A stretch of DNA of 64,000 nucleotides from Lamprocystis purpurea DSM 4197 (lineage in GTDB: Bacteria; Pseudomonadota; Gammaproteobacteria; Chromatiales; Chromatiaceae), in the NCBI RefSeq assembly GCF_000379525.1, contig NZ_KB902507.1:1-64000 (forward strand). The letters run 5' to 3'. How positions within the stretch are numbered: the stretch's first letter is position 1; the number at the start of each line of letters is the position of its first letter. The translations under genes were made by a program, and so were the position numbers. A model generated the notes under the pieces. The model was not told where the DNA came from, did no database searches, and worked only from the letters and a program-made list of their open reading frames with translations. Positions 1 to 64,000 of this stretch are shown piece by piece.

Positions 1-39
1 CGCCTGCTGGCCCAGCCGTTGCAGCTTCAGCTCGAATAA
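1..39 (+). CDS. possible 3' end of an upstream gene (partial)
   Basis: Reading from base 1, twelve sense codons (ending QLQLE) run into a TAA stop. The fragment is too short to identify or even to prove coding. It is listed because hldE follows on the same strand and no other gene explains these bases. Confidence 0.2.
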   Translation, partial: RLLAQPLQLQLE

Positions 40-369
40 GCGCCGCCGGGCACGGCGTCGGATTCCGCTCGCCGGCAACCACCGGCGCCGGGAATCGCTT
101 GCCTGGCGACCGTGACACCGGCGCGAGGACTGATTCGACCACCCTCCCGGCACCCGCCAGGGCGTCCCGCTGCCCCCCTGGTTAGGTCAAACCCACTCCG
201 CAACGGCCAACGCCAGCGCCGACCGGTGCCGACGACGCCCGATGTCAGCTGGCGGCAGGGTTATGCTTCAGGGCTGCGCGACGCCGCGCAGACCTGCCGG
301 ACGCGCCGACAACGGCTATACTTCGCGACCCGCCGGTTTCGGTGTAGGACAAGGCATCAAGGTGCGTTC
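40..369 (+). other. non-coding region upstream of hldE
   Basis: An open frame continues upstream of hldE from base 112, but its first 86 codons are Arg/Pro-rich and match nothing in HldE proteins, so I treat this stretch as leader. A TATACT hexamer at 317-322 could be a -10 element; no convincing -35 was seen. Confidence 0.3.
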
Positions 370-1806
370 TTGAAGACCAGGCTACCCCCGTTCAGCAAGG
401 CCCGCGTGCTCGTGGTCGGCGATGTCATGCTCGACCGCTATTGGACCGGGCGCGCCACCCGGATTTCGCCGGAGGCGCCGGTCCCGGTGGTGCATGTCAC
501 CGCGACCGAGGACCGGTTGGGGGGCGCCGCCAATGTCGCGCTCAATATCCTGACACTCGGCGGGCAGGTCGACCTGCTGGGGGCAATCGGCGTCGATGAG
601 GCGGGCGAGACGCTCCAGCGTCTGCTGCGCCGCAGCGGCATCGGCTGCCATCTGCATGCGCACACCCGCGCCGCGACCTCGACCAAGCTGCGCATTCTCA
701 GTCACCACCAACAACTGGTGCGCGCGGATTTCGAAGGCGGCCTGGCCGAAGTCGATGCCGCCGCGCTGCTGGCCGATTACGCGCGGCTGGCCGCTCAAGC
801 GGATCTGATCGTCTTGTCGGATTACGGCAAGGGCACCCTGGGGTCGCCCCGCACACTGATCGAACAGGCCGCGGCGCTGCACAAGCGGGTGATCGTCGAC
901 CCCAAGGGCACTGATTTTTCGAAATACCGGGGCGCGACCCTGATCACCCCGAATCGGGCCGAATTTGAGGCCGTGGTGGGGCCCTGCGCTACCGAGTCGG
1001 CGCTGGTGGAGCGCGGTGAGCGCCTGCGCCTGGCGACCGGATTGACCGGCGTGCTGATCACGCGCGGCGAGCAGGGCATGACCTTGCTGTGGCAGGATCA
1101 GGAGCCGCTGCATCTGCAGGCCCGGGCGCGGGAAGTCTTCGATGTGACCGGCGCCGGGGATACGGTGATCGCGACCCTGGCCCTGGCCCTGGCCGCCGGG
1201 GCGCCGCCGCCGGAGGCCATGGTGCTGGCCAACGCCGCTGCCGGGATCGTGGTCGGCAAGTTGGGGACCGCCGCCGCGACCGTGGCCGAATTGAACCAGG
1301 CGCTGCGCACGTCCGACGACACCGGTTTCGGCATCCTGACCGAAGACGAGTTGGCCGTTGCCCTGGATCAGGCCCGCTCACGCGGCGAGCGGATCATCAT
1401 GACCAACGGCTGCTTCGACCTCCTGCATGCCGGTCATGTCACCTACCTGGAGCAGGCGCGCCGGCTCGGCGACCGGCTGGTGGTCGCGGTCAACGCCGAT
1501 GCCTCGGTGCAGGCATTGAAAGGCCCCGGCCGGCCGGTCAATCCGCTCGAACGGCGGATGACCGTGCTCGCCGCCTTGAAGAGTGTCGATTGGGTGGTGC
1601 CGTTCAGTGAAGCGACGCCGGAACGGCTTTACTGCCGGCTGTTACCCGATGTGATCGTCAAGGGCGGCGACTATGCACCGGACGCGATTGCGGGAGGTCC
1701 CTGCGTCACGGCCAACGGGGGCGAGATCGTCGTCCTGGAGTATCTCGACGGCGAGTCGACGACAGCCATGCTCCAGCGGCTGCAGGAGGGGTCTAACAAC
1801 CTGTAG
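370..1806 (+). CDS. hldE: bifunctional heptose 7-phosphate kinase / heptose 1-phosphate adenylyltransferase
   Basis: Makes ADP-D-glycero-beta-D-manno-heptose for the LPS inner core: it phosphorylates heptose-7-P at C1 and, after GmhB, adds AMP. The 478 residues match E. coli HldE (477). The N-terminal PfkB/ribokinase domain (about 1-318) opens with VVGDVMLDRYW and carries the GAGD motif at 261-264, whose Asp is the catalytic base. The C-terminal nucleotidyltransferase domain has MTNGCFDLLHAGH with HAGH at 353-356. The start is a TTG at 370: family alignment begins there and AAGGTG lies 5 bases upstream, while the upstream open frame is not HldE-like. It is followed by a block of palindromic repeats, so it is probably the last gene of its transcript. 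Cytoplasmic. Confidence 0.95.
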   Translation: MKTRLPPFSKARVLVVGDVMLDRYWTGRATRISPEAPVPVVHVTATEDRLGGAANVALNILTLGGQVDLLGAIGVDEAGETLQRLLRRSGIGCHLHAHTRAATSTKLRILSHHQQLVRADFEGGLAEVDAAALLADYARLAAQADLIVLSDYGKGTLGSPRTLIEQAAALHKRVIVDPKGTDFSKYRGATLITPNRAEFEAVVGPCATESALVERGERLRLATGLTGVLITRGEQGMTLLWQDQEPLHLQARAREVFDVTGAGDTVIATLALALAAGAPPPEAMVLANAAAGIVVGKLGTAAATVAELNQALRTSDDTGFGILTEDELAVALDQARSRGERIIMTNGCFDLLHAGHVTYLEQARRLGDRLVVAVNADASVQALKGPGRPVNPLERRMTVLAALKSVDWVVPFSEATPERLYCRLLPDVIVKGGDYAPDAIAGGPCVTANGGEIVVLEYLDGESTTAMLQRLQEGSNNL

Positions 1807-1809
1807 GGG

Positions 1810-1846
1810 CCTGTAGGGGCGACTTTCGTCGCCCCGACAGCCTCTG
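1810..1846. repeat. palindromic repeat, family E copy
   Basis: TGTAGGGGCGAC-TTTC-GTCGCCCC forms an 8-bp stem right after the hldE stop. Related copies lie at 9176-9297 and 51640-51682. There is no T-tract, so it is a REP-like hairpin rather than a classical terminator. Confidence 0.6.
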
Positions 1847-1880
1847 CGGATCTTGCTGCACCCGCATAACAGACCGCAGG

Positions 1881-1932
1881 TCGAGGCTTCAGCCGAATGC
1901 GGCGCCGCCGCCCGCTAAAGCGTCGGCCTCCA
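1881..1932. repeat. degenerate dispersed repeat, family H
   Basis: GAGGCTTCAGCCG ... CGCTAAAGCGTCGGCCTCC is an imperfect inverted repeat like those at 16490-16582 and 61625-61718 (core GGCCGAGGCTTTAGCCGG). With families E, A and B it fills the whole hldE-desaturase gap. Confidence 0.4.
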
Positions 1933-1958
1933 GTCGCGTCGCCCGGTTACCGGAGGTT

Positions 1959-2053
1959 ATAAGCCTTCGTACCTGATATCCAGACAGACCCTTGGTGTAG
2001 GGGCGGGTTTACAACCCGCCCCTACGTCCGGTTATCACGTCCGAATGCTATAG
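1959..2053 (+). repeat. dispersed palindromic repeat, family A copy 1
   Basis: About 95 bp: TTCGTACCTGATATCCAGAC, a central GTAGGGGCGGGTTT / AACCCGCCCCTAC palindrome, then CCGGTTATCACGTCCGAA. Near-identical copies lie at 26129-26221 (inverted), 34810-34901, 40523-40617 and 49341-49429. Confidence 0.85.
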
Positions 2054-2059
2054 CTTTCT

Positions 2060-2158
2060 CGTGGGAGCGGCATCCGGCCGCGATCGGGGCCGTCGTGAAC
2101 TGCGACGTTGCACGATCCCGCGCGCCCCTTCGCGGCCGGAGGCCGCTCCCACGGGGTC
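2060..2158. repeat. dispersed inverted repeat, family B copy 1 (diverged)
   Basis: CGTGGGAGCGGCATCCGGCC at the left is matched by GGCCGGAGGCCGCTCCCACG at the right. It is a diverged relative of the copies at 42186, 49171, 53996 and 55780. It ends about 20 bases from the desaturase stop. Confidence 0.7.
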
Positions 2159-2178
2159 ACCGTGCGCGGCCGCGCATC

Positions 2179-3372
2179 CTATGCCAAGGCCCCGCCCGCC
2201 GGCTGGAGCGAGAACCCTTTGAGGTTTTGCGCAAAGCGCTCCAATGACTGGATGCCGGTGGCCTCGGCCTGGTGACACCAGTCCTGGAGCGAGCGCAGCA
2301 GCACCTCCTGGCTCGGCGTCTTGAGCTGCCAGATTGCCTGCAGCCGTTCCCGGAACTGATAGACAGTGGCCAGCGTCTGGCTCTGGGCCAGCAATTGATC
2401 CAGCCGCTGGCGCGCCGCCGCATCCAACCGACTCGCCTCGCGCGCAAGCAGTCGGCGGTTGCGCCTGATCAGGCGGCGGCAGTGCGCCGCGTCCCGGCAC
2501 AGCTCGTCCCGCGACACCGGGGCCAGCACTTCTTTGGTGTAGCGTGCGAACACGAACATGCGGCTGACCACCACGGCCCGCAGTGTATCCATATCCACCA
2601 GCAATTTGCCCGGGACCATGGTCAGCCGCGGCGCCACCCGCTTGATGCGGGCGAGCCGCAATGCGCTCAGGGTACGGATGTACAGCCAACTGATGTCGAA
2701 CTCCCACCATTGATACGAGAGCCGCGCGGAACTGGGGAAGGCATGGTGATTGTTGTGCAACTCCTCACCGCCGATCAGGATGCCCCAGGGCATGATGTTG
2801 GTGGACGCGTCCGGCGGCTCGAAGTTGCGGTAACCCCAGGAGTGACCGATCCCGTTGATGACGCCGGCCGCCAGGATGGGGATCCATAGCATCTGCACCG
2901 CCCAGATCACCGGCCCATAGAGCCCGAACAGCAGCAGATCCAGCATCAGCATGAGCGCCACCCCTTGCCAGTGATAGGGGCTGTACAGGTTGCGCTCCAG
3001 CCAATCGTCCGGGGTGCCGTGACCATAACGTTCCACGATCGCCTGATCGTCGGACGCCGCTTCGTAGAGCTCCGCCCCCTGGGTCAGCACTTTGCGCAGG
3101 CCCAGGATTTGCGGGCTGTGCGGGTCCTCCGCGGTCTCGACCTTGGCATGGTGACGACGATGCACCGCGACCCACTCCTTGGTGACCATGCCGGTGGTCA
3201 GCCACAGCCAGAAGCGAAAGACATGAGCAACCGCCGGGTGCAGATCCAGACCGCGATGGGCCTGAGCGCGATGGAGGAAAATGGTCACCGCGGCGATGGT
3301 GAGGTGCGTCATGGCGAGCGTGATGAGCACCGCCTGCCAGAGCGACGGGTCGAGAATGCCGTGCAGGGTCAT
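2179..3372 (-). CDS. membrane acyl-chain (delta-9 type) fatty acid desaturase
   Basis: Introduces a cis double bond into acyl chains using a di-iron centre and O2, so it adjusts membrane fluidity. The 397-residue protein has the three histidine boxes: H34-x4-H39, HRRHH at 71-75 and HNNHH at 206-210. Hydrophobic stretches around 12-33, 137-175 and between boxes 2 and 3 fit the four-helix integral-membrane fold. A charged, helical C-terminal extension (about 270-397) is typical of the Pseudomonas DesA/DesB-like branch. The ATG at 3372 has AGGAG 5 bases upstream; the longer open frame above it is not desaturase-like. Monocistronic. The exact substrate (phospholipid or acyl-CoA) cannot be read from sequence. 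Confidence 0.9.
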   Translation of the reverse strand: MTLHGILDPSLWQAVLITLAMTHLTIAAVTIFLHRAQAHRGLDLHPAVAHVFRFWLWLTTGMVTKEWVAVHRRHHAKVETAEDPHSPQILGLRKVLTQGAELYEAASDDQAIVERYGHGTPDDWLERNLYSPYHWQGVALMLMLDLLLFGLYGPVIWAVQMLWIPILAAGVINGIGHSWGYRNFEPPDASTNIMPWGILIGGEELHNNHHAFPSSARLSYQWWEFDISWLYIRTLSALRLARIKRVAPRLTMVPGKLLVDMDTLRAVVVSRMFVFARYTKEVLAPVSRDELCRDAAHCRRLIRRNRRLLAREASRLDAAARQRLDQLLAQSQTLATVYQFRERLQAIWQLKTPSQEVLLRSLQDWCHQAEATGIQSLERFAQNLKGFSLQPAGGALA

Positions 3373-3578
3373 GGAGTCTCCTATGGTGGATGCGGGGGCG
3401 CAGGCCGAGCGGTCGGCGCACCTGCGAGCGACCGGGGCGGCGCTTGGAGTGGTAACCAATGCCGACACGGGGCCGGGTGGGGGGCGAGATGATGAGTGGA
3501 GGTGCGCGCTGACGCATGCCCGAAGGGTCGGAGCCTCAGGCGCGCAGCACCCACTCTGCTTCACTATAGCTGACCGTT

Positions 3579-5615
3579 TCAGTCGATTCCATGGCAAGCG
3601 ACGAACGGTAGTCGGCGCAGCCGCAGGTTGCCGACCGGATCGGTGCGGGCGCTCCAGCCCGGGGCGACCCAGGTGGTCGCGACCGGGTCCGCGACGATGG
3701 CGGGGCCGGGCTGGCCAGCGCCCGCGGCCACCGCGGCGCGCGTCAGGACAGGCACCAGGTCCGCGCAGCCGTAGGCGCGCACCTGCCGGAGCGCTCCCGC
3801 CGCCGCGCGCGACGCGGCCATGCCGGGCAATTGCCAGGTCAGCGCCGGTGCACGCACCCGTACCCGCAGGTTGACCAACTCGACCGGCAGGTTCAGTCGG
3901 TGGCCGTAGCATGCTTCATGCCGCGCATGAAAGGCGCTGATGGTCGCGTCCACCCCGGTCCAGGGCAGGTCCAGGGTGTAGGACTGACCGCGATAGCGCA
4001 GGTCCAGGACCCGCTCGACACGCAGCCCCGCGGGGTCCTGACCCTCGCATGCCAACTCGGCAACCCCCTGCTCGGCCAAGTCGGCCAGAGCCTGATCCAG
4101 CGCAGCGTCGGTCAGGTCGCCGAGCACCCCGAGCCGGGTGCGGGTCAGGGTGCGCCCTGGGGGCGCGGCCAGCATTCCCAGGGCCGAGAGCACTCCCGCG
4201 TGCACCGGCACCAGGGCCTCGTCCAGGCCCAGCGCCTCGGCCAGCGCACAGACCGAGAGTCCGCCGGCCCCGCCGAAAGAGGTCAGGGTGAAGTCGCGCG
4301 GATCCCGTCCGCGCTGCACCGACATCACCCGTAACGCCTGGGCCATGTGCTCATCGGCGATCCGCACGATGCCGAGCGCCGCGGCCTCGACCGTTAACCC
4401 GAGCGGGGCCGCGACCCGCGCCACGGCGGTGCGTGCGGCGGTCGGGTCCAACGCCATGCGGCCGCCCAGAAACGCCTCCGGGTCCAGGCGGCCGAGGACC
4501 AGATTGGCGTCGGTCACGGTCGGCTCCTGCCCGCCGCGCCCGTAACAGGCCGGACCCGGGTCAGCCCCCGCGGACTGCGGACCGACCAGCAGCAGACCAC
4601 CCGCGTCCACCCGGGCGATTGACCCGCCGCCGGCCCCGATAGTGTGCATGTCCACCATGGGCACCGCCACCGGGTAGCCGGCAATACGCCCGGTGGCGGC
4701 GAGGAGCGGCTCGCCGTCGATCAGGGCGACATCGGTGGAGGTACCGCCCATGTCGAAGCTGAGCAGCCGCCGGGCGCCTCCCGCGGCGGCGGCAAAGGCG
4801 GCGCCGGTCAGCCCGCCGGCCGGGCCGGAGAGCAGCAGACGCACGCCATGGCGCGCGGTCTGCTCCGCGGCGATGGCCTCACCGGTGCTTTGCATGACCG
4901 CGATCCGGGCGCCGGGCAGGCCCGCGCGCAGCCGCTCGAGGTAACCGGCGACCACCGGCCCGACGCGGGCATTGAGCCAGGTGGCAATGCCGCGCTCGTA
5001 CTCCCCGGCGACCGGCAGCACCTGCGACGAACAGGTGACGAACAGATCCGCGGGAAGGGCGTGCACGATCGCCCGCTCGGCGCTGTCGTCCAGATAGGAG
5101 AAGAGCAGGTTGACGGCGACCGCCTCGGGTGCGAGCCGGACGACCGCGGCGCGTAACTCGGCGAGGTCCGCCGCGGTCAAGGGCTCCACCCGGCGGCCGT
5201 CGCTGCCCAGACGCCCGCCGGTCTCCAGGCAGCATTCGGGCGGCACCGGCGGCTGCCGCGGCGGCGGTTGCAGGTCATAGAGATCCGGGCGCGCCTGCCG
5301 ACCGATGGTCAGCAGGTCACCCAGCCCGCGATTGGTCACATACAGGGTGCGCGCGCCCTTTCCTTCCAATATCGCATTGGTCGCCACGGTACTGCCGTGG
5401 ACCAGACCCAGCCCGGCCGGGTCCAGCCCCAGGTCGGCGATCCCACGCAGGATCGCCTGCTCGGGCGCCCGCGGGGTGGACAGCACCTTGTGTATTTGCA
5501 GTTCACCGTCGCGCCGGAGCACGAAGTCGGTGAAGGTGCCGCCGGTATCGATACCGAGCAGAACCAAACCCGCGGTCGATCCCGCGCTCAATCCCGCGGT
5601 CACTCCGGGGGTCAA
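3579..5615 (-). CDS. hydantoinase/oxoprolinase family protein, HyuA-like subunit
   Basis: ATP-dependent cyclic-amide hydrolase family (N-methylhydantoinase, 5-oxoprolinase, acetone carboxylase beta-like). The 678 residues are full length. The N-terminal ASKHA-type phosphate loop is [10 protein letters not shown] (about 23-32), [18 protein letters not shown] follows near residue 70, and the central domain has [14 protein letters not shown] and a Gly-rich [11 protein letters not shown]. The start is probably TTG at 5615, overlapping the galU stop in a TTGA; an in-frame GTG at 5603 is an alternative. The first residues are a short [12 protein letters not shown] repeat that adds nothing to the fold. 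The overlap implies cotranscription with galU. No HyuB partner is nearby, so the substrate is unknown; many family members need HyuB. Confidence 0.85.
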
Positions 5616-6484
5616 TCCCGAAAGGCACGCAGGAACGCGGCGAACTGCTCACCCAACTCCGGATGGGCCAGTCCGTACTCGACCGTGGCCTCCAGATAAC
5701 CGAGCTTGCTGCCGCAGTCATAGCGCTTGCCCTCGAAGGGATGGGCAATCACCGTTTCATACTCCAGCAGTGCCGCGATGCCGTCGGTCAACTGAATCTC
5801 ACCGCCGGCACCGGTGTCGGTCTGCTCCAGCATGTCGAAAATCCGCGGCGTCAGCAGATAGCGCCCAACCACGGCCAGGTTCGACGGGGCATCCGCCGGG
5901 GCGGGCTTCTCGACGATGGAGACCACGCGCAACAATCCCCCCGGCCCCGGCTCGACCTCCACGATGCCGTATTGCCGGGTGTCCTCCCGCGGGACCTCCT
6001 GGACACTCAGCACGCTGCACTCATGGCGCGCATAGATGTCCGCCATCTGGCCCGACACCCCCTTGCCATGGCCGCGGATCAGATCGTCCGCCAGCAGAAT
6101 GAAGAACGGTTCATCACCCACCACCCCCTTGGCGCAGAGCACCGCGTGCCCCAGCCCGCGGGCCTCGGCCTGGCGAACATAGACGCAGCCCACGTCGGAG
6201 GGCAGGATGTTCTGCACCATCTTGAGCAGTTCAGTCTTGCCCGCGCTCTCCAACTCGGCCTCCAACTCATACGCCTTGTCGAAGTGGTCTTCGATGGAGC
6301 GCTTGTGCCGGCCGGTGATAAAGATGAGTTGGTCGACCCCGGCCGTCTCCGCCTCTTCGGCGGCATACTGGATCAGGGGTTTGTCGACTACCGGGAGCAT
6401 CTCCTTGGGACTCGCCTTGGTGGCCGGCAGAAAGCGCGTGCCGAGTCCGGCAACAGGGAATACGGCCTTACGGATCTGTTTCAT
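5612..6484 (-). CDS. galU: UTP-glucose-1-phosphate uridylyltransferase
   Basis: Makes UDP-glucose from UTP and glucose-1-P for LPS, exopolysaccharide and trehalose/glycan synthesis. The 290 residues are normal for bacterial GalU. The nucleotidyltransferase signature [20 protein letters not shown] starts at residue 7, followed by [15 protein letters not shown], and [10 protein letters not shown] with [14 protein letters not shown] near the C-terminus bind sugar and metal. ATG 6484 has GGAGTG 8-9 bases upstream. A small hairpin, ACCGGGG-CAGT-CCCCGGT at 6511-6528, sits between lapB and galU and may tune readthrough. It overlaps the downstream hydantoinase gene by four bases, an unusual partner. 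Confidence 0.95.
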
Positions 6485-6536
6485 GGTTGATGACACTCCA
6501 ACGGGTGAAGACCGGGGCAGTCCCCGGTAAGACTGT

Positions 6537-7742
6537 TCAGGCGAGCCGCCGTTCGTGCAAGACGTCATCCCCCGGGATGCGTTCCGGCTGGACCGGCTGG
6601 ACCGTCCCCCAGCGCTTGCAGCTCGGGCACTGCCAGTGCACGGCACGCGCCGCGAAACCGCAATGGTCGCATTGATACGCGGGTTGGCGTGCGAGCAAAT
6701 AGCGGACCACTTCATGGACCACATGCGCGCGATGACCAGACCCGGCCCGCGCGGCCGTGGCCTGCTGCGATTGTAGTTGCAGCAAGCGCTCCAGGGCGGC
6801 CAGATCCACATGACCGGCAAGATAGTCGGTGAGCGCGGCCAGCGCGGCCTCGGGGCCGCGCGCGCGCTCCAGCGCATCGCTCAAGGCCAACAACACCGGC
6901 GGCGAGGGGTGGCGTGATACCAGCGATTCGAGCACGTCGATCAGATCGCCGCGCCCCAAGTCTTCCAGCGCCTGTATCAGCCCCGGCAGGACTTCCGGCA
7001 GATAGCGCGCACCCTGATCCGCAACCCGCAGGAACAGCGCCAAGGCCGCCTCCTGATCCTGTTGCGCGAGCGCCATCTCTCCCGCGATGAGCGTGGCACG
7101 CACGCACAAGGGGTCGGCGTCCTGCGCCCGGTCCAAATGATGTCTGACGGCCGCGGGCTCGGCGCGGCGACGCGCCTCCTCCGCCAGTTCGCAGTGATAC
7201 TGGGCGATCTCGAGGTTCATCGGGTGTTCGCTGAACGGTTTGAGCCGTTCCGCGATCTCCAGACAACGCGACCAGTCGCGCTCTTGCTGATAGATGTCGA
7301 GCAGCCCGCGCAGCGCGCGCTCGCGCTGCAAGCCGATCTCGGCCAACTCCTCGAACAGAATCTCCGCCCGATCGAGCAATCCGGCACGCATGTAGTCCTG
7401 TCCCAACTCGAACAGGGCGTACCCGCGCTGCTCGGCGCTCAGGGTGTTGCGGGCAACGAGGTTCTGATGGATGCGGATGGCCCGGTCGGCCTCACCCCGG
7501 CGCCGGTACAGGCTCCCCAACGCCAGATGGGTCTCCACCGTCTCGCCATCGACCTCCGAGATCTCCAGGAACACATCGATCGCCTTATCCGGTTGTTCGT
7601 CCAACAGAAAGTTGAGTCCGCGCAAGAACGCCGGATGGGCACCAGGAGGCGCAACCGGACCCTTGCGTCCGGCGTCCCGCCGACCGATCCACCACCCGGA
7701 GGCCGCGGCCACCGGAAGCAACAAAAACAGCAGTTCGATCAC
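6537..7742 (-). CDS. lapB: lipopolysaccharide assembly protein B (TPR, rubredoxin-like metal site)
   Basis: LapB (YciM) is an inner-membrane-anchored TPR protein that links LPS synthesis to FtsH-dependent LpxC turnover. The 401 residues compare with 389 in E. coli. The N-terminal anchor starts with [18 protein letters not shown], followed by [18 protein letters not shown] and consecutive TPR units. The C-terminus holds a rubredoxin-like knuckle, CDHCGF ... CPSCKRW. The GTG at 7742 is chosen because the family begins exactly at this hydrophobic segment. The usual partner lapA is not upstream; the 278 bases up to the divergent dehydrogenase contain no credible LapA-like gene. With hldE and galU nearby, the left part of the window is rich in envelope-sugar functions. 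Confidence 0.92.
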
Positions 7743-8020
7743 GGACGCGCGCCCCCGGCCGCCACGCGACGGTCGTCTCCCGGCCCGGCAGGGCGCGCGG
7801 GGGCTATAGCGGCAACGAAAAGAGGTGTAAGGTTCACCCCGCCATAATACAGGCATCCCCGCGCGGTCGCATGGGTGGGGATCTGCCGCTGCGCCCCGAT
7901 TGTCTGCCGATCGAGGGGACTGGCTCCTGCGGCGGCGTGCAGCGGCCGGGGCATCGGCGGTGACGGCCCGCGGTTCAGCAGCAGTCTCCCCCACCCCATC
8001 AGCATGAGGAAATGAACCCT

Positions 8021-8734
8021 ATGTCAAAATTCACGGATCAAGTTGTCATCGTCACCGGTGCCGCCGGGAACATGGGGCGGGCCGTGGCCTGGGCGTTCGC
8101 CGGCCAAGGTGCCCGCATCGCCCTGGTGGACCGGGACGCGCAGGCACTGGAGCAGATCCGCGCGGCACTGCCCGCGGGCACGGTGGCCATCGGGATCACC
8201 ACCGACCTCATGAACCCGGAGTCGGTCGCCCGGATGAGTGCCGCCGTGATGGAGCAGTTCGGGCGGGTGGATGTCCTGGCCAATCTCGCCGGCGGGTTCA
8301 CCATGGGCCCGCCCATCCACGAGACCGCCGACCACGACTGGACCTTCATGCTGGATCTCAATGCCCGCACCGTCTTCAACTGTTGCCGGGCGGTGGTGCC
8401 GCTGCTGCTGGCCGGCGGGGGCGGGCACATCGTCAACGTCGCGGCCCGCGCGGCGACCCGCGGCATCGGCCGCATGGGACCCTATTGCGCATCCAAAGCG
8501 GCCGTCATCACCCTGACCGAGAGTCTGGCGGATGAGCTCAAAGATCAGGGGATCACCGTCAACTGCATCCTTCCCGGCACGGTCGACACCCCCCAGAACC
8601 GCGCGGCCATGCCCGATCAGGACCATGACCGCTGGGTATCGCTCGCGGCACTAGCCGACGTGATCCTGTTTCTCGCCTCGGACGCGGCACGCGCCGTCAC
8701 CGGCGCCGCCGTGCCGGTCTACGGACGCAGTTGA
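8021..8734 (+). CDS. short-chain dehydrogenase/reductase family protein with altered catalytic Ser
   Basis: A 237-residue Rossmann-fold SDR. TGAAGNMG at 12-19 binds NAD(P), D37 at the end of beta-2 favours NAD, NLAGG is at 88-92, the structural N114 is present and Y155-x3-K159 is intact. The residue 13 before the Tyr, normally the catalytic Ser, is Ala (A142, in VNVAARAATRG). GAGGA at 8006-8010 sits 10 bases before ATG 8021 and only one base before the alternative ATG 8012, so 8021 is preferred. It is divergent from lapB and is followed closely by a small secreted protein gene. The substrate is unknown; with Ala at this position it could be slow, use another Ser, or bind without catalysis. 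Confidence 0.85.
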   Translation: MSKFTDQVVIVTGAAGNMGRAVAWAFAGQGARIALVDRDAQALEQIRAALPAGTVAIGITTDLMNPESVARMSAAVMEQFGRVDVLANLAGGFTMGPPIHETADHDWTFMLDLNARTVFNCCRAVVPLLLAGGGGHIVNVAARAATRGIGRMGPYCASKAAVITLTESLADELKDQGITVNCILPGTVDTPQNRAAMPDQDHDRWVSLAALADVILFLASDAARAVTGAAVPVYGRS

Positions 8735-8742
8735 GCAGCCGC

Positions 8743-9180
8743 ATGCCATTCGTCACCGCCGAGCGCGGGCTGCGCGCGCCCGCAACCCGTCTGATCCCGC
8801 TCCTGCCCTGGCTGGTCGCGGTCGCCGTTGCGGCGCCGCCCGACCTGACCCCGGAAACCCGTCAAGCCCTGGTGACCGCGGTCGAGGCTGCCGCGGCACT
8901 CGACTTCTACAACGCCCGCTGCCGCAGCGACGGCTCCGGGCGGCACAGTAACAACCTCAACAAACAACTGGCCAGCAAGCTCCACGTCACCATCATGGGC
9001 GTCCAGGACGACCTGTTTCCGGAGCGCAGCTTCCGCGCCGTCCAACGGCGCCTGCAAGACCAGTTCACCGAGGATTTACGCCAAGCCGGCGGCTGCCAGG
9101 GCGCCAAGGACGCCGGGGTCCCGGAGCAACTCAACGACCGCTATCGCGGCAGCATAGCGGCCATTGAGGCGCTGCCTTAG
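8743..9180 (+). CDS. small exported protein of unknown function
   Basis: A 145-residue protein with a likely N-terminal signal (RLIPLLPWLVAVAVAAPPD), predicted to be cut near residue 30 and released to the periplasm. The mature part is helical and polar, with two Cys in CRSDGSG and GGCQGAK that could form a disulfide. I do not recognise the family. It may instead start at TTG 8731, overlapping the dehydrogenase stop (TTGA), which suggests translational coupling. The stop codon lies at the boundary of the palindromic element at 9176-9297, so the natural C-terminus may have been altered by that insertion. Confidence 0.55.
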   Translation: MPFVTAERGLRAPATRLIPLLPWLVAVAVAAPPDLTPETRQALVTAVEAAAALDFYNARCRSDGSGRHSNNLNKQLASKLHVTIMGVQDDLFPERSFRAVQRRLQDQFTEDLRQAGGCQGAKDAGVPEQLNDRYRGSIAAIEALP

Positions 9181-9297
9181 GCAATTTCCGGGAAAAAGTG
9201 TACAAACCTGTAGGGGCGACTTCAGTCGCCCCTAAAACCCCTACGGAATCCTGCAGGCATGCGCAGTCGGGAGGTTTGTTCCCGGAAATCGCCTTAG
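9176..9297. repeat. MITE-like element with long terminal inverted repeats, family E
   Basis: The left end CTTAGGCAATTTCCGGGAA and right end TTCCCGGAAATCGCCTTAG are inverted copies, and CAAACCT/AGGTTTG extends the symmetry inward. The centre carries the family E hairpin TAGGGGCGACTTCAGTCGCCCCTA. It separates the secreted-protein gene from the restriction-modification island. Confidence 0.7.
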
Positions 9298-9328
9298 ACC
9301 GACAACAGAGCAACCCCTACTCTTAAGG

Positions 9329-10477
9329 ATGCAACCAGAAACCGTCCAATCGCCTGAAGTCACGCTTGCGCAACTCGAGTCCCATCTCTGGGGCGCCGCC
9401 AACATCCTGCGCGGCAGCCCGGTCGATCGCACCGACTGGAACGAGTATCTGATCAAGACCTTTGCCGACGCCACCAAAAAGAAAGCCGGCGAGTTCTACA
9501 CCCCGCGCAGCGTCGTGCGGCTGATGATCGAGATCCTCGACCCCCAGGAGGGCGAGACAATCTATGACCCCGCCTGCGGCACCGGCGGGATGCTGCTGGC
9601 CGCCGTCGAACATGTCCGCGCCCAGGGCGGCGACCCGCGGACCTTCTTCGGTAAGCTCTACGGTCAGGAAAAAAACCTCACCACCTCGGCCGTGGCCCGC
9701 ATGAACCTGCTGCTGCACGGCCTGGAGGACTTCCAGATCGAACGGGGCGACACCCTGCGCAACCCGGTGTTCACCGACCCCAGTACCGGCGGGCTCGCCA
9801 CCTTCGATATCGTGCTCGCCAATCCGCCCTTTTCGCTCGAAAAATGGGGCCGTGAGGTCTGGGAGAATGACCCCTGGGGACGCGCCTTTGCCGGCGTGCC
9901 CACCGACAGTTCGGGCGACTTCGCCTGGGTTCAGCACATGGTCAAGTCGATGGCCGCCCCGCACGGCAGTATGGCCGTGGTGCTGCCCCAGGGGGCGCTG
10001 TTCCGCGGCGGCATTGAGGGCAAGATCCGCCAACACCTGCTGCAACAGGACTTGGTCGAGGCGGTGATTGGCCTCGCGCCGAACCTGTTCTACGGAACTG
10101 GCCTTGCCGCCTGCATCCTGGTGCTGCGGCGGCAAAAGCCCCCCGAGAGCGCCAGCCGGGTGCTCATCGTCGATGCCTCCACCCTGTTTCGCAAGGACCG
10201 CGCGCAGAATCATCTGGAGCCGGCGCACGCCGACCGCATCCTGGGCTGGTACCAGACCTTCGAGGATATGGAAGATTACGTCCGCGTGGTCGGGCTCGAC
10301 GCAATCGAGCAGGAAGGCTGGACGCTCAACATCTCGCGCTATGTGCTGCCGCCGATCGGGCGTGACATCCCCCCGCTGGCGGAAGCCGTCGCGGATTTCA
10401 AGGCCGCGCTGGAGCGTTGCCGGGACGCGGAGGCGGCCTTGCGGCGGGAGATGACCGAGGGTGGTTGGCTGTTATGA
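9329..10477 (+). CDS. hsdM: type I restriction-modification DNA methyltransferase subunit, internally deleted N-terminus
   Basis: N6-adenine methyltransferase subunit of a type I system. The SAM motif DPACGTGG is at 80-87 and the catalytic NPPF at 165-168; FADATKKKAGEFYTPRS and LPQGALFRGG are typical HsdM sequences. At 382 residues it is about 110-150 shorter than usual. The N-terminal helical domain that contacts HsdS and DNA is cut out in frame: LWGAANILRG at 20-29 jumps almost directly to KTFADATKKKAGEF. The frame is otherwise open, so a protein could be made, but it probably cannot assemble normally. AAGGA abuts the ATG, a poor spacing. An ATGA overlap leads into the zinc-ribbon gene. Confidence 0.8.
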   Translation: MQPETVQSPEVTLAQLESHLWGAANILRGSPVDRTDWNEYLIKTFADATKKKAGEFYTPRSVVRLMIEILDPQEGETIYDPACGTGGMLLAAVEHVRAQGGDPRTFFGKLYGQEKNLTTSAVARMNLLLHGLEDFQIERGDTLRNPVFTDPSTGGLATFDIVLANPPFSLEKWGREVWENDPWGRAFAGVPTDSSGDFAWVQHMVKSMAAPHGSMAVVLPQGALFRGGIEGKIRQHLLQQDLVEAVIGLAPNLFYGTGLAACILVLRRQKPPESASRVLIVDASTLFRKDRAQNHLEPAHADRILGWYQTFEDMEDYVRVVGLDAIEQEGWTLNISRYVLPPIGRDIPPLAEAVADFKAALERCRDAEAALRREMTEGGWLL

Positions 10478-10686
10478 CCTATAGAAAATACCGCTGCCCG
10501 GCATGTCGACAGACGACTGGCGTTGCTATCCTATACGGACTGCCAAGCCACGAAGCATTCGAAGCGGCCAATCGCGAGGAAATCGCTTTAGGTGGTTGTT
10601 GTATCGATTTGGACGGACCAGAGCGTCAATGCAACCGTTGCGGTCATCAGTGGCGCATTAAACGTAGGGATGTCCCAATTGAATAG
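10474..10686 (+). CDS. small zinc-ribbon protein of unknown function
   Basis: Seventy residues with CPAC near the N-terminus and CNRCGHQW near the C-terminus, a two-knuckle zinc ribbon. ATG 10474 overlaps the hsdM stop as ATGA, so it is translationally coupled to hsdM, and its end overlaps the start of the second hsdM remnant. Base composition is lower in GC than the neighbours, consistent with an acquired cassette. No function can be assigned; a small nucleic-acid-binding accessory of the restriction system is one possibility. Confidence 0.6.
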   Translation: MTYRKYRCPACRQTTGVAILYGLPSHEAFEAANREEIALGGCCIDLDGPERQCNRCGHQWRIKRRDVPIE

Positions 10687-11263
10687 CCCCATGAGCCTCC
10701 AGCAACTCGAATCCTATCTGTGGGGCGCCGCCACCATCCTACGCGGGCTCATTGATGCAGGCGACTACAAACAGTTCATCTTCCCGCTGGTCTTCTACAA
10801 GCGCCTGTCGGATGTCTGGGACGAGGACTATGCACAGGCACTGACCAGCTATGCCGACGACGCGCAACTCGCCCGCGCCGAGGCCGATGAGCGTTTCAGG
10901 GTCCCCGCGGGCGCCCACTGGAACCAAGTACGCACCGTCGCCAAGGACGTTGGCAAGGACATCCTGAAGAGTTTGGACCCGCGGACCGGACGCTGTGCCA
11001 TCCTCTTTCCGCACGGTGTCCTGTTTCGCAAGGGAGAGGGCGAGATGCGACGTAAGCTGATCGAGGCCAACTTGGTCGACTGCGTGCTGGGACTCGGCCC
11101 CAACCCGGAGACGGCCCAGCGTCTGGATCTGGTCTTCGGCGGCACCTCCCGGTTCTGGCTCACCCGCGAGGCGCCGTATCGCGCGGCTTTGCAGGGAGCA
11201 GCGCCGCGCGAACCTACCGACACGGCAGACGCTCGCATCGTGCTGACTTGCGGGCTTTCGTAG
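10670..11263 (+). pseudogene. hsdM: second hsdM remnant lacking the methyltransferase core
   Basis: The first 85 or so residues are a good HsdM N-terminal domain (LESYLWGAATILRG, FPLVFYKRLSDVWDEDY). After AKDVGKDILKSLDP the sequence jumps to GRCAILFPHGVLFRKGEGEM and VDCVLGLGPN, which belong far downstream in HsdM. The SAM-binding and NPPF motifs are gone, and the last 50 residues match nothing in HsdM. It keeps the part the first hsdM copy has lost. ATG 10670 or 10691 could start it. Not a functional methyltransferase. Confidence 0.8.
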
Positions 11264-11271
11264 AATTCCCA

Positions 11272-11364
11272 AACACTCAGAGCCAAACCCCCACAAGCGC
11301 TTGTGGGGATACCTCTCGCCTTGTTGAAAGGCATTCCAGCCGTCGGCGAGAAACCCGTCCGGGC
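11272..11364 (+). pseudogene. fragment related to the 3' part of the AlbA_2-type pseudogene
   Basis: One frame reads LVGIPLALLKGIPAVGEKP, which aligns with LVGIPDALWERIQAAGQKP encoded near 13128-13185, and the DNA around CACAAGCGCTTGTGGGGAT is clearly similar. This is a duplicated scrap of the same gene type, cut on the right by the MITE insertion at 11374. Confidence 0.5.
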
Positions 11365-11373
11365 GTCCCGGCC

Positions 11374-11579
11374 CAGCAGTTCCAAATTTGGGTGGCCGCC
11401 GCCAACAGCGTGCCGGCCGCGAGGCTGATGGTGGATGCGCTGCGCTTATCCACCCTACAAAACCGGATCCGCTGTAGGGTGGATAAGGCGCGCCGCTCGG
11501 TGTCAGAGGCCCAGCACGACGGTCGCGCGCGCCGCATCCACCAGGGATCGCGCGATGCCACCCAAATTTGGAATTGCTG
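11374..11579 (+). mobile_element. 206-bp MITE, family D copy 1, with 9-bp target duplication
   Basis: Terminal inverted repeats CAGCAGTTCCAAATTTGGG (left) and the complement of CAGCAATTCCAAATTTGGG (right) bound exactly 206 bp. GTCCCGGCC occurs directly on both sides (11365-11373 and 11580-11588), a 9-bp target-site duplication. No coding capacity; the inside holds a further palindrome, TTATCCACCCTAC / GTAGGGTGGATAA. A second full copy is at 20984-21189 and a truncated one at 61855-62007. Confidence 0.92.
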
Positions 11580-11767
11580 GTCCCGGCCACGACCTCGGTT
11601 GCTGACCAACAAGAGCACTATAATGCCGCTCACACACCCGCCACGCTTGGCCGGTTTCGACCGGGCGGCGCAACCATGGCGGGTTTTTATTGCCCTGGAT
11701 ACACGATGACAAGTCAGAGAGGGGCCTATGCGGCACCTTAAGTTATGTTGGAACCAGTCGCTAAAGG

Positions 11768-13415
11768 ATGACGTGGATGCGTAGCGCCGCCGAACTCTTC
11801 GCCGAACTCAACGCCCTTGATGAGTCGGTCCAGATCGAAGCCAAACGGGCCAGCGAGAGCGGCAAGTCGGTGCAGCAAACCGTCGTCGCCTTTGCCAATG
11901 AGCCCGGTCTGGGCGGCGGCTACCTGCTGCTGGGCGCGGAGTGGAAGACCGACGAGAAAGGCGATGTCGTCTATTGGGCCGCGGGTCTATCTAATCCTGA
12001 CAAGGTTCAAAGCGACCTAGCCAGCCAGTGTGCCAGCATGTTCAACGTCGTCCTGCGCCCCGAGATGCAGGTCGAAACCGTTGACGGCAGGTCGGTGCTC
12101 GTGGTCTTCGTGCCCGAGGTCGATGTCACCCAGAAGCCGGTGTATTTCAAGGCCACGGGACTGCCGCGCGGCGCGTACCGGCGGGTTGGCTCGACCGATC
12201 AGCATTGCGTCGATGAAGACCTCTGGGTCCTGCGCGGCGAAACTCAGCCACAGAGCGGACCGGACATGGCGCTGATACATGACGCCACGCGCCAGGACAT
12301 TGATTCGCTGGCCGTGAGCGAATACCGGCGCCTGCGCGCCAAGGTTAACCCCAGCGCCGAAGAATTGGCCTACGATGATGACGACTTGCTGGAGGCACTC
12401 TGTGCCTTACGCCGGGCCGACGGGGAGCTGAAACCGACCGTCGCCGGCATCGTACTGTTCGGCAAGTCGCTCGCGCTCCGCCGCCTGATGCCTGCGTTGC
12501 GCATCGACTATATCCGCGTGTCCGGCACCCAGTGGATCAGCGATCCGGACGAGCGTTTCGTCGCCACGCTCGACGTGCGTAAGCCGTTGTTGCTCGCGTT
12601 GCGGCAACTCCAGAGCGCCATCCTCGACGACCTGCCACGCGGCTTTCGGCTGGATGCGGGTGAGCTTCAGAGCCGGCAGAACCCCATCCTGCCGGATAAG
12701 GTGATCCACGAGGCCCTCGCCAACGTTACCATGCATCCTGTTCCTGCACAACCTGCTGACGGAAGAAGATTACCGCTGGCTCGAAACTCTGGCGGGCGGT
12801 CCTTTGAGCGCCGACGAGGCCAAGGTCCTAATCTACACCCGCGAAACCGGCGCCGTGGACAACACCGCGTGCCGCGACTTCTCCGGGTTGGACACCCTGA
12901 CCGCCAGCGGCGTGCTGCGCCGTCTGCGTGATCGCCGACTGCTGATCAAACAGGGCAGCGGCAGTCGAACCTATTACACCTTGGAGAGCATGGAAGATCG
13001 CTCAGTGACACCCTCGGCGCCAGGAGCCTGGCTGCTTGAAGCCGCCGACGCAGAAGACCACGGCACCCGGCCGACTTGTGGGGATCCGCCAAATCCCCAC
13101 AAGCTCGGACCCGAATCCACACAAGTGCTTGTGGGGATCCCCGACGCCTTGTGGGAACGCATCCAGGCCGCCGGTCAGAAACCCCGCCAGGCCATCCTGC
13201 GCGGATTCCTGCTGGAACTCTGCGCCCTGCGTCCCTTCTCGGCCGATGAACTGTGCCAGATACTGGGGCGCAGCGACCCGCGGGAATTGACTCGCGGCCA
13301 CCTGAAACCCATGCGAGAGATCGGCCAATTGGCCTTACTCTATCCGGAAAGCGCCAAACATCCGCACCAAGCGTATGTGGTGCCGGGTAGTTATTCGGAG
13401 GCTGGGTATGACTGA
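11768..13415 (+). pseudogene. AlbA_2 / RecG-like putative DNA-binding ATPase, broken by deletion and frameshift
   Basis: The N-terminal part (11768 to about 12735) encodes an AlbA_2 (Schlafen-type) domain: ESVQIEAKRA, FANEPGLGGGYLLLGAE and YRRVGSTDQ, then a RecG-like region ending KVIHEALANVTMH. At about 12735 the frame shifts and a large block is missing; the continuation in the next frame reads FLHNLLTEEDYRWLETLAGG and a winged-helix tail to 13415. Such proteins often ride with type I restriction systems, as here. Neither half is likely to function. Confidence 0.75.
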
Positions 13416-13510
13416 GTTGAAGACCGGCTGGCGGCGCTGGCGTTTCGAGCAGATGGCGCAGAGCGTCAACGATCGCGTCGATGACCCGCGGCAATCCGGG
13501 GTCGAGCCCG
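13408..13510 (+). pseudogene. hsdS: hsdS 5' stub interrupted by a palindromic repeat
   Basis: ATG 13408 overlaps the preceding stop. The first 33 codons (WRRWRFEQMAQSVNDRVDDP) read like the start of a type I specificity subunit. At about 13510 the frame enters a palindromic repeat and ends soon after; no target-recognition domain follows. Confidence 0.5.
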
Positions 13511-13588
13511 TAGGTTGGGGTGACGAAGGAACCCCAACACGCTCATGTCGGCCGGAGGATGTTGGGGTTCGTTCCTCACCCCAACCTA
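13511..13588. repeat. inverted repeat inside the former hsdS
   Basis: TAGGTTGGGGTGACGAAGGA at the left is matched by TCGTTCCTCACCCCAACCTA at the right around a 22-base loop, with a few mismatches. It lies exactly where the hsdS reading frame loses similarity. Confidence 0.75.
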
Positions 13589-13604
13589 AAGGATCCCTTC
13601 TTCT

Positions 13605-13657
13605 CTCCGCGTCTCTGCGTGAGATAATCCGCAAGTGACTCACGCAGAGACGCGGAG
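13605..13657. repeat. inverted repeat of the CTCCGCGTCTCTGCGTGA type
   Basis: CTCCGCGTCTCTGCGTGA and TCACGCAGAGACGCGGAG flank about 16 bases. Similar designs with different bases lie at 35178-35301 and 52236-52395. Confidence 0.75.
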
Positions 13658-13713
13658 GCGCAGAGTGAGTTCTTTGCCGTTCGTTGTAATCATCGGGAAC
13701 CGGGGAGTCAACC

Positions 13714-14989
13714 ATGACCTTCAATGAATCCAACACCATCGAAGCCTACCTGTGCGATCTGCTCGCCCGGCCGATGGCGCGGAACGCGGTTCGGGATGCG
13801 GCGGGGGGCTATGGTGTTGGGCTGGGCGCGCCTTATCCGCCGGGGCGGGACGCCCCGGCTCCTTTGGGGTGGCAACCGGTCGCTGCCGCTGACCTGCAAC
13901 GCCAGCCGCAGGAGGTCTTTGTCGAGTCTCAGGTCCGTGCGGCGCTGATCCGGCTCAATCCCGAGATCGCCGCGCGGCCGGAACGCGCCGATGAGGTGCT
14001 CTACAAGCTGCGCGCTATCGTGCTCTCTGTGCGCAGCGATGGGCTGATCAAGTGCAATGAGGAGTTCACCGCCTGGCTGCGCGGTGAGCGCTCGATGCCG
14101 TTCGGGCCGAATAATGAACATGTCACGGTGCGCCTGATCGACTTCAAGGACCTGGAGAACAATCAATACGTCGTCACTACGCAATACGGCTTTCGCGCCG
14201 GCCCGGCCGAGCGCCGCGCGGATGCCATGCTGCTGGTCAATGGCTTTCCGCTGATCCTGATCGAGACCAAGACCCCGGTGCGGCCGGCGGTGAGTTGGGT
14301 CGACGCCGCGCTTCAGATCCATGACGACTATGAAAAATACGTCCCTGAACTCTTTGTCTGCAACGTATTCAGCGTAGCGACCGACGGCAAGGAGCTACGC
14401 TTTGGTGCCATCCACCTGCCGATCGACCTTTGGGGACCCTGGCGGATGGACGAGGACGCGGTGCCCACGGGTCTACGAATCGCTCAAGCCGTCCACCGGT
14501 CAGGGGGCACTGCTCTGGCATGTACTGGGTGAGAAAACCATCGCGCTGATCCATGCGCATGTCCGCGTCGGGACCATCCACGACGATCTCGATGATCTGG
14601 TGTTCGACGCCGATGTGATCGAAGCGATCCTGGACCCCGCCGGCCAGCAGCAGAAGGCCAAGGAGATCGCGATCAAGGTCGCCGCGCGGCTGCGCCGCCA
14701 TCTTGGCAACCCGCGTTTCAAGCGGCTGTCCGAGCGGCTGGAACAGCTCAAGGCGCGCCACGAGGCCGGTCAGTTGCACAGCATCGCGTTCCTCAAGGAG
14801 TTGCTGGATCTGGCCCGCGACCTGGTTGCCGCGGAGCAGGAGACTCCGCCCGCCGAGGATGAGGACCGCGGCCGGGCCGCGCTCACCGCGCTGTTCCAGG
14901 AGGTACGCAATCCCGCAACCCCGGTCGTTGTCGAGCGCGTGGTCGAGGACATCGACCAGATCGTGCGCATCGTGCGCTTACCCTACTAA
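13714..14989 (+). pseudogene. hsdR: hsdR remnant: nuclease domain joined to C-terminal tail, motor lost
   Basis: ATG 13714 starts an HsdR N-terminus with a PD-(D/E)xK-type core (RRADAMLLVNGFPLILIETKTP region, D and ExK present). Near 14440-14520 the frame changes, and the continuation to 14989 (TIALIHAHVRVG, DDLDDLVFDADVIEAIL, VVVERVVEDIDQIVRIVR) is the HsdR C-terminal helical region. Both RecA-like translocase domains are missing, so restriction is not possible. With the hsdM and hsdS remnants this completes a decayed type I locus. Confidence 0.8.
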
Positions 14990-15045
14990 ATTGCCCAGAC
15001 TTTTATCAATGAGAAACGCACGCGTTTGCATTCTAATGGGATGGT

Positions 15046-15067
15046 CCGTCAGACCTGACGGCTTTTT
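15046..15067 (+). terminator. rho-independent terminator-like hairpin after hsdR remnant
   Basis: CCGTCA-GACC-TGACGG followed directly by CTTTTTCC: a 6-bp stem and a short T-run, about 57 bases after the hsdR remnant stop. Confidence 0.45.
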
Positions 15068-15088
15068 CCCGATCACGAGGAACGCACA

Positions 15089-15424
15089 ATGGAAACGATC
15101 GATCTCACCACGAACAACGCGCGTGGATTCGTCGGCCGCCTGCGGCGCCGGGGCGCCGGTTGGTGCCGCAACCTGGGCCTCCCGGTGGCCACGGACACGC
15201 GACCCGGCGGCAACCAAACCCAAGACACCACGCCGACTGGAGCCGTTGCCGGACCAGCCGAAAACCCGGCGGCGCGTGGAGAACCGCAACCGCGGGGACG
15301 CGGGCTCGGCGGCGGCCGCGGTGCTGGTGCCTGCCGGAACAACGGCGGCGCAGCCGGGCAAGGTCCGGGCCGCGGCGCGGGACGCGGTGTCGGCGGCGGA
15401 CAAGGCCGTCGCGGCTGGATCTGA
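15089..15424 (+). CDS. hypothetical Gly/Arg-rich small protein
   Basis: A 111-residue open frame with a good GAGGAA ribosome site 6 bases before ATG 15089. It has an ordinary N-terminus (METIDLTTNNARGFVGRLRR) and a tail rich in Gly, Arg and Ala (GRGLGGGRGAG, GRGAGRGVGGGQGRR). It ends 19 bases before the hydrolase, so the two could be cotranscribed. The Gly/Arg bias could simply reflect high GC, so this is tentative; no family recognised. Confidence 0.35.
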   Translation: METIDLTTNNARGFVGRLRRRGAGWCRNLGLPVATDTRPGGNQTQDTTPTGAVAGPAENPAARGEPQPRGRGLGGGRGAGACRNNGGAAGQGPGRGAGRGVGGGQGRRGWI

Positions 15425-15443
15425 GCCGGCCCCTCGCTGACCC

Positions 15444-16343
15444 ATGTTTACGGTCTTCGGCCTGTTCATCGTCTTGGCCGCCGCCGCGATTCCGACCGGG
15501 GTGCATCTGGGCTTTCGGGCACCGCGCATCCGCGAGACCGGCTCGCCCGCAGACTATGGCCTCGCCTATGATGCCGTGCGTATCCCTACGGTGCGTCAGC
15601 GTCACCTGTTCGGCTGGCTGCTGCCGCAACCGGGGGCCGACTGCACCGTCATCGTGCTGCATGGTTGGGGCAGCAACGCCGAGCTGATGCTGCCCCTGGC
15701 GGCCCCGCTGCAACGGGCCGGATTCAACCTGTTGCTCTATGATGCCCGCAATCACGGCAGCAGCGACTCGGACAGCTTTTCATCCTTGCCGCGCTTTGCC
15801 GAAGATCTCGGTATGGCGATGGCATGGCTCAAACGCCATCACCCGCACCGCGCCGCGCGCATCGTGGTCCTCGGCCACTCGGTCGGGGCCGGTGCCGCGT
15901 TGTTTGAAGCCTCACGCAATCCGGACATCACGGCGGTTATCAGTATTGCCGCGTTCGCGGATCCGGCACGGGTGACCGAGGGCTATTTGCGTCACCTGCA
16001 TCTGCCGCGGCTGGTCACCCGCCTGGTCATCCGCTATGTGGAATGGATCATTGGCTTCCCGTTCGAGACCATCGCGCCGATGAACAGTGTCCGCCGCATC
16101 GCGTGCCCCATCCTGCTGGTGCACGGCACGGACGACCAGACCGTCCCGGTGGAGGATGCGCGCCGCATCCTGGCCAACTGCCGGACCTCCCAGGCCAGCC
16201 TGCTGGAGGTCGATGGGGCCGGGCACGATTCGGTGGACAAGATCGAGCAGCACGTCAGCGAGCTGACGCGGTTCCTCGACGACACCTGCCCCGCCAAGGC
16301 GGAGCAAGCGCGCATCGCTCATCCAGCGGCGACAAGGGATTGA
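15444..16343 (+). CDS. alpha/beta hydrolase, membrane-anchored
   Basis: A 299-residue alpha/beta hydrolase. An N-terminal hydrophobic segment (FTVFGLFIVLAAAAIP) probably anchors it in the inner membrane. The oxyanion region is VLHGWGSNAE, the nucleophile elbow GHSVGAG carries the Ser, HGTDDQTV supplies the Asp and GAGHDS the His. The YDARNHGSSDS loop is typical of the family. The substrate is unknown; it is an esterase or acyl-transfer hydrolase rather than a recognisable named enzyme. It is followed by repeats, so it is the end of its transcript. Confidence 0.85.
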   Translation: MFTVFGLFIVLAAAAIPTGVHLGFRAPRIRETGSPADYGLAYDAVRIPTVRQRHLFGWLLPQPGADCTVIVLHGWGSNAELMLPLAAPLQRAGFNLLLYDARNHGSSDSDSFSSLPRFAEDLGMAMAWLKRHHPHRAARIVVLGHSVGAGAALFEASRNPDITAVISIAAFADPARVTEGYLRHLHLPRLVTRLVIRYVEWIIGFPFETIAPMNSVRRIACPILLVHGTDDQTVPVEDARRILANCRTSQASLLEVDGAGHDSVDKIEQHVSELTRFLDDTCPAKAEQARIAHPAATRD

Positions 16344-16404
16344 TCCTCGTTCCGGCCGGCGCTTGGACATCGCGCACTGGAAGTCGAGGCTATACCGTGA
16401 AAGT

Positions 16405-16474
16405 GCGTAGTCAGGCCATCCTGGCCTGACGGCGTCGGGACTGGAACGGTCAGGGCTGGAAGCCCTGACTACGC
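16405..16474. repeat. dispersed repeat, family C copy 1
   Basis: Two palindromes, GTCAGGCCATCCTGGCCTGAC and a second built on GTCAGGGCTGGAAGCCCTGAC, share outer ends GCGTAGTCAGG/CCTGACTACGC. Other copies: 24689-24745, 51475-51570, 61757-61854. Confidence 0.8.
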
Positions 16475-16489
16475 AGCGGTCGAGCAGAC

Positions 16490-16582
16490 TTTCATGTTCC
16501 GGGGTGGCGCCGGCGCCATGGTCGTTAGCCGGACCTCGGCCGCCCAAACGCGAGGTCCACCGGCTAAAGCCTCGGCCTCCAG
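16490..16582 (-). repeat. dispersed repeat, family H
   Basis: CATGTTCCGGGGTGGCGC ... GGCGCCATGGTCGTTAGCCGG ... CCGGCTAAAGCCTCGGCCTCC is the inverted counterpart of 61625-61718. With family C it fills the 344-base gap before the CoA-binding gene; nothing coding is seen there. Confidence 0.65.
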
Positions 16583-16687
16583 TTTGCTTACGGCCAGAGC
16601 GACGGCAGCCAGGAACCCCATTCACTGTCCGGCCAGCATTCGCTGGTCCTGACCCACTTCACCACCAACAAGAACATCAACGACATC

Positions 16688-17125
16688 ATGGCATCGAACT
16701 ACGAAACCTTTTTCGACTTGGCGAGTTTCGCCGTCGTCGGCCGCTCCCAGGTCACACCCTTTCCGCTGCTCAGCTATCGGCGACTGAAAGCGACCGGCAA
16801 AACGGTCTACGCGGTGGACCCCGACACCGACGTCATCGATGGCGATACGGCCTACCCCGACCTCGGTGCACTACCGAGCCCCGTCGAGGGCCTGATCGTC
16901 GAGGTACCGAAGGCAGAGACCAGCGCCTGGATCAGCGCGGCCGCCGCCGCGGGCATCCGCGATGTCTGGGTGCACATGGCTCACGACACCCCGGAGGCGG
17001 TGGCGCTGGCCGCGCAGCATGGCATCAACCTGCGCACCGGCACCTGTGCCGTCATGTATCTGAATCCTGGGTTCTCGTACCACAGTATCCACAAGCTCAT
17101 CATGAAGATGACCGGTAAGTACTGA
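16688..17125 (+). CDS. CoA-binding domain protein (YccU-like)
   Basis: A 145-residue single-domain Rossmann-like CoA-binding protein of the YccU family, related to the CoA-binding domain of succinyl-CoA synthetase. FAVVGRSQ near residue 14 is the dinucleotide/CoA loop, followed by VYAVDPDTDVIDG, TAYPDLGALP, VEGLIVEVPK and VWVHM. The C-terminus GTCAVMYLNPGF is typical. The role in vivo is unclear. It faces the GGDEF/EAL gene tail to tail, nine bases apart. Confidence 0.85.
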   Translation: MASNYETFFDLASFAVVGRSQVTPFPLLSYRRLKATGKTVYAVDPDTDVIDGDTAYPDLGALPSPVEGLIVEVPKAETSAWISAAAAAGIRDVWVHMAHDTPEAVALAAQHGINLRTGTCAVMYLNPGFSYHSIHKLIMKMTGKY

Positions 17126-17134
17126 GGCGAGATC

Positions 17135-19612
17135 TCACGCGCAGCTTGCCCGACGGATGACCGGCGACCCCTCGGCCTCGCGCGCGGCCATGCGCAACAG
17201 GTTCGCCGCCACCGCCGCCTCGGCGGGGCGGGCGAACAAATAGCCCTGGCCCAGATCGCAATCCAACCCACGCAGAATCGCCAACTGATCCGCGGTCTCG
17301 ACCCCCTCGGCGATGACCCGCAGGTGCAGGGCATGGGCCAGGGTGATCATCGCGGTCACCAGTGTGCGATCCCCATCCACCGTGCACAACCGGGCGACGA
17401 AGCTGCGGTCGATCTTGATGCAGTCCACGGACAATTGTTGCAGGTAGCCCAGGGAGGAGTAACCGGTACCGAAGTCATCAATGTGGATGGCCAGTCCCAG
17501 TGCACGCAGGGCCTGAAGCCGGCCGGTGTCGTGCAGGGTCTGTTCCATCAGCACCGACTCGGTGATCTCGAGATGGATGTCCGCCGCCGATAACCCATGC
17601 TCCGCCAGCAGAGTACTGACCGTCTGCGCCAGCGATTCCCGCTGAAGCTGACCACCGGAGACATTGACCGAGACCGGAACCGTCGCCAGCCCGGCCAGGC
17701 GCCAGGCGGCGATTTGACGACAGACCTCCGCCAGCACCCAGCGCCCGATCTCGCGGATCAACCCGGTCTCCTCCGCCACCGGGATGAATTGCCCGGGCGG
17801 GACCCAGCCCAAGACCTCGTTGTGCCAACGCAGCAGCGCCTCGAAACCGGCCAGGCACCCGTGTTCGAGGCGGACGATGGGCTGATAGTGCAGGGTGAGT
17901 TCACCGCGGCCCAGCGCCAGGCGCAACTGACTCTCCATCTGCAGGCGGGCGGCGACCCGATGGTCCAGCTCGGCGGAGAAGAAATGCAGGGTGTTGCGAC
18001 CCATGGCCTTGGCCCCGTACATGGCGAGATCCGCGCAGCGAATCAGCCCATCGGCGTCGGCGGCGTCACGCGGATAGAGGGTGATGCCGATGCTCGCGGT
18101 GACGATGTACTGGGCGCCGCCCAGGTCGCTGGGCTGCACGACCGCGTCCAGAATGGACTGCGCCAAATCCGCGGCTTGATCGGGACTGCTCAGCCGGTCG
18201 GCGACGATCAGAAATTCATCGCCGCCGAAGCGGCTGAGGTGGACCCTCGACGCGGGGGGCGCCGACACGCCCTCCAGGCGCCGTGCCAGGCCCCGCAACA
18301 GTTCATCGCCCTGGGCATGACCAAGTGCATCATTGATTTGCTTGAAATTATCCAGATCAAGGAACAATACCGCCAGGTACCCGTCAGCACCCGCGGCCGC
18401 CGCGACACAGGCGCTGAGCAGTTCCCGGATCAGGCGGCGATTGGGCAGGCCGGTGAGCGGATCGTGGAAGGCGAGCAACTCGATCTGCTCCCGACGATCC
18501 GCCAGGTCTTCGCCCATGACCCGCACCGCCGCCGCCAGGGCGCCGATCTCGTCGGCCGAATGAATAGGAATCGGTGTACGCAGTTCGCCCGCGCCGATGC
18601 GGCCCGCCGCGTCGCGCAGGACGGCCAAGGGGCGCAACACCAGACGCCGCAGCCAGGCGATCAGGGCCGTCGTCAGCAGCAGGACGGCAAACCCCGTCAT
18701 GATCAGTGTTGTCAGCCCCAGGCGGCGCAGCGGTGTCGCCAGGCTGTGCTCCGGCAGGGCGGCCAGGGCGAGGATGCCGGGTTCGATGAAGCGAACCCTG
18801 ACCAGCCAGGGGCTCGCATCCCAGGTCCTGATCCCAGCGGCCCGCGACCCGCTCCGATCGGAGTGCGCGGACACCGGGTCAGGATGCAGCAGTGCCGACG
18901 GCAATCGCCGGCCGGTCCAGACGCCGCTGGAGTCGAACAGGACCTCGCCGGCGGGGAACGCCAGGATCAGGCGGCCGGACGCGGCAATGGGGAGCGCGCG
19001 CAGCCGCTCAAGAATTGGGTCCAATGAGACCCGCAGCACCAGATAGCCGCGGGTACGCAGGGTGTCGTCCGCCCGCGTCAGGTAGTGATCGGCCAACGCG
19101 ATACGGCGGTAGACCTGCAGTGCACCGCCACCTTCCGGATCCTGGCTCAGCCTCACGCTGACCGGATCAGGGGCCGTCTGGACCGACGCAAACCCCGGCT
19201 CAGCGCCGCCCGCCGACACCTGAGCGGGCCGATCGCTCGCCGCCACCCGGATATCCATGGTCCCGTCCGGACGCAGTAAACGAATCTCCTGATACTCCGG
19301 ATAAGCGTCACGGTACTGATAGAACAGCTTGAGCAGCGGGGCTTGCAACAACTCGGTCCGCTCCTGATCATCCGCGGCGCGAACATACCGCTCCACCGGA
19401 CCGGCGGCGGCGAACAGTGCGCTGTTGGCCTGTGCCGCATCCACGAGGCCGCGCAGACCTTGGGCCGTCGCGTCCAGGGCCGTATCCAGGGACTGGACCG
19501 CCGCGTCTTCCAGGTCCTGACGCAGTGCGTCGTAGGACACCCAGCCCAGCGCCAGCACCGGCCCCGCCACCAGGGGAACCAGCACCAGGGCGAGTTTGAG
19601 TTGGAGGCGCAC
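17135..19612 (-). CDS. membrane sensor with HAMP, GGDEF and EAL domains (MbaA-like)
   Basis: Predicted cyclic-di-GMP enzyme of 825 residues. TM1 is near the start (LKLALVLVPLVAGPVLALGW), a periplasmic sensor covers about 30-290, TM2 follows (LTTLIMTGFAVLLLTTALIAW), then HAMP, GGDEF and EAL. The diguanylate cyclase motif GGDEF is intact at 463-467 (RFGGDEF). The EAL domain keeps FEALLRW (EAL 591-593), LEITESVL, IDDFGTGYSS and CIKIDRSF, so phosphodiesterase activity is plausible. GTG 19612 is five bases past the stop of the upstream polyamine-binding gene, so the two form an operon. That pairing is the Vibrio NspS-MbaA arrangement, where the binding protein signals to the periplasmic domain. 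Confidence 0.85.
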   Translation of the reverse strand: MRLQLKLALVLVPLVAGPVLALGWVSYDALRQDLEDAAVQSLDTALDATAQGLRGLVDAAQANSALFAAAGPVERYVRAADDQERTELLQAPLLKLFYQYRDAYPEYQEIRLLRPDGTMDIRVAASDRPAQVSAGGAEPGFASVQTAPDPVSVRLSQDPEGGGALQVYRRIALADHYLTRADDTLRTRGYLVLRVSLDPILERLRALPIAASGRLILAFPAGEVLFDSSGVWTGRRLPSALLHPDPVSAHSDRSGSRAAGIRTWDASPWLVRVRFIEPGILALAALPEHSLATPLRRLGLTTLIMTGFAVLLLTTALIAWLRRLVLRPLAVLRDAAGRIGAGELRTPIPIHSADEIGALAAAVRVMGEDLADRREQIELLAFHDPLTGLPNRRLIRELLSACVAAAAGADGYLAVLFLDLDNFKQINDALGHAQGDELLRGLARRLEGVSAPPASRVHLSRFGGDEFLIVADRLSSPDQAADLAQSILDAVVQPSDLGGAQYIVTASIGITLYPRDAADADGLIRCADLAMYGAKAMGRNTLHFFSAELDHRVAARLQMESQLRLALGRGELTLHYQPIVRLEHGCLAGFEALLRWHNEVLGWVPPGQFIPVAEETGLIREIGRWVLAEVCRQIAAWRLAGLATVPVSVNVSGGQLQRESLAQTVSTLLAEHGLSAADIHLEITESVLMEQTLHDTGRLQALRALGLAIHIDDFGTGYSSLGYLQQLSVDCIKIDRSFVARLCTVDGDRTLVTAMITLAHALHLRVIAEGVETADQLAILRGLDCDLGQGYLFARPAEAAVAANLLRMAAREAEGSPVIRRASCA

Positions 19613-19617
19613 CGCCC

Positions 19618-20697
19618 TCAGTCCCCATGCACCAGGGCGGCATAGGCCCGCATCCGTGCGCTGACGGCCGGTGCCGGCAGCCGGGCATAGAACTCGCAAC
19701 GCGCGAACGTGGCAGGGTCCGGATAAACCAGCGGGTCCTGGAGGAAAGTCGCCGGCAGCAGGCGCTCGGCGGCCAGGTTGGGGGTGGCATAGTTCAGGTC
19801 GCGGGCGTTGCGGGCCGCGATCTCAGGGCGATTGAGAAAGTCGAGAAAGGCTGCCGCCAGCGCTGGTTGAGCGCTCCGGGCGGCCACCGTCAGGAAGTCC
19901 AGCCACAGGGCGCCACCCTCGCGCGGGACCACATAGGCGACCTGATCGTTACGATCGATCAGGGCGGCGGCATCGCCGTTGAAGGAAACGGCGGCGGCGA
20001 CCTGCCCGGTCAACAGCTCGGAGCGGGCATCCAGGGCCAGGGCGCCGTAGCGGAACACCGCGGGTCGCTGCGCCTTCAGCAGGTCAGCCGCGGCCTGGAT
20101 CTGGGCGGTGTTACTGGTGTTCATCGAGAACCCCAGTGCTTTGAGGGCGACCGCGAACAGGTCGAAGTGATCGGCGATCATCAAGATACGCCCGCGCAAC
20201 GCCGGGGCGGGATTCAGCAGGTCGAGCCAGGAGTCCAGCTCGCGGCCTACCAGATCGCGTCGATAGACGATTCCCATGGTCCCCCACAGGTAGGGGAGCC
20301 CATAGTCACGGCTGCCGGGATAGGCCGCATCCCAGCGCGGGTCGATGTGGCGCCGATGGGGGATCGCGGTTGGGTCCAGCGGTTCGAGCCAACCGTGTTT
20401 GCGATAAACCTCCAGGGCATTGCTGTCAACCAGCAGGACGTCGAAGCCCGCCCCGTCCGTCGCGCTCAGCACCTGGTCGCGCGCATCATCGGTTTCAAAA
20501 TAGACCTGACGGACCCGGGCACCGGACGCGGCCTCGAACGCCGCGATCACGGCCGGCGCAAGATAGTCGGGCCAATTGAAAACGACCAATTCCGGACGCG
20601 CGACAGCACCCTGCGCTGCGGCGACCGACGGTCCCGTTGTTGCCGGACCGGCGCACAGCACCAACAAGACGAGCAAAGACAGGGCGGACCGTCGCAT
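19618..20697 (-). CDS. periplasmic polyamine-binding protein (PotD/PotF/NspS-like)
   Basis: A 359-residue extracellular solute-binding protein with a signal peptide (SALSLLVLLVLCAGPATTG). VVFNWPDYLAPAVIAAFE is the classic start of the spermidine/putrescine-binding family, followed by FDVLLVDSN, YGLPYLWGTMGIVYRRD and AVSFNGDAAALI. The C-terminus DLNYATPNLAAERLLP is also typical. No PotABC permease genes are nearby; the only partner is the GGDEF/EAL gene five bases downstream. It is therefore more likely a sensor subunit, like NspS, than a transport component; this is inference. ATG 20697 starts directly at the signal peptide. Confidence 0.85.
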   Translation of the reverse strand: MRRSALSLLVLLVLCAGPATTGPSVAAAQGAVARPELVVFNWPDYLAPAVIAAFEAASGARVRQVYFETDDARDQVLSATDGAGFDVLLVDSNALEVYRKHGWLEPLDPTAIPHRRHIDPRWDAAYPGSRDYGLPYLWGTMGIVYRRDLVGRELDSWLDLLNPAPALRGRILMIADHFDLFAVALKALGFSMNTSNTAQIQAAADLLKAQRPAVFRYGALALDARSELLTGQVAAAVSFNGDAAALIDRNDQVAYVVPREGGALWLDFLTVAARSAQPALAAAFLDFLNRPEIAARNARDLNYATPNLAAERLLPATFLQDPLVYPDPATFARCEFYARLPAPAVSARMRAYAALVHGD

Positions 20698-20983
20698 GGA
20701 TGTTCTTCGCGGTGTTCTTTAGGGAGCGGGCAGATGCATCAGTAGGCGCGCTTGCACGGTCAGGAACACGGGCAGAACCTGGTCGGCCGGACGATAGCCG
20801 CCGCGGATCCTGATCGGGACGCGGTAACGGCATCGGCCCGATCCGCTGACTGCTGCCCGGCGGATCCCACGCCAGCAGCGATGCTGATCATACCACCCAG
20901 CGAGGAGCGGAAATGAGACCGCCGTCAGGTGCGCATGCTCCGCACGAAGGTCCGATCGCATACCGCGCTGGGCGCGGTTTAGC
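20698..20983. other. intergenic region upstream of the polyamine-sensor operon
   Basis: No gene or named element is recognised between the divergent yajC and polyamine-binding genes on this side of the MITE. It probably contains the promoter of the polyamine operon, but no clear -35/-10 pair was found. Confidence 0.4.
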
Positions 20984-21189
20984 CAGCAGTTCCAAATTTG
21001 GGTGGCCGCCGCCAACAGCGTGCCGGCCGCGAGGCTGATGGTGGATGCGCTGCGCTTATCCACCCTACAAAACCGGCTCCGCTGTAGGGTGGATAAGGCG
21101 CGCTGCTCGGTGTCAGGGGCCCGGCACAGCGGTCGCGCGCGCCGCATCCACCAGGGATCGCGCGATGCCGCCCAAATTTGGAATTGCTG
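20984..21189 (+). mobile_element. 206-bp MITE, family D copy 2, with 9-bp target duplication
   Basis: Same terminal repeats as 11374-11579 (CAGCAGTTCCAAATTTGGG / complement of CAGCAATTCCAAATTTGGG) and the same length. CGGTTTAGC flanks both ends (20975-20983 and 21190-21198), a different 9-bp target duplication, which shows independent transposition. It lies about 120 bases before yajC. Confidence 0.92.
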
Positions 21190-21310
21190 CGGTTTAGCAG
21201 TAAGGCGAGCGATTTTGCTGGTGCTATGACATAATGCAAGGCTGATTTTATCCGGGTTTGCGCTGCCCGCCCAAGCCATTCAACCTCCTGTAACCACGGG
21301 GATAACCTCG

Positions 21311-21661
21311 ATGAGCCTCCTGATCTCCGACGCCATGGCCCAGGACGCGGCAACCGCCGCGTCCGCCGTGACCGACCCGCTGCTGAGCCTGCTGCCGCTC
21401 GTCCTCTTCGGTGTGGTCTTTTATTTTCTCCTGATTCGGCCCCAGGCCAAGCGTCAGAAAGAACACAAACGCATGATCGATGCCCTGACCAAGGGTGACG
21501 AGGTGGTTACCATGGGCGGCCTCGCCGGACGGATCACCGATTTGGGCGACAACTTCGTCCAGGTGGAGATCGCCGACGGCGTCCCCAACGGCGTCCAAGT
21601 TAAAGTCCGCCGCGCCGCGATCGAGGCGGTGATGCCCAAGGGTTCACTCAAGGACCTCTAA
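21311..21661 (+). CDS. yajC: preprotein translocase subunit YajC
   Basis: A 116-residue inner-membrane accessory of the SecDF complex. The single TM helix (LLSLLPLVLFGVVFYFLLIRP) is followed by the conserved PQAKRQKEHKRMI and GDEVVTMGGLAGRITDL motifs. It lies upstream of secD and secF on the same strand, 155 bases from secD. The tgt and queA genes that commonly precede yajC are absent; a MITE sits there instead, so the operon may have its own promoter between 21190 and 21310. Confidence 0.95.
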   Translation: MSLLISDAMAQDAATAASAVTDPLLSLLPLVLFGVVFYFLLIRPQAKRQKEHKRMIDALTKGDEVVTMGGLAGRITDLGDNFVQVEIADGVPNGVQVKVRRAAIEAVMPKGSLKDL

Positions 21662-21816
21662 CCGGAGTCTCGAGGACGCATGGGAGCCCGTTGCGTGCTT
21701 CCATCGTCCATCCGCTGCCGCCGGCCAGTTCCAGTTTCAATTTCAGCGTCGGTACGGCGCACCCCCGGCCCGGCGCCGCGCGACCCTCCCCCGCCGCGCA
21801 AGCGATTGGAAATGCG

Positions 21817-23673
21817 ATGAACCAATATCCCCTGTGGAAAAACCTGCTGATCCTGGGAACCCTCCTGGCCGGTCTGGTACTGGCCCTGCCGAACCTGTTC
21901 TCTCAGGACCCATCCATCGAGATCTCGGCCGCCCGCAAGGCGACGATGACCGCCGCCGGCAGCGATGAGATCCGCGCCGCCCTGGAGAACGCCAAGGTCC
22001 CGTTCAAGCGGATCGACACGCTCGAAGGCGGCAAGCTCCTGGTCCGTTTCAACGCCTCCGGAGACCAGTTGCGGGGCGCCGAGGTGATCGAGAACACCCT
22101 GTCGGACCGCTACCGCGGCGCCCTGACGATCTCCGCCGATCTGCCCGGCATCGTTCGCGCGCTGGGCCTCAAGCCCATGAATCTAGGGCTTGATCTACGC
22201 GGCGGTATCTATGTGCTGATCGACGTGGACATGGAGTCGGCGGTGGATCAGTCACTGGAACGCTATGTCGAGGATATCCGCACCCAGTTGCGCGATGCCA
22301 AGGTGCGCTATCTGACGGTCGGCCGCGAACAGGGCAAGGTCGTCCTCAAGTTTGCCGACGCCGCGGCGCGTGACGCGGGCCAGAAAGTGATTGCCAAGGA
22401 GTTCCGCGACCTCGTGATGGCGTCGGTGGATGACGGCGAGGCGTTCCTGATCACCTTGGCCCTGACACCGGCCCAGCAGAAAGAGATCCAGGACTTCGCA
22501 CTCCAGCAGAACATCACGACCCTGCGCAACCGGGTGAACGCCTTGGGCGTCGCCGAGCCTAACATCGCCCGTCAGGGCGATCGGCGCATCGTCGTCCAGT
22601 TGCCGGGCGCCCAGGACCCGGGCCGGCTGAAGGAGATTCTCGGCGCCACCGCCACCCTGGAGTATCGCCTGGTCGATACGGAAGGCAGCGCAACGGATGC
22701 GGAGGCCGGGCGGGTCCCGGTCGGCAGCCGGCTCTATCACGACCGCGAAGGCCGCCCGGTGCTCCTGAAGCGGCGGGTGATCGTCACCGGTGATCAGATC
22801 ACCGATGCCGCCTCGGGTTTCGACGCCCAGAGCGGCACCCCGATGGTTTCGGTCAATCTGGACGGACCCGGCGGCCGACGCATGCGGGATGTGACCACCG
22901 AGAACGTGGGTAAACCCATGGCCGTGGTGTTCATCGAGAACCGCACCACGACCCAACAGGTGGACGGCAAGCCGGTGAAGCGCACCGAGAAGGTCGAGGA
23001 GGTGATCAGCGTCGCCAACATCCGCGAACCTTTCGGCAAGCGTTTCCAGACCACCGGCCTCGACTCCTCCGAGGAAGCCCACAACCTGGCCCTGTTGCTG
23101 CGCGCCGGCGCGCTGGCCGCGCCGATCCAGATCGTGGAGGAGCGCACCGTGGGTCCCAGCCTGGGCCAGGACAATATCGATCAGGGTATGCTGTCGGTCG
23201 CCATCGGCTTTCTCGCCGTGGTGGTGTTCATGGCCTATTACTACAGTTGGTTCGGGGTCGTCGCCGATGTGGTGCTGCTGCTGAATCTGGTGCTGATCGT
23301 GGCGGTCATGGGCCTGCTGGGAGCCACCCTGACCATGCCCGGCATCGCCGGCATGGTCCTCACCATCGGTATGGCGGTGGATGCCAACGTGCTGATCTTC
23401 GAGCGAATGCGCGAGGAGATTCGCAACGGCAATTCGCCCCAGGCAAGCATCGCGGCGGGTTACGACAAAGCCCTGTCCTCGATCATCGACGCCAATGTCA
23501 CCACCCTGATCGCCGCGGTGGTCCTGTTCAGCTTCGGTACCGGCCCCATCAAGGGTTTCGCGGTCACCCTCACCGTGGGTCTGATCGCTTCCATGTTCAC
23601 CGCCATCACCTGCTCGCGCGCCATGATCAATTGGTACTGGGGCGGTCGGCGGTTGAAGAGCTTGCCCGTCTGA
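21817..23673 (+). CDS. secD: protein translocase subunit SecD
   Basis: An RND-family membrane subunit of 618 residues that uses the proton gradient to help SecYEG finish protein export. The N-terminal TM (WKNLLILGTLLAGLVLALPNLF) precedes the large periplasmic P1 region, with the conserved GLDLRGGIY, LRNRVNALGVAEP and RIVVQLPGAQDP. The C-terminal six-TM half has GPSLGQDNIDQG, GMAVDANVLIFERMREE and FGTGPIKGFAVTL. ATG 21817 is chosen because family members start MNQYPLWKN; the frame is open further upstream but that part is not SecD-like. SecF follows ten bases after the stop. Confidence 0.97.
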   Translation: MNQYPLWKNLLILGTLLAGLVLALPNLFSQDPSIEISAARKATMTAAGSDEIRAALENAKVPFKRIDTLEGGKLLVRFNASGDQLRGAEVIENTLSDRYRGALTISADLPGIVRALGLKPMNLGLDLRGGIYVLIDVDMESAVDQSLERYVEDIRTQLRDAKVRYLTVGREQGKVVLKFADAAARDAGQKVIAKEFRDLVMASVDDGEAFLITLALTPAQQKEIQDFALQQNITTLRNRVNALGVAEPNIARQGDRRIVVQLPGAQDPGRLKEILGATATLEYRLVDTEGSATDAEAGRVPVGSRLYHDREGRPVLLKRRVIVTGDQITDAASGFDAQSGTPMVSVNLDGPGGRRMRDVTTENVGKPMAVVFIENRTTTQQVDGKPVKRTEKVEEVISVANIREPFGKRFQTTGLDSSEEAHNLALLLRAGALAAPIQIVEERTVGPSLGQDNIDQGMLSVAIGFLAVVVFMAYYYSWFGVVADVVLLLNLVLIVAVMGLLGATLTMPGIAGMVLTIGMAVDANVLIFERMREEIRNGNSPQASIAAGYDKALSSIIDANVTTLIAAVVLFSFGTGPIKGFAVTLTVGLIASMFTAITCSRAMINWYWGGRRLKSLPV

Positions 23674-23683
23674 GGGACCTACC

Positions 23684-24619
23684 ATGCGTCAGATCAACTT
23701 CCCCAATCTCGACTACATGTCCCAGCGCTGGAAGGCGCTGGTTTTCTCCGGCGTGCTCATCGGCATCACCTTCATCTCGCTCGCGGTGCAGGGGCTGAAC
23801 CTCGGACTGGACTTCACCGGCGGTACCGTCATTGAGGTGGGGTTCCAGGAACCGACCGTCATCGCCGAACTCAGCGGCGCCCTGGAAGCCGGCGGACTGA
23901 CCGGCATCACGGTGCAGCACTTCGGCAGCACGCGCGAGGTGCTGCTGCGCATCCCCCCCAGCGGAGAGACCAATAACGCCGCCCTGAGTCAGAAGGTCTT
24001 CGATACGCTGTCGGCGGCCGCGGACGGGAAGGCTGAACTGCGGCGGGTGGAGTTCGTCGGCCCCCAGGTCGGCGAGGAATTGACCGAACAAGGCGGGCTT
24101 GCCGTCCTGTATTCGGTCATCGGCATCCTGATCTATGTCGCGCTGCGCTTCGAGTGGCGCTTCTCCTTGGGTGCCGTGGCCGCAACGGTCCACGATGCGA
24201 TCGTCACGCTGGGATTCTTCTCGCTCTTCCAGTTCGAGTTCGATCTCAATGTGCTCGCCTCGATCCTGACCGTCATCGGCTATTCGTTGAATGACACCAT
24301 CGTCGTGTTCGACCGGGTGCGGGAGAATTTCCGAAAGATACGCAAGGGCACCCCGCTCGACATCATGAATCAATCGGTCAACGAGACGATGTCGCGCACC
24401 GTCATCACCGCCGGCACCGTCTTCCTGGTGGTCGTGGCGCTCTATCTGTTCGGCGGCGAAACCCTGCGCGGGTTCTCCCTGGCACTGATCGTGGGCGTCA
24501 TCTCCGGTACCTATTCCACTATCTATATCGCGAGCAACGTCGCGGTTCTGCTGGGTGTGAGCCGCCAGGACCTGATGCCGACACCCAAGGAGGGACCTGG
24601 GGTGGATGCCCGGCCCTGA
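23684..24619 (+). CDS. secF: protein translocase subunit SecF
   Basis: A 311-residue partner of SecD in the SecDF-YajC complex. Conserved motifs: LNLGLDFTGGTVIEV near the start, GGLAVLYSVIGILIYVALRFEW, HDAIVTLGFFSL, IGYSLNDTIVVFDRVREN and GETLRGFSLALIVGVISGTYSTIYIA, covering six TM helices and the small periplasmic domain. It is ten bases from secD, with ACC ATG following a GAGGG site. It is the last gene of the operon; a family C repeat follows. Confidence 0.97.
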   Translation: MRQINFPNLDYMSQRWKALVFSGVLIGITFISLAVQGLNLGLDFTGGTVIEVGFQEPTVIAELSGALEAGGLTGITVQHFGSTREVLLRIPPSGETNNAALSQKVFDTLSAAADGKAELRRVEFVGPQVGEELTEQGGLAVLYSVIGILIYVALRFEWRFSLGAVAATVHDAIVTLGFFSLFQFEFDLNVLASILTVIGYSLNDTIVVFDRVRENFRKIRKGTPLDIMNQSVNETMSRTVITAGTVFLVVVALYLFGGETLRGFSLALIVGVISGTYSTIYIASNVAVLLGVSRQDLMPTPKEGPGVDARP

Positions 24620-24688
24620 ACTTCGGCTAGGTGGATAGCATTGGATTTTCGGTCTCGATCAAGATTCCGGCCACTTGGGCTCGCCGGG

Positions 24689-24745
24689 TGCGTAGTCAGG
24701 CCATCCTGGCCTGACACCGTCAGGGCTGGAAGCCCTGACTACGCA
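24689..24745. repeat. dispersed repeat, family C copy 2
   Basis: GCGTAGTCAGGCCATCCTGG ... CTGGAAGCCCTGACTACGC: a shorter copy of the element at 16405-16474, lacking the spacer between the two palindromes. Confidence 0.8.
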
Positions 24746-24820
24746 AGTTGCTGGCCGGGATTACGATCAAGGCCGGATTTTCCGCTTTATTCACACCAAA
24801 AAGAACACGGGGCTTATCGG

Positions 24821-25915
24821 ATGTACCTGGTTGTGAATTCAGCAGCATCCGGTGAGGTGCCCAGGTTGTTCGGCCGCCAAGTTGGACGGTCGCTGATCCT
24901 GGGCTGGCTGGTGCTGCTGTGCAGCGCGCTCGCGGCCTGTGGTCCGACGCCGGCACCCCAGATCGAGATCACTGGCCCCACGATGGGGACTTACTATGCG
25001 GTCAAGGTGGTGCAGCCCGCGGCGGGGCTGGATACCGCGGCCCTGCGCGCCGGGGTCGAACAGGTGCTCGCCGCGGTCATCGCCGAGATCTCGACCTACG
25101 AGCCGGAGTCCGAACTGTCACGTTTGAACCGCAACCCCAGTACCGACTGGGTTCCGGTCTCCGCCAACCTCTATCGGGTGATCGCTGCCGGCCAGCGGAT
25201 CAGCGCACTGAGCGGCGGTGCTTTCGACGTGACGGTAGGACCGCTGGTGAACCTCTGGGGTTTCGGACCCGAGGAGCGACTGGACGCGGTACCAGCGCCG
25301 GAACAGGTCCGGGCGGCGTTGGAGCGGGTCGGCTACGGCAAGCTTGAACTGCGCGCCGACCCACCGGCCCTGCGCAAGCAGCGCGGGGATATCTATATCG
25401 ACCTCTCGGCGTTGGGCGAAGGCTATGGGGCGGATCGGCTCGCGGCCTATCTGGATGGCCTGGGGGCGACCAACTACATGGCGGCAGTCGCCGGAACCAT
25501 GCGGGTGCGCGGAACCAACGCGAAAAGGCAGCCCTGGGGCATCGCCGTCGAGCAGCCGACTCCTGGACAGCAGGCGGTCCAACGCATCCTGCCGGTCACG
25601 GATCAAGCCGTCTCCACCTCAGGAGACTACCGCAACTTCTTCGAGGCCGACGGTCGGCGTTTCTCGCATCATATCGACCCCAAGACCGGTGCCCCGGTCG
25701 CCCAGCGGCTGGCGTCGACCACCGTGATCCGCCCTGCCGGGGCAGACAGCGCCATGATGGCCGACGGGTTCGCCACCGCGCTGCTGGTGCTCGGCGAGCA
25801 GCGCGGACCGGCCCTGGCCGAATCGGAGATCCTTGCCGCCTATTTCATCATCCGTGACGATGCGGGTTTCCGGGAACAGACCAGCACGGCATTCGAGCGA
25901 CTACACGCACCCTAA
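24821..25915 (+). CDS. apbE: FAD:protein FMN transferase (ApbE family lipoprotein)
   Basis: Attaches FMN covalently to Thr of flavoproteins such as Nqr/Rnf subunits, in the periplasm. The 364 residues include an N-terminal lipoprotein signal with the lipobox LAAC (LLCSALAAC). Family motifs: ITGPTMGTYYAVKV, FDVTVGPLVNLWGFGP, DLSALGEGYGADRLAAYL, STSGDYRNFFE and SHHIDPKTGAP. The usual GGEIR is replaced by VAGTMR (near 'MAAVAGTMRVRG'), a mild deviation at the FAD site. No Nqr or Rnf genes are in the window, so the target protein is elsewhere. Confidence 0.9.
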   Translation: MYLVVNSAASGEVPRLFGRQVGRSLILGWLVLLCSALAACGPTPAPQIEITGPTMGTYYAVKVVQPAAGLDTAALRAGVEQVLAAVIAEISTYEPESELSRLNRNPSTDWVPVSANLYRVIAAGQRISALSGGAFDVTVGPLVNLWGFGPEERLDAVPAPEQVRAALERVGYGKLELRADPPALRKQRGDIYIDLSALGEGYGADRLAAYLDGLGATNYMAAVAGTMRVRGTNAKRQPWGIAVEQPTPGQQAVQRILPVTDQAVSTSGDYRNFFEADGRRFSHHIDPKTGAPVAQRLASTTVIRPAGADSAMMADGFATALLVLGEQRGPALAESEILAAYFIIRDDAGFREQTSTAFERLHAP

Positions 25916-26128
25916 CCCAGGCTGCTCCGTCGACCCAGCCCTGGGTTCCGCTGAACCTGTCCCCATGTTGCCGGCCACGATCGCTGATTCGGCCAAAGCG
26001 ATCACTCGAAGCTTTGTCCATAGAATTTCCGCCCCGAAGCCTCGGCGGACGCTGGCCGGAGCGATGATCACGGCCATTTTGCGGCGGATCCTTTCTGCGA
26101 TTGCGCGCGACCCGCCTTGAGGGCATGG

Positions 26129-26221
26129 TATAGCATTCGGACGTGATAACCGGACGTAGGGGCGGGTTTCAAACCCGCCCCTACATCAAATGTATGTCTG
26201 GATATCAGGTGCGAAGGCTAT
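26129..26221 (-). repeat. dispersed palindromic repeat, family A copy 2 (inverted)
   Basis: TATAGCATTCGGACGTGATA, then GTAGGGGCGGGTTTCAAACC and its complement, then GTCTGGATATCAGGTGCGAA. It is the reverse complement of 1959-2053. The remaining apbE-htpX gap (25916-26128) shows no gene. Confidence 0.85.
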
Positions 26222-26259
26222 CTGCGTGCTTTTGTAATCACCCCATGGGAGTCTCGACC

Positions 26260-27153
26260 ATGATGCGCATTCTCTTGTTTCTCGGTACCAACATCGCCGT
26301 GCTGATCGTCATCAGCCTGGTTTTCCGGCTGTTTGGCCTGGACAGCGCGCTCCAGGCCGGCGGCGGCATCAACATGACTTCGCTGCTGGTGATGGCGGCA
26401 ATCATCGGCTTCTCCGGCTCCTTGATCTCGCTCTTCCTGTCCAAATTCATGGCGAAGCGCAGCATGGGAGTGCAGATCATCGATCAGCCGACCACCCCCT
26501 TCGAGCACTGGCTGCTGGACACGGTCGCCCGCCAGGCGCAGCAGGTGGGAATTCAGATGCCCGAGGTCGGGATCTTCGACACCCCGGACCCCAATGCCTT
26601 CGCCACCGGCTGGAACCGCAACGCCGCCCTGGTCGCCGTCAGCACGGGGCTCTTGCAGACCATGACCAAGGACGAGGTGGAAGCCGTGATCGGCCATGAG
26701 ATCAGCCATGTGGCCAATGGCGACATGGTCACCCTGGCCCTGATTCAGGGGGTGGTCAATACCTTTGTGGTGTTCCTGTCACGCATCATCGGAAGCTTGG
26801 TGGACTCGGCCTTGCGCGGCCCGAACGACGAGCGCTCGGGGCCCGGTATCGGCTATTTCATTACCTCAATGATCGCCGAAATCCTGCTGTCCTTCCTCGC
26901 GACCATGATTGTGATGTGGTTCTCCCGCTACCGCGAGTTCCATGCCGACACGGGTGGGGCGCGCCTGACCAGCCGGCGCCAGATGGCGGATGCCCTGCGT
27001 GCCCTGCAACGCATCCACGAGCCGCGCGACTTGCCGGCCGGGGAATTCGCCGCGTTCGGGATCTCCGGACGCATCGGTGGGGGTCTTCAGGCCCTGTTCA
27101 TGAGCCACCCGCCGCTGGAGCAGCGGATTGCGGCGTTGGAGTCGGGGGCCTGA
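26260..27153 (+). CDS. htpX: membrane zinc protease HtpX
   Basis: An inner-membrane M48 metalloprotease of 297 residues that degrades misfolded membrane proteins together with FtsH. Two N-terminal TM helices (RILLFLGTNIAVLIVISLVF and SLLVMAAIIGFSGSLISLFL) precede the catalytic HEISH zinc motif (about residue 146), with two more helices after it and a YREFHADTGGA third zinc ligand. The C-terminus LFMSHPPLEQRIAALE is conserved. ATG 26260 has GGGAG 8 bases upstream. The gene is convergent with the parvulin gene, with two strong palindromes between. Confidence 0.95.
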   Translation: MMRILLFLGTNIAVLIVISLVFRLFGLDSALQAGGGINMTSLLVMAAIIGFSGSLISLFLSKFMAKRSMGVQIIDQPTTPFEHWLLDTVARQAQQVGIQMPEVGIFDTPDPNAFATGWNRNAALVAVSTGLLQTMTKDEVEAVIGHEISHVANGDMVTLALIQGVVNTFVVFLSRIIGSLVDSALRGPNDERSGPGIGYFITSMIAEILLSFLATMIVMWFSRYREFHADTGGARLTSRRQMADALRALQRIHEPRDLPAGEFAAFGISGRIGGGLQALFMSHPPLEQRIAALESGA

Positions 27154-27215
27154 CGTCAGCTTTGATCATCGCTTCGGGCAGCTTCCGCCGATCGCTTAAG
27201 GCGGAGATTTGATCC

Positions 27216-27255
27216 ACAGATGTCACAGATGTTGTTTTTCATCTGTGACATCTGT
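27216..27255. terminator. strong hairpin between convergent htpX and parvulin genes
   Basis: ACAGATGTCACAGATG pairs perfectly with CATCTGTGACATCTGT (16 bp) around a T-rich 8-base loop. Its position between convergent genes suggests a bidirectional terminator, though no T-tract follows the stem. Confidence 0.45.
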
Positions 27256-27316
27256 AGGCAAATTCGGGTGCTCGCTTTGACGGGTATGATCAGAACTGAT
27301 GGGGCCGGGCCTCTCG

Positions 27317-27400
27317 GTAGGATGGGCAGAGCGAGAGCGATGCCCATCCTCAAGCGTCGCGGTGGTTGGATGGGCATCGCTCTCGCTCTGCCCATCCTAC
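27317..27400. repeat. perfect 33-bp inverted repeat
   Basis: Arms 27317-27349 and 27368-27400 are perfect reverse complements (ends GTAGGATGGGCAGAGCG and CGCTCTGCCCATCCTAC) around an 18-base loop. It lies seven bases from the parvulin stop. Confidence 0.85.
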
Positions 27401-27406
27401 GCGCTG

Positions 27407-28327
27407 CTACTTCTTATCCTTCTTATCCTCGTCCTTCTTGTCGGCATCCGTCGCGGCAGGCGCAGCCGCCTCATCGGTCTTGGGCGAGACCTTCACCACT
27501 TCCTCATTGAGATCGACCACGGCCCCGTCGCGCAGCTGACTCATCTCTTGGCCGAGCTTCTGGCGCTGCACCATCGCGGTCAATTGCGGCTTGGCGTCCT
27601 CGAATTTCGGGGGCTCGGCGGTGCGGGTCTCCTGGAGTTCGATGACATGCCAGCCGAACTGGGTTTGCACCGGCTCCTTCGTGTAGGTTCCCGCCTTCAT
27701 CTTGGCCACTGCTTCGGCAAACGGCTTGACCATCTGATCGGCATTGAACCAGTCGAGGTCGCCGCCACTCTTACCGGTCGGACCCTCTGATTTCTTCTTG
27801 GCCAACTCACCGAAATCCGCGCCCTTATCCAACTCCTTGATGACCTTCTTGGCCTCGGCCTCATCCTTGACCAGGATATGGCGCGCCTTGTACTCGGTGC
27901 GAGTGGCGTTCTTCTTGACCTCGTCGTACGCCTTCTTCAGCTCGTCATCCGTCACCTGAATGCCACGCGCCATATCCGCCAGGGCCGCATTGGAAAGGAC
28001 CTTCAGACGCTGGACTTCGAGCGCGGCGGTCACATCCGGCGCATCCTGGAGCTTGCGCTTCTGCGCCTCCTGGGCCGCGACGACCATCGTCATGAATTCG
28101 TTGAACGCCTGCTGCTGAAAGGCCGGGTCGTTTTCACCCTGAGCTTCCTGCAGCCGCTCCATGAAAAACATGCGGAACACGTCCAGCGGATAGGCGACAC
28201 CATTGACGGTGGCGATGGTGACGTTTGCGGGGAGCGCCGCGTCGGCGGCCGGGGCCTTGTCTTCCGCCAAGCAGAGACCGGAAGCGAGCAGGGCACTAAT
28301 CAGCAGAGATATGCGAGTCTTGAACAT
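27407..28327 (-). CDS. periplasmic parvulin-type peptidyl-prolyl isomerase
   Basis: A 306-residue exported foldase of the SurA/PrsA/PpiD type. The signal peptide (ISLLISALLASGLCLA) is followed by a SurA_N-like helical chaperone region (VTIATVNGVAYPLDVFRMFF). The parvulin domain (about 145-240) contains EYKARHILVKDEAEA, GADFGELAKKKSEGPTGKSGGDLDWF and TQFGWHVIELQE. The C-terminal tail ends in a Lys/Asp-rich stretch (DKKDEDKKDKK), which is unusual. ATG 28327 starts the signal peptide. YciI and YciB genes lie upstream on the same strand and may be cotranscribed. Confidence 0.88.
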   Translation of the reverse strand: MFKTRISLLISALLASGLCLAEDKAPAADAALPANVTIATVNGVAYPLDVFRMFFMERLQEAQGENDPAFQQQAFNEFMTMVVAAQEAQKRKLQDAPDVTAALEVQRLKVLSNAALADMARGIQVTDDELKKAYDEVKKNATRTEYKARHILVKDEAEAKKVIKELDKGADFGELAKKKSEGPTGKSGGDLDWFNADQMVKPFAEAVAKMKAGTYTKEPVQTQFGWHVIELQETRTAEPPKFEDAKPQLTAMVQRQKLGQEMSQLRDGAVVDLNEEVVKVSPKTDEAAAPAATDADKKDEDKKDKK

Positions 28328-28437
28328 TGCTTGAAGTTCCGTCAGTTGATAGCGATCGGTGATTGAAGTCCAGGTCCGCGGAACCTGGGTCCACAAGTTC
28401 CACGGGTCCGTCGTCAGTCGGGAAATGAAGCTCCGGC

Positions 28438-28740
28438 TCAAGCCGGAAAGACCTGTTTGAACGGCTTGACCTGAACCTGCGCATAGACGCCGGCAGCCGC
28501 ATAGGGATCAGCGCCGGCCCAGGCTTCGGCCGCCTGCAGGTCGGGAAACTCGGCGACGATCAGTGAGCCGGTGAATCCGGCCGGCCCGGGATCTGGGCTG
28601 TCGATTGCCGGATGAGGGCCCGCAAGAATCAGGCGACCCGCGTCCTGCAGGGCGTGCAGCCGCTCCAGATGAGCCGGGCGGGCTTGCAGACGGGCCTCAA
28701 GACTCCCGGGATGATCAGCAGCGATGATGGCATAGAGCAC
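28438..28740 (-). CDS. yciI: YciI family protein
   Basis: A 100-residue dimeric alpha+beta-barrel protein. [24 protein letters not shown] has the conserved Asp-His pair; [10 protein letters not shown] and the [16 protein letters not shown] motif are family hallmarks. The GTG start at 28740 lies one base after the yciB stop, so it is coupled to yciB, a pairing conserved in many Proteobacteria. The biochemical role is not established. Confidence 0.88.
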
Positions 28741-28741
28741 G

Positions 28742-29416
28742 TTAGTCGGCCTCCACGGCCTTGGGTTCGTCCTTCATGTGGCGCGCCAGATAAAGGGCCT
28801 GGGCAATGACGAAGAGGATGGTCATCCCCATCATACCGAACAGTTTGAAGTTGACCCAGACCTCTTCCCGGCCTTGGGCATCGTTACAGAGGGCCAGCAG
28901 GTCACCCGCGTACTGGGCAGCGCAGGTGCTCAGATCGATGGACGTGCTGCCGGTTGCCTGGATCAGCGTCTGCTGGGCCTGATAGAAACCGCTGGCCCAA
29001 TAGACCACGAGCAGATTGGCGATCCCCGAAACGAGAAAGAACAGCACCCAGGCCCAGTTCAATCGCGTCCAGATGGAGGCCGGCACCACGACCGCGTGCC
29101 CCATCATCCGTTCGGTCAGCGGTCGCCCGCCGATCCACTGGCTGCCCAGGAAGACAGCCGCAAACAGCCAATTGACGATCGTTGGTTTCCACATGACGAA
29201 GATCGGGTCGCGCAGGGCGATGGTCAAGCCCCCGAAGACCACCAACAAGCCCAGGGTCGCCAGGTGCATCCGCTCCACCCGGCGGCGGCGCAGCCAGACC
29301 CAGCCGACCTGAATGGCGGCAGCGCCGATCGCCACGCCGGTGGCCCAGTAGATGCCGGCGAACTTGTAGGCAACGAAGAAGAGAATGATCGGGAGCAGAT
29401 CGAATACGAACTTCAT
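28742..29416 (-). CDS. yciB: inner-membrane-spanning protein YciB (septation protein A)
   Basis: A polytopic inner-membrane protein involved in envelope integrity and cell division. [18 protein letters not shown] is the diagnostic N-terminus, followed by [30 protein letters not shown] and the C-terminal [18 protein letters not shown]. At 224 residues it is about 40 longer than E. coli YciB; the extra part is a polar insert (about 156-198, with two Cys) between the last TM helices. ATG 29416 follows the family start. Confidence 0.92.
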
Positions 29417-29534
29417 ATTCCGGGTTCTTATCGGGTTGCGGTCAGGCCAAGCGTCCGCCACCGTGACGGGATGCGGAGCATAAGACCTTGGCAAAAATTG
29501 GTAAAGTCGGGATTTCCCGCGCGCTGAACGGCGC

Positions 29535-30245
29535 TCAGGCACCCAGATAGGCGGCGCGCACCTTGGGACTGGCAAGCAGGGCCGCCGCGTCGTCCTGGTG
29601 AACGATGCACCCGCCCTCCAGAACGTAACCGCGACGGCTGGACTCCAGGGCCAGACGGGCATTCTGTTCGACCAGGAGCAGCGTCATACCCTGATCGGCG
29701 ATCAAGCGAATCGTCTCGAAAATCTTCTGCACCGCCAGCGGGGCGAGCCCCATGCTGGGCTCATCGAGCAACAGCAGGCGCGGCCGGCTCATCAGCGCAC
29801 GCCCCAGACTGAGCATCTGTTGTTCACCCCCGGACAGCGTCCCCCCGGTCTGGGCACGACGCTCGTAGAGGCGGGGAAAGAGACCGTAGACGTGCTCCAG
29901 GTCGGCGCTGATCCCCGCCCGATCCCGGCGGCTGTACGCCCCCATATCCAGGTTCTCCGCGACCGTGAGGCGGGGGAAGACGCCGCGGCCCTCGGGAACC
30001 AGGCTGATCCCGATCCGCGCCCGCGCATGCACAGGCAGGTCGGTCACCGCGGACCCCGCGTAACGGATCGACCCGGCGGCCGCGGGCAGCAGACCGGCCA
30101 GTGCGCGTAACGTGGTGGTCTTGCCGGCCCCGTTGGCGCCGATCAGGCAGACCACCTCCCCTTCCTCGACCTGCAGGTCGATCCCTTTGACGGCGCGGAT
30201 ACCGCCGTAGTGGACCGCGAGCCCCTGGACCTCGAGCAAGCTCAT
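29535..30245 (-). CDS. livF: branched-chain amino acid ABC transporter ATPase LivF
   Basis: The second ATPase of the Liv importer, 236 residues. Walker A is GANGAGKTT, the signature LSGGEQQML, Walker B LLLLDEPSMGLAP, and the H-loop region is LLVEQNA. The C-terminus VRAAYLGA is typical of LivF. ATG 30245 overlaps the livG stop (ATGA), so translation is coupled. It is the last gene of the livKHMGF operon. Confidence 0.95.
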   Translation of the reverse strand: MSLLEVQGLAVHYGGIRAVKGIDLQVEEGEVVCLIGANGAGKTTTLRALAGLLPAAAGSIRYAGSAVTDLPVHARARIGISLVPEGRGVFPRLTVAENLDMGAYSRRDRAGISADLEHVYGLFPRLYERRAQTGGTLSGGEQQMLSLGRALMSRPRLLLLDEPSMGLAPLAVQKIFETIRLIADQGMTLLLVEQNARLALESSRRGYVLEGGCIVHQDDAAALLASPKVRAAYLGA

Positions 30246-31045
30246 GCCGCACCGGCCCCCAGGTAGGCCTCGATCACGGCCGGATCACGCTGCACCTGCT
30301 CCGGCGGACCGTCGGCGATCTTGCGGCCGTAATCGAGCACCGCCACCCGGTCGCACAGGTCCATCATCAGCCGGACATCATGCTCGATCAGCAGCAGCGT
30401 CACGCCGCGCCCGCGGATCGTCTCCAGCAGCCCCTTCAGCGCCGCGGTCTCGGTATGGTTCATACCCGCCGCGGGCTCGTCGAGCGCCAGAAGCTTCGGT
30501 TCGGTGGCCAGTGCGCGCGCAATCTCCAGTCGCCGCTGATCGCCGTACGGGAGATGGCGGGCGAGTTGGTCGGCGCGTCCGCCTAGCCCAACACCGTCCA
30601 GCAGGTCCAGTGAACGCTCGCGGATCGACCGCTCCTCGGCCCTGGTCCGCGGGCCGCGCAGCACCGCGCCCAGGACTCCGGCACGGGTGCGGACATGACG
30701 CCCGACCATCACGTTCTCCAGCACGCTCATATTGGCGAAGAGGCGGATGTTCTGAAAGGTACGGGCCAGCCCCAAGGCCGCCACCGCGTGTGGTTTGAGC
30801 CCGGCCAGCGGCCGGCCTTCCAGGTGGACAGTCCCGGCACTGGGGTGATAGAGCCCGGTGAAACAGTTGAACAGGGTGGTCTTACCCGCCCCATTGGGGC
30901 CGATCAGACCGACGATCTCGCCGACCTGGACGGTGAGCGACACCTCGCTGAGCGCGGTCAGGCCGCCAAAGCGTTTGGTTACGGCGCGCGCGGCGAGCAG
31001 CGGCTCCCCGCCCCCGCCGCCGTCCCGCTCAGCGCTCGGCGTCAT
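30242..31045 (-). CDS. livG: branched-chain amino acid ABC transporter ATPase LivG
   Basis: The first ATPase of the Liv importer, 267 residues. Walker A is GPNGAGKTT, followed by LARTFQNIRLFANMSVLENV, Walker B LLALDEPAAGMNH and the switch region LLIEHDVRLMM. The signature is LPYGDQRRLEIARAL, where LPYG replaces LSGG, as is normal for LivG. A Gly-rich N-terminal extension (DGGGGGEP) precedes the domain. It overlaps the livM end by 17 bases. Confidence 0.95.
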   Translation of the reverse strand: MTPSAERDGGGGGEPLLAARAVTKRFGGLTALSEVSLTVQVGEIVGLIGPNGAGKTTLFNCFTGLYHPSAGTVHLEGRPLAGLKPHAVAALGLARTFQNIRLFANMSVLENVMVGRHVRTRAGVLGAVLRGPRTRAEERSIRERSLDLLDGVGLGGRADQLARHLPYGDQRRLEIARALATEPKLLALDEPAAGMNHTETAALKGLLETIRGRGVTLLLIEHDVRLMMDLCDRVAVLDYGRKIADGPPEQVQRDPAVIEAYLGAGAA

Positions 31046-32156
31046 AGAGCGATTCCTGTTCCTGGCGGACCTGATCGGGATTGTCCGGCCGCAGCTCCCG
31101 CGCCCGCATCGACGACGGCCATAGCCCCTGGGGCCGGAACAGCATCACCAACACCAGGGCGACACCGAAGAGCAGCATCCGCAGATCGGAAGGGTCGACC
31201 GCCACGCGACCGATCAGTTCCTGTTGCAGCGGCCCGACGTAACGCAGCGCCTCCGGCAGCATGGTCAGCAGCACCGCCCCCAGGATCACCCCCGGAATAT
31301 GACCCATGCCGCCCAGCACCACCATGCACAGGATCATGATGGATTCCATCAGGGTGAATGACTCGGGACTCACGAACCCCTGGAAAGCCGCGAAGAGCCC
31401 GCCGCCCAGGCCACCGAAGGTCGCCCCCATGGCGAACGCCAGCAGTTTGACGTTGCGGGTATGGATGCCCATCGCCTCAGCCGCCACCTCATCCTCGCGA
31501 ATCGCCGCCCAGGCGCGCCCGATCCGCGAGTGCTGGAGTCGGATCGCCGCGAAGATCACGAGCAAGGTCAGCCCCAGGAACAGATAGTAATGGGCGTGGG
31601 GACCGGAAATCTGGACTCCAAGAATCTCGATCGGACGGGTGAGCGCATGGCCGCCGATGCGCACCGGGTCGATCATGTTGATGCCCTGGGGGCCGTTGGT
31701 CACGTTCACCGGGGCATTGAGATTATTGAGAAAAATCCGGATGATCTCACCGAAACCCAGGGTCACGATGGCCAGATAGTCGCCGCGCAGGCGCAGTGTG
31801 GGAGCACCCAGCAGAACGCCGAACAGACAGGCGATCCCGGCGCCCATGGGCAGCAGGGCCCAGAACGGTAAATGCAGTCCGAACTGCGGTGACGCAAGGA
31901 TGGCGTAGAAATAGGCGCCGACCGCATAGAATGCGACATAGCCCAGATCCAGCAGCCCGGCGAAACCCACCACGATGTTGAGACCCAGGGCCAACATCAC
32001 GTAGAGCATCGCGAAATCGAGGATGCGTACCCAGGTGCGCCCCAGGCCGGCCTCGACCAGGAACGGCAAGGCGATCAGCAACACCGCCAGGACGCCAAAG
32101 GCGGCCCAGGCGATGCGCCGGTCCCGGTACAGTCGGTCAGGCAGCAGTCCAATCAT
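31029..32156 (-). CDS. livM: branched-chain amino acid ABC transporter permease LivM
   Basis: A membrane permease of 375 residues with about ten TM helices. Family motifs: LGLNIVVGFAGLLDLGYVAFYAVGAY region, TLRLRGDYLAIVTLGFGEI, GRAWAAIREDEVAAEAMG (the EAA-like loop contacting the ATPase) and LGGMGHIPGVILGA. The C-terminus carries a charged tail after FRPQGLWP. ATG 32156 lies six bases past the livH stop. Confidence 0.95.
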   Translation of the reverse strand: MIGLLPDRLYRDRRIAWAAFGVLAVLLIALPFLVEAGLGRTWVRILDFAMLYVMLALGLNIVVGFAGLLDLGYVAFYAVGAYFYAILASPQFGLHLPFWALLPMGAGIACLFGVLLGAPTLRLRGDYLAIVTLGFGEIIRIFLNNLNAPVNVTNGPQGINMIDPVRIGGHALTRPIEILGVQISGPHAHYYLFLGLTLLVIFAAIRLQHSRIGRAWAAIREDEVAAEAMGIHTRNVKLLAFAMGATFGGLGGGLFAAFQGFVSPESFTLMESIMILCMVVLGGMGHIPGVILGAVLLTMLPEALRYVGPLQQELIGRVAVDPSDLRMLLFGVALVLVMLFRPQGLWPSSMRARELRPDNPDQVRQEQESLYDAER

Positions 32157-32162
32157 GCCGCA

Positions 32163-33086
32163 TCACGCGCGATCCGCCACGCGCTCGCCCAAGAGCCCGG
32201 AGGGCCGGAAGGTGAGCACCAGGATCAGAATCAGAAAAGCGAAGATATCCTGGTAGTGGCTGCCCAGAAAGCCCCCGGTCAAGTCGCCGATATAGCCCGC
32301 CCCCAGGCTTTCGATCACCCCCAGCAGCAGCCCGCCGAGCAGGGCGCCGGGGATATTGCCGATGCCCCCGAGCACGGCCGCGCTGAAGGCTTTGAGCCCC
32401 AGGATAAACCCCATATTGTAATGGGCGATGCCGTAATAGGACGCGATCAGCAGCCCGGCCACGGCCGCCAGCGCCGATCCCACGATGAAGGTGGCGGCGA
32501 TCACCCGATTGACATCCACCCCCATCAGCCCCGCCACCTCGCGGTTCTGGGCGGTCGCACGCATGGCGCGGCCGAGACGGGTCCGGTTCACCAGCAACAG
32601 CAACCCGCCCATGGTCAGCGCGGCCACGACGAGAATGAGGATTTGAATATTGCTCACCGTGGCCCCTAGCACATCGTAGACCCGCACCTCGATCACCGGC
32701 GGGAACGACAGATACTGCCGCCCCCAAAAGATCATCGCCAGGTTCTGCAGGACGATGGAAACGCCGATCGCCGTGATCAACGGGGCCAATCGCGGGGCAT
32801 TGCGCAGGGGTCGGTAAGCGATCCGCTCCACCAGGACACCGGTCACCACGCACACCACCACCGCCGCGGCCAGCGCCAACGGCAGCGCCAGCGCGACCGG
32901 CACCCCGGCGGCGGTGAGCGCGGCGAGCACACTCACCGACACCATGGCCCCGACCATCACGATCTCGCCATGGGCGAAATTGATCAGTTCCAGGATGCCG
33001 TAGACCATGGTGTACCCCAGGGCCACCAGGGCATAGAGGCTACCCAGGATCAATCCGTTGATGAGTTGCTGCAGCAGGACGTCCAT
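32163..33086 (-). CDS. livH: branched-chain amino acid ABC transporter permease LivH
   Basis: A permease of 307 residues. LQQLINGLILGSLYALVALG is the classic N-terminus, with YGILELINFAHGEIVMVGA, GRAMRATAQNREVAGLMGV (ATPase contact loop), FSAAVLGGIGNIPGALLGG and a C-terminal LTFRPSGLLGE. ATG 33086 is chosen from family alignment; the open frame extends upstream without LivH similarity. Second gene of the operon, 34 bases after livK. Confidence 0.95.
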   Translation of the reverse strand: MDVLLQQLINGLILGSLYALVALGYTMVYGILELINFAHGEIVMVGAMVSVSVLAALTAAGVPVALALPLALAAAVVVCVVTGVLVERIAYRPLRNAPRLAPLITAIGVSIVLQNLAMIFWGRQYLSFPPVIEVRVYDVLGATVSNIQILILVVAALTMGGLLLLVNRTRLGRAMRATAQNREVAGLMGVDVNRVIAATFIVGSALAAVAGLLIASYYGIAHYNMGFILGLKAFSAAVLGGIGNIPGALLGGLLLGVIESLGAGYIGDLTGGFLGSHYQDIFAFLILILVLTFRPSGLLGERVADRA

Positions 33087-33120
33087 CGGCGAGCGGCCGG
33101 GAATTCGGTGCGCGCGACGG

Positions 33121-34260
33121 CTACTTGGCCGCGGGTCCGCCGATGGTCTCAACCGGCTGCCATTGGCCGTTCTTCACCTGATAGAGCGTCACCGGACCGT
33201 CGCGCAGATCGCCCTTCGCGTCGAAGGCGATCGGGCCGATCACCCCATCGAGTTGGGTCTTGGCGAGTTCCGGCAGGTACTGCTTGGGCTCGGCCGAGCC
33301 GGCACGCAGCATGGCCTGGATCAGCACCACCGCGGAATCGTGCGAGAAGGGAGCGTAAATCTGCACCTTGCCGAAGCGCTCACCGAACCGTTTGGTGAAG
33401 TCGGCACCGCCCGGCATCTGTTCGAGCGGCAGACCGGGCGAGGACCCGATGGCGCCCTCCGCGGCCGGCCCGGCGAGCTTGATGAACTCGGCCGACTGCA
33501 TCCCGTCACCGCCCATGAACGGCGTTTTCATGCCGAGAGTGCGCATCTGGCGCATCATGGGGGCGGCCTGGGGGTCCATGCCGCCGAAGACCACCACATC
33601 GGGCCGCTTGGCCTTCAGCGAGGTCAGGATCGCGGTGAAATCGGTGGACTTGTCCGTCGTGTATTCGCGTCCGACGACCTTGCCGCCGGAGGCCTCGACG
33701 CTTTTCACCACCTCGTCGATCAACCCCTGACCATAGGCGGTGCGGTCGTCGACCACCACCACCCGCTTGCCCAGCCCCGTCGCATACTGACCCAGGGCCT
33801 TACCCTGCTGGGAATCGTTGGCCATGAGCCGGTAGGTGGTGTCGAACCCTTGATTGGTATAGGCGACCGCGGTGGAAGCCGGCGACACTTGCGGGACGCC
33901 GTTTTCGGCATAGATGCGGGAGGCCGGGATGCTGGCCCCTGAGTTCAAATGCCCGACCACCCCCTTGACGCCCTCATCCACCAGCTTCTGGGCGACCACG
34001 GTCGCCGTCTTCGGGTCCGCCTGATCATCTTCCACCAAGAGCACGAACTGCACCGGCTGGCCGCCGATGGTCGGCGTGGACGCGTTGATGGTGTCCACCG
34101 CGAGGCGCGCCCCGTTCTCGATATCCTTGCCGAGGTGCGCCTGCGGCCCGGTCAAGGGGGCCACACACCCGATCTCGATCGTCTCGGCAGCGGTCAACCA
34201 CGCCGGCATTGACCAGGAGGCGGCGCCGAGAACGAAAGCGATCAATAACTTGGAAGTCAT
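33121..34260 (-). CDS. livK: branched-chain amino acid ABC transporter substrate-binding protein
   Basis: A periplasmic Leu/Ile/Val-binding protein of 379 residues with a signal peptide (LLIAFVLGAASWSMPAWLTAAE). EIGCVAPLTGPQAHLGKDIENGARLAVD is the typical start of the mature domain; ENGVPQVSPASTAVAYT and VVDDRTAYGQGL line the ligand site. First gene of the operon, so the promoter should lie in 34261-34397. The real ligand may be another amino acid or an aromatic acid, as this family is broad. Confidence 0.92.
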   Translation of the reverse strand: MTSKLLIAFVLGAASWSMPAWLTAAETIEIGCVAPLTGPQAHLGKDIENGARLAVDTINASTPTIGGQPVQFVLLVEDDQADPKTATVVAQKLVDEGVKGVVGHLNSGASIPASRIYAENGVPQVSPASTAVAYTNQGFDTTYRLMANDSQQGKALGQYATGLGKRVVVVDDRTAYGQGLIDEVVKSVEASGGKVVGREYTTDKSTDFTAILTSLKAKRPDVVVFGGMDPQAAPMMRQMRTLGMKTPFMGGDGMQSAEFIKLAGPAAEGAIGSSPGLPLEQMPGGADFTKRFGERFGKVQIYAPFSHDSAVVLIQAMLRAGSAEPKQYLPELAKTQLDGVIGPIAFDAKGDLRDGPVTLYQVKNGQWQPVETIGGPAAK

Positions 34261-34397
34261 AGGTCTACTCCGAATGCTAGTCGGCAAGGTTGACAAAGGC
34301 GGGCCACGGCAGCGCATCCGACGATCGCCGCCGCACGGGGGTCCTGCTGGACGGGCATATTACCAACAGAACGCCTGCAACACCTTGGCGATGTGGG

Positions 34398-34724
34398 TCA
34401 GGCCGCGGACGCGCTCTTGGATCCGCCGAGACACAGAGGTGATTCCGGAGCCGCACCGCCCTTGGCGAGCCACTCATCCGGAGTCCAGGCGTGCAGCGCC
34501 AGGGCGTGCAGCCCGTGGTCGAACTCCTCGCGCAACAGTCGGTTCAGCGTCCGGTGACGGGCGACCAGACCCTGACCGGCAAACTGATCGCTGACCACCA
34601 GGAGCTTGAAGTGCGACTCCGCCCCCGCGGGCACCGCGTGCATGTGACTCTCATCCACCACCTCCAGATGCAGCGGGGTCAGAGCGGTGGTTACAGCGGA
34701 CTCGATACGGTCGTGTCGATTCAT
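34398..34724 (-). CDS. BolA family protein
   Basis: A 108-residue BolA/IbaG-like protein, a partner of monothiol glutaredoxins in Fe-S trafficking and a stress regulator. Motifs: EVVDESHMHAVPAGAESHFKLLVVSDQF and GLVARHRTLNRLLREEF, with LHALALHAWTPDEW at the end of the fold. The tail after residue 95 is not conserved. ATG 34724 has no strong ribosome site. Just upstream of livK on the same strand but probably a separate unit. Confidence 0.9.
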   Translation of the reverse strand: MNRHDRIESAVTTALTPLHLEVVDESHMHAVPAGAESHFKLLVVSDQFAGQGLVARHRTLNRLLREEFDHGLHALALHAWTPDEWLAKGGAAPESPLCLGGSKSASAA

Positions 34725-34809
34725 TGGGGTACTCTCGGTGGGTCGGCATGACAGCGGTGCATGACCGGTCAGGTTCGGCGAAGCTGGGTATTCGGGGCGA
34801 GCACACGTT

Positions 34810-34901
34810 GATAGCGTTCGCACCTGATATCCAGACAGACCTTCGTGTAGGGGCGGGTTTGAAACCCGCCCCTACGTCCGGTTATCACGTCCGAAGGCTA
34901 C
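34810..34901 (+). repeat. dispersed palindromic repeat, family A copy 3
   Basis: ATAGCGTTCGCACCTGATAT, the GTAGGGGCGGGTTT / AAACCCGCCCCTAC palindrome, and CCGGTTATCACGTCCGAAGG: nearly identical to 1959-2053. Confidence 0.85.
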
Positions 34902-34938
34902 TTAGGTCCGCGCGACGCTGGATCGGGTCGGGCGAAAC

Positions 34939-35115
34939 GTGAGGCCGACGCGCCCACTCGGCAAGCCGTCTCTTGACGGCTTCCTGAGCGCCGGCGAATC
35001 CCAGGATGAGATTCTGCGTCAGTATCCGTCCCTTGAGCCGGCGGACATCGACGCCTGCCTGCGCTTTGCCGCGGAGCTGATGGCCCACCGTTACACCCTA
35101 CAGCGAGTGGCCTGA
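34939..35115 (+). pseudogene. DUF433 (VapB-like) antitoxin remnant with internal deletion
   Basis: A 58-codon frame from GTG 34939: GKPSLDGFLSAGESQDEILR followed by QYPSLEPADIDACLRFAAEL is the C-terminal two thirds of a DUF433 antitoxin. Residues expected between GKP and FLSAG (the xRGTRIxV segment) are missing. Its stop overlaps the next ATG (TGATG), the usual antitoxin-toxin junction. Confidence 0.55.
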
Positions 35116-35177
35116 TGCCGCGCTTTCTGAATGAGGGGAGGAACCCCAACAAGTCAAGCCGTCGTCCACAGAACGCA
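35115..35177 (+). pseudogene. possible DUF5615 toxin stub
   Basis: ATG 35115 opens MPRFLNE, resembling the MPRFLxDE start of PIN-like DUF5615 toxins that pair with DUF433. Similarity stops after seven codons and a palindromic repeat begins at 35178. Identification rests mainly on position. Confidence 0.3.
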
Positions 35178-35301
35178 TCTCACGCCAAGGCGCCAAGCAC
35201 ACCAAGGAGAGCGCCATCCTGCGGTAACCCCAACTCCGCGAGCGCCTCCGGTTTCGATATCGCCTTGAAGAACCTTGGCGTCTCGGCGCCTTGGCGTGAG
35301 A
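35178..35301. repeat. inverted repeat built on TCTCACGCCAAGGCGCCAAG
   Basis: TCTCACGCCAAGGCGCCAAG at the left end and CGGCGCCTTGGCGTGAGA at the right end. Similar layout to 13605-13657 and 52236-52395. It ends the toxin stub. The rest of the gap to 35494 has no recognisable gene. Confidence 0.75.
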
Positions 35302-35494
35302 CATTCCGGGTCTGAGCCAATCCGGTGCGGCGGATGCGCCCACTTAGTCGCAATTCGCCACCAGTGTCAATACCTTCGGCGCGACATCTCGGCTCTGCTC
35401 GACCAGGTCGAGATCGACCCGGATCACGACGACAAAGCACTGTGCCGCGCGGATGCGTGAGGTATACCTGGAGCGGCAATGCGGCGCCGCGAGA

Positions 35495-36355
35495 CTAATC
35501 CCCGCGGACTTCGATATGGTCCGACAGCAGCAGGTCCTGCGTCGCCGTGACCACGGCCTGTAAGGGTCCGATCAAGGACGGCTGGGCTATCGACTCGCGG
35601 GTGACCCCCTCCGCCCGGCCGTAGAGGCTCAGCCGCAGGTGTTCGACTGTGCGGACATGCAGTTGCAGGTCGGTCAGGATGTGTTCGAACTCGCTGCGGG
35701 TCGGGGCCGTGCCCAGTGCCTGAAACAACTCGGCAAGGGCGCCGAACAGCGGCAGCGCCTCCGCGCCCAGACCGAATTCCGCGGGCGCGTACGCGATCTG
35801 CTGTTCGGACACCCGCCCGACCCAGACGCGAAAACTCGCTTTTTGAATGGCGTGGTAGAGCGGGGTTTCCGAAATCAGGAACAGCAGCAGATGACGCGGG
35901 TTGGCGAAATACCGACCGCCGCGCACCTCCCAGAAGCAATCCGCGATCAGCCGATGGATACGGATATGCTCACGGAAATCAGCGGCCTGGAGTTGATCTA
36001 GGATCAAGACCGTCGGCTCACCCTCGCTTTGGGCGCAGGCCTCGCTGACCTTTTGGTCCAGCGCGTCGATGGGCGGTTCGGTCCGACCCAGTTCGTCCTG
36101 GCTGGGCGGCAGGATCACCTCCGGCAGGGCCGGATGGGCCTCGGTGAAGTCCAGATAGAGACAGTGGGGAAACTCCAGCGCGCGCGCCAGCGCGGTGGCG
36201 AAGGCGGTCTTACGGCGCTCCCCGTCACCTTCGATAGCGAGCGTGCGCAGCATGCGGGTCGGGCCTTCGAGCACGCAACGGACCTGGAACTCGTAGTCGT
36301 CGTTCGACTCGAATCCGCACTGGGCCATCTTTTCGCGCAAGCTCGGCATATCCAT
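35495..36355 (-). CDS. uncharacterised P-loop-like ATPase with degenerate Walker A
   Basis: A 286-residue soluble protein I cannot name. Residues 37-57 (RTLAIEGDGERRKTAFATAL) sit where an AAA-type P-loop would be, but GxxGxGKT is reduced to GDGERRKT. VLILDQLQAADF (about 116-127) looks like a Walker B strand, LLLFLISETPLY like a sensor strand, and RVSEQQI follows, so the order fits an STAND/AAA-like fold. The N-terminus (SLREKMAQCGFESNDDYEFQV) is acidic and helical. ATG 36355 is chosen as the first Met before this region. Divergent from the PEP-CTERM gene, 274 bases away. Confidence 0.65.
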   Translation of the reverse strand: MDMPSLREKMAQCGFESNDDYEFQVRCVLEGPTRMLRTLAIEGDGERRKTAFATALARALEFPHCLYLDFTEAHPALPEVILPPSQDELGRTEPPIDALDQKVSEACAQSEGEPTVLILDQLQAADFREHIRIHRLIADCFWEVRGGRYFANPRHLLLFLISETPLYHAIQKASFRVWVGRVSEQQIAYAPAEFGLGAEALPLFGALAELFQALGTAPTRSEFEHILTDLQLHVRTVEHLRLSLYGRAEGVTRESIAQPSLIGPLQAVVTATQDLLLSDHIEVRGD

Positions 36356-36554
36356 GATGATAACCCGGTTGCGGGGGATTGGGGAGCGGTGACCAGCCGC
36401 GGCGGTTGCGCGCATTCGGTCGCCGTGACCGGTGGCGGGACCCCGTCCTCACGGTCTATCGCTGTCAGAATATCTTACACTCGCCTGGCTCCCGAAGGCT
36501 GCAAGGCTCCTGTTTTCATGCTAGATATATGATTAAAAAGAGTATTTACGTTGG

Positions 36555-36570
36555 TGGCGCGATTCATGCT
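36555..36570 (+). promoter_or_regulatory. sigma-54 (RpoN) -24/-12 promoter-like site
   Basis: TGGCGCGATTCATGCT matches the TGGCACG-N4-TTGCW consensus at all but two positions and has the required GG-N10-GC spacing (GG 36556-36557, GC 36568-36569). It lies 59 bases before the PEP-CTERM ATG, in a local AT-rich stretch. PEP-CTERM genes are known to be linked to the PrsK/PrsR sigma-54 system. Confidence 0.6.
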
Positions 36571-36629
36571 TTTGTTCTCGGCAAGATTGCCGCCATCGGC
36601 TTAGTCCACTGGACATCCAGATTGACGCT

Positions 36630-37358
36630 ATGAACAGATCGTTTTCGCTGGCCCTTGCCGCGACCAGCCTTCTCGCCGCTTGGTCAGCTCAGGCTCTGGT
36701 CATTGACGGGTTCAACGAACACGAGATGCTTCTTGTGGCAAACGCCCCCGGAAGCAATCTGGGAATCGGCGAGCCGGTCGATGATGTTATCGGCGGCGCC
36801 CGCAAGTTCAATGTAACGAATGTGACGGGTGCAACCGCAAGCCGGACTGCCGCCGCCCTGATCGATGAGATCGACGACCTGACGCCGGGCGGCTCCAACC
36901 TGCTGTCGGTCAGCAATGCCGACCGGGTCGACAGCACCGTCACCGTGATCTGGGATGGCACGACCAATGACCCGTTTTTAGTGAACACGACGGGTTTAGG
37001 CGGCGTGAACTTGTTGGCGGATAATGATACCGGATTCCTGTTCACCATCCCGACCATCGATCAGAACGTCGAATTGGCCCTGACCATCTGGGATCTCGAC
37101 AACAACAACCACACCTACGTCTATCAGTTCCCAGCTCCCATCGATCGGTTTTTTATCCCTTTTGCCGAGTTTACCGGGATTGACTTCGAGAGCGTTGGTG
37201 CTATCCGACTGGTGCTTGACGGCCCGCAGGCTTGGGACGGCTCGGTCGATCTTTTCGAAACCGGCAGCCCCGCCCCGTCGCCTGGAACCTTGCTGCTGTT
37301 GGGCGCAGGATTACTGGCACTGGTCCGCCGCGGCAAGCGCTCCGGGTCACACCGCTGA
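36630..37358 (+). CDS. exported PEP-CTERM-type sorted protein
   Basis: A 242-residue protein with a signal peptide (SLALAATSLLAAWSAQALV) and a C-terminal sorting tail: PSPGTLLLLGAGLLALVRRG, a PEP-CTERM variant with a Pro-x-Pro motif, a TM helix and a basic end, recognised by exosortase. The mature region is low in Lys and Cys and rich in Asn, Asp and Thr, with a beta-sandwich look (LTIWDLDNNNHTYVYQF). Likely placed in or on the outer surface/exopolysaccharide layer. A sigma-54-like site lies upstream. No exosortase in the window. Confidence 0.82.
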   Translation: MNRSFSLALAATSLLAAWSAQALVIDGFNEHEMLLVANAPGSNLGIGEPVDDVIGGARKFNVTNVTGATASRTAAALIDEIDDLTPGGSNLLSVSNADRVDSTVTVIWDGTTNDPFLVNTTGLGGVNLLADNDTGFLFTIPTIDQNVELALTIWDLDNNNHTYVYQFPAPIDRFFIPFAEFTGIDFESVGAIRLVLDGPQAWDGSVDLFETGSPAPSPGTLLLLGAGLLALVRRGKRSGSHR

Positions 37359-37628
37359 TCGGAAACCTCCTATCGAAACGCGCTTGCCGCTCAAAGGCAG
37401 ACGCCATGTCTACCTCGCGTGTTTTGGATTCGCGCCCCTGAGTTTTCGCCAGCCTTCCGCCTCGAGCCGACCGTTACCTCGCCCGGCCATGCTCCTGCCT
37501 GCGCGCCTTGAAGGCGGACGATAATCCTTCGCGATCTGGTATAGGATTCTTGGGCAAGCGCCTTAGCGGCCTCGATGCGGGGTCGCGGCAGGTGCCGCGT
37601 CGCTTTCACACCTGGGGTTTTACCTGCT

Positions 37629-40406
37629 ATGTCGTTCATCGCCAGCCTGCGCTTGGCCCTGACTGCCGCGCTTGTCACGCCCTTGCTGTTGCTTCATGCA
37701 ATCACGGTTCGCGCGGACGTCATCGGCGACGCCATGTCCTCTTGGCACGCGGGAGATGCGCGCACCGCCATGATTCTGCTTAGAGATCATCTGGAGCGTC
37801 ACGGCTCCGACGCCGCCGCCCGCCTGCTGCTGGGACGCGTCTATCTCGACCAGTCGGCAGGAGCGGCCGCTGAACAGACGTTGCAGCGGGCCTCAAGAGA
37901 TGGGGGTTTCGCGGCGGCGGACCATCAGGTCGAGTTGGCCGAGGCGCGCCTGCTGCAAGGCAAGTTCACGCAGATCGTCGAAGATCCCGCGACCTTGGCC
38001 GCCTCGGATCCGGCCGATCGGGCGCAACTGCACGCCATTCGGGGTGAAGCCTATCTCGCGCTGGGCCAACAGGAACAAGCCGACACCGAGTTCCACATGG
38101 CCTTGGGGTTCGTCCCAAACCACGCCCGGACCCTGCTGGGTCAGGCCAAGCTTGCGCTGACGCAGGGCAATAAGGAGCGCGCGCGGGAGTTCCTGAACCA
38201 GGCCGTGGCGCTCCACCCGCAGGATGCGCGGGTCTTGGAGTCGCTTGGTGAGGTTCAGTTCGGTGACGGACAGTTCGGCGAAGCCGACGCGGCCTTCACC
38301 CAGGTGATCGCCTACGGCCGCAGCGACTGGATGGCCCAGTACAAGCGCGCCATGACCCGCCTGGAGCTTGGTCAACTGGATCAGGCCGCGGCGGATATCG
38401 CGGCAGCCGCCAAGCAGAGTCCCAATTTTCCGGGGCTCAGCTATGCCCGCGGCATTCTGCTGCTCAAGCAAGAACAACCGGAACAGGCCCTTGCAGACCT
38501 CCTGCTGTACTTGCGCGAGCGGCCCAAGGACCCCCAGGCGGCCTATCTGGCCGGAACCGCGCTCTACCAACTGGGCCGTTACCATGAGTCGGAGGAATAT
38601 CTGGAACGCGCCTACCGCGCCGCTCCGGCAACACCGACCCGCGCCGCCGCCCTGGCGGCCGTGCGGCTCGCGAATCAGGATTTCGCGGGTGCCGAGGCTG
38701 TGTTACGGCCCTTGGCCGATCAGCCGGACGCGCCCCCCGGAATCCAGGAACTCCTGGGTCAGGCGGTCCGGGGCCAGGGGCGGGCGGCTGAGGCGCGCGA
38801 CCTCTTGACCACGGCGGTCACCGCAAGTCCTGATGGCGCCATAACCCGCTTGCGGCTTGCCGAAGCCATGCTGGCGGCCGGGGATCCGGTCGGCGCCGAG
38901 CCGGAACTGCGGGCGGTGCTGCAGGCCAGCCCAGGGAATCAAATCGCACGGCTGATGCTGATCCGTATCTACCTGGAGAAGCCGGACCCCAAGGCCGCAC
39001 TGACCGAGGCCGAGAGCCTGATCGCCATCGCTCCGAAAGATCCCCGCGCCCTGAACGCCCTGGGCCTTGCCCATCAGGTCAACGGTGACCCGGCGGCGGC
39101 ACGCGGCGCCTTTGCGCGTGCGTTGGAGAGCGAACCCGGTTTTGCCGACGCGGCCTTCAATCTGGTCGCCGCCGCGCGGCGCGAGCCTGATCCCCAGGTC
39201 GCCGGGGCTCTGTGCGAACAGGTGCTGGCCGCCCAGCCCGGGCACACCAACGCCTTGCTGCTGCTGGCCCAACTCGAGGTCACGGCGGGCCGGCGCACGG
39301 CCGCGCTCGAACGGCTGAGTGAGGCGCTCGCCAAGGATGCGGGGAACCTGGCCCTGCGGCTCAACCTCGCGCGCGGCTATCTCGCCGCGGGCGCGATCCC
39401 GGCCGCACAGCGCATCCTCAAAGACCGACCGCAGTCCGCGGCCGCCGACCCCACCTTTCTGATGGTGCAGGCGCAAGCCGAGCTGGCGGCCGGTCAGACC
39501 CGCGAGGCCGTCCAGACCCTGGAAACCCTGATTCAGTTGCAGCCGGATTCGGCGCCGGCCCACTTCCTGCTCGCCGCCGCCTATGCCGCCGGCAATAGGG
39601 TCTTGGAGATGCAATGGCAGTTACTGGAAGGCTACCGGATCGATCCCAAATCCCCACTGGCGGCGACAACCCTCGATCGCGTGGCTGCCGCTATACCGGA
39701 TTCGCCGTTCAAAGACCTTCTCGTAAACACGCTGCGAGATCAAGCCGGCGCCGGCGCCGCGATCCTCCTGTTGCAGGCCCGTCTCTTACTCGCCGCGGAG
39801 CATTACCCGGACGCCCTGCGATTATTCGGGGACTTGGTGCAGGCGAGGCCGGACGATCGGGCGCTTTTCATGGAGTTCCTGAATGCCCAGGTCAAGGCCG
39901 ATGAACTCTTCCCCGCAAGCCAGGCCGCCCAGGCTTGGGTCGGCGCCCATCCCGACGATCGTGAGGCCCGCGCTCTGCTGGCCCAGATCGATGCCCGGCG
40001 TGGGCGGGTCGCGCAAGCACTCCAGGCCTACCGTGAACTGCTGCGGGAAGAACCGCAAAACGCCCAATACAACAACAACCTGGCAATGCTGCTGATCGAT
40101 CGGGAGCCGGCCGGGGCCGTCACCTCCGCACGGGCGGCCGCCGCGGCGGCACCGCAGAACCCGGCGGTGGCGGACACCCTGGGTCTGGCGCTGCTCGCCG
40201 CCGGTGACACCCGGGGCGCGGTGCAGGCACTGGCCAAGGCCTATGCCGCCCTGCCCAAGGAACCCACCGTCGCCTTCCACTACGCGCGCGCCCTGGCGGC
40301 GGACGGCGATCCGGCCCAGGCCCAGACGGTGTTACTGACCATCACGGATCTCGCGTTTCCGGAGCAGGTGCAAGCCCAGGAGTTGCTCAAACAGCTTGCG
40401 CCCTGA
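37629..40406 (+). CDS. PrsT-like TPR repeat protein of the PEP-CTERM/exosortase system
   Basis: A 925-residue exported protein with a signal peptide (LRLALTAALVTPLLLLHAIT) and then TPR-like repeats almost to the end (for example ARLLLGRVYLDQSAGAAAEQ, RTLLGQAKLALTQGNKERAR, NALGLAHQVNGDPAAARGAF). Length, repeat content and the neighbouring PEP-CTERM gene fit PrsT, a TPR protein of exosortase/exopolysaccharide clusters. PrsT proteins are usually lipoproteins, but no Cys follows this signal peptide, so it may be soluble in the periplasm. ATG 37629 begins exactly at the signal peptide. The rest of the exosortase cluster is not in the window. Confidence 0.7.
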   Translation: MSFIASLRLALTAALVTPLLLLHAITVRADVIGDAMSSWHAGDARTAMILLRDHLERHGSDAAARLLLGRVYLDQSAGAAAEQTLQRASRDGGFAAADHQVELAEARLLQGKFTQIVEDPATLAASDPADRAQLHAIRGEAYLALGQQEQADTEFHMALGFVPNHARTLLGQAKLALTQGNKERAREFLNQAVALHPQDARVLESLGEVQFGDGQFGEADAAFTQVIAYGRSDWMAQYKRAMTRLELGQLDQAAADIAAAAKQSPNFPGLSYARGILLLKQEQPEQALADLLLYLRERPKDPQAAYLAGTALYQLGRYHESEEYLERAYRAAPATPTRAAALAAVRLANQDFAGAEAVLRPLADQPDAPPGIQELLGQAVRGQGRAAEARDLLTTAVTASPDGAITRLRLAEAMLAAGDPVGAEPELRAVLQASPGNQIARLMLIRIYLEKPDPKAALTEAESLIAIAPKDPRALNALGLAHQVNGDPAAARGAFARALESEPGFADAAFNLVAAARREPDPQVAGALCEQVLAAQPGHTNALLLLAQLEVTAGRRTAALERLSEALAKDAGNLALRLNLARGYLAAGAIPAAQRILKDRPQSAAADPTFLMVQAQAELAAGQTREAVQTLETLIQLQPDSAPAHFLLAAAYAAGNRVLEMQWQLLEGYRIDPKSPLAATTLDRVAAAIPDSPFKDLLVNTLRDQAGAGAAILLLQARLLLAAEHYPDALRLFGDLVQARPDDRALFMEFLNAQVKADELFPASQAAQAWVGAHPDDREARALLAQIDARRGRVAQALQAYRELLREEPQNAQYNNNLAMLLIDREPAGAVTSARAAAAAAPQNPAVADTLGLALLAAGDTRGAVQALAKAYAALPKEPTVAFHYARALAADGDPAQAQTVLLTITDLAFPEQVQAQELLKQLAP

Positions 40407-40427
40407 ACAGCCGCGGCTGCCGCGGAC

Positions 40428-40485
40428 GGTCCGCATAGCGGACCCTACGGTAACGTCGTGACCCGTAGGGTCCGCTGTGCGGACC
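40428..40485. repeat. inverted repeat (GGTCCGCATAGCGGACCCTA type)
   Basis: Arms 40428-40450 and 40463-40485 are complementary with one mismatch (ends GGTCCGCATAGCGGACC and GGTCCGCTGTGCGGACC). Starts 22 bases after the PrsT-like gene and may end its transcript. Confidence 0.8.
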
Positions 40486-40522
40486 GGACCGCCCGCCGTG
40501 CAGATCGCGCGATGGCAGGTTT

Positions 40523-40617
40523 TATAGCCTTCGTACCTGATATCCAGACAGACCTTTGGTGCAGGGGCGGGTTTGAAACCCACCCCTACGTCCGGTTATC
40601 ACGTCCGAATGCTCTAT
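40523..40617 (+). repeat. dispersed palindromic repeat, family A copy 4
   Basis: TATAGCCTTCGTACCTGATA, a central palindrome with one change (GGGGCGGGTTTGAAACCCAC), and CCGGTTATCACGTCCGAATG. Ends 22 bases from the yhbY stop. Confidence 0.85.
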
Positions 40618-40639
40618 GACCAAGGCCCGCCCGCCGGAC

Positions 40640-40969
40640 TCAGGCGGCCGGCAGCACCATGGGGCTGCGCTTTTTCGGGTTGGCCCGAAACAGCACGGCA
40701 ACATTGCCGATGCGGGTGACGAGCTCCGACCCGGTGCGCTCGACCATCGGGGTGAGGATGGCGTCGCGCAGCGCCCGGTCCCCGACGTTGATCTTGACCT
40801 TGAGTAACTCATGGTGACTCAGCGCCAGTTCGAGCTCGGCCAGTACCGCCTCGGTGAGTCCCGCCTGACCAACCATGACCACCGGTTTCAGTGGATGGGC
40901 CTCGCCCCTGAGCCAACGCCGCTGCGCCGGGGTGATCGCCGGAGTGATCGAGCTTGAGATCGCCATCAT
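40640..40969 (-). CDS. yhbY: ribosome assembly RNA-binding protein YhbY
   Basis: A 109-residue CRS1/YhbY (CRM) domain protein that associates with pre-50S particles. WLRGEAHPLKPVVMVGQAGL carries the conserved helix and GxxG loop, followed by LAELELALSHHELLKVKI and RIGNVAVLFRANPKKRSPM. Two tandem ATG codons (40969, 40966); the first is taken. In many relatives it is divergent from rlmE-ftsH, but those genes are not next to it here. Confidence 0.92.
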   Translation of the reverse strand: MMAISSSITPAITPAQRRWLRGEAHPLKPVVMVGQAGLTEAVLAELELALSHHELLKVKINVGDRALRDAILTPMVERTGSELVTRIGNVAVLFRANPKKRSPMVLPAA

Positions 40970-41131
40970 GAGTCTGTATCCGTTAGTCGCGCCGATGCGT
41001 TGAGTCCGCCGCCGGACGCGGCGGTGACTTGCGCAGTGGCCCTGATTATAGCCGCTACGGATGTGACCCTTGGCAACCTTGGCCGGCGAAAACCCGGCGC
41101 GGCCTCGATCACCGTTTCGGCCACGCGGCAT

Positions 41132-41212
41132 CGTAGAGTGGACAAGCGTAGCGCAGTCCACCAGCGGCGGCACGGGATTCGGTGGACTGCGGTAACGCTT
41201 GTCCACCCTACG
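41132..41212. repeat. imperfect inverted repeat (GTAGAGTGGACAAGCG type)
   Basis: CGTAGAGTGGACAAGCGTAG ... GCAGTCCACC at the left and GGTGGACTGC ... AACGCTTGTCCACCCTACG at the right. The same design (GTAGGGTGGATAAG) is found inside the family D MITE. The rest of 40970-41280 shows no gene. Confidence 0.7.
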
Positions 41213-41280
41213 GCCCTGGACTCCAAACGAGCGCCGCTGGCCGGAACTGATGATCAAGGCCCGCAGGCCAGAACACAGGT

Positions 41281-42015
41281 TTACGCCGGGTCAGTCGGTT
41301 CGGGAACCGGTGCCGGCGCGGGGGTAAAGAGGTCGGCACTGACCTGATCGAGCTGCTGATAAACCCGCCGCACCCAGACCTTCACCCGCTGGCGGTCCAT
41401 GAGGCCCAGGCCGGAGTCACGGTTGTGGGTCGCGGCCCACAGACTGGTGCCCTGATGGTCGATCTTACGCATGGTACCGGCGTGCAGTTCCGGCAGCTCG
41501 ATGACCGCCGCCCCCAGCCACTGGGCACGGGTCCGGACCGGGGACGACTCGAAGGCCGAGAAGTCCTTGCCGCGGCCATAGTTCTTCACCACCACATAGG
41601 AAGCCGCATGGTTGTAACGCTCGAACAGGGCGTCGAGCAGGGCGATGCCGTCGGCGCCGTCGTCGAGCACATGCCAGAACACCACCGGAACCTGCTCGTC
41701 CGCGGCCAGGCTGAGCAGATCGTTCTGCTCGATCCAGCGGTGCAGCGGCAGCGAGGTCTGGGCGGCCAGGTCCACCAGGACATCCTGGTCGGCCGCCAGT
41801 GCGGCCTCCATCAACTGATCGGCGCTCTCGAACTCATCCAGCGCGATGGGCCGGCTGAAACCCGCGTAGAAGCGCAGCAGGGCGCCATGGGAACGGTCGG
41901 TATCGAAGGCGGTAAAGGGACGCTGGTGATCGATGTGATACTGAGTCAGGAGTCGCGCCAGGACGGACTTGCCGACCCCACCCTTCTCACCGCCAACGAA
42001 ATGGATCTTGCTCAT
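41281..42015 (-). CDS. ParA/MinD-type P-loop ATPase
   Basis: A 244-residue SIMIBI ATPase. HFVGGEKGGVGKSVLARLL at residues 5-23 is a deviant Walker A with the extra Lys typical of ParA/MinD. FDTDRSHGALLRF and VLVDLAAQTS are the switch/Walker B regions. It ends in a Pro-rich tail (PAPAPVPEPTDPA). Databases often call such proteins mobilization or CobQ/ParA-like proteins, but no relaxase or ParB partner is nearby. ATG 42015; the frame upstream lacks similarity. Possibly monocistronic. Confidence 0.78.
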   Translation of the reverse strand: MSKIHFVGGEKGGVGKSVLARLLTQYHIDHQRPFTAFDTDRSHGALLRFYAGFSRPIALDEFESADQLMEAALAADQDVLVDLAAQTSLPLHRWIEQNDLLSLAADEQVPVVFWHVLDDGADGIALLDALFERYNHAASYVVVKNYGRGKDFSAFESSPVRTRAQWLGAAVIELPELHAGTMRKIDHQGTSLWAATHNRDSGLGLMDRQRVKVWVRRVYQQLDQVSADLFTPAPAPVPEPTDPA

Positions 42016-42185
42016 GCTGCCGCCTGTCTGTGTGTAAATGGACTCGGCGAGCGGAGACTCGCCGGGGCCGCATGGTAGAGCCTCACGCGGCCGGCTGCCA
42101 GCAGCCGGAGTGCTCTTCAGCATGAACCGGTCTTGACCATGGTTCCGGCCAGTGCCCGGGAAGCGCGTACTGAAGGCTCCCGTCC

Positions 42186-42303
42186 CCCGTGGGAGCGGCG
42201 TCCCGCCGCGATGCGGTGCCGCGGGTGACCTCGAACGCTGCGGCTGCGCGCCAAGCCCCATCGCGGCGGGACGCCGCTCCCACGGGGTCGCTACGCGACT
42301 TTC
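42186..42303 (+). repeat. dispersed inverted repeat, family B copy 2
   Basis: CCCGTGGGAGCGGCGTCCCG ... CCCCATCGCGGCGGGACGCC, then CGCTCCCACGGGGTCGC and a CGACTTTCACGG tail. Same ends as 49171, 53996 and 55780. The remainder of 42016-42349 shows no gene. Confidence 0.85.
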
Positions 42304-42349
42304 ACGGCAAAATCCCCGACGACCGACGACCGACGACCGACGGATCGTC

Positions 42350-42928
42350 TCAATCCTCGAAGCGGCCGACACCCGGTATGTTCACCTGGTGCTCGTCAAA
42401 GTCTCCGGTATCCGCCCCGCGGTGACAGGCCTGACAGTTGCCGAAGCTGCCGACCTTCGGGTTGTCCTTGACGTAGCGCGCCGGAACCTCGTCGTGTTTG
42501 CGCTGAAAGTACGCCGTTTGGGTGATCCGCGGCGGTCCCTCGCCCTGGATCGGCCGCGCGGCGAAGGCCCGCGAGCGGACCCGGTCGTTGCGGTCCGCGG
42601 CATTGCCCTCGAGGTAGGCGAGCAGTTCGGCAGTGACCGCCTGTTCCAGGGTGGCGTCGTCACCGAAGTGATTGTCCAGCGTGCCCATGACCTGCGCCCA
42701 GGACGCGGCGGGCAGCAGCCCCGGCTGGTAGGCGAAGTGGCAGCCGCCGCATTCGGCGCGATAACGCGCATTGGTTACCGGGGCCAGGTCGCCGCGGGCC
42801 ATCAGGCCCTTGCCTTCACGATGGCCCTTGCGGTCGTGGTCGTCATCGTCGTGCCCGCTCCAGGCGAGACCGCTCGCCCCGAGGGCGATCAGGGCCGCGC
42901 CCGCGGCGGCAATGAATGCCTTGCTCAT
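42350..42928 (-). CDS. periplasmic diheme cytochrome c (DHC)
   Basis: A 192-residue exported cytochrome. The signal peptide (SKAFIAAAGAALIALGASGL) is followed by a His/Asp-rich stretch (GHDDDDHDRKGH). Two heme c sites, CGGCH at 60-64 and CQACH at 165-169, with PVTNARYRAECGGCHFAYQP and GEGPPRITQTAYF typical of the DHC family. In purple bacteria DHC, SHP and cytochrome b561 form an electron chain from the quinone pool to SHP. ATG 42928 has GGAG 9 bases upstream; ATG 42952 is the alternative. Last gene of the three-gene operon. Confidence 0.88.
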   Translation of the reverse strand: MSKAFIAAAGAALIALGASGLAWSGHDDDDHDRKGHREGKGLMARGDLAPVTNARYRAECGGCHFAYQPGLLPAASWAQVMGTLDNHFGDDATLEQAVTAELLAYLEGNAADRNDRVRSRAFAARPIQGEGPPRITQTAYFQRKHDEVPARYVKDNPKVGSFGNCQACHRGADTGDFDEHQVNIPGVGRFED

Positions 42929-42953
42929 CAGTCCGATCTCCGGTTGTTGCATC

Positions 42954-43364
42954 TCACAGGGACTGGATATACCGCACGAAGTCGCCTTTCTCCTGGGGCG
43001 TACAATCGCGTCCCAGGGTCCAGCGGCAGTTGCGGCCGAACCACTTCTCCACCTTGGCGGGATCCGTCAGCCGCTCGGAATTGGCGGAGACGGCCAGGGG
43101 CTCGATGGGTTTGCCGGTCGTCGCATGTTTTCCGGGCTTGGTCAGATCCGTTCCGTGGCAAGTGACACAACTGCGCTGTTCGCCAGCCCCTTCCGGTTGA
43201 TGCTTCGTGGTCCAGGCCCGCGCGCCGGCGGCGGCGCTGAAGGGACCGGCGCCCTGCCCCTGGTAGGTCGCGATCAGGTCGTCGCCGGTGGCCGCGGACA
43301 CCAACTGGGTGCCCAGCCCGAGGCCGACGGCCAGTGCGAATACACTTATTGGTTTCACAGTCAT
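42954..43364 (-). CDS. SHP-like monoheme cytochrome c (DUF1924)
   Basis: A 136-residue periplasmic heme protein. The signal peptide (ISVFALAVGLGLGTQLVSA) precedes CVTCH at 66-70, in SCVTCHGTDLTKPGKHATTGKPIEPLAVS context, and the C-terminal WFGRNCRWTLGRDCT holds the Cys pair and Asn/Trp region typical of sphaeroides heme protein. SHP binds O2 and other small ligands at heme with an Asn axial ligand in Rhodobacter. It overlaps the cytochrome b561 stop (ATGA) and precedes DHC. Confidence 0.85.
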   Translation of the reverse strand: MTVKPISVFALAVGLGLGTQLVSAATGDDLIATYQGQGAGPFSAAAGARAWTTKHQPEGAGEQRSCVTCHGTDLTKPGKHATTGKPIEPLAVSANSERLTDPAKVEKWFGRNCRWTLGRDCTPQEKGDFVRYIQSL

Positions 43365-43990
43365 TGCGATGCTCCTCTCTTGTAACCATCGATCATGCCG
43401 CGGATCAGGTTTTCGCGGTGTTGCAGGCTGGCCAGGACGACTCCCAGCACGTGCAGGGGGATCAGGAACAGGGTCGCGTAGGCGATAAACTCATGGACCT
43501 CCTTCAGATCATGCGCCGTCGTCGCCGAGACCCCCCGCAGATAAGGCGCCAGGGGTCCGGCGAACTCCCCGGCACCCAGCACGGCCATGCCGGTGACGGC
43601 GGTGGCAGTGACGCCCGTGAGCAGCGCGATCACCATCGCCGCACCAGCCGGGTTGTGACCCAGATAGCGGTCGGCCCGACCGCGCAGGACATCCCCCAGA
43701 TAGGCCAGGGTCACCCGCGGGCCGCACACGAAATCCCACCAACGGGCGTGGCGCGGACCGATCAGGCCCCACAGCAACCGTGCACCGATCAGGGCGAGCG
43801 CGGCATAGCCGGCCCAGGTGTGGAGTCCCAGCAGTTCATCCTCGGTCAGAAACGCAATCAGCACGGCGGCGCCGAGCGCCCAGTGGAAAAAGCGGACAAA
43901 GGGATCCCAGACGCGTACCCGATCCGCCGACGGCGTCGCGGTAGCGCGCGGGCCCTGATGGCCGGCGACAGGTTCATTGGTGTTGCTCAT
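43361..43990 (-). CDS. cytochrome b561-type membrane protein
   Basis: A 209-residue, four-TM diheme b cytochrome. VWDPFVRFFHWALGAAVLIA supplies the first heme His, LHTWAGYAALALIGARLLWG the second, and the HDLKEVHEF/FLIPLHVLGV His residues complete both hemes. It links the quinol pool to the periplasmic DHC and SHP encoded directly downstream. ATG 43990; the N-terminal 25 residues are polar and variable. Divergent from the PepSY-regulator operon, 149 bases apart, so a shared control region is likely. Confidence 0.9.
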   Translation of the reverse strand: MSNTNEPVAGHQGPRATATPSADRVRVWDPFVRFFHWALGAAVLIAFLTEDELLGLHTWAGYAALALIGARLLWGLIGPRHARWWDFVCGPRVTLAYLGDVLRGRADRYLGHNPAGAAMVIALLTGVTATAVTGMAVLGAGEFAGPLAPYLRGVSATTAHDLKEVHEFIAYATLFLIPLHVLGVVLASLQHRENLIRGMIDGYKRGASQ

Positions 43991-44139
43991 GGCGGTCGAT
44001 CGCTCCCGGTAGGTTTGGCTCCTGGTTCGATACGAGTCTCGATCCAGCGCTTGGGCACAGCATGCCGGACTGGCCATGAACGCCGACTGAGCGGGACTGT
44101 CAGCGGATCGACAGGATAGATTGGCCTACAATCAAGGTT

Positions 44140-44475
44140 ATGCAGACACATCACTTTCGCCTGATCCTTGGTTTGCCGCTGCTGCTGGCAACTGGATGGT
44201 CCGCCGCCTATGGTCGTGCACATGACTGGGAAGACGACGATCACAGCCACGACCGCGCCCGACGGGCCACCGAACGCGGTGAGATCCTCAACCTGTCCGA
44301 GGTCTACACCCGGGTCGCAGCCCAAGTCCCAGGCCGCGTATTGGAGGCGGAACTGGAGCGGGAGCACGGGCGCTGGGTCTATGAACTGAAGATCCTGGAC
44401 CCGCGCGGTCGGCTCCAGGAGATCGAACTGGATGCGCGCACCGGCGCGATCCTGGACCATGAGGAGAAAGAGTGA
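44140..44475 (+). CDS. PepSY domain periplasmic protein
   Basis: A 111-residue exported protein: signal peptide (LILGLPLLLATGWSAAYG), a His/Asp-rich linker (DWEDDDHSHDRARR) and one PepSY domain (GEILNLSEVYTRVAAQVPGR ... WVYELKILDP ... ELDARTGAILD). PepSY proteins often sit beside two-component systems and cytochrome b561 genes and may modulate the sensor. First gene of an operon whose stop overlaps the regulator ATG by one base. Confidence 0.85.
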   Translation: MQTHHFRLILGLPLLLATGWSAAYGRAHDWEDDDHSHDRARRATERGEILNLSEVYTRVAAQVPGRVLEAELEREHGRWVYELKILDPRGRLQEIELDARTGAILDHEEKE

Positions 44476-45167
44476 TGCGCATCCTGGTGGTCGAGGACGA
44501 TCCCCGCACCGTCGATATCCTGATCCGCGCGTTGACCGCCGCCGGTTATCTGGCGGACCACACGGGCGATGGTGAAGACGCCTGGTTTCGCGGCGATACC
44601 GAACCCTACGCGGCGGTCATCCTGGACCTGGGGCTGCGGGGCATGGATGGGCTCGCGGTGCTCAAGCGCTGGCGCGCCGCCGGCCGCGACCTGCCGGTGC
44701 TGATCCTCACCGCCCGTGGCGATTGGAGCGAGCGCGTGGAGGGGATCGATGCCGGTGCCGATGACTACCTGCCCAAGCCTTTTCGGGTGGAAGAACTGCT
44801 GGCGCGCCTGCGCGCCATTCTGCGGCGTGCCGCCGGGCAGACCTCGCCGGTCCTGCGGGCCGGCGGGCTGGCCCTGGACACCCGGCAAATGGGAGTGACC
44901 CTGGACGGCATCCCCATCCATCTCTCGCCTCAGGAGTACCGGCTGCTGTGTGTCCTGCTGCACCACAAGGGCTCGGTGGTCTCGCAAGGCGAACTGGCCG
45001 ATCAAATCTACGCCGACGGAATCGAGCGCGACACCAACGGCGTGGAAGTCCTGGTCGGCCGGCTGCGCCGCAAACTCGGCGCCGACCTGATCCAGACCCG
45101 CCGCGGCTTCGGGTACCTGGTGGACGATCCCGAGCAGGCATCCACTCAAAACAACGATGATGCGTAA
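44475..45167 (+). CDS. OmpR/PhoP-type response regulator
   Basis: A 230-residue two-component regulator. Receiver domain: RILVVEDD acidic pocket, phospho-Asp in ILDLGLRGMDG (about residue 50), T in ILTARG, K in PKPFRVEELLAR. The C-terminal winged helix (about 125-220) ends with RRKLGADLIQTRRGFGYLV. ATG 44475 shares one base with the PepSY stop. Likely targets are the divergent b561-SHP-DHC operon and its own operon; inferred from position. Confidence 0.92.
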   Translation: MRILVVEDDPRTVDILIRALTAAGYLADHTGDGEDAWFRGDTEPYAAVILDLGLRGMDGLAVLKRWRAAGRDLPVLILTARGDWSERVEGIDAGADDYLPKPFRVEELLARLRAILRRAAGQTSPVLRAGGLALDTRQMGVTLDGIPIHLSPQEYRLLCVLLHHKGSVVSQGELADQIYADGIERDTNGVEVLVGRLRRKLGADLIQTRRGFGYLVDDPEQASTQNNDDA

Positions 45168-45199
45168 CGCGTCGGTAATGCGTAAAACAACGAATACAC

Positions 45200-45324
45200 T
45201 CGTTGTCGTTGTCGTTGTCGTAATCGAGGCACGACGCACGCGGCTGGGGTAGCCGCTTCGCAGGCTTGCAGGCGGCCTTGGATCGATCCGGAATCCGATA
45301 ACGATTACGACAACGACAACGACC
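45200..45324. repeat. inverted repeat of GTCGTT units between regulator and kinase
   Basis: CGTTGTCGTTGTCGTAATCG at the left and CGATTACGACAACGACAACG at the right. Single arms of the same sequence occur at 48695-48719 and 61544-61569. It separates two genes that are normally adjacent. Confidence 0.75.
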
Positions 45325-45338
45325 TAGACACCAAGGTT

Positions 45339-45371
45339 TTCACTAATGGACATGTTTAACTTGTTAGTGAA
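45339..45371. promoter_or_regulatory. small inverted repeat upstream of the kinase gene
   Basis: TTCACTAA (45339-45346) and TTAGTGAA (45364-45371) form a symmetric pair with a 17-base AT-rich centre, 25 bases before the kinase start. It could be an operator or part of a promoter; no regulator can be named. Confidence 0.3.
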
Positions 45372-45395
45372 CCCTTCCTTAGCGGCCGCAACACG

Positions 45396-46799
45396 ATGAC
45401 CCGCCGCTCCCTGCGCTTTCGACTGCTCCTGGCGGCCGCCCTGTCAATCACCTTGGCCTTGGTCGCCGCCGGGGTCGGACTCACGGCGCTGTTCGAGCAC
45501 CATGTGACGCGGCGGCTGGAGGCGCAGCTCGACGAGACCCTGGGCCAGATCCTGGGTCACCTGGAGGCCACTGCGGGAGGACGCCTCCGGTTCGACCTGG
45601 CCCTGGCCGATCCGCGTTTCCAGACCCCGTTGAGCGGACTCTACTGGCAGATTCAGGACGAGGACCGGCCGACCTTGCTGCGCTCACGTTCGCTTTGGGA
45701 TGTCGTACTGGACCTGCCCGCGGACACCCTGCCGGATGGGGCGCTACACCGTCATCAACTGCCCGGACCCGCCGGTCAGTCGCTGCTGGTTCTCGAGCGG
45801 GGGGTGCTGTTCCGGATCGGGTCAGACGAGCGGCGGGTGCGGGTCGCGGTCGCGCTGGACCGGCGGGAGTTGGCCCAAGCGAGCCGCGACTTCGCCGCCG
45901 ACATTGTCCCCTATCTGGTGTTGCTGGGCGCGGTGCTGGGCCTGGCCGCCTGGGGCCAGGTCCGCATCGGCCTGGCCCCGCTGGACGCCGTGCGCCGGGG
46001 TGTGCGCGCCATCCGCTCGGGCGAGGCGCAACGCCTGCCGGCCGATTACCCCGACGAGGTTCAGCCCCTGGCTGAAGAAGTGAACTCGCTGCTCGATGCG
46101 CAGGCACGGGCGATCGAGCGTGCGCGGGCCTGGACCGCTGACCTGGCCCACGGCCTGAAGACCCCGCTGGTGGTTCTCGCGGCCGATGCCGAGCGTCTGC
46201 GCGACCTGGGTCAATCCGAGTTGGCGGACGATCTGGACGGACTGGCCCAAACCATGCGCCGACGCGTGGATCGGGAGTTGATCCGCGCCCGTGTTCGGGC
46301 ACGGGCCGGCGCCCGCGCCGACGCCCGCGAGAGCGTTGGCCCCGCGCGCCGGGCCAATGAGCCGGGGGCCGATCTGCCCGACACCCTGAGCCGCGTGGTC
46401 CGCGCCCTGGAGCGCACCCCCAACGGGTCACGGCTGCACTGGGATCTGGACTGTCCCGACCGGCTCGCGGTGGCGATCCTCCCGGAAGACCTGACCGAAC
46501 TCCTGGGCAACTGTCTGGAAAACGCGTCCAACTGGGCCAACACGCGGGTGCTGGTGCGGACCGAGACCGGCGACCGCATCAGGGTGCAGATCGAGGACGA
46601 CGGCCCCGGTGTCCCGGAAGAGGCGCTCAAGAACCTGGGCCAGCGCGGCCTGCGGCTGGACGAGCGCACCCAGGGCTCCGGTCTGGGCCTGGCCATCGCG
46701 CAGGACATCTGCGACGCCTACGGTGGCGACCTGGCCTTCAGCCGCGCCGACCTGGGCGGATTCGCGGTGACCCTGCACCTGCCCGGTCGGGGCGCCTGA
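45396..46799 (+). CDS. sensor histidine kinase (PhoQ-like)
   Basis: A 467-residue membrane kinase. TM1 is at about 8-32 (LLLAAALSITLALVAAGVGL), a periplasmic sensor of about 130 residues follows, TM2 is DIVPYLVLLGAVLGLAAWGQ, then a HAMP-like linker. The H-box is LAHGLKTPL, N-box NCLENASNWA, G-boxes DDGPGVPEEA and GSGLGLAIAQDICDAYGG. Partner of the response regulator 228 bases upstream; a repeat lies between them. The signal is unknown; the linked SHP/DHC genes suggest a redox or gaseous cue. Confidence 0.9.
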   Translation: MTRRSLRFRLLLAAALSITLALVAAGVGLTALFEHHVTRRLEAQLDETLGQILGHLEATAGGRLRFDLALADPRFQTPLSGLYWQIQDEDRPTLLRSRSLWDVVLDLPADTLPDGALHRHQLPGPAGQSLLVLERGVLFRIGSDERRVRVAVALDRRELAQASRDFAADIVPYLVLLGAVLGLAAWGQVRIGLAPLDAVRRGVRAIRSGEAQRLPADYPDEVQPLAEEVNSLLDAQARAIERARAWTADLAHGLKTPLVVLAADAERLRDLGQSELADDLDGLAQTMRRRVDRELIRARVRARAGARADARESVGPARRANEPGADLPDTLSRVVRALERTPNGSRLHWDLDCPDRLAVAILPEDLTELLGNCLENASNWANTRVLVRTETGDRIRVQIEDDGPGVPEEALKNLGQRGLRLDERTQGSGLGLAIAQDICDAYGGDLAFSRADLGGFAVTLHLPGRGA

Positions 46800-47031
46800 A
46801 GCCCTCAGCGCGGCGGCGGAAACAGAACCGCGGCGCCTGGCGCGGCCATCCCGACCGCCGAGCGGCCGAGGCTACGCGCGGGCAACGCCGAGAAAACGTC
46901 ACCGTCGGCCGTCCACCCGAGCGGCCTTAGGGTAAACTGCGGATCATCTCGCGAGGCTGGGCCACTCCGACACCCGCGCCGTCGCCGATCACCAACATCC
47001 TGTCCCCTAAACCTGGTCGAAGAGGTGTCAC

Positions 47032-47223
47032 ATGGCCACTCCCAATTATGCGTTCGAGAAGCGTCAACGAGACCTTGCCAAGAAGCAGAAAAAGGAAGAG
47101 AAGCGCAAGCGGAAAACCACACCCAGTGACGACCAACCGCAAGTGGTTGAGGAAACGGACGACCAAACGGCTGCGCACGCGGTCGAGCCGCAATCGGACG
47201 ACGACGACAAGCCGAGCACCTGA
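47032..47223 (+). CDS. small conserved basic/acidic protein of unknown function
   Basis: Sixty-three residues with a good AGAGGTG site 5 bases before ATG 47032. The N-terminal half is helical and strongly basic (YAFEKRQRDLAKKQKKEEKR), the C-terminal half acidic (DDQPQVVEETDDQ, QSDDDDKPST). Proteins beginning ATPNYAFEKRQRDLAKK are common in Proteobacteria but have no assigned role. Confidence 0.75.
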   Translation: MATPNYAFEKRQRDLAKKQKKEEKRKRKTTPSDDQPQVVEETDDQTAAHAVEPQSDDDDKPST

Positions 47224-47463
47224 TCCGGTGAAAGCGGCTCGAACCTGGCCGCACTGTCCGCTGCCAACCCCTCTTGTCGGGAGTTGTCAGCGAACCGTCA
47301 GCACTGTGGGTCCATAATGCCGCTCGGCAGAGGCTGCGAAGCGCACGCGCACTAAGGAGCAGAAACCCATGGGTCAGGAAACGGACAACGACTGTTCCCC
47401 CCGCGGCCTCGCCGCCCATCTGCTTCCTTTCACCGACCCAACAGCGCACCAAGGAGATTCATC

Positions 47464-48540
47464 ATGCGTTTGAAAGCCACTCTGCTGCTCGGCAGTCTCA
47501 TGACCCTCAGCGTCGCCAATCCGTCTCTCGCGGCCGATTGGCAGGCTTTGCCTGATCAAGCCCCGTTCCCGGCGGATAACCCTCCGAACGAAGCCAAAAT
47601 CGAACTCGGCAAGATCCTGTTTTTTGATCCGCGGTTCTCCGAGCACGGCACCCTGTCCTGCAATTCCTGCCACAATGTGATGGCCGGCGGGGACGACAAC
47701 CGCCCCAACTCCATCGGCATGCACGACGCCCGCGGCGGGCGGAGCGCACCGACCGTCTGGAACGCGGCCTTTTACTCGGTTCAGTTCTGGGATGGGCGCG
47801 CCGCCACCCTGGAGGATCAGGCGAAGGGACCGGTGGCCAACCCCATCGAGATGGGCATGGCAAGCCTGGACGAAGCCATGGCCCGGGTCGCCAAGATTCC
47901 CGGTTACCAGCCGCTGTTCGAGGCCGCCTTTCCGGGCGAGACCAACCCGGTCACCGGCGACAATGCAGTCAAGGCGATCGCCGCCTTCGAGCGCACCCTG
48001 ATCACCCCCAATTCGCCCTATGACCGCTATGTGAAGGGCGACGCTACCGCCATGACCGAACAGCAAATCCGCGGCATGGAGACCTTCGACACCCTGGGCT
48101 GCACCTCCTGCCATTCCGGGGCCAACTTCAGCGGCCCGACGCTGCCCATCGGAACGGGCTTCTTCATGAAGTTTCCCACCTATCCGGGCAGTGCCTATGA
48201 CGCCAAGTACAAGCTGACCAAGGATCCGGGCCGCTACGAGGTCACCAAGAAGGCCGCCGACCGGCACCTGTTCCGGGTACCGACGCTGCGCAACATCGCC
48301 CTGACGGCACCGTACTTCAACAACGGCCAGGTCCCCACCCTGGACATGGCAGTACAGGTCATGGCCAAGGTCCAGTTGAACAAGGACCTGACCGAGGCCC
48401 AGACGGCGGACCTGGTGGCCTTCCTCAACGCGCTGACCGGCGAGTTCCCGGAGATGGCGCTGCCGCGGCTGCCGGGAACGCCGAACATGAGCGTAATCCC
48501 GCCGGTTGACCCGCACCTGAAGGTCAAAGCGCATCGTTAA
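47464..48540 (+). CDS. periplasmic diheme cytochrome c peroxidase
   Basis: Reduces H2O2 to water with electrons from c cytochromes. The 358 residues start with a signal peptide (LKATLLLGSLMTLSVANPSL). Heme sites are CNSCH at 66-70 (low-potential peroxidatic) and CTSCH at 213-217 (electron transfer). ELGKILFFDPRFSEHGTLSC, VWNAAFYSVQFWDGRAATLE, FRVPTLRNIALTAPYFNNGQ and LVAFLNALTGE are family motifs. AAGGAG lies 7 bases before ATG 47464. The gap 47224-47463 shows no gene; a promoter probably lies there. Confidence 0.95.
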   Translation: MRLKATLLLGSLMTLSVANPSLAADWQALPDQAPFPADNPPNEAKIELGKILFFDPRFSEHGTLSCNSCHNVMAGGDDNRPNSIGMHDARGGRSAPTVWNAAFYSVQFWDGRAATLEDQAKGPVANPIEMGMASLDEAMARVAKIPGYQPLFEAAFPGETNPVTGDNAVKAIAAFERTLITPNSPYDRYVKGDATAMTEQQIRGMETFDTLGCTSCHSGANFSGPTLPIGTGFFMKFPTYPGSAYDAKYKLTKDPGRYEVTKKAADRHLFRVPTLRNIALTAPYFNNGQVPTLDMAVQVMAKVQLNKDLTEAQTADLVAFLNALTGEFPEMALPRLPGTPNMSVIPPVDPHLKVKAHR

Positions 48541-48548
48541 GCGCTTCT

Positions 48549-48654
48549 CGTTCCCACGCTCCAGCGTGGGAATGCAGTCCGGCCGCTCCAGCGGCCCGTG
48601 GCACCACGCGACGCCTTCCGTGTCGCGCTTGCTCCCTCGCTGGAGCGCGGGAGC
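48549..48654. repeat. palindromic repeat (TTCCCACGCTCCAGCGTGGGAA)
   Basis: TTCCCACGCT-CCAGCGTGGGAA is a tight palindrome, followed by CGGCCGCTCCAGCGGCC and CTCGCTGGAGCGCGGGAG. It starts 9 bases after the peroxidase stop and may serve as its 3' end. Confidence 0.6.
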
Positions 48655-48694
48655 CGGATCAAACAAGTCCATGAGTGAACGTCTTTGGCGTCTC

Positions 48695-48719
48695 GGTCGT
48701 TGTCGTTGTCGTAATCGAG
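48695..48719 (+). repeat. GTCGTT-type repeat arm
   Basis: GGTCGTTGTCGTTGTCGTAA followed by TCGAG, the same arm as in 45200-45324 and 61544-61569, here without its inverted partner. Confidence 0.6.
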
Positions 48720-48749
48720 ATGATATTTCCGACTCGTTATTGATTGCGA

Positions 48750-48995
48750 TCATGCTCCGCCACGATAGAGTTGTGCGGGATTTGCATCAACGAATCGTGC
48801 CATCGCCTCCTCAATTGAGGAGGCTTCCGAGATCAGTCCCTCCTTCCCGATCGGGAGAGCACTGTTGGCAGCGTTATAGCCAGGCTCCGCCATCCGCCGA
48901 TTCCCGACCCATGCCGCGCCGCCTCTCCTGCGAAACGGTGCCTTCGCCCGCGGCGGATTGGTATTCTCAAGACCTGTGATCGCATGTGCATTCAT
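48750..48995 (-). CDS. hypothetical small protein
   Basis: An 81-residue frame with a good AGGAG site 9 bases before ATG 48995. The C-terminal part (GLISEASSIEEAMARFVDAN) could form a helix and looks protein-like, the middle is Arg/Gly-rich. No family recognised. The remaining gap 48996-49580 holds a B and an A repeat and no other gene. Confidence 0.35.
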   Translation of the reverse strand: MNAHAITGLENTNPPRAKAPFRRRGGAAWVGNRRMAEPGYNAANSALPIGKEGLISEASSIEEAMARFVDANPAQLYRGGA

Positions 48996-49170
48996 CGGTT
49001 CGCGCTCCTATCGTTGCGTTGAAAGCGACCCGGCCGCGGCTGATCGCGACCTTGAGTGCAGCCTAACGCCACGCGGTTGACCACACCCTGTGCGGCCTTG
49101 TCAGCGAACCATCAGGCAACGCGACACCGCAAAAACCAAAGGAACATCAGCCACCCCGGAAGATGAATGT

Positions 49171-49291
49171 CCCCCGTGGGAGCGGCGTCCCGCCGCGATG
49201 GGTGCCGCGGTGACCTCGAACGGGTAGGACTACGGCCCGCCCCATCGCGGCGGGACGCCGCTCCCACAGGGTCGCTGCGCGACTTTCACGG
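49171..49291 (+). repeat. dispersed inverted repeat, family B copy 3
   Basis: CCCCCGTGGGAGCGGCGTCC ... CATCGCGGCGGGACGCCGCT ... GCGCGACTTTCACGG. Same ends as 42186-42303. Confidence 0.85.
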
Positions 49292-49340
49292 TAAGGCTCG
49301 ACCTCCGGTCTTCTTGCGGCCGGAACGACGACTAAGGTCC

Positions 49341-49429
49341 GCCTTCACACCTGATATCCGAACAGGACCTTGGCGCAAGGCGGGTTTAAAACCCGCCCCT
49401 ACATCCGATGATCACGTTGGATGCCTATA
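49341..49429 (+). repeat. dispersed palindromic repeat, family A copy 5 (diverged)
   Basis: GCCTTCACACCTGATATCCG, GGCGGGTTTAAAACCCGCCC and CATCCGATGATCACGTTGGA: recognisable but the most diverged of the five copies. Confidence 0.7.
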
Positions 49430-49580
49430 CTGCTTACAAATAGGACCGCGGCGCGAGCAGCGCCCATGGCGTTGCGGACCGAGGCAGCGCAGTCGCATCA
49501 CCGACCGACAAACACCCTCGGGACCCTGCGCCCTGCCGGTGAACCGCAACGGTTTCAGGCAATCCACAAGGGGTCATACC

Positions 49581-51413
49581 ATGCACCTCAATGAATCCTC
49601 CACGCCCATTGGCTGCATCGGCTGCGATGCGGCCGGGACCCTTCCAGGGCTCTTCCGGCAGCGGGTCGCGCAGTCCCCCGCGGCGGTCGCCTACCAGCAG
49701 TTCGAGGACAAGACCTGGCGCGATTACACCTGGTCGGAGGTCGCGGCACGCGTCGCACGCTGGCAACAGGGACTGGCGGGCGAAGGGCTGCAACCCGGCG
49801 ACCGGGTGGCGCTGAGCCTGCGCAATAGTGTCGACTGGGTCTGTTTCGACCAGGCCGCACTTGGTCTCGGCCTGGTCCCGGTGCCCCTCTACATCACCGA
49901 CAGCCCGGACAATCTGGCGCATATCCTCGGCGATTCCGGGGCCCGTTTGCTGCTCCTGGACTCGGACCGCCGCTGGTCGGCCCTCGCCTCCAGGCGTCAA
50001 TCCTTCCCGGAGCTGCGGCGGGTGCTCTGTCTGCTGCGCGAGGTCCCCACCGAGGATGAGAGCGTCCGGTACCTCACCGACTGGCTGCCGGACACCGCAA
50101 CCGCTGGGCCGGAGCGGGTCACGGCACCGGACACCCTGGCCACCATCGTCTACACCTCGGGAACGACCGGGAGACCCAAGGGGGTGATGCTGTCGCATCG
50201 CGGCATCCTCTGGACGGCGGAGGCCGTGCTGCGCCGCATTCCGGCCTGGCCCACGGACAGCTTCCTCTCCTTCCTGCCGCTGGCGCACGGTTTTGAGCGA
50301 ACGGTCGGCTACTACCTGCCGATGATGGCGGGGAGCCGGATCAGCTTCGCACGCTCGGTCGAGTTATTGCGCCAGGATCTGCTGATCGTGCGCCCGACCG
50401 TGTTGCTCGCGGTGCCCAGGGTGTACGACAAGATCTACCTGGCCATCCAGACCCGGCTTGGCGAACGGGGTCTCAAACGGCGGCTGTTCGACACCACCGT
50501 CGACCTGGGTTGGCGACAATTCCGCGCGCGCCAGGGGCAGGCCCCGGCGCTCGGAGTGGTTCAGCGCCTGACCTTGCGCCTGCTGCGGCGCCTGGTCGCC
50601 GCGCAGGTGCTGGATCGGCTCGGCGGTCGCCTGCGGGTCGCCGTCAGCGGCGGTGCGCCCCTCTCGCCGGTGGTGGCACGGTTCTTCATCGGGCTCGGAC
50701 TGCCGCTCACCGAGGGCTACGGGCTCACCGAGACCTCCCCCGTGCTCAGCAACACCCGGCCGGAGGACTGCATCCCAGGTTCAGTCGGCCGCCCCTTGCC
50801 CGGATTGGAAGTCCGTAGCGGACCGGCGGATGAATTGCTCGTGCGCACGCCGGGAATGATGCTGGGTTACTGGAACCACCCCGAGGCGACGGCGGGCATG
50901 ATCGACGCGGACGGGTGGCTGCGCACCGGCGATGTGGCGGAGGTGCGGGATGGCTACCTCTATATCCGCGGACGATTGAAGGAGATTCTGGTCACCTCGG
51001 CGGGCGAGAAGGTGTCCCCCGTCGAAATGGAGATGGCCCTGACCATGGACCCGCTGTTCGCTCAGGCCATGGTCCTGGGCGAGGGACGCCCCTATCTGGC
51101 GGCCTTGCTGGTGTTGGAGCCGGACCTCTGGACACCCCTGGCCGAGGGTCTTGGGCTCGATCCGCGGGCACCGACCGCGCTGCAACACCCGACGGCCGTC
51201 GCTGCCATCCTGGCCCGGGTGCGGGAGCGTCTCCGGCCGTTCCCGGGCTACGCACAGGTGCGCGCGGTGCACCTGAGCCTGGAGCCCTGGACCATCGAGA
51301 ATGGTCTCATCACGCCGACCACCAAGGTCAAGCGCTACGACCTGGAGACCCGGTTCGCGCCGGTCATACGCCAACTCTACCGGCATCGGGAGGTCCCACA
51401 GGATCCGTCTTGA
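49581..51413 (+). CDS. long-chain acyl-CoA synthetase (AMP-binding enzyme)
   Basis: Activates fatty acids to acyl-CoA via acyl-AMP. The 610 residues contain the P-loop YTSGTTGRPKGVMLSH (about 191-206), LPLAHGFERTVGYY, the A5 motif GYGLTETSPVLS, the DGWLRTGDVAEV Asp and GRLKEILVTSAGEKVSP. The C-terminal part ends TPTTKVKRYDLE with the catalytic Lys region. ATG 49581 has AGGGG 8 bases upstream; the open frame above it lies in repeats. Monocistronic. Confidence 0.93.
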   Translation: MHLNESSTPIGCIGCDAAGTLPGLFRQRVAQSPAAVAYQQFEDKTWRDYTWSEVAARVARWQQGLAGEGLQPGDRVALSLRNSVDWVCFDQAALGLGLVPVPLYITDSPDNLAHILGDSGARLLLLDSDRRWSALASRRQSFPELRRVLCLLREVPTEDESVRYLTDWLPDTATAGPERVTAPDTLATIVYTSGTTGRPKGVMLSHRGILWTAEAVLRRIPAWPTDSFLSFLPLAHGFERTVGYYLPMMAGSRISFARSVELLRQDLLIVRPTVLLAVPRVYDKIYLAIQTRLGERGLKRRLFDTTVDLGWRQFRARQGQAPALGVVQRLTLRLLRRLVAAQVLDRLGGRLRVAVSGGAPLSPVVARFFIGLGLPLTEGYGLTETSPVLSNTRPEDCIPGSVGRPLPGLEVRSGPADELLVRTPGMMLGYWNHPEATAGMIDADGWLRTGDVAEVRDGYLYIRGRLKEILVTSAGEKVSPVEMEMALTMDPLFAQAMVLGEGRPYLAALLVLEPDLWTPLAEGLGLDPRAPTALQHPTAVAAILARVRERLRPFPGYAQVRAVHLSLEPWTIENGLITPTTKVKRYDLETRFAPVIRQLYRHREVPQDPS

Positions 51414-51474
51414 ATGGAGGATAAAGAGTCGTGCAGGACACGCCGGATGTTTGCTCGGCTTTGACGGAAACGGC

Positions 51475-51570
51475 GTAGTCAGGGCTTCCAGCCCTGACTG
51501 TTCCAACCCCGACGCCGCCAGGCCAGGATAGCCTGACTACGCACTTTCGCGGTCAAGCCTCGACCTCCAG
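51475..51570. repeat. dispersed repeat, family C copy 3
   Basis: CGTAGTCAGGGCTTCCAGCC ... GCCAGGCCAGGATAGCCTGA ... CTACGCACTTTCGCGG. Same as 61757-61854, in the opposite sense to 16405-16474. Confidence 0.8.
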
Positions 51571-51639
51571 TGCGCGAGGCCGGAACGATGGTCAACGCCA
51601 GAGAAAGCACCTGAGGTGATTTTCGGGAGAGGATCGACC

Positions 51640-51682
51640 TACGTTCAGGGGCGACTGAAGTCGCCCCTCCAGTCGCCCCAAC
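51640..51682. repeat. palindromic repeat, family E copy
   Basis: TTCAGGGGCGACTGAAGTCG then CCCC, followed by a partial second arm. It lies between the synthetase and the convergent cold-shock gene. Confidence 0.55.
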
Positions 51683-51730
51683 AGCCATGCGGATTTTGCC
51701 GGCAGCCTTACTCCCAAGAAACGCCGAAGA

Positions 51731-51937
51731 TCACATGAGTGGCTCGACGATGCCTGCCCGCGGACAGCGGTCGCCGCGCTCGACGATGAACCGCACCCGT
51801 TGGCCTGTCGCCAACGCCTTGAAGCCGTTCGTCATCAATGCATTGGATCGTACCGACACATCGTGACCACCGTCATCCCGGGCGATGAAACCGACCCCCC
51901 TATCCGCGTTCCATATCTTTACCGTACCGGTCAACAT
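51731..51937 (-). CDS. divergent cold-shock-domain protein
   Basis: A 68-residue OB-fold protein of CspA size. GTVKIWNADRGVGFIARDDG carries strand 1 and RNP1, with GVGFIA in place of the usual GFGFI. RNP2, normally DVFVHxSA, reads HDVSVRSNAL, so one aromatic and the His are lost. Four Arg and two Cys are unusual additions near the C-terminus. It may still bind single-stranded nucleic acid weakly. GAGGGTG lies 5 bases before ATG 51937. A promoter with a perfect -10 lies about 120 bases upstream, giving a long leader. Confidence 0.78.
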   Translation of the reverse strand: MLTGTVKIWNADRGVGFIARDDGGHDVSVRSNALMTNGFKALATGQRVRFIVERGDRCPRAGIVEPLM

Positions 51938-52056
51938 GCTCGCACCCTCTATCGATCGGATGGATTGGCGCGACCCAAGCCGCGCGCGTTGTACCGACTG
52001 AACTACGAGTCAGCAATCGGAAACTACCATCGGACCTATTGCAAAACAACATCTTT

Positions 52057-52062
52057 ATTATA
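52057..52062 (-). promoter_or_regulatory. -10 element for the cold-shock gene
   Basis: Perfect TATAAT on the minus strand in a locally AT-rich region (52040-52075), with no strong -35. Transcription would start near 52050, leaving a leader of about 110 bases before the ATG, similar in length to regulated csp leaders. Confidence 0.45.
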
Positions 52063-52235
52063 AATTACTTAAATACTTGGCTCTGCTTGGCAGGGACGGT
52101 GACGCCAACGAGACCAGGGCCGGATCATGATGCCAGGCATCCCGGTGGTCGACCAGCACACGCATCGAGTGCGCACGCCCGGCGGTGCCGCGGGCGCCCC
52201 GACCCTGCGGACACCTGAACCGATAGTCCGAATGA

Positions 52236-52395
52236 CTCACGCGAAGGCGCGAAGACGCGAAGAAGAAAGAAAGATAAGTGAGATTTGATAATCTAATATT
52301 TGCGATGACGAAATGTGGGGGGAGAGCGATAGCGTCCGGTGATGAACGGCACGCGATGAGTTGTGCGCTTTCTTCCTTCGCGCCTTCGCGTGAGA
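52236..52395. repeat. inverted repeat (CTCACGCGAAGGCGCGAAG)
   Basis: CTCACGCGAAGGCGCGAAGA at the left and TTCGCGCCTTCGCGTGAG at the right with a lower-GC centre. It lies just before the GxxExxR fragment and may have removed its start. Confidence 0.75.
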
Positions 52396-52439
52396 CCCTT
52401 CTTCGTCCGGATCCTCGCGCGAGACTCCCCTGGTTACAG

Positions 52440-52658
52440 ACATCATTGGTGGCTTTATTGATCGAACTGAAATCGGTGGAACAACTTGCCGCAGTTCACG
52501 CCAAGCAAGTCTTGACCTATCTGCGCCTGATGAATCTCCCACTCGGGCTTCTCATTAATTTTGGTGCGTCTACTTTCAAGGAAGGCGTTAAGCGGGTCGT
52601 CAATCATCACCTTGATACTGCATCGTCGCGGCTCCGGATTAACCGGGGACCGGAATAG
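52440..52658 (+). pseudogene. 3' fragment of a GxxExxR (PD-(D/E)XK-like) protein
   Basis: Reads LIELKSVEQLAAVHAKQVLT and YLRLMNLPLGLLINFGAS, the conserved C-terminal half of GxxExxR proteins; the LIELK is the nuclease-like ExK core. The N-terminal GxxExxR part is missing and a repeat lies upstream. Not functional as seen. Confidence 0.7.
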
Positions 52659-52743
52659 GTTTCGCGCGAGCACGGGGAGAAAAGTATCTCGCGCGAAGAC
52701 CTTGATCTTAATCCCGGCCAGCGCCAGCAGGCCGTTGTGCCGC

Positions 52744-53868
52744 TCATGGCGCGTCGCCCTTCGCCTCGAACGGGAAAGCGGCGGCCCGGGCGGCGCCTCG
52801 CATGACGGGGTCGAGACCCCACAGGACGTGATCGAGCGGATAGGTCGAACGGACGCCGAGATCCTCCCAATGTTCGCTGATCCAGCGCTCCGCGGCGCGC
52901 CGGCCGATGTCGTGCAGGTGTTCGAGAAAGGCCCACTCGGCGTTCATCTTCGAGGACACACCGAGATCGGCCAAGTCATGCTCAGCGTGAATCCGGTGGA
53001 TCGCCAGGTCGCGCAGGCGTTCATCCTGGTGCTCCGGGGCGGCACCGAGCATCTTGAGCATGAGGATGGCGCGAATGTCCTTCAGCAGACTGGAATTGAA
53101 GTCGATTTCATTGATGCGATTGAGGATGTCGCGGGCGGTCCGGGGCACGCCCTCGCGAATCAGCGGGTTGATCTGGACGATCACCAGATCGCGCGCGGTG
53201 GTCTCGTCGATCAGCGGATAGAGGACGGGATTGCCCATGAAACCGCCGTCCCAGTACGCCTCACCGTCGATCTCGACCGCCTGGAAGACGAACGGCAGAC
53301 AGGCCGAGGCCATGACCGTATCGACCGTGATGTCCGGTGACTTGAAGACATGCGGCCGGCCGGTGCGGACATTGGTTGCGCTGATGAACAGTTTCACGGA
53401 CTTGCAGTGGTTGACCCGATCGAAATCCACCAGACTTGCCACCAGGTCGCGCAACGGATTGAGGTTCAGCGGGTTCATCTCATAGGGCGACACCAGCCGG
53501 CTCATCAGATCCATCGCGATATAGCCGGGCGAGTAATCGAGCGACCAGCGCCCGAGCATCTGGTCGACCCAGGTGCGCTGGATCGGGCTGGTTTTCCCGG
53601 CCTCGCTGACCGCGCGCCAGAACCGCTTCAGCGCGTCGCGCGCGCCTTCGCGCCCTCCCTGCGCGAGACCATCGGCGACGACCACCGCGTTCATCGCCCC
53701 GGCCGAGGTGCCGCTGATCCCCTCGATCTGAATCCGCTCTTCGCTCAACAGACGGTCGAGTACGCCCCAGGTGAAGGCGCCGTGGGCGCCGCCGCCCTGG
53801 AGGCCGAGGTCGATCTTCTTGACTGCGGTGGTCATGGCGGCCCCCGAGGGCTCTGTAAAGTTTGACAT
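52744..53868 (-). CDS. patatin-like phospholipase
   Basis: A serine lipid acyl hydrolase of 374 residues. GLQGGGAHGAF (oxyanion, about 22-32), GTSAG with nucleophile Ser55, and YWDGGFMGNP carrying the Asp of the Ser-Asp dyad. No signal peptide, so cytoplasmic or membrane-associated. The C-terminal half (LRDLAIHRIHAEHDLADLG) is typical of the bacterial branch linked to poly-hydroxyalkanoate or membrane lipid turnover. ATG 53868 gives the longest form; ATG 53835 (MTTAVKKIDL) fits family alignment equally well, and neither has a clear ribosome site. Confidence 0.88.
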   Translation of the reverse strand: MSNFTEPSGAAMTTAVKKIDLGLQGGGAHGAFTWGVLDRLLSEERIQIEGISGTSAGAMNAVVVADGLAQGGREGARDALKRFWRAVSEAGKTSPIQRTWVDQMLGRWSLDYSPGYIAMDLMSRLVSPYEMNPLNLNPLRDLVASLVDFDRVNHCKSVKLFISATNVRTGRPHVFKSPDITVDTVMASACLPFVFQAVEIDGEAYWDGGFMGNPVLYPLIDETTARDLVIVQINPLIREGVPRTARDILNRINEIDFNSSLLKDIRAILMLKMLGAAPEHQDERLRDLAIHRIHAEHDLADLGVSSKMNAEWAFLEHLHDIGRRAAERWISEHWEDLGVRSTYPLDHVLWGLDPVMRGAARAAAFPFEAKGDAP

Positions 53869-53995
53869 GGGATCAAGGTTACTCGACCCCTACGCCATGT
53901 GGCAATCTTGCAGGTGTGACAGCGCCCGGCCCGCGGGAGAGGGTATTCAGGGATCTCGATCATCGTCGCGGCCGGTGCCCGGCAGTCGTTCATAC

Positions 53996-54116
53996 CCCCG
54001 TGGGAGCGGCGTCCCGCCGCGATGCGGTGCCGCGGTAATCGTAGCGCTGCGGCTTCGCTCCCGGCCCGTCGCGGCGGGACGCCGCTCCCACGGGGTCGCC
54101 GGGCGACTTGCACGGG
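53996..54116 (+). repeat. dispersed inverted repeat, family B copy 4
   Basis: CCCCCGTGGGAGCGGCGTCC ... CGTCGCGGCGGGACGCCGCT ... GGGCGACTTGCACGG. Sits between the divergent patatin and permease genes; the rest of 53869-54272 shows no gene. Confidence 0.85.
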
Positions 54117-54272
54117 AAAGCCTCAACCGGTTTTCTTGTGGCTGGAACCACGATCGAGACCCTTTATGGCGACGCCCGCCAACCGATGTTAGAGTTCAGG
54201 CCCGTCGCGGCGCGACCAACGTCCCCACGACCAAAGTCTGTTTTGGAGTCTGTAGCAAGGGGGATGTTCACC

Positions 54273-55733
54273 ATGGGCCTGATCGGTATTCTGCTGGGAC
54301 TCGCACTCCTCATCTGGCTCGCTTATCGCGGCTGGAGCGTGCTGCTGCTGACCCCGGTCGCGGCCCTGATCGCCGCCCTGTTCGCGGGCGAGCCGCTGCT
54401 GGCGCATTGGACCCAGACCTTCATGGGCGGTGCCGCCGGATTTCTAGCACAGTTTTTTCCCATCTTTCTGCTCGGTGCGCTGTTCGGCAAACTGATGGAG
54501 GACAGCGGCTCGGTGCAATCGGTGGCCCGCTTCATCGGCAACAGCCTGGGGCCGCGGCACGCCATCCTCGCGGTAGTGCTGGCCGGGGCCATGGTCACCT
54601 ATGGCGGTGTCAGCCTGTTCGTGGCGTTTTTCGTGCTGGCACCCATGGCGCAGACGCTGTTTCGGGATGCCAACATCCCGAGTCGACTGATGCCGGCCGC
54701 CATCGCGCTCGGCACCTCGACCTTCACCATGTCCGCCCTGCCGGGCACCCCGGCCGTCCAGAATGCCATCCCCATGCCCTTCTTCGGCACCACGCCCTTT
54801 GCCGCGCCCGGTCTCGGGCTGATCGCCGCGGCCATCATGCTGCTGTTCGGGCTCTGGTGGCTGGGTCGGGCGGAAGCCTCGGCTCGCCGCAAAGGCATCG
54901 GGTATGGCGGCAACCTGGGTATCGCACTGGCGCCCGATCAGGCCGCGAATGACCCACTGGTGCGGGAGCGCGCCACCACGGCAAACGCCTTCGATCCGGC
55001 CGAGGTGCAGCGGGGCCAGGCCAGCCCCGCGCTGCCTCCGGCCTTCATCGCCTTTCTGCCGCTGCTCGTGGTGGTGGCGGTCAATTTGGTGATGAGCCTG
55101 CTGATCCTGCCGCGCCTGGACCTGAGCTACCTGGCCGAAGACCGCTGGGGTCCCACCTCACCGGCCGCGGTAAGCGGCATCTGGTCGGTGATCGTGGCGC
55201 TCATCGCCGCCATCCTGACCTTGCTCGCGTTGAACTGGAAACGCCTGCCCAAACTGCGCGAGAGCGTGGACGCCGGTCTGAACGCCTCGGTGCTGCCGGT
55301 GATCAGCGTGGCCAGCCTGGTCGGCTTCGGCACCGTGGTGGCCGCGCTCCCCGCCTTTGAACTGGTACGCGCCTGGGTGCTCGGGATCGAGGGCGGCCCG
55401 CTGGTTTCGCTGGCGGTCTCCACCAACGTGCTGGCCGCGCTCACCGGCTCGGCTTCGGGCGGGCTTACCATCGCGTTGGAAGCACTCGGCTCGACCTACA
55501 TGCAGCTCGCCGCGGAACTGGGCATCGATCCCGCGCTCATGCACCGGGTGGCGGTGATCGGCGCCGGCACCCTGGACAGTCTGCCCCACAATGGCGCCGT
55601 GGTCACCTTGCTGGCGGTCTGCGGCTCGACCCACAAGGAAAGCTATTTTGATATGGTGATGGTCGCCATTGTGGGCGCCATCATCGCGCTGGCGGCAATC
55701 ATTGTGCTCGGCACGATGTTCGGCTCGTTTTGA
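54273..55733 (+). CDS. GntP-family permease
   Basis: A 486-residue integral membrane carrier with about 12-14 TM helices, related to gluconate (GntP) and hydroxybutyrate permeases. IGILLGLALLIWLAYRGWSV at the start, FLLGALFGKLMEDSGSVQSV, GGVSLFVAFFVLAPMAQ and ALPGTPAVQNAIP are family features, as is the C-terminal DSLPHNGAVVTLLAVCG. AAGGGGG lies 9 bases before ATG 54273, which decides against ATG 54264. The substrate (aldonate or 3-hydroxybutyrate) is not determined; the patatin next to it is divergent. Confidence 0.87.
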   Translation: MGLIGILLGLALLIWLAYRGWSVLLLTPVAALIAALFAGEPLLAHWTQTFMGGAAGFLAQFFPIFLLGALFGKLMEDSGSVQSVARFIGNSLGPRHAILAVVLAGAMVTYGGVSLFVAFFVLAPMAQTLFRDANIPSRLMPAAIALGTSTFTMSALPGTPAVQNAIPMPFFGTTPFAAPGLGLIAAAIMLLFGLWWLGRAEASARRKGIGYGGNLGIALAPDQAANDPLVRERATTANAFDPAEVQRGQASPALPPAFIAFLPLLVVVAVNLVMSLLILPRLDLSYLAEDRWGPTSPAAVSGIWSVIVALIAAILTLLALNWKRLPKLRESVDAGLNASVLPVISVASLVGFGTVVAALPAFELVRAWVLGIEGGPLVSLAVSTNVLAALTGSASGGLTIALEALGSTYMQLAAELGIDPALMHRVAVIGAGTLDSLPHNGAVVTLLAVCGSTHKESYFDMVMVAIVGAIIALAAIIVLGTMFGSF

Positions 55734-55779
55734 GCGGTTGATGGCGATTCCCTGGAATCAACATCCCGGCGGCGCATGG

Positions 55780-55918
55780 AAGGTGAAAGTCGCGCAGCGA
55801 CCCTGTGGGAGCGGCGTCCCGCCGCGATGGGGTCGGGCGTGTCACCGCAGCGTTCGCGGTCACCGCGGCACCGCATCGCGGCGGGACGCCGCTCCCACGG
55901 GGGACTTTCATCTTCCGG
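55780..55918 (-). repeat. dispersed inverted repeat, family B copy 5 (inverted)
   Basis: GGTGAAAGTCGCGCAGCGAC, CTGTGGGAGCGGCGTCCCGC ... GCATCGCGGCGGGACGCCGC, CCCACGGGGGACTTTCATC. Opposite orientation to the other copies. No gene in 55734-56006. Confidence 0.85.
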
Positions 55919-56006
55919 GGTGGCTTGATGTTCCCTCCATGGTCATTCGCCGGATCAGGCCCGCGCAGGAATCTTGTACACCCATGAACTCTAGTAACCC
56001 TGAAGT

Positions 56007-57101
56007 ATGAACACTCGCTTGCAGCGGCAGCGTCCGGCCGCACTGCTCATCCTGATCGGGCTCGGCACGGCCTGCTGCGCCCCGGTCGGCGCGCGGTCCC
56101 TGCCGGCCGACCTCGCCGGCTGTGCCGCGGTGACCGCCGATCGGGAGCGGCTGGCCTGTTACGATCGTGCCAGCGGACGCCCCACCGCTCCCGCCCTGGA
56201 CACGGCGCCGCCAAGCGCACCCATGACGGCGCCGGCCGCCCCGCTGACCGCCGGCTCAACCCAGACCGCGGCGCCGGCGCCACCGTCAATGATCGACAAC
56301 GCCTGGGGCTTCACTCCCGACTCCAGCCGCTACACCATTGCGTTCTATCGACCCAATTATCTCCAGGTTGCCCGGTTTTCCAGCCAGCCGAACAATACGC
56401 CGTTCAAACAACTGTTCGATGCGGCACAGGCCCCGGACGCCGAGTTGGACGCGACCGAAGCACGCTTTCAGATCAGTTTCAAGGCGCGGCTGTGGAGCAC
56501 CGAGGATCGCCGTTTCGGCGTCTGGGCGGCCTATACGCAGCAGAGCCAGTGGCAGGTCTATAACGGCGAACTCTCGCGCCCCTTTCGCGAGAACAACTAT
56601 ATGCCTGAGCTGATCGGCAGCTTCCGGCCGGGGATCGCGTTCTGGGGCTGGCGTTGGGAACTGTTCAATATCGGCTACACCCACCAATCCAACGGCCGTG
56701 CCGACCCGATCTCGCGCAGTTGGGACCGTCTGATCGCGGAGTTCGGTGTCGAGCGCGGCAACCTCGCACTTCTGCTCCGGACCTGGTATCGCCTTCCGGA
56801 GGAGAACCAGGACGATGACAACCCGGACATCGAGGACTATTTCGGTTACGGCGACATCACGGCAGTCTACAAATGGCGCGGTCACAGCTTTGCCTTCACC
56901 GGCCGCGGGAATCTCGACACCGGCAAGGGCGCCGCCCAGTTCTCCTGGACCTCGCCGCCGATCTTCGGTCCACTGCGCGGCTACATCCAGGCCTTCACCG
57001 GTTACGGCGACAGCATGATCGATTACAACTGGAATCAGAACTCGGTGGGCATCGGTGTCGCGCTGAACGACCTGCTGGATGGCCCGGAGCCACAGGAATG
57101 A
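56007..57101 (+). CDS. pldA: outer membrane phospholipase A (OMPLA), N-to-D at the catalytic Asn
   Basis: An outer-membrane Ca-dependent phospholipase of 364 residues: signal region (PAALLILIGLGTACCAPVGA), an N-terminal Cys-containing segment (DLAGCAAVTADRERLACYD), an Ala/Pro linker and a beta-barrel. The active site is H226-Q-S228 in GYTHQSNGRADPISRSWDRL; H226 and S228 match E. coli His142 and Ser144. The residue matching Asn156 is Asp240 (SRSWD rather than SRSWN). The C-terminus IDYNWNQNSVGIGVAL is a final strand. Monocistronic, just upstream of the Mrp genes. Confidence 0.9.
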   Translation: MNTRLQRQRPAALLILIGLGTACCAPVGARSLPADLAGCAAVTADRERLACYDRASGRPTAPALDTAPPSAPMTAPAAPLTAGSTQTAAPAPPSMIDNAWGFTPDSSRYTIAFYRPNYLQVARFSSQPNNTPFKQLFDAAQAPDAELDATEARFQISFKARLWSTEDRRFGVWAAYTQQSQWQVYNGELSRPFRENNYMPELIGSFRPGIAFWGWRWELFNIGYTHQSNGRADPISRSWDRLIAEFGVERGNLALLLRTWYRLPEENQDDDNPDIEDYFGYGDITAVYKWRGHSFAFTGRGNLDTGKGAAQFSWTSPPIFGPLRGYIQAFTGYGDSMIDYNWNQNSVGIGVALNDLLDGPEPQE

Positions 57102-57126
57102 CGGCAGTCGCCAAGGGTTTACCGTA

Positions 57127-57702
57127 ATGCACGCGAATCGACTCCCCGGTCGCCCGACGTTCACCGATCAGGATCCAACCGCCGCCACACCGTCCGTGCT
57201 CGCCGCACTCGCGCGCGGTGCCGGGTTCTTCGGCTTCTGGCTGCTGCTGGCCCGCCCCGGCACGGACACCCCGAGCACGCCGGATCTGGCCGCCGATCTG
57301 GTGGTCGGCCTCCTGGCCGCCGCCGCGGCCGCCTGGGTCAGCTTGCGTCTCCTGCCGCCCGCCCGGAAAAGGCTGCACGTCGGCGCGCTCGCGCGGTTCG
57401 CCGTCCATTTCGTCTGGCAATCCATGGTCGCCGGGGTGGATGTGGCACGCCGCGCCTTCGACCCGCGCCTGCCGCTGAACCCCGGCTATCTGGCTTACCC
57501 GGTGCGCCTCGCGCCGGGCACCGGGCGGGCGGCCTTCGGTGCGGTCACCAGTCTGATGCCGGGCACCTTGCCGGTCGGCACCGGGGCCGATGACGCGCTG
57601 GTCTATCACTGCCTGGATCTCGATCAACCCGTCGCGGCCGGGCTCGCCCGCGACGAGGCGCTGCTCGCGCGGGTGCGGGGCGGCGGCGGGGGCTGTCGAT
57701 GA
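57127..57702 (+). CDS. mrpE: Na+/H+ antiporter subunit E (MnhE/MrpE)
   Basis: A 191-residue MrpE-like subunit with an N-terminal extension before the helices. FFGFWLLLARP, DLVVGLLAAAAAAWVSLRLL and the cytoplasmic GRAAFGAVTSLMPGTLPVGT motif, with LVYHCLDLDQPV, are typical. First gene of a six-gene operon; its stop overlaps mrpF (ATGA). Confidence 0.88.
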   Translation: MHANRLPGRPTFTDQDPTAATPSVLAALARGAGFFGFWLLLARPGTDTPSTPDLAADLVVGLLAAAAAAWVSLRLLPPARKRLHVGALARFAVHFVWQSMVAGVDVARRAFDPRLPLNPGYLAYPVRLAPGTGRAAFGAVTSLMPGTLPVGTGADDALVYHCLDLDQPVAAGLARDEALLARVRGGGGGCR

Positions 57703-58016
57703 CCGCGTTTCTGCTCGGCGCCGCGGCCTTTATCCTGGGGACTGTCGCCTTGGGGCTGGTCCGAATTCTGCGCGGCCCCGGCAACGCGGACCGGATGTTG
57801 GCCGCCCAACTGCTCGGCACCGGCGGCGTTGCTGCCTTGCTGCTGCTGGGCGTCGCCACCGGGGTCGGTTCGGTGTCCGAGGTGGGGCTCCTGCTGGCTC
57901 TGCTCGCCGCCTTCGGCTCGGTCGCGTTCGTCACCGGCGCCGGCCGTGCGAGTGAAGCGCCGGCCGCGGATTCCGCCGCGGGCACCCAGGGCGCGGCGCG
58001 GAGTGAGCCCGAATGA
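57699..58016 (+). CDS. mrpF: Na+/H+ antiporter subunit F (MrpF)
   Basis: A 105-residue subunit with three TM helices. LGLVRILRGPGNADRMLAAQ is the conserved MrpF motif. The C-terminal tail is Ala/Glu-rich and not conserved. ATGA overlaps join it to mrpE and mrpG. Confidence 0.88.
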   Translation: MTAFLLGAAAFILGTVALGLVRILRGPGNADRMLAAQLLGTGGVAALLLLGVATGVGSVSEVGLLLALLAAFGSVAFVTGAGRASEAPAADSAAGTQGAARSEPE

Positions 58017-58369
58017 GCCTCGCGTTGGATCTCTTCACCATCGTCGCGGTCACCCTTGGCGCCATCTTCTTTCTCGCCGGTACGGTCGGACTGCTGCGCT
58101 TCCCCGACACCTTGACCCGGCTCCATGCGCTGACCAAGGCGGACAACCTGGGGCTGGGACTGGTGGTGCTGGGCCTGCTGCCTCAGGCCACGGCGCCCTT
58201 CGGCTGGATCGGCCTGATCGCGGTCTGGCTGCTGGCGCTGCTGTCCGGGGCCACGGTCGGCCAACTCCTGGCCGAGGCCGTGCGTCCGCCCGAGTGGGAT
58301 CAGGCCCGGACGCCGGATGCTTCGCCGGTTGGTCACCCGAATGCTCCTGAGGCGTCTTCCCATGACTAG
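58013..58369 (+). CDS. mrpG: Na+/H+ antiporter subunit G (MrpG)
   Basis: A 118-residue subunit with three TM helices. LGAIFFLAGTVGLLRFPDTLTRLHALTKADNLG region is diagnostic of MrpG/PhaG. It overlaps mrpF by four bases and the next gene by eight. Confidence 0.9.
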   Translation: MSLALDLFTIVAVTLGAIFFLAGTVGLLRFPDTLTRLHALTKADNLGLGLVVLGLLPQATAPFGWIGLIAVWLLALLSGATVGQLLAEAVRPPEWDQARTPDASPVGHPNAPEASSHD

Positions 58370-59333
58370 CGCGCTGGTGGTGGATGCCGCCCTGGTCCTG
58401 CTGGTCCTGGGTCTCGCACTGTGGATCACCGCTGCCCGCGCGGCTTACGGCGCCGCGGTCGGCTTCGTCGCCTACGGGCTCTTGCTCACCCTCATCTGGG
58501 TGCGGCTCGCCGCGGTGGACGTGGCCATGACGGAGGCGGCCCTGGGCAGCGGACTGACCGGCCTCCTGCTGCTCGGCGCGGCGGCCCGACTGGCTCCCTA
58601 CGAGGCTGCCGAGCACCAGCGCAGACCGGGCCTTGGGCTGCGCGTCCTGGTCGGCGTCCTGTGCGCGGCCATTGCCGCCGGGCTCGCTGCCGTGGTCCTG
58701 CTGCTGCCCGATCCGGCCCCCAGCCAGGCCCTCGCGGTGGCGGCGCACCTGCCCGCGACCGGGCTGGGCAATCCGGTGACCGGTGTGCTGATGGCCTATC
58801 GCGCGGTCGACACCCTGCTGGAATCCGTGGTGCTGGTGCCGGCCCTGATCGGGGTCTGGTCCCTGTCGACCGAGATGGGCTGGGGCGGGCGGCCGGGGTT
58901 CCTGACCCCCTGGCGCTCGGGCAGCGCACTGCCCCTGCTGGCCAGGGTGCTGCCGCCCTTTGGCATTCTGGTCGGCATCCACCTCGTCTGGGCCGGCGCC
59001 GACGATCCCGGCGGCAAGTTCCAGGGTGCCGCCGTTTTGGCCGCCATGTGGATTCTGGTCATGGTGGCGGGCCTGCGGGAACCGCCGCGGGTGAGCGATC
59101 GACTCATGCGTTTCCTGCTGGTCGTCGGTCCACTGTGCTTCATCGGCATCGGGGCGGCCGGGATCCGGCTGGCTGGCGCCTTCCTGGCTTATCCGGAGGC
59201 TTACGCCAAACCACTGATCATCGCCATCGAGGTCGGCCTGACCATCTCGGTCACCGCGGTGCTCGGCTTGCTGCTTGCGGGACCGCCGGTGCCTGAGCCC
59301 CAGTACCAGCGCCAATCACGGAGGCGGTCATGA
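58362..59333 (+). CDS. MrpB-type subunit fused to an MbhD/DUF4040 domain
   Basis: A 323-residue membrane protein, larger than MrpB alone. The N-terminal part (about 1-100; LLLTLIWVRLAAVDVAMTEA, GSGLTGLLLLGAAAR) is the DUF4040/MbhD domain that normally forms the C-terminal end of MrpA; the C-terminal half (GILVGIHLVWAGADDPGGKF, AGIRLAGAFLAYPEAYAKP) is MrpB-like. ATG 58362, with GAGG 9 bases upstream, overlaps mrpG by eight bases. Confidence 0.82.
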   Translation: MTSALVVDAALVLLVLGLALWITAARAAYGAAVGFVAYGLLLTLIWVRLAAVDVAMTEAALGSGLTGLLLLGAAARLAPYEAAEHQRRPGLGLRVLVGVLCAAIAAGLAAVVLLLPDPAPSQALAVAAHLPATGLGNPVTGVLMAYRAVDTLLESVVLVPALIGVWSLSTEMGWGGRPGFLTPWRSGSALPLLARVLPPFGILVGIHLVWAGADDPGGKFQGAAVLAAMWILVMVAGLREPPRVSDRLMRFLLVVGPLCFIGIGAAGIRLAGAFLAYPEAYAKPLIIAIEVGLTISVTAVLGLLLAGPPVPEPQYQRQSRRRS

Positions 59334-59692
59334 GTGGGACGACCCTGTTCGGACTCTGCGCCGCCGCCCTGGTCGGATTGGGCCTCTACGGGCTGATCTG
59401 CCAGCCCGGCGCACTGCGCAAGATCCTGGCGTTCAACCTGATCGGCAGCGGTGTCTTCCTGCTGTTCGGCGTGATCGCCCAACGCGGCGGCGGCGTCCTG
59501 GCCTTGGCCGGAACCGGCGCCGACGGCGACCCCGTTCCCCAGGCGCTGGTCATCACCGGACTGGTGGTCGCTTTTGCGGCCACCGCCATCGCCGTCACCC
59601 TGCTGGTGCGCCTCGCCGAGACCAGCGCGCGCGGGACGCTGGAGGGCGATGAACCCGCGCCCCCGGCGCCCGCCGGCGAGCGGCGGCCATGA
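59330..59692 (+). CDS. mrpC: Na+/H+ antiporter subunit C (MrpC, NuoK-like)
   Basis: A 120-residue three-TM subunit homologous to NuoK. LCAAALVGLGLYGLICQPGA, LRKILAFNLIGSGVFLLFGV and DPVPQALVITGLVVAFAATA are family motifs. Four-base overlaps on both sides. Confidence 0.92.
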   Translation: MSGTTLFGLCAAALVGLGLYGLICQPGALRKILAFNLIGSGVFLLFGVIAQRGGGVLALAGTGADGDPVPQALVITGLVVAFAATAIAVTLLVRLAETSARGTLEGDEPAPPAPAGERRP

Positions 59693-61488
59693 TGGCGCTC
59701 CAACCGCTGTTCGCCGCGTGGTTCGCGGACCTGATGGACCTGGGCGGCCTCCTGCTGGTCATCCCGCTGATGCTGCCGGTCGTCGGCTTGCTGCTGGCGC
59801 TGATCGTGCGTGGGCGGTCCCTGGGCCGCTTCGCCCTGGCGCTGCTGCTGCTGGGGCTCACCAGTGCGGCGGCAATCACCGCCGCCGTCGCGACCGGCGA
59901 CCAGGCCCTGCATTACCAGTTGGGCGGTTGGGCGCCGCCCCTGGGGGTGGCCCTGAAGGCCGATGGGCTCTCGGCCGTCATGCTCCTCACCACCGCGGTG
60001 GTGCTGCTGGGCGTCGGCATCTATGCCCAGCGGGGCTTCCAGGTCCCGGCCGGCCTGCCCGAGACCCGCCGATCCCTCGCCTTCTGGACCCTGCTGTGCG
60101 GAATTTGGGGCGGCATCAACACCGTCTTTCTTGGCCAGGACCTGTTCACCCTGTTCGTCGCGCTGGAACTCCTCACCTTCTCCGCGGTGCCCCTGGTGGC
60201 CCTCGACGGCCGGCCCGAGACCCTGGCGGCGGCGCTGCGTTATCTGCTGTTCGCGCTCCTGGGCTCGGTGCTCTATCTGCTGGGCGCGGTGCTCTTCTAT
60301 GGCACCTACGGCACCCTGGATATCGCCCTGCTGGCTGACCTGATCGCGGGGGCCGACGCCTTGCCGCCCGCCGTGCCCGTCGCCGCCGCCCTGATGACCG
60401 TCGGCCTGCTCGCCAAGACCGCGCTCTTCCCATTGCATCTGTGGCTGCCGCCCGCCCATGCGGGCGCACCGCCGGCGGCCAGCGCGGTGCTCTCGGCGCT
60501 GGTGGTCAAGGCGTCCTTCTTCCTGATCCTGCGGATCTGGTTCGATCTGATGCCCGCACTGCTGACCCTGACGGCGGCCCAGGTGCTCGGTGCCCTGGGC
60601 GCCGCGGCCATCCTGTTCGGCAATCTGGTCGCCCTGCGGCAGACGCGGCTCAAGCTGCTCATCGCCTATTCGACCCTGGCGCAGATCGGATACCTGTTCC
60701 TGATCTTCCCGCTGGCGGCGGGCGGCAGTTCGGTCGCAATAACCGCCGGCGCGCTCCAGGTGGTCTCGCACGCCTGTGCCAAGGCCGCCATGTTCATGGC
60801 CGCCGGCCTGATCGCCGCCGCCCTGGGCCATGACCAGATTCGCGGGCTGGGCGGCATCGGCCGCGCGCTGCCGCTCACCGTCCTCGCCTTCGGGCTCGCT
60901 GGACTGTCACTGATCGGCCTGCCGCCGAGCGGCGGCTATCTGGTCAAAACGCTACTCTCCGCCGAGGCGATCGGTACCGGGCAATGGTGGTGGTACCTGG
61001 TCGTGCAGGTCGGCGGCCTGCTCACCGCCGCCTATCTGTTCTTCGTGTTGAGCCAGGCCCTGTCCGCATCGCCGCAACCGACAATCCCGCGCGAACACCC
61101 CCGGCTAGTGCAGCAATTGGTGGTCCTCGCCCTGGCCCTCTGCGCCCTGCTGCTCGGGCTGCTGCCGCTATCCGCCGTCGACCTGCTCGAAATCGGCCGC
61201 CCGGCCGCCGCCGACAGCGGCGCCGCCTCCGCTCTGCTGGCCGACGCCTGGAGCCTGGACAAACTCTGGTCTGGTCTCTGGCCCGTACTGATCGTCGCGG
61301 CCCTGGTCATCGCCGTACGGTACCGGCAGCAGCGCAAACCGGTGGAGCCGGAAGGGATCAAGCCAACCGCCGCGCCGGGACGCGCACTCGATCAACTGGA
61401 CAGCCTGTTGCGGCAATGGCCGGTCGGCGGGCTCTTGCTGTTGGTGCTGGTTGCGGCATTGGTGCAGACGATGTTGGTTGGGCGGTGA
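59689..61488 (+). CDS. mrpD: Na+/H+ antiporter subunit D (MrpD, NuoL/M/N-like)
   Basis: A 599-residue proton-pumping subunit of the NuoL/M/N family with about 14 TM helices. LDLFTLFVALELLTF-like GQDLFTLFVALELLTFSAVP carries the conserved TM5 Glu; KTALFPLHLWLPPAHAGAP supplies the conserved Lys and the HxP loop; STLAQIGYLFLIF follows. The C-terminus has a soluble stretch and a last helix. It ends the operon. No second large subunit (MrpA) is in the window. Confidence 0.93.
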   Translation: MMALQPLFAAWFADLMDLGGLLLVIPLMLPVVGLLLALIVRGRSLGRFALALLLLGLTSAAAITAAVATGDQALHYQLGGWAPPLGVALKADGLSAVMLLTTAVVLLGVGIYAQRGFQVPAGLPETRRSLAFWTLLCGIWGGINTVFLGQDLFTLFVALELLTFSAVPLVALDGRPETLAAALRYLLFALLGSVLYLLGAVLFYGTYGTLDIALLADLIAGADALPPAVPVAAALMTVGLLAKTALFPLHLWLPPAHAGAPPAASAVLSALVVKASFFLILRIWFDLMPALLTLTAAQVLGALGAAAILFGNLVALRQTRLKLLIAYSTLAQIGYLFLIFPLAAGGSSVAITAGALQVVSHACAKAAMFMAAGLIAAALGHDQIRGLGGIGRALPLTVLAFGLAGLSLIGLPPSGGYLVKTLLSAEAIGTGQWWWYLVVQVGGLLTAAYLFFVLSQALSASPQPTIPREHPRLVQQLVVLALALCALLLGLLPLSAVDLLEIGRPAAADSGAASALLADAWSLDKLWSGLWPVLIVAALVIAVRYRQQRKPVEPEGIKPTAAPGRALDQLDSLLRQWPVGGLLLLVLVAALVQTMLVGR

Positions 61489-61543
61489 GGAACCATTGAC
61501 ACATCAACTGAACAAGTCGGTTAGGAAACGCCTGTGACATCTC

Positions 61544-61569
61544 GGTCGTTGTCGTTATCGTAATCGAGG
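61544..61569 (+). repeat. GTCGTT-type repeat arm
   Basis: GGTCGTTGTCGTTATCGTAA then TCGAGG: a third occurrence of the arm seen at 45200 and 48695. Confidence 0.6.
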
Positions 61570-61624
61570 TCTTTGATGCTCGCGAAGATGCCCCCACCCC
61601 GCGTCCTTTCGCTATCCGAGCAAC

Positions 61625-61718
61625 CGGAGGCCGAGGCTTTAGCCGGTCGAAATCGCGTTTTCGCGTACCTGGTCCGGCTAACGGCCATGGCGCCCGCGCC
61701 ACCCCGGGACATGAAAGT
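61625..61718 (+). repeat. dispersed repeat, family H
   Basis: CCGGAGGCCGAGGCTTTAGC, then GGTCCGGCTAACGGCCATGG and GCGCCACCCCGGGACATGAA: the inverted counterpart of 16490-16582. Confidence 0.65.
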
Positions 61719-61756
61719 CCTCTCGACCACTGTCGCAACTGCCGATATGCGAGGCT

Positions 61757-61854
61757 GCGTAGTCAGGGCTTCCAGCCCTGACTGTTCCAGCCCCGACGCC
61801 GCCAGGCCAGGATGGCCTGACTACGCACGTTCACGGTAAAGCCTCAACCTCCAG
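61757..61854. repeat. dispersed repeat, family C copy 4
   Basis: GCGTAGTCAGGGCTTCCAGC ... GCCAGGCCAGGATGGCCTGA ... CACGTTCACGGTAAAGCCTC. It is joined directly to the truncated family D element. Confidence 0.8.
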
Positions 61855-62007
61855 GCCGATGGTGGATGCGCTGCGCTTATCCACCCGAAACCGGCTCCGT
61901 TGTAGGGTGGATAAGGCGCGCCGCTCGGTGTCAGGGATTTGGCACGGCGGTCGCGCGCGCCGCATCCACCAGAGGTCGCGCGGTGCCGCCCAAATTAGGA
62001 ATTGCTG
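61855..62007 (+). mobile_element. truncated family D MITE (copy 3)
   Basis: Matches the internal and right parts of 11374-11579 (GATGGTGGATGCGCTGCGCT onward) and ends CCCAAATTAGGAATTGCTG, a one-base variant of the right terminal repeat. The left terminal repeat is missing, replaced by the family C element. Confidence 0.85.
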
Positions 62008-62120
62008 TCCAGGCACTGGGCGGAACGCCGGCCCCTATCAATAGTCCGCCTACCCCAGGCCCGCGTGACACCACTCCAGAAACTGGCATAGTATTCGCCA
62101 TCACTGCGGCGAAGCCGCGA

Positions 62121-62255
62121 GTGGGACCGCCGGCAGCCTGCCGGCCCGCCGCCGTCAGGCGGCGTTCGGAACCGATGAAAGCCTGATAAATCGCTGTAAA
62201 AACGACAAAAAACCCGGCGCTTCGCACCGGAGCCGACAGGCTGTCGGCGGTCCCA
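62121..62255. repeat. inverted repeat before the integrase-like gene
   Basis: GTGGGACCGCCGGCAGCCTG at the left and CAGGCTGTCGGCGGTCCCA at the right. The centre is less GC-rich and includes a terminator-like hairpin. The rest of 61489-62316 shows no gene. Confidence 0.65.
62207..62230 (-). terminator. minus-strand terminator-like hairpin
   Basis: On the minus strand CCGGTGC-GAA-GCGCCGG (7-bp stem with one G-T pair) is followed by GTTTTTTG. It could stop antisense transcription coming from the ParD side. Confidence 0.4.
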
Positions 62256-62316
62256 GTCGCCGCCTTTCGGCGGAGGATTGGCCGCCGGGGCGAATGCATG
62301 ACAACAGGCATCCACC

Positions 62317-62751
62317 ATGAATGACTATGCGCAATACGAAAAGGACTGCGAGGCGATCAGGAAAGCGAACAAGCAACTGCTGACCGAGTTCAGCGCCTGG
62401 CTGAAAACCGCGGGCCTTGCCGCCGGCACCATCAAGAATCACTGCTCCAACATCGCGTTTTACGTAAACGAATTCCTGCTATACGAAGAAGCCATAGAAG
62501 CAAAAGACGGCGCCACCGAAGTCGACGCGTTTCTCGGCTACTGGTTCATCAAGAAGGCCATGTGGTCTAGCGAGGCAAGCATCAAGAGCAACGCCGCCAG
62601 CCTCAAGAAATTCTATACCTTCATGCATGAGAAAGGCCTGATCGATAAACAGGCACTGGCTGACCTGAAAGAAGACATCAAAGACGGCCTGCCCGAATGG
62701 CTGGCAACCCTGGCGCGCTATGATGATCCCGATGAAGACGAGGTGTGGTAA
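62317..62751 (+). CDS. lone integrase-type core-binding (SAM-like) domain protein
   Basis: A 144-residue helical protein resembling the N-terminal core-binding domain of tyrosine recombinases (LLTEFSAWLKTAGLAAGTIK, NHCSNIAFYVNEFLLYEEAI, SASLKKFYTFMHEKGLI-like ASLKKFYTFMHEKGLIDKQA). It has no catalytic R-H-R-Y domain and the frame ends naturally in an acidic tail (YDDPDEDEVW). Similar free-standing proteins occur in other bacteria; function unknown. Codon use is less GC-biased than its neighbours, suggesting transfer. Confidence 0.75.
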   Translation: MNDYAQYEKDCEAIRKANKQLLTEFSAWLKTAGLAAGTIKNHCSNIAFYVNEFLLYEEAIEAKDGATEVDAFLGYWFIKKAMWSSEASIKSNAASLKKFYTFMHEKGLIDKQALADLKEDIKDGLPEWLATLARYDDPDEDEVW

Positions 62752-62822
62752 TGCGCTCAGCGCAATGATCAACGACCTCGATCAATCATTGTCGTAGGAT
62801 GGGTTGAGCGCAGCGAAACCCA

Positions 62823-63065
62823 TCATGTGTCCGACTCCGCCAGCAAGTGGTCGATGGAGTAATCGTGTACAAAATCGCCCTGGCGCGCCTGCGTCTCGCC
62901 CTGCGCCAGATGTGCCCGAAGCGCCGTCAGCTTGCTGTTACGTTCCTCCATGTAACGTAGCGCGTCCTGCACGACCTCGCTCGCAGAACCGTAACGCCCA
63001 CTGACGACTTGGTTCCTGATGAACACCTCCCAGTGTTCTTCCAAGCTGAGACTCGTCGTTGCCAC
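62823..63065 (-). CDS. ParD-like antitoxin (orphan)
   Basis: An 80-residue ribbon-helix-helix antitoxin of the ParD family: ATTSLSLEEHWEVFIRNQVV, SGRYGSASEVVQDALRYMEE and a C-terminal toxin-binding helix (ALRAHLAQGE). A ParE toxin gene would be expected directly downstream (below 62823) but only about 70 bases lie before the opposing gene, so the toxin is missing. Promoter region lies in 63066-63200. Confidence 0.8.
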   Translation of the reverse strand: MATTSLSLEEHWEVFIRNQVVSGRYGSASEVVQDALRYMEERNSKLTALRAHLAQGETQARQGDFVHDYSIDHLLAESDT

Positions 63066-63200
63066 GGCACACCTCGATGATTCGATCTTGAGAATTATGA
63101 ATAGACCAAGCCCGCCATACGATCAAGCAAGACCCGCCGGATACCGATAAGAGTAGCCGTCAACCGACCACAAAACCAGAGACTAACCCCCGAGCCCCCC

Positions 63201-63812
63201 ATGGACGACGACACGACCGCCTACTACCGAGCCAACGCCGACACCTTCTTCGCCGACACCCTCGCGGTGGACATGGCGCCGCTCTATGCCCGCTTTCTGC
63301 CGCACCTGCCCGTCGGCGGCCGGATCCTGGACGCCGGCTGCGGCTCCGGCCGCGATGCGCTGGCCTTCCGTGAGCGCGGCTATGCGGTCACCGCCTTCGA
63401 TGCCTCGGCCGAACTGGCCGCGCTGGCCGCCGCCCATCTCGGTCAGCCGGTCCAGGTCCTGCGCTTTCAGGATCTGGAACGGACTCAGGCCTTCGACGGC
63501 ATCTGGGCCTGTGCCAGCCTGCTGCATGTGCCCGGTGCCGAGTTGCCGGAGGTCTTGCGCCGACTGGCCATGGCGCTGCGGCCAGGCGGCGTGCTCTATG
63601 CCTCGTTCAAGTACGGCAGCGGCGAGCGCGAGCACCATGGCCGCCGCTTCACCGACCTCGATGAAGCCGGCCTGGCGACCCTACTCACCCAGGTCCAGGG
63701 TTTGACCGAACTGGAAACCTGGACGACCGGCGACCGCCGCCCCGGCCGCGAATCAGAGCGCTGGCTCAATGCCCTCCTAACCACGACGGCGGATGCATGG
63801 CCCAACAGCTGA
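63201..63812 (+). CDS. class I SAM-dependent methyltransferase
   Basis: A 203-residue small-molecule-type methyltransferase (TehB/UbiE-like fold). Motif I is RILDAGCGSGRDALAF (about 41-56), the acidic motif II AVTAFDASAEL, and motif IV FDGIWACASLLHVP; YASFKYGSGEREHHGRRFTD follows motif VI. No DNA-methylase NPPY motif, so a nucleic acid target is not indicated. It overlaps the next gene by 16 bases, so they form an operon. Confidence 0.85.
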   Translation: MDDDTTAYYRANADTFFADTLAVDMAPLYARFLPHLPVGGRILDAGCGSGRDALAFRERGYAVTAFDASAELAALAAAHLGQPVQVLRFQDLERTQAFDGIWACASLLHVPGAELPEVLRRLAMALRPGGVLYASFKYGSGEREHHGRRFTDLDEAGLATLLTQVQGLTELETWTTGDRRPGRESERWLNALLTTTADAWPNS

Positions 63813-64000
63813 CCACCGGCGGCGTCCGCGATCCCTTTCTGCCCCGACTGCTGGCCGCCATCCGCCGCGCCAACCAGATCGACCTGGCGGTCGCCTTCAT
63901 CAAATCCAGCGGACTGGCCCTGCTCTTCAATGCGCTGACCGATGCGGTCGAGACCCGCGGCGCCCGCCTGCGTGTCCTCACCAGCGACTATCTGGATGTC
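63797..64000 (+). CDS. helicase with N-terminal phospholipase D-like domain (partial, cut by window end)
   Basis: Only the first 68 codons are present, from ATG 63797. FLPRLLAAIRRANQIDLAVAFIKSSGLALL and RLRVLTSDYLDV match the start of large helicases that carry an N-terminal PLD-like nuclease domain before SNF2/DEAD motor and DUF3427 regions. Such proteins are found in defence islands. Identification is based on this short stretch only. Confidence 0.6.
   Translation, partial: MAQQLTTGGVRDPFLPRLLAAIRRANQIDLAVAFIKSSGLALLFNALTDAVETRGARLRVLTSDYLDV

What the first reader, a model, noticed from the sequence alone, without database searches (positions are those of the whole stretch)
17135..20697. 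NspS/MbaA-like polyamine-sensing cyclic-di-GMP module
A PotD/PotF-family binding protein without any PotABC genes is followed five bases later by a two-TM GGDEF-EAL protein with intact motifs. In Vibrio cholerae the same pair senses norspermidine and spermidine to control biofilm. Here both GGDEF and EAL keep their signatures, whereas MbaA works mainly as a phosphodiesterase. This would extend the module to a probable purple sulfur bacterium.
Basis: partly seen in the sequence, partly recalled or inferred. Interest (0 to 1): 0.6.

Follow-up and report, generated by a model that had tools for sequence, protein, structure and literature searches.

The report
Polyamine-type sensor pair controlling cyclic-di-GMP
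A purple sulfur bacterium carries a two-gene sensor, most likely for polyamines, in which a periplasmic binding protein reports to a membrane enzyme that can make and break a biofilm messenger; the same sensing half is also found attached to kinases in related bacteria.

Summary
A PotD/PotF-fold binding protein (19618-20697, minus strand) ends five bases before a GTG-started two-span receptor (17135-19612): dCache-HAMP-GGDEF-EAL with intact motifs. The genome has a separate PotFGHI-type importer with its own binding protein, so this one is probably a signalling protein. Its pocket keeps the aromatic and acidic residues of polyamine binders; its 30 best structural matches are spermidine/putrescine-binding proteins, many of them variants of PotF. 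The NspS/MbaA analogy is sound, with two corrections: published MbaA is bifunctional, and the window family's sensor domain matches the MbaA examples I could fetch only weakly. Beyond the finding: 76 of 80 named relatives have the receptor next door, 54 with GGDEF-EAL, 18 with histidine kinases, 2 with GGDEF only, 2 cut or broken. On quick trees the output changed at least twice while binding protein and sensor domain stayed together. Some Marinobacter and Halomonas loci have two or three binding-protein genes before one receptor. The window pair is a new member of a known kind; its wider family holds variants not listed in the papers searched. Ligand and enzyme direction are untested.

The parts
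19618..20697 (-). Periplasmic polyamine-type solute-binding protein (NspS-like), 359 aa with an N-terminal export signal (by eye)
   Evidence: ORF and translation; SBP_bac_8 108.7 bits; PotD model 142 bits, under its cut-off 582; model pLDDT 92.7, best structural matches PotD/PotF/SpuD/SpuE/VcPotD1
19613..19617 (-). Five-base gap between the two genes; the GTG start follows directly, translational coupling likely (inference)
   Evidence: sequence
17135..19612 (-). Membrane receptor, 825 aa: TM1 - dCache - TM2 - HAMP - GGDEF - EAL (MbaA-like)
18722..19534 (-). Periplasmic sensor domain (residues 27-297), double Cache fold
   Evidence: model of residues 1-370, pLDDT 90.5; dCache chains at Z 19.1 over 231 residues, rmsd 2.8-3.1; dCache_1 at or over the Pfam cut-off in six of 18 kinase-type relatives, not in the window itself
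18503..18655 (-). HAMP linker (residues 320-370)
   Evidence: Pfam HAMP 51 bits
17993..18472 (-). GGDEF diguanylate cyclase domain (residues 381-540), GGDEF motif at 18212-18226, no RxxD inhibition site seen
   Evidence: Pfam 135 bits; residues listed
17225..17929 (-). EAL phosphodiesterase domain (residues 562-796), catalytic residues complete
   Evidence: Pfam 246 bits; residues listed

Best explanation
A periplasmic amine-sensing module. The exported binding protein closes around a polyamine (putrescine or spermidine are the likeliest; inferred from the pocket and the genome's content). Free or loaded, or both, it docks on the dCache domain of the receptor encoded next to it (inferred from gene order and its conservation). 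The dCache domain shifts TM2 and HAMP, which moves the balance between the GGDEF cyclase and the EAL phosphodiesterase, so that outside polyamine sets the c-di-GMP level and with it attachment or motility. It senses only; uptake is left to the separate PotFGHI-type importer. Shown here: the two genes, their domains, intact active-site motifs, pocket residues, predicted folds, a separate importer, conserved pairing, exchangeable output. Not shown: the ligand, the docking, which way c-di-GMP moves, the behaviour controlled.
For: Conserved pairing: 23 of 31 family genomes examined; in a class-wide sample all 8 of 369 genomes with a profile score of 412 bits or more, the window's own included, have the sensor domain next to it, and 0 of 22 examined loci at 273 bits or less show it within the roughly 1.5 kb held. 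Pocket (56 GGDEF-EAL and 21 kinase-type pairs): W42 77 of 77, D267 77 of 77, W265 56 of 56 and 18 of 21, D242 54 of 56 and 18 of 21, acid at 179 in 55 of 56 and 14 of 21. Of eight V. cholerae NspS contact positions given in PMC9993111, six are identical (W42, D71, D91, D242, W265, D267) and two are L for F and F for Y; this mapping rests on residue spacing and the S. meliloti sequence. Structure: ranks 1-30 of the fold search are PotD/PotF/SpuD/SpuE-type chains. Probably not a transport component: a PotFGHI-type operon with its own binding protein lies on another contig. Hallmark: R73 in 72 of 77 paired proteins and in S. meliloti and Shinella NspS, in 0 of 31 unpaired relatives.
Against: No binding or enzyme data. 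Position 71, equated with an NspS contact, is acidic in only 41 of 56 GGDEF-EAL and 17 of 21 kinase-type relatives; position 91 is D in 18 of 56, N in 28, S in 10. One of seven further paired proteins (L161) has G at 265. W42, D267 and mostly W265 and D242 are also found in unpaired relatives of unknown ligand (29, 30, 25 and 21 of 31), so they do not prove a polyamine. Nearby binding-protein and kinase genes need not work together: PMC11113362 (abstract) saw no interaction in the neighbour pairs it tested. The module is dispensable: one same-genus genome shows only a remnant and one has no match. It is uncommon: 8 of 369 in the class sample. Authentic V. cholerae NspS could not be fetched. 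SBP/sensor distances correlate (r 0.918) hardly better than SBP/output distances (0.906), so that statistic does not single out a physical contact.
Confidence: 0.66

Rival explanations
1. Same machine, other ligand: the binding protein senses another cationic or amino compound (GABA, 5-aminovalerate, an opine-like or arginine-derived amine) and not a polyamine.
For: Core pocket columns are shared by most unpaired relatives of unknown ligand. Position 91 varies among D, N and S. Three kinase-type relatives have lost W265 and the acids at 176/179 (L057, L140, L144), and the receptor-side tandem copies in two Marinobacter loci have lost D242, so ligands do seem to drift in this family. PMC11113362 (abstract) reports GABA and 5-aminovalerate for binding proteins encoded near kinases.
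Against: The window protein keeps the acidic and aromatic positions. In the fold search the polyamine group runs from 3.9e-30 to 1.9e-21; YdcS follows at 9.2e-20, a clostridial ABC protein at 3.1e-17 and opine binders from 7.6e-16, so the ordering favours polyamines without a sharp break.
Confidence: 0.2
2. The dCache domain of the receptor binds the small molecule directly, and the binding protein is only an accessory or a competitor.
For: dCache domains commonly bind amino acids and amines directly (PMC10104139, passages); the model's nearest structures include such domains. The strand at 163-173, which could line a pocket, is moderately conserved.
Against: In 73 aligned sensor domains the best conserved periplasmic parts are the helices 71-103 and the strands 107-113, 118-124 and 186-196; residues 125-157 are among the least conserved, together with the proximal half. 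0 of 73 carry an R-x-W-[YF] pattern within residues 100-200 (the pattern for amino-acid sensors is partly recalled). The binding-protein gene is kept next door through kinase and GGDEF-EAL versions alike.
Confidence: 0.12
3. The binding protein is an extra ligand-delivery subunit for the PotFGHI-type importer, and the receptor next to it is an unrelated c-di-GMP enzyme.
For: It is a PotD/PotF relative, and importers can accept more than one binding protein (general knowledge).
Against: The importer has its own PotF-like protein at 443 bits. The pairing with the receptor recurs in 76 of 80 named loci. R73 is absent from 31 of 31 unpaired relatives, R146 from 25 of 31, against 72 and 77 of 77 paired ones.
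Confidence: 0.05

Closest known systems
NspS-MbaA of Vibrio cholerae (PMC8079147, PMC8967002: passages read)
   Same: PotD-type binding protein encoded just upstream of a two-span HAMP-GGDEF-EAL receptor; six of eight listed NspS contact positions identical; both cytoplasmic domains plausibly active.
   Different: GGDEF/EAL here, SGDEF/EVL there; five-base gap here, a 16 bp overlap there (PMC9993111 section 17); the genome lacks nspC over cut-off and has speE. V. cholerae sequences were not in hand, so no identity is given.
NspS-MbaA of Sinorhizobium meliloti (PMC9993111 abstract and section 17; sequence L074, strain Ak57)
   Same: Same gene order; binding proteins 35% identical; shares L40, R73, W122, Y145, R146, L167, Q210, A298, T305 with the window family against four unpaired PotD/PotF-like proteins.
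   Different: Receptors 27% identical overall. W103, fixed in 77 of 77 family members, is I in S. meliloti as in the unpaired set. The home-made sensor-domain profile does not find the S. meliloti or Shinella receptor at 1e-4; profile comparison gives 97% with spans and HAMP, 63% for the periplasmic part with the first span.
PotD/PotF importer binding proteins (1pot, 1a99, 3ttm, 7xjm)
   Same: Fold (TM 0.70-0.83 on the query over ranks 1-30) and core pocket.
   Different: Not encoded with permease or ATPase genes; PotD and PotF models far below cut-off (142 of 582, 107 of 636). In the five PDB alignments printed, read by eye, positions 73 and 146 are M and N instead of R and R.
Binding-protein-activated kinases such as LuxP-LuxQ, TorT-TorS, BctC-BctE (recalled; BctC-BctE seen in passages of PMC9602780)
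   Same: A loaded periplasmic protein docks on the sensor domain of a transmembrane receptor; the kinase-type relatives found here are built the same way.
   Different: Those binding proteins belong to other families (recalled); the window receptor is a c-di-GMP enzyme, not a kinase.

Membership tests
NspS-MbaA c-di-GMP module | PotD/PotF-family binding protein encoded directly upstream of the receptor | tested here: met
   Five-base gap, same strand; pairing kept in relatives
NspS-MbaA c-di-GMP module | Two-span receptor with periplasmic domain, HAMP, GGDEF, EAL | tested here: met
   Pfam, model, alignment with S. meliloti MbaA
NspS-MbaA c-di-GMP module | NspS ligand-contact positions (eight listed in PMC9993111) | tested here: met
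   Six identical, two conservative by spacing and via S. meliloti NspS; V. cholerae NspS itself not aligned
NspS-MbaA c-di-GMP module | Binding protein works in signalling, not transport | tested here: inconclusive
   Genome content only: separate PotFGHI-type operon with its own SBP and R73/R146; no functional test
NspS-MbaA c-di-GMP module | Sensor domain homologous to that of MbaA | tested here: inconclusive
   97.4% with spans and HAMP, 63.1% without second span and HAMP; no hit of the family profile in L074, L075
NspS-MbaA c-di-GMP module | Polyamine binding and polyamine-dependent c-di-GMP change | not testable with these tools
   Needs protein and cells
PotD/PotF importer binding protein | Score over the NCBIfam PotD or PotF cut-off | tested here: not met
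   142 of 582 and 107.4 of 636 bits; the genome's own PotF-like protein also stays below (443 of 636), so this alone is weak
PotD/PotF importer binding protein | Encoded with permease and ATPase genes | tested here: not met
   Neighbours are yajC-secD-secF, CoA-binding protein, hydrolase
dCache_1 sensor domain | Pfam score of at least 45 bits | tested here: not met
   Window 18.8 bits; six of 18 kinase-type relatives reach it: L119 46.2, L127 45, L130 65.1, L151 48, L145 50.4, L148 48.7
dCache_1 sensor domain | Double-Cache fold | tested here: met
   Model pLDDT 90.5; Z 15-19 to the dCache structures among the 50 entries shown

The most novel reading that the evidence does not exclude
The window pair is one branch of a large, so far unnamed family of amine sensors in which a fixed front half (PotD-type binding protein plus a partner dCache domain) is plugged into different signalling outputs: GGDEF-EAL, GGDEF alone, or histidine kinases with or without receiver, Hpt or GGDEF, with HisKA_2 and PAS versions too. 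Some members place two or three binding proteins with differing pockets before one receptor, so one receptor could weigh several amines. NspS-MbaA would then be a distant or convergent cousin rather than the whole story.
Probability: 0.5. Interest if true: 0.65.

Novelty: new member of a known kind. Interest (0 to 1): 0.45.

Why it matters
Polyamine-to-c-di-GMP signalling by a binding protein has been worked out in V. cholerae and begun in S. meliloti. Here is a divergent branch, found mostly in sulfur and marine gammaproteobacteria in the set seen, with canonical GGDEF and EAL motifs. If the front half really is interchangeable, it gives a natural set of matched receptors (cyclase/phosphodiesterase, cyclase only, kinase) for asking how one docking event drives different outputs, and a candidate residue signature (R73, less strictly R146) for telling sensing from transporting PotD-like proteins, which automatic annotation tends to name ABC transporter parts (as in L074).

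Tried and rejected
S. meliloti, Shinella and V. campbellii served instead.

Co-divergence as proof of contact: SBP-sensor r 0.918, SBP-output 0.906, partial 0.51 against 0.39 (54 pairs). Too close to claim anything.

LuxQ-type sensors do not appear among the 50 entries shown in the structural second look; no conclusion drawn.

PotABC using this protein: thought unlikely, see rivals. Norspermidine as self-made signal: thought unlikely for this genome, nspC only 26.5 bits of 409.

The automatic motif column sometimes picked up the G-D-x-L-L motif instead of GGDEF; one search corrected this (L101 and L131 have intact GGDEF).

Trees are 'quick' ones without bootstrap; S. meliloti/Shinella NspS sit on a branch of 2.09 and their place inside the family is not trusted. 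The hallmark columns were picked after the fact against four unpaired proteins, three of which are also in the 31. Y145, A298 and T305 separate poorly there (16, 11 and 13 of 31 have the paired-type residue).

Rows dropped before counts: L074/L075 from the pocket counts; L103 (truncated SBP), L126, L153, L110 from some alignments or trees. L086, L097, L134, L143 have no receptor in the stretch held; the first three end at contig ends, L143 is a lone SBP gene. In one search, 75 of 194 genomes matched, and neighbours were examined for 31 (window plus 30 fetched); of the eight without a pair, one is a broken gene, one a fragment, one a remnant, five are unpaired within what was held. In one search, 60 of 369 matched and 30 loci were examined; one unpaired protein there (L167) lies beside a response regulator and a kinase without the sensor domain.
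Full report
WHAT IS THERE. Two minus-strand genes stand alone between the plus-strand yajC-secD-secF cluster and a plus-strand CoA-binding protein gene. The first encodes a 359-residue binding protein with an export signal by eye (19618-20697). Five bases after its stop (GGGCG) a GTG opens an 825-residue receptor (17135-19612). Pfam sees SBP_bac_8 in the first, HAMP, GGDEF and EAL in the second, and only a sub-threshold dCache_1 in the receptor's N-terminal part. GGDEF is intact, no RxxD feedback site is seen, and the EAL residues used for metal and substrate are present.

THE RECEPTOR'S SENSOR IS A DOUBLE CACHE DOMAIN. AlphaFold on residues 1-370 with 73 aligned rows gave pLDDT 90.5. Foldseek and the second look place it with dCache domains of kinases, chemoreceptors and GGDEF proteins (Z 19.1 over 231 residues for the best crystal structures). 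Six of 18 kinase-type relatives reach the Pfam dCache_1 cut-off. Across the 73 rows the best conserved periplasmic parts are helices 71-103 and strands 107-113, 118-124 and 186-196; residues 125-157, where part of a small-molecule pocket would be expected, are weakly conserved, as is the proximal half, while strand 163-173 is intermediate. That would suit a surface that receives a protein; this last step is inference.

THE BINDING PROTEIN IS A POLYAMINE-TYPE ONE. The model (pLDDT 92.7) has as its first 30 structural matches PotD, PotF and its variants, SpuD, SpuE, VcPotD1, a Listeria spermidine/putrescine protein and TpPotD; YdcS follows at 9.2e-20 and opine binders from 7.6e-16. W42, D242, W265 and D267 are nearly fixed in the paired proteins. 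Eight NspS contact positions are listed in PMC9993111 (section 17); six are identical here, and F131 and Y233 become L and F. The spacing W+29 and W+49 for the two extra acids matches. Against a simple reading: positions 71 and 91 vary among relatives, one further paired protein lacks W265, and the same core pocket also occurs in unpaired proteins.

IT IS PROBABLY NOT THE IMPORTER'S PROTEIN. The genome (6.9 Mb, 211 contigs, completeness given as 100%) has one ATPase over the PotA subfamily cut-off among 64 matches. Beside it on contig C199 lie PotH-, PotI- and PotF-type genes; these score far better with PotF/G/H/I models than with PotA/B/C/D ones but below the strict cut-offs (PotF 443 of 636, PotG 476 of 613, PotH 414 of 489, PotI 383 of 476). 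Spermidine synthase is present (268.9 bits, cut-off 249.55), nspC is not (26.5 of 409). The cell can therefore make spermidine but probably not norspermidine by the carboxynorspermidine route.

THE PAIR IS AN OLD PARTNERSHIP. In the window's family, 75 of 194 genomes have a match at 1e-20. Thirty were fetched at greater length; with the window that makes 31 examined, of which 23 have the binding protein followed by the same sensor domain: 16 lead into GGDEF-EAL, six into kinases, and one receptor (L062) is broken; in L063 the binding protein itself has a stop inside. In the window's genus the pair is intact in six of eight genomes; G168 keeps only residues 13-70 of the binding protein between yajC and a truncated CoA-binding gene, which looks like one deletion at the same site; G079 has no match. 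The yajC site itself is shared only with G156 and G168 among the 11 loci compared. In a class-wide sample there is a clear gap in score: eight of 369 genomes at 412 bits or more, all with the sensor domain next door, and 22 examined loci at 273 bits or less, none with it in the flank held.

NAMED RELATIVES AND OUTPUT SWAPPING. One scan of named genomes confirmed 289 loci and kept the best 80: Chromatiaceae, Marinobacter, Halomonas, Granulosicoccus, Sedimenticola, Desulfuromonas, Desulfobulbaceae, Magnetococcales, SAR324 and others. Of these 80, 76 have the sensor domain downstream: 54 continue into GGDEF-EAL (home-made profiles and motifs), 18 into histidine kinases (each confirmed with Pfam), two into GGDEF only (L101, L131), two are cut or broken. 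Kinase types carry HisKA-HATPase with none, one or two receivers, and Hpt, PAS, GGDEF or HisKA_2 in different members. On the binding-protein tree and on the sensor-domain tree the kinase label needs seven changes, at least two forced by well-supported branches; the case of L104 (GGDEF-EAL) beside L106 and L118 (kinases) is starred in both (quick trees). So the output was exchanged more than once while the front half stayed together.

A CANDIDATE SIGNATURE FOR SENSING RATHER THAN TRANSPORT. Comparing 77 paired proteins with four unpaired PotD/PotF-like ones (one of them the genome's own PotF-type), R73 (72 of 77), Y145 (74), R146 (77), Q210 (72) and others differ, and S. meliloti and Shinella NspS carry the paired-type residue at R73, Y145, R146, Q210, A298 and T305; W103, fixed in the family, they do not share. 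In 31 unpaired relatives R73 occurs 0 times, W122 once, R146 and Q210 six times each, but Y145 16, A298 11 and T305 13 times, so only the first are discriminating. R73 holds in 56 of 56 GGDEF-EAL but 16 of 21 kinase-type pairs. R73 and R146 lie outside the pocket list, so they may mark the docking face (inference). This is the best evidence here that the window protein and NspS belong together, and it partly offsets the weak sensor-domain match.

SEVERAL BINDING PROTEINS, ONE RECEPTOR. L087 and L095 (Marinobacter) have two, L088 and L092 (Halomonas) three NspS-like genes in a row before one receptor; L086 has two, the second cut by the contig end. Copies are 65-76% identical within a locus. 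The copy beside the receptor in L087 and L095 has lost D242 (Y and G), perhaps also the cut copy in L086; the Halomonas copies keep it. One receptor may thus read several ligands (inference). I met no such array in the NspS-MbaA texts read here.

HOW IT PROBABLY WORKS. By analogy with V. cholerae, where norspermidine favours synthesis and spermidine breakdown by a bifunctional MbaA working with NspS (PMC8079147, PMC8967002; passages), the binding protein should tilt the receptor between GGDEF and EAL activity. Direction cannot be told from sequence. Of 57 GGDEF-EAL receptors (S. meliloti included), 51 have GGDEF, three GGDEL, two GGDQL, one SGDEF; the GGDEL and GGDQL ones are all Chromatiaceae (Thiohalocapsa, Halochromatium, Lamprobacter), where the phosphodiesterase may dominate (inference).

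WHAT IS KNOWN AND WHAT IS NOT. PMC9993111 (section 17) reports the pair in 222 of 16,076 complete proteobacterial genomes with S. meliloti queries; that section names Vibrio, Pseudomonas, Sinorhizobium/Ensifer, Shewanella, Marinomonas, Shinella and several others, not Chromatiaceae, Marinobacter or Halomonas (its figures are not held). Paper searches listed no title or abstract on a PotD-type protein feeding a dCache kinase, and none on this module in purple sulfur bacteria. They cover open-licence papers only, and most hits were judged from listings. Other papers: PMC5646818, PMC9602780, PMC10104139, PMC8846402 (passages), PMC11113362 (abstract). A caution from the last: neighbouring binding-protein and kinase genes in P. 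aeruginosa showed no interaction in its tests.

VERDICT. The window holds a genuine, probably active sensing pair that works like NspS-MbaA. Membership by the binding protein and by architecture is good; by the sensor domain it is unresolved. For the window alone this is a new member of a known kind. The wider family, with kinases and multiple binding proteins, is the more interesting result.

Noticed in passing
L057, L058, L059, L060, L061, L063 and L106, L111, L118, L119, L124, L127, L130, L133, L135-L137, L140, L144, L145, L147, L148, L151, L155: Same binding protein and dCache domain joined to histidine kinases (some with receiver, Hpt, PAS or GGDEF) instead of GGDEF-EAL.
   Followed up: yes
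L087, L095 (two genes), L088, L092 (three genes), L086 (two, contig end): Tandem NspS-like genes before one receptor; the receptor-side copy in L087 and L095 lost pocket residue D242.
   Followed up: partly
L073:6500-8290 (G168, same genus): Apparent same-site deletion: remnant of the binding-protein gene (residues 13-70) and a truncated CoA-binding gene between yajC and the hydrolase; receptor gone.
   Followed up: yes
L057, L140, L144 (Imhoffiella, Thiorhodococcus type): Kinase-GGDEF subgroup whose binding protein has M for W265 and no acids at 176/179: probably a different ligand.
   Followed up: partly
L101:7099-8787 and L131:7075-8808: Receptors that end after an intact GGDEF domain without EAL; the L131 binding protein has T in place of W265.
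   Followed up: partly
L104, about 7018-11560: A second GGDEF-EAL receptor with a weak sensor-domain match follows the first: one binding protein, possibly two receptors.
   Followed up: no
L187:4001-6337 (Vibrio campbellii NZ_CP050465.1): MbaA-like SGDEF/EVL receptor with no binding-protein gene beside it and no close NspS-like protein in the 2.06 Mb record (best 26.9 bits).
   Followed up: partly
L126: Record titled Klebsiella pneumoniae MAG carries a typical pair of this marine/sulfur gammaproteobacterial kind; probably a misnamed bin.
   Followed up: no
window 13714-14989: Type I restriction HsdR N-terminal fragment followed by an overlapping out-of-frame ORF: looks like a broken hsdR.
   Followed up: no
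L143:5914-6999: NspS-like gene in a Magnetococcales bin without any receptor gene next to it.
   Followed up: no
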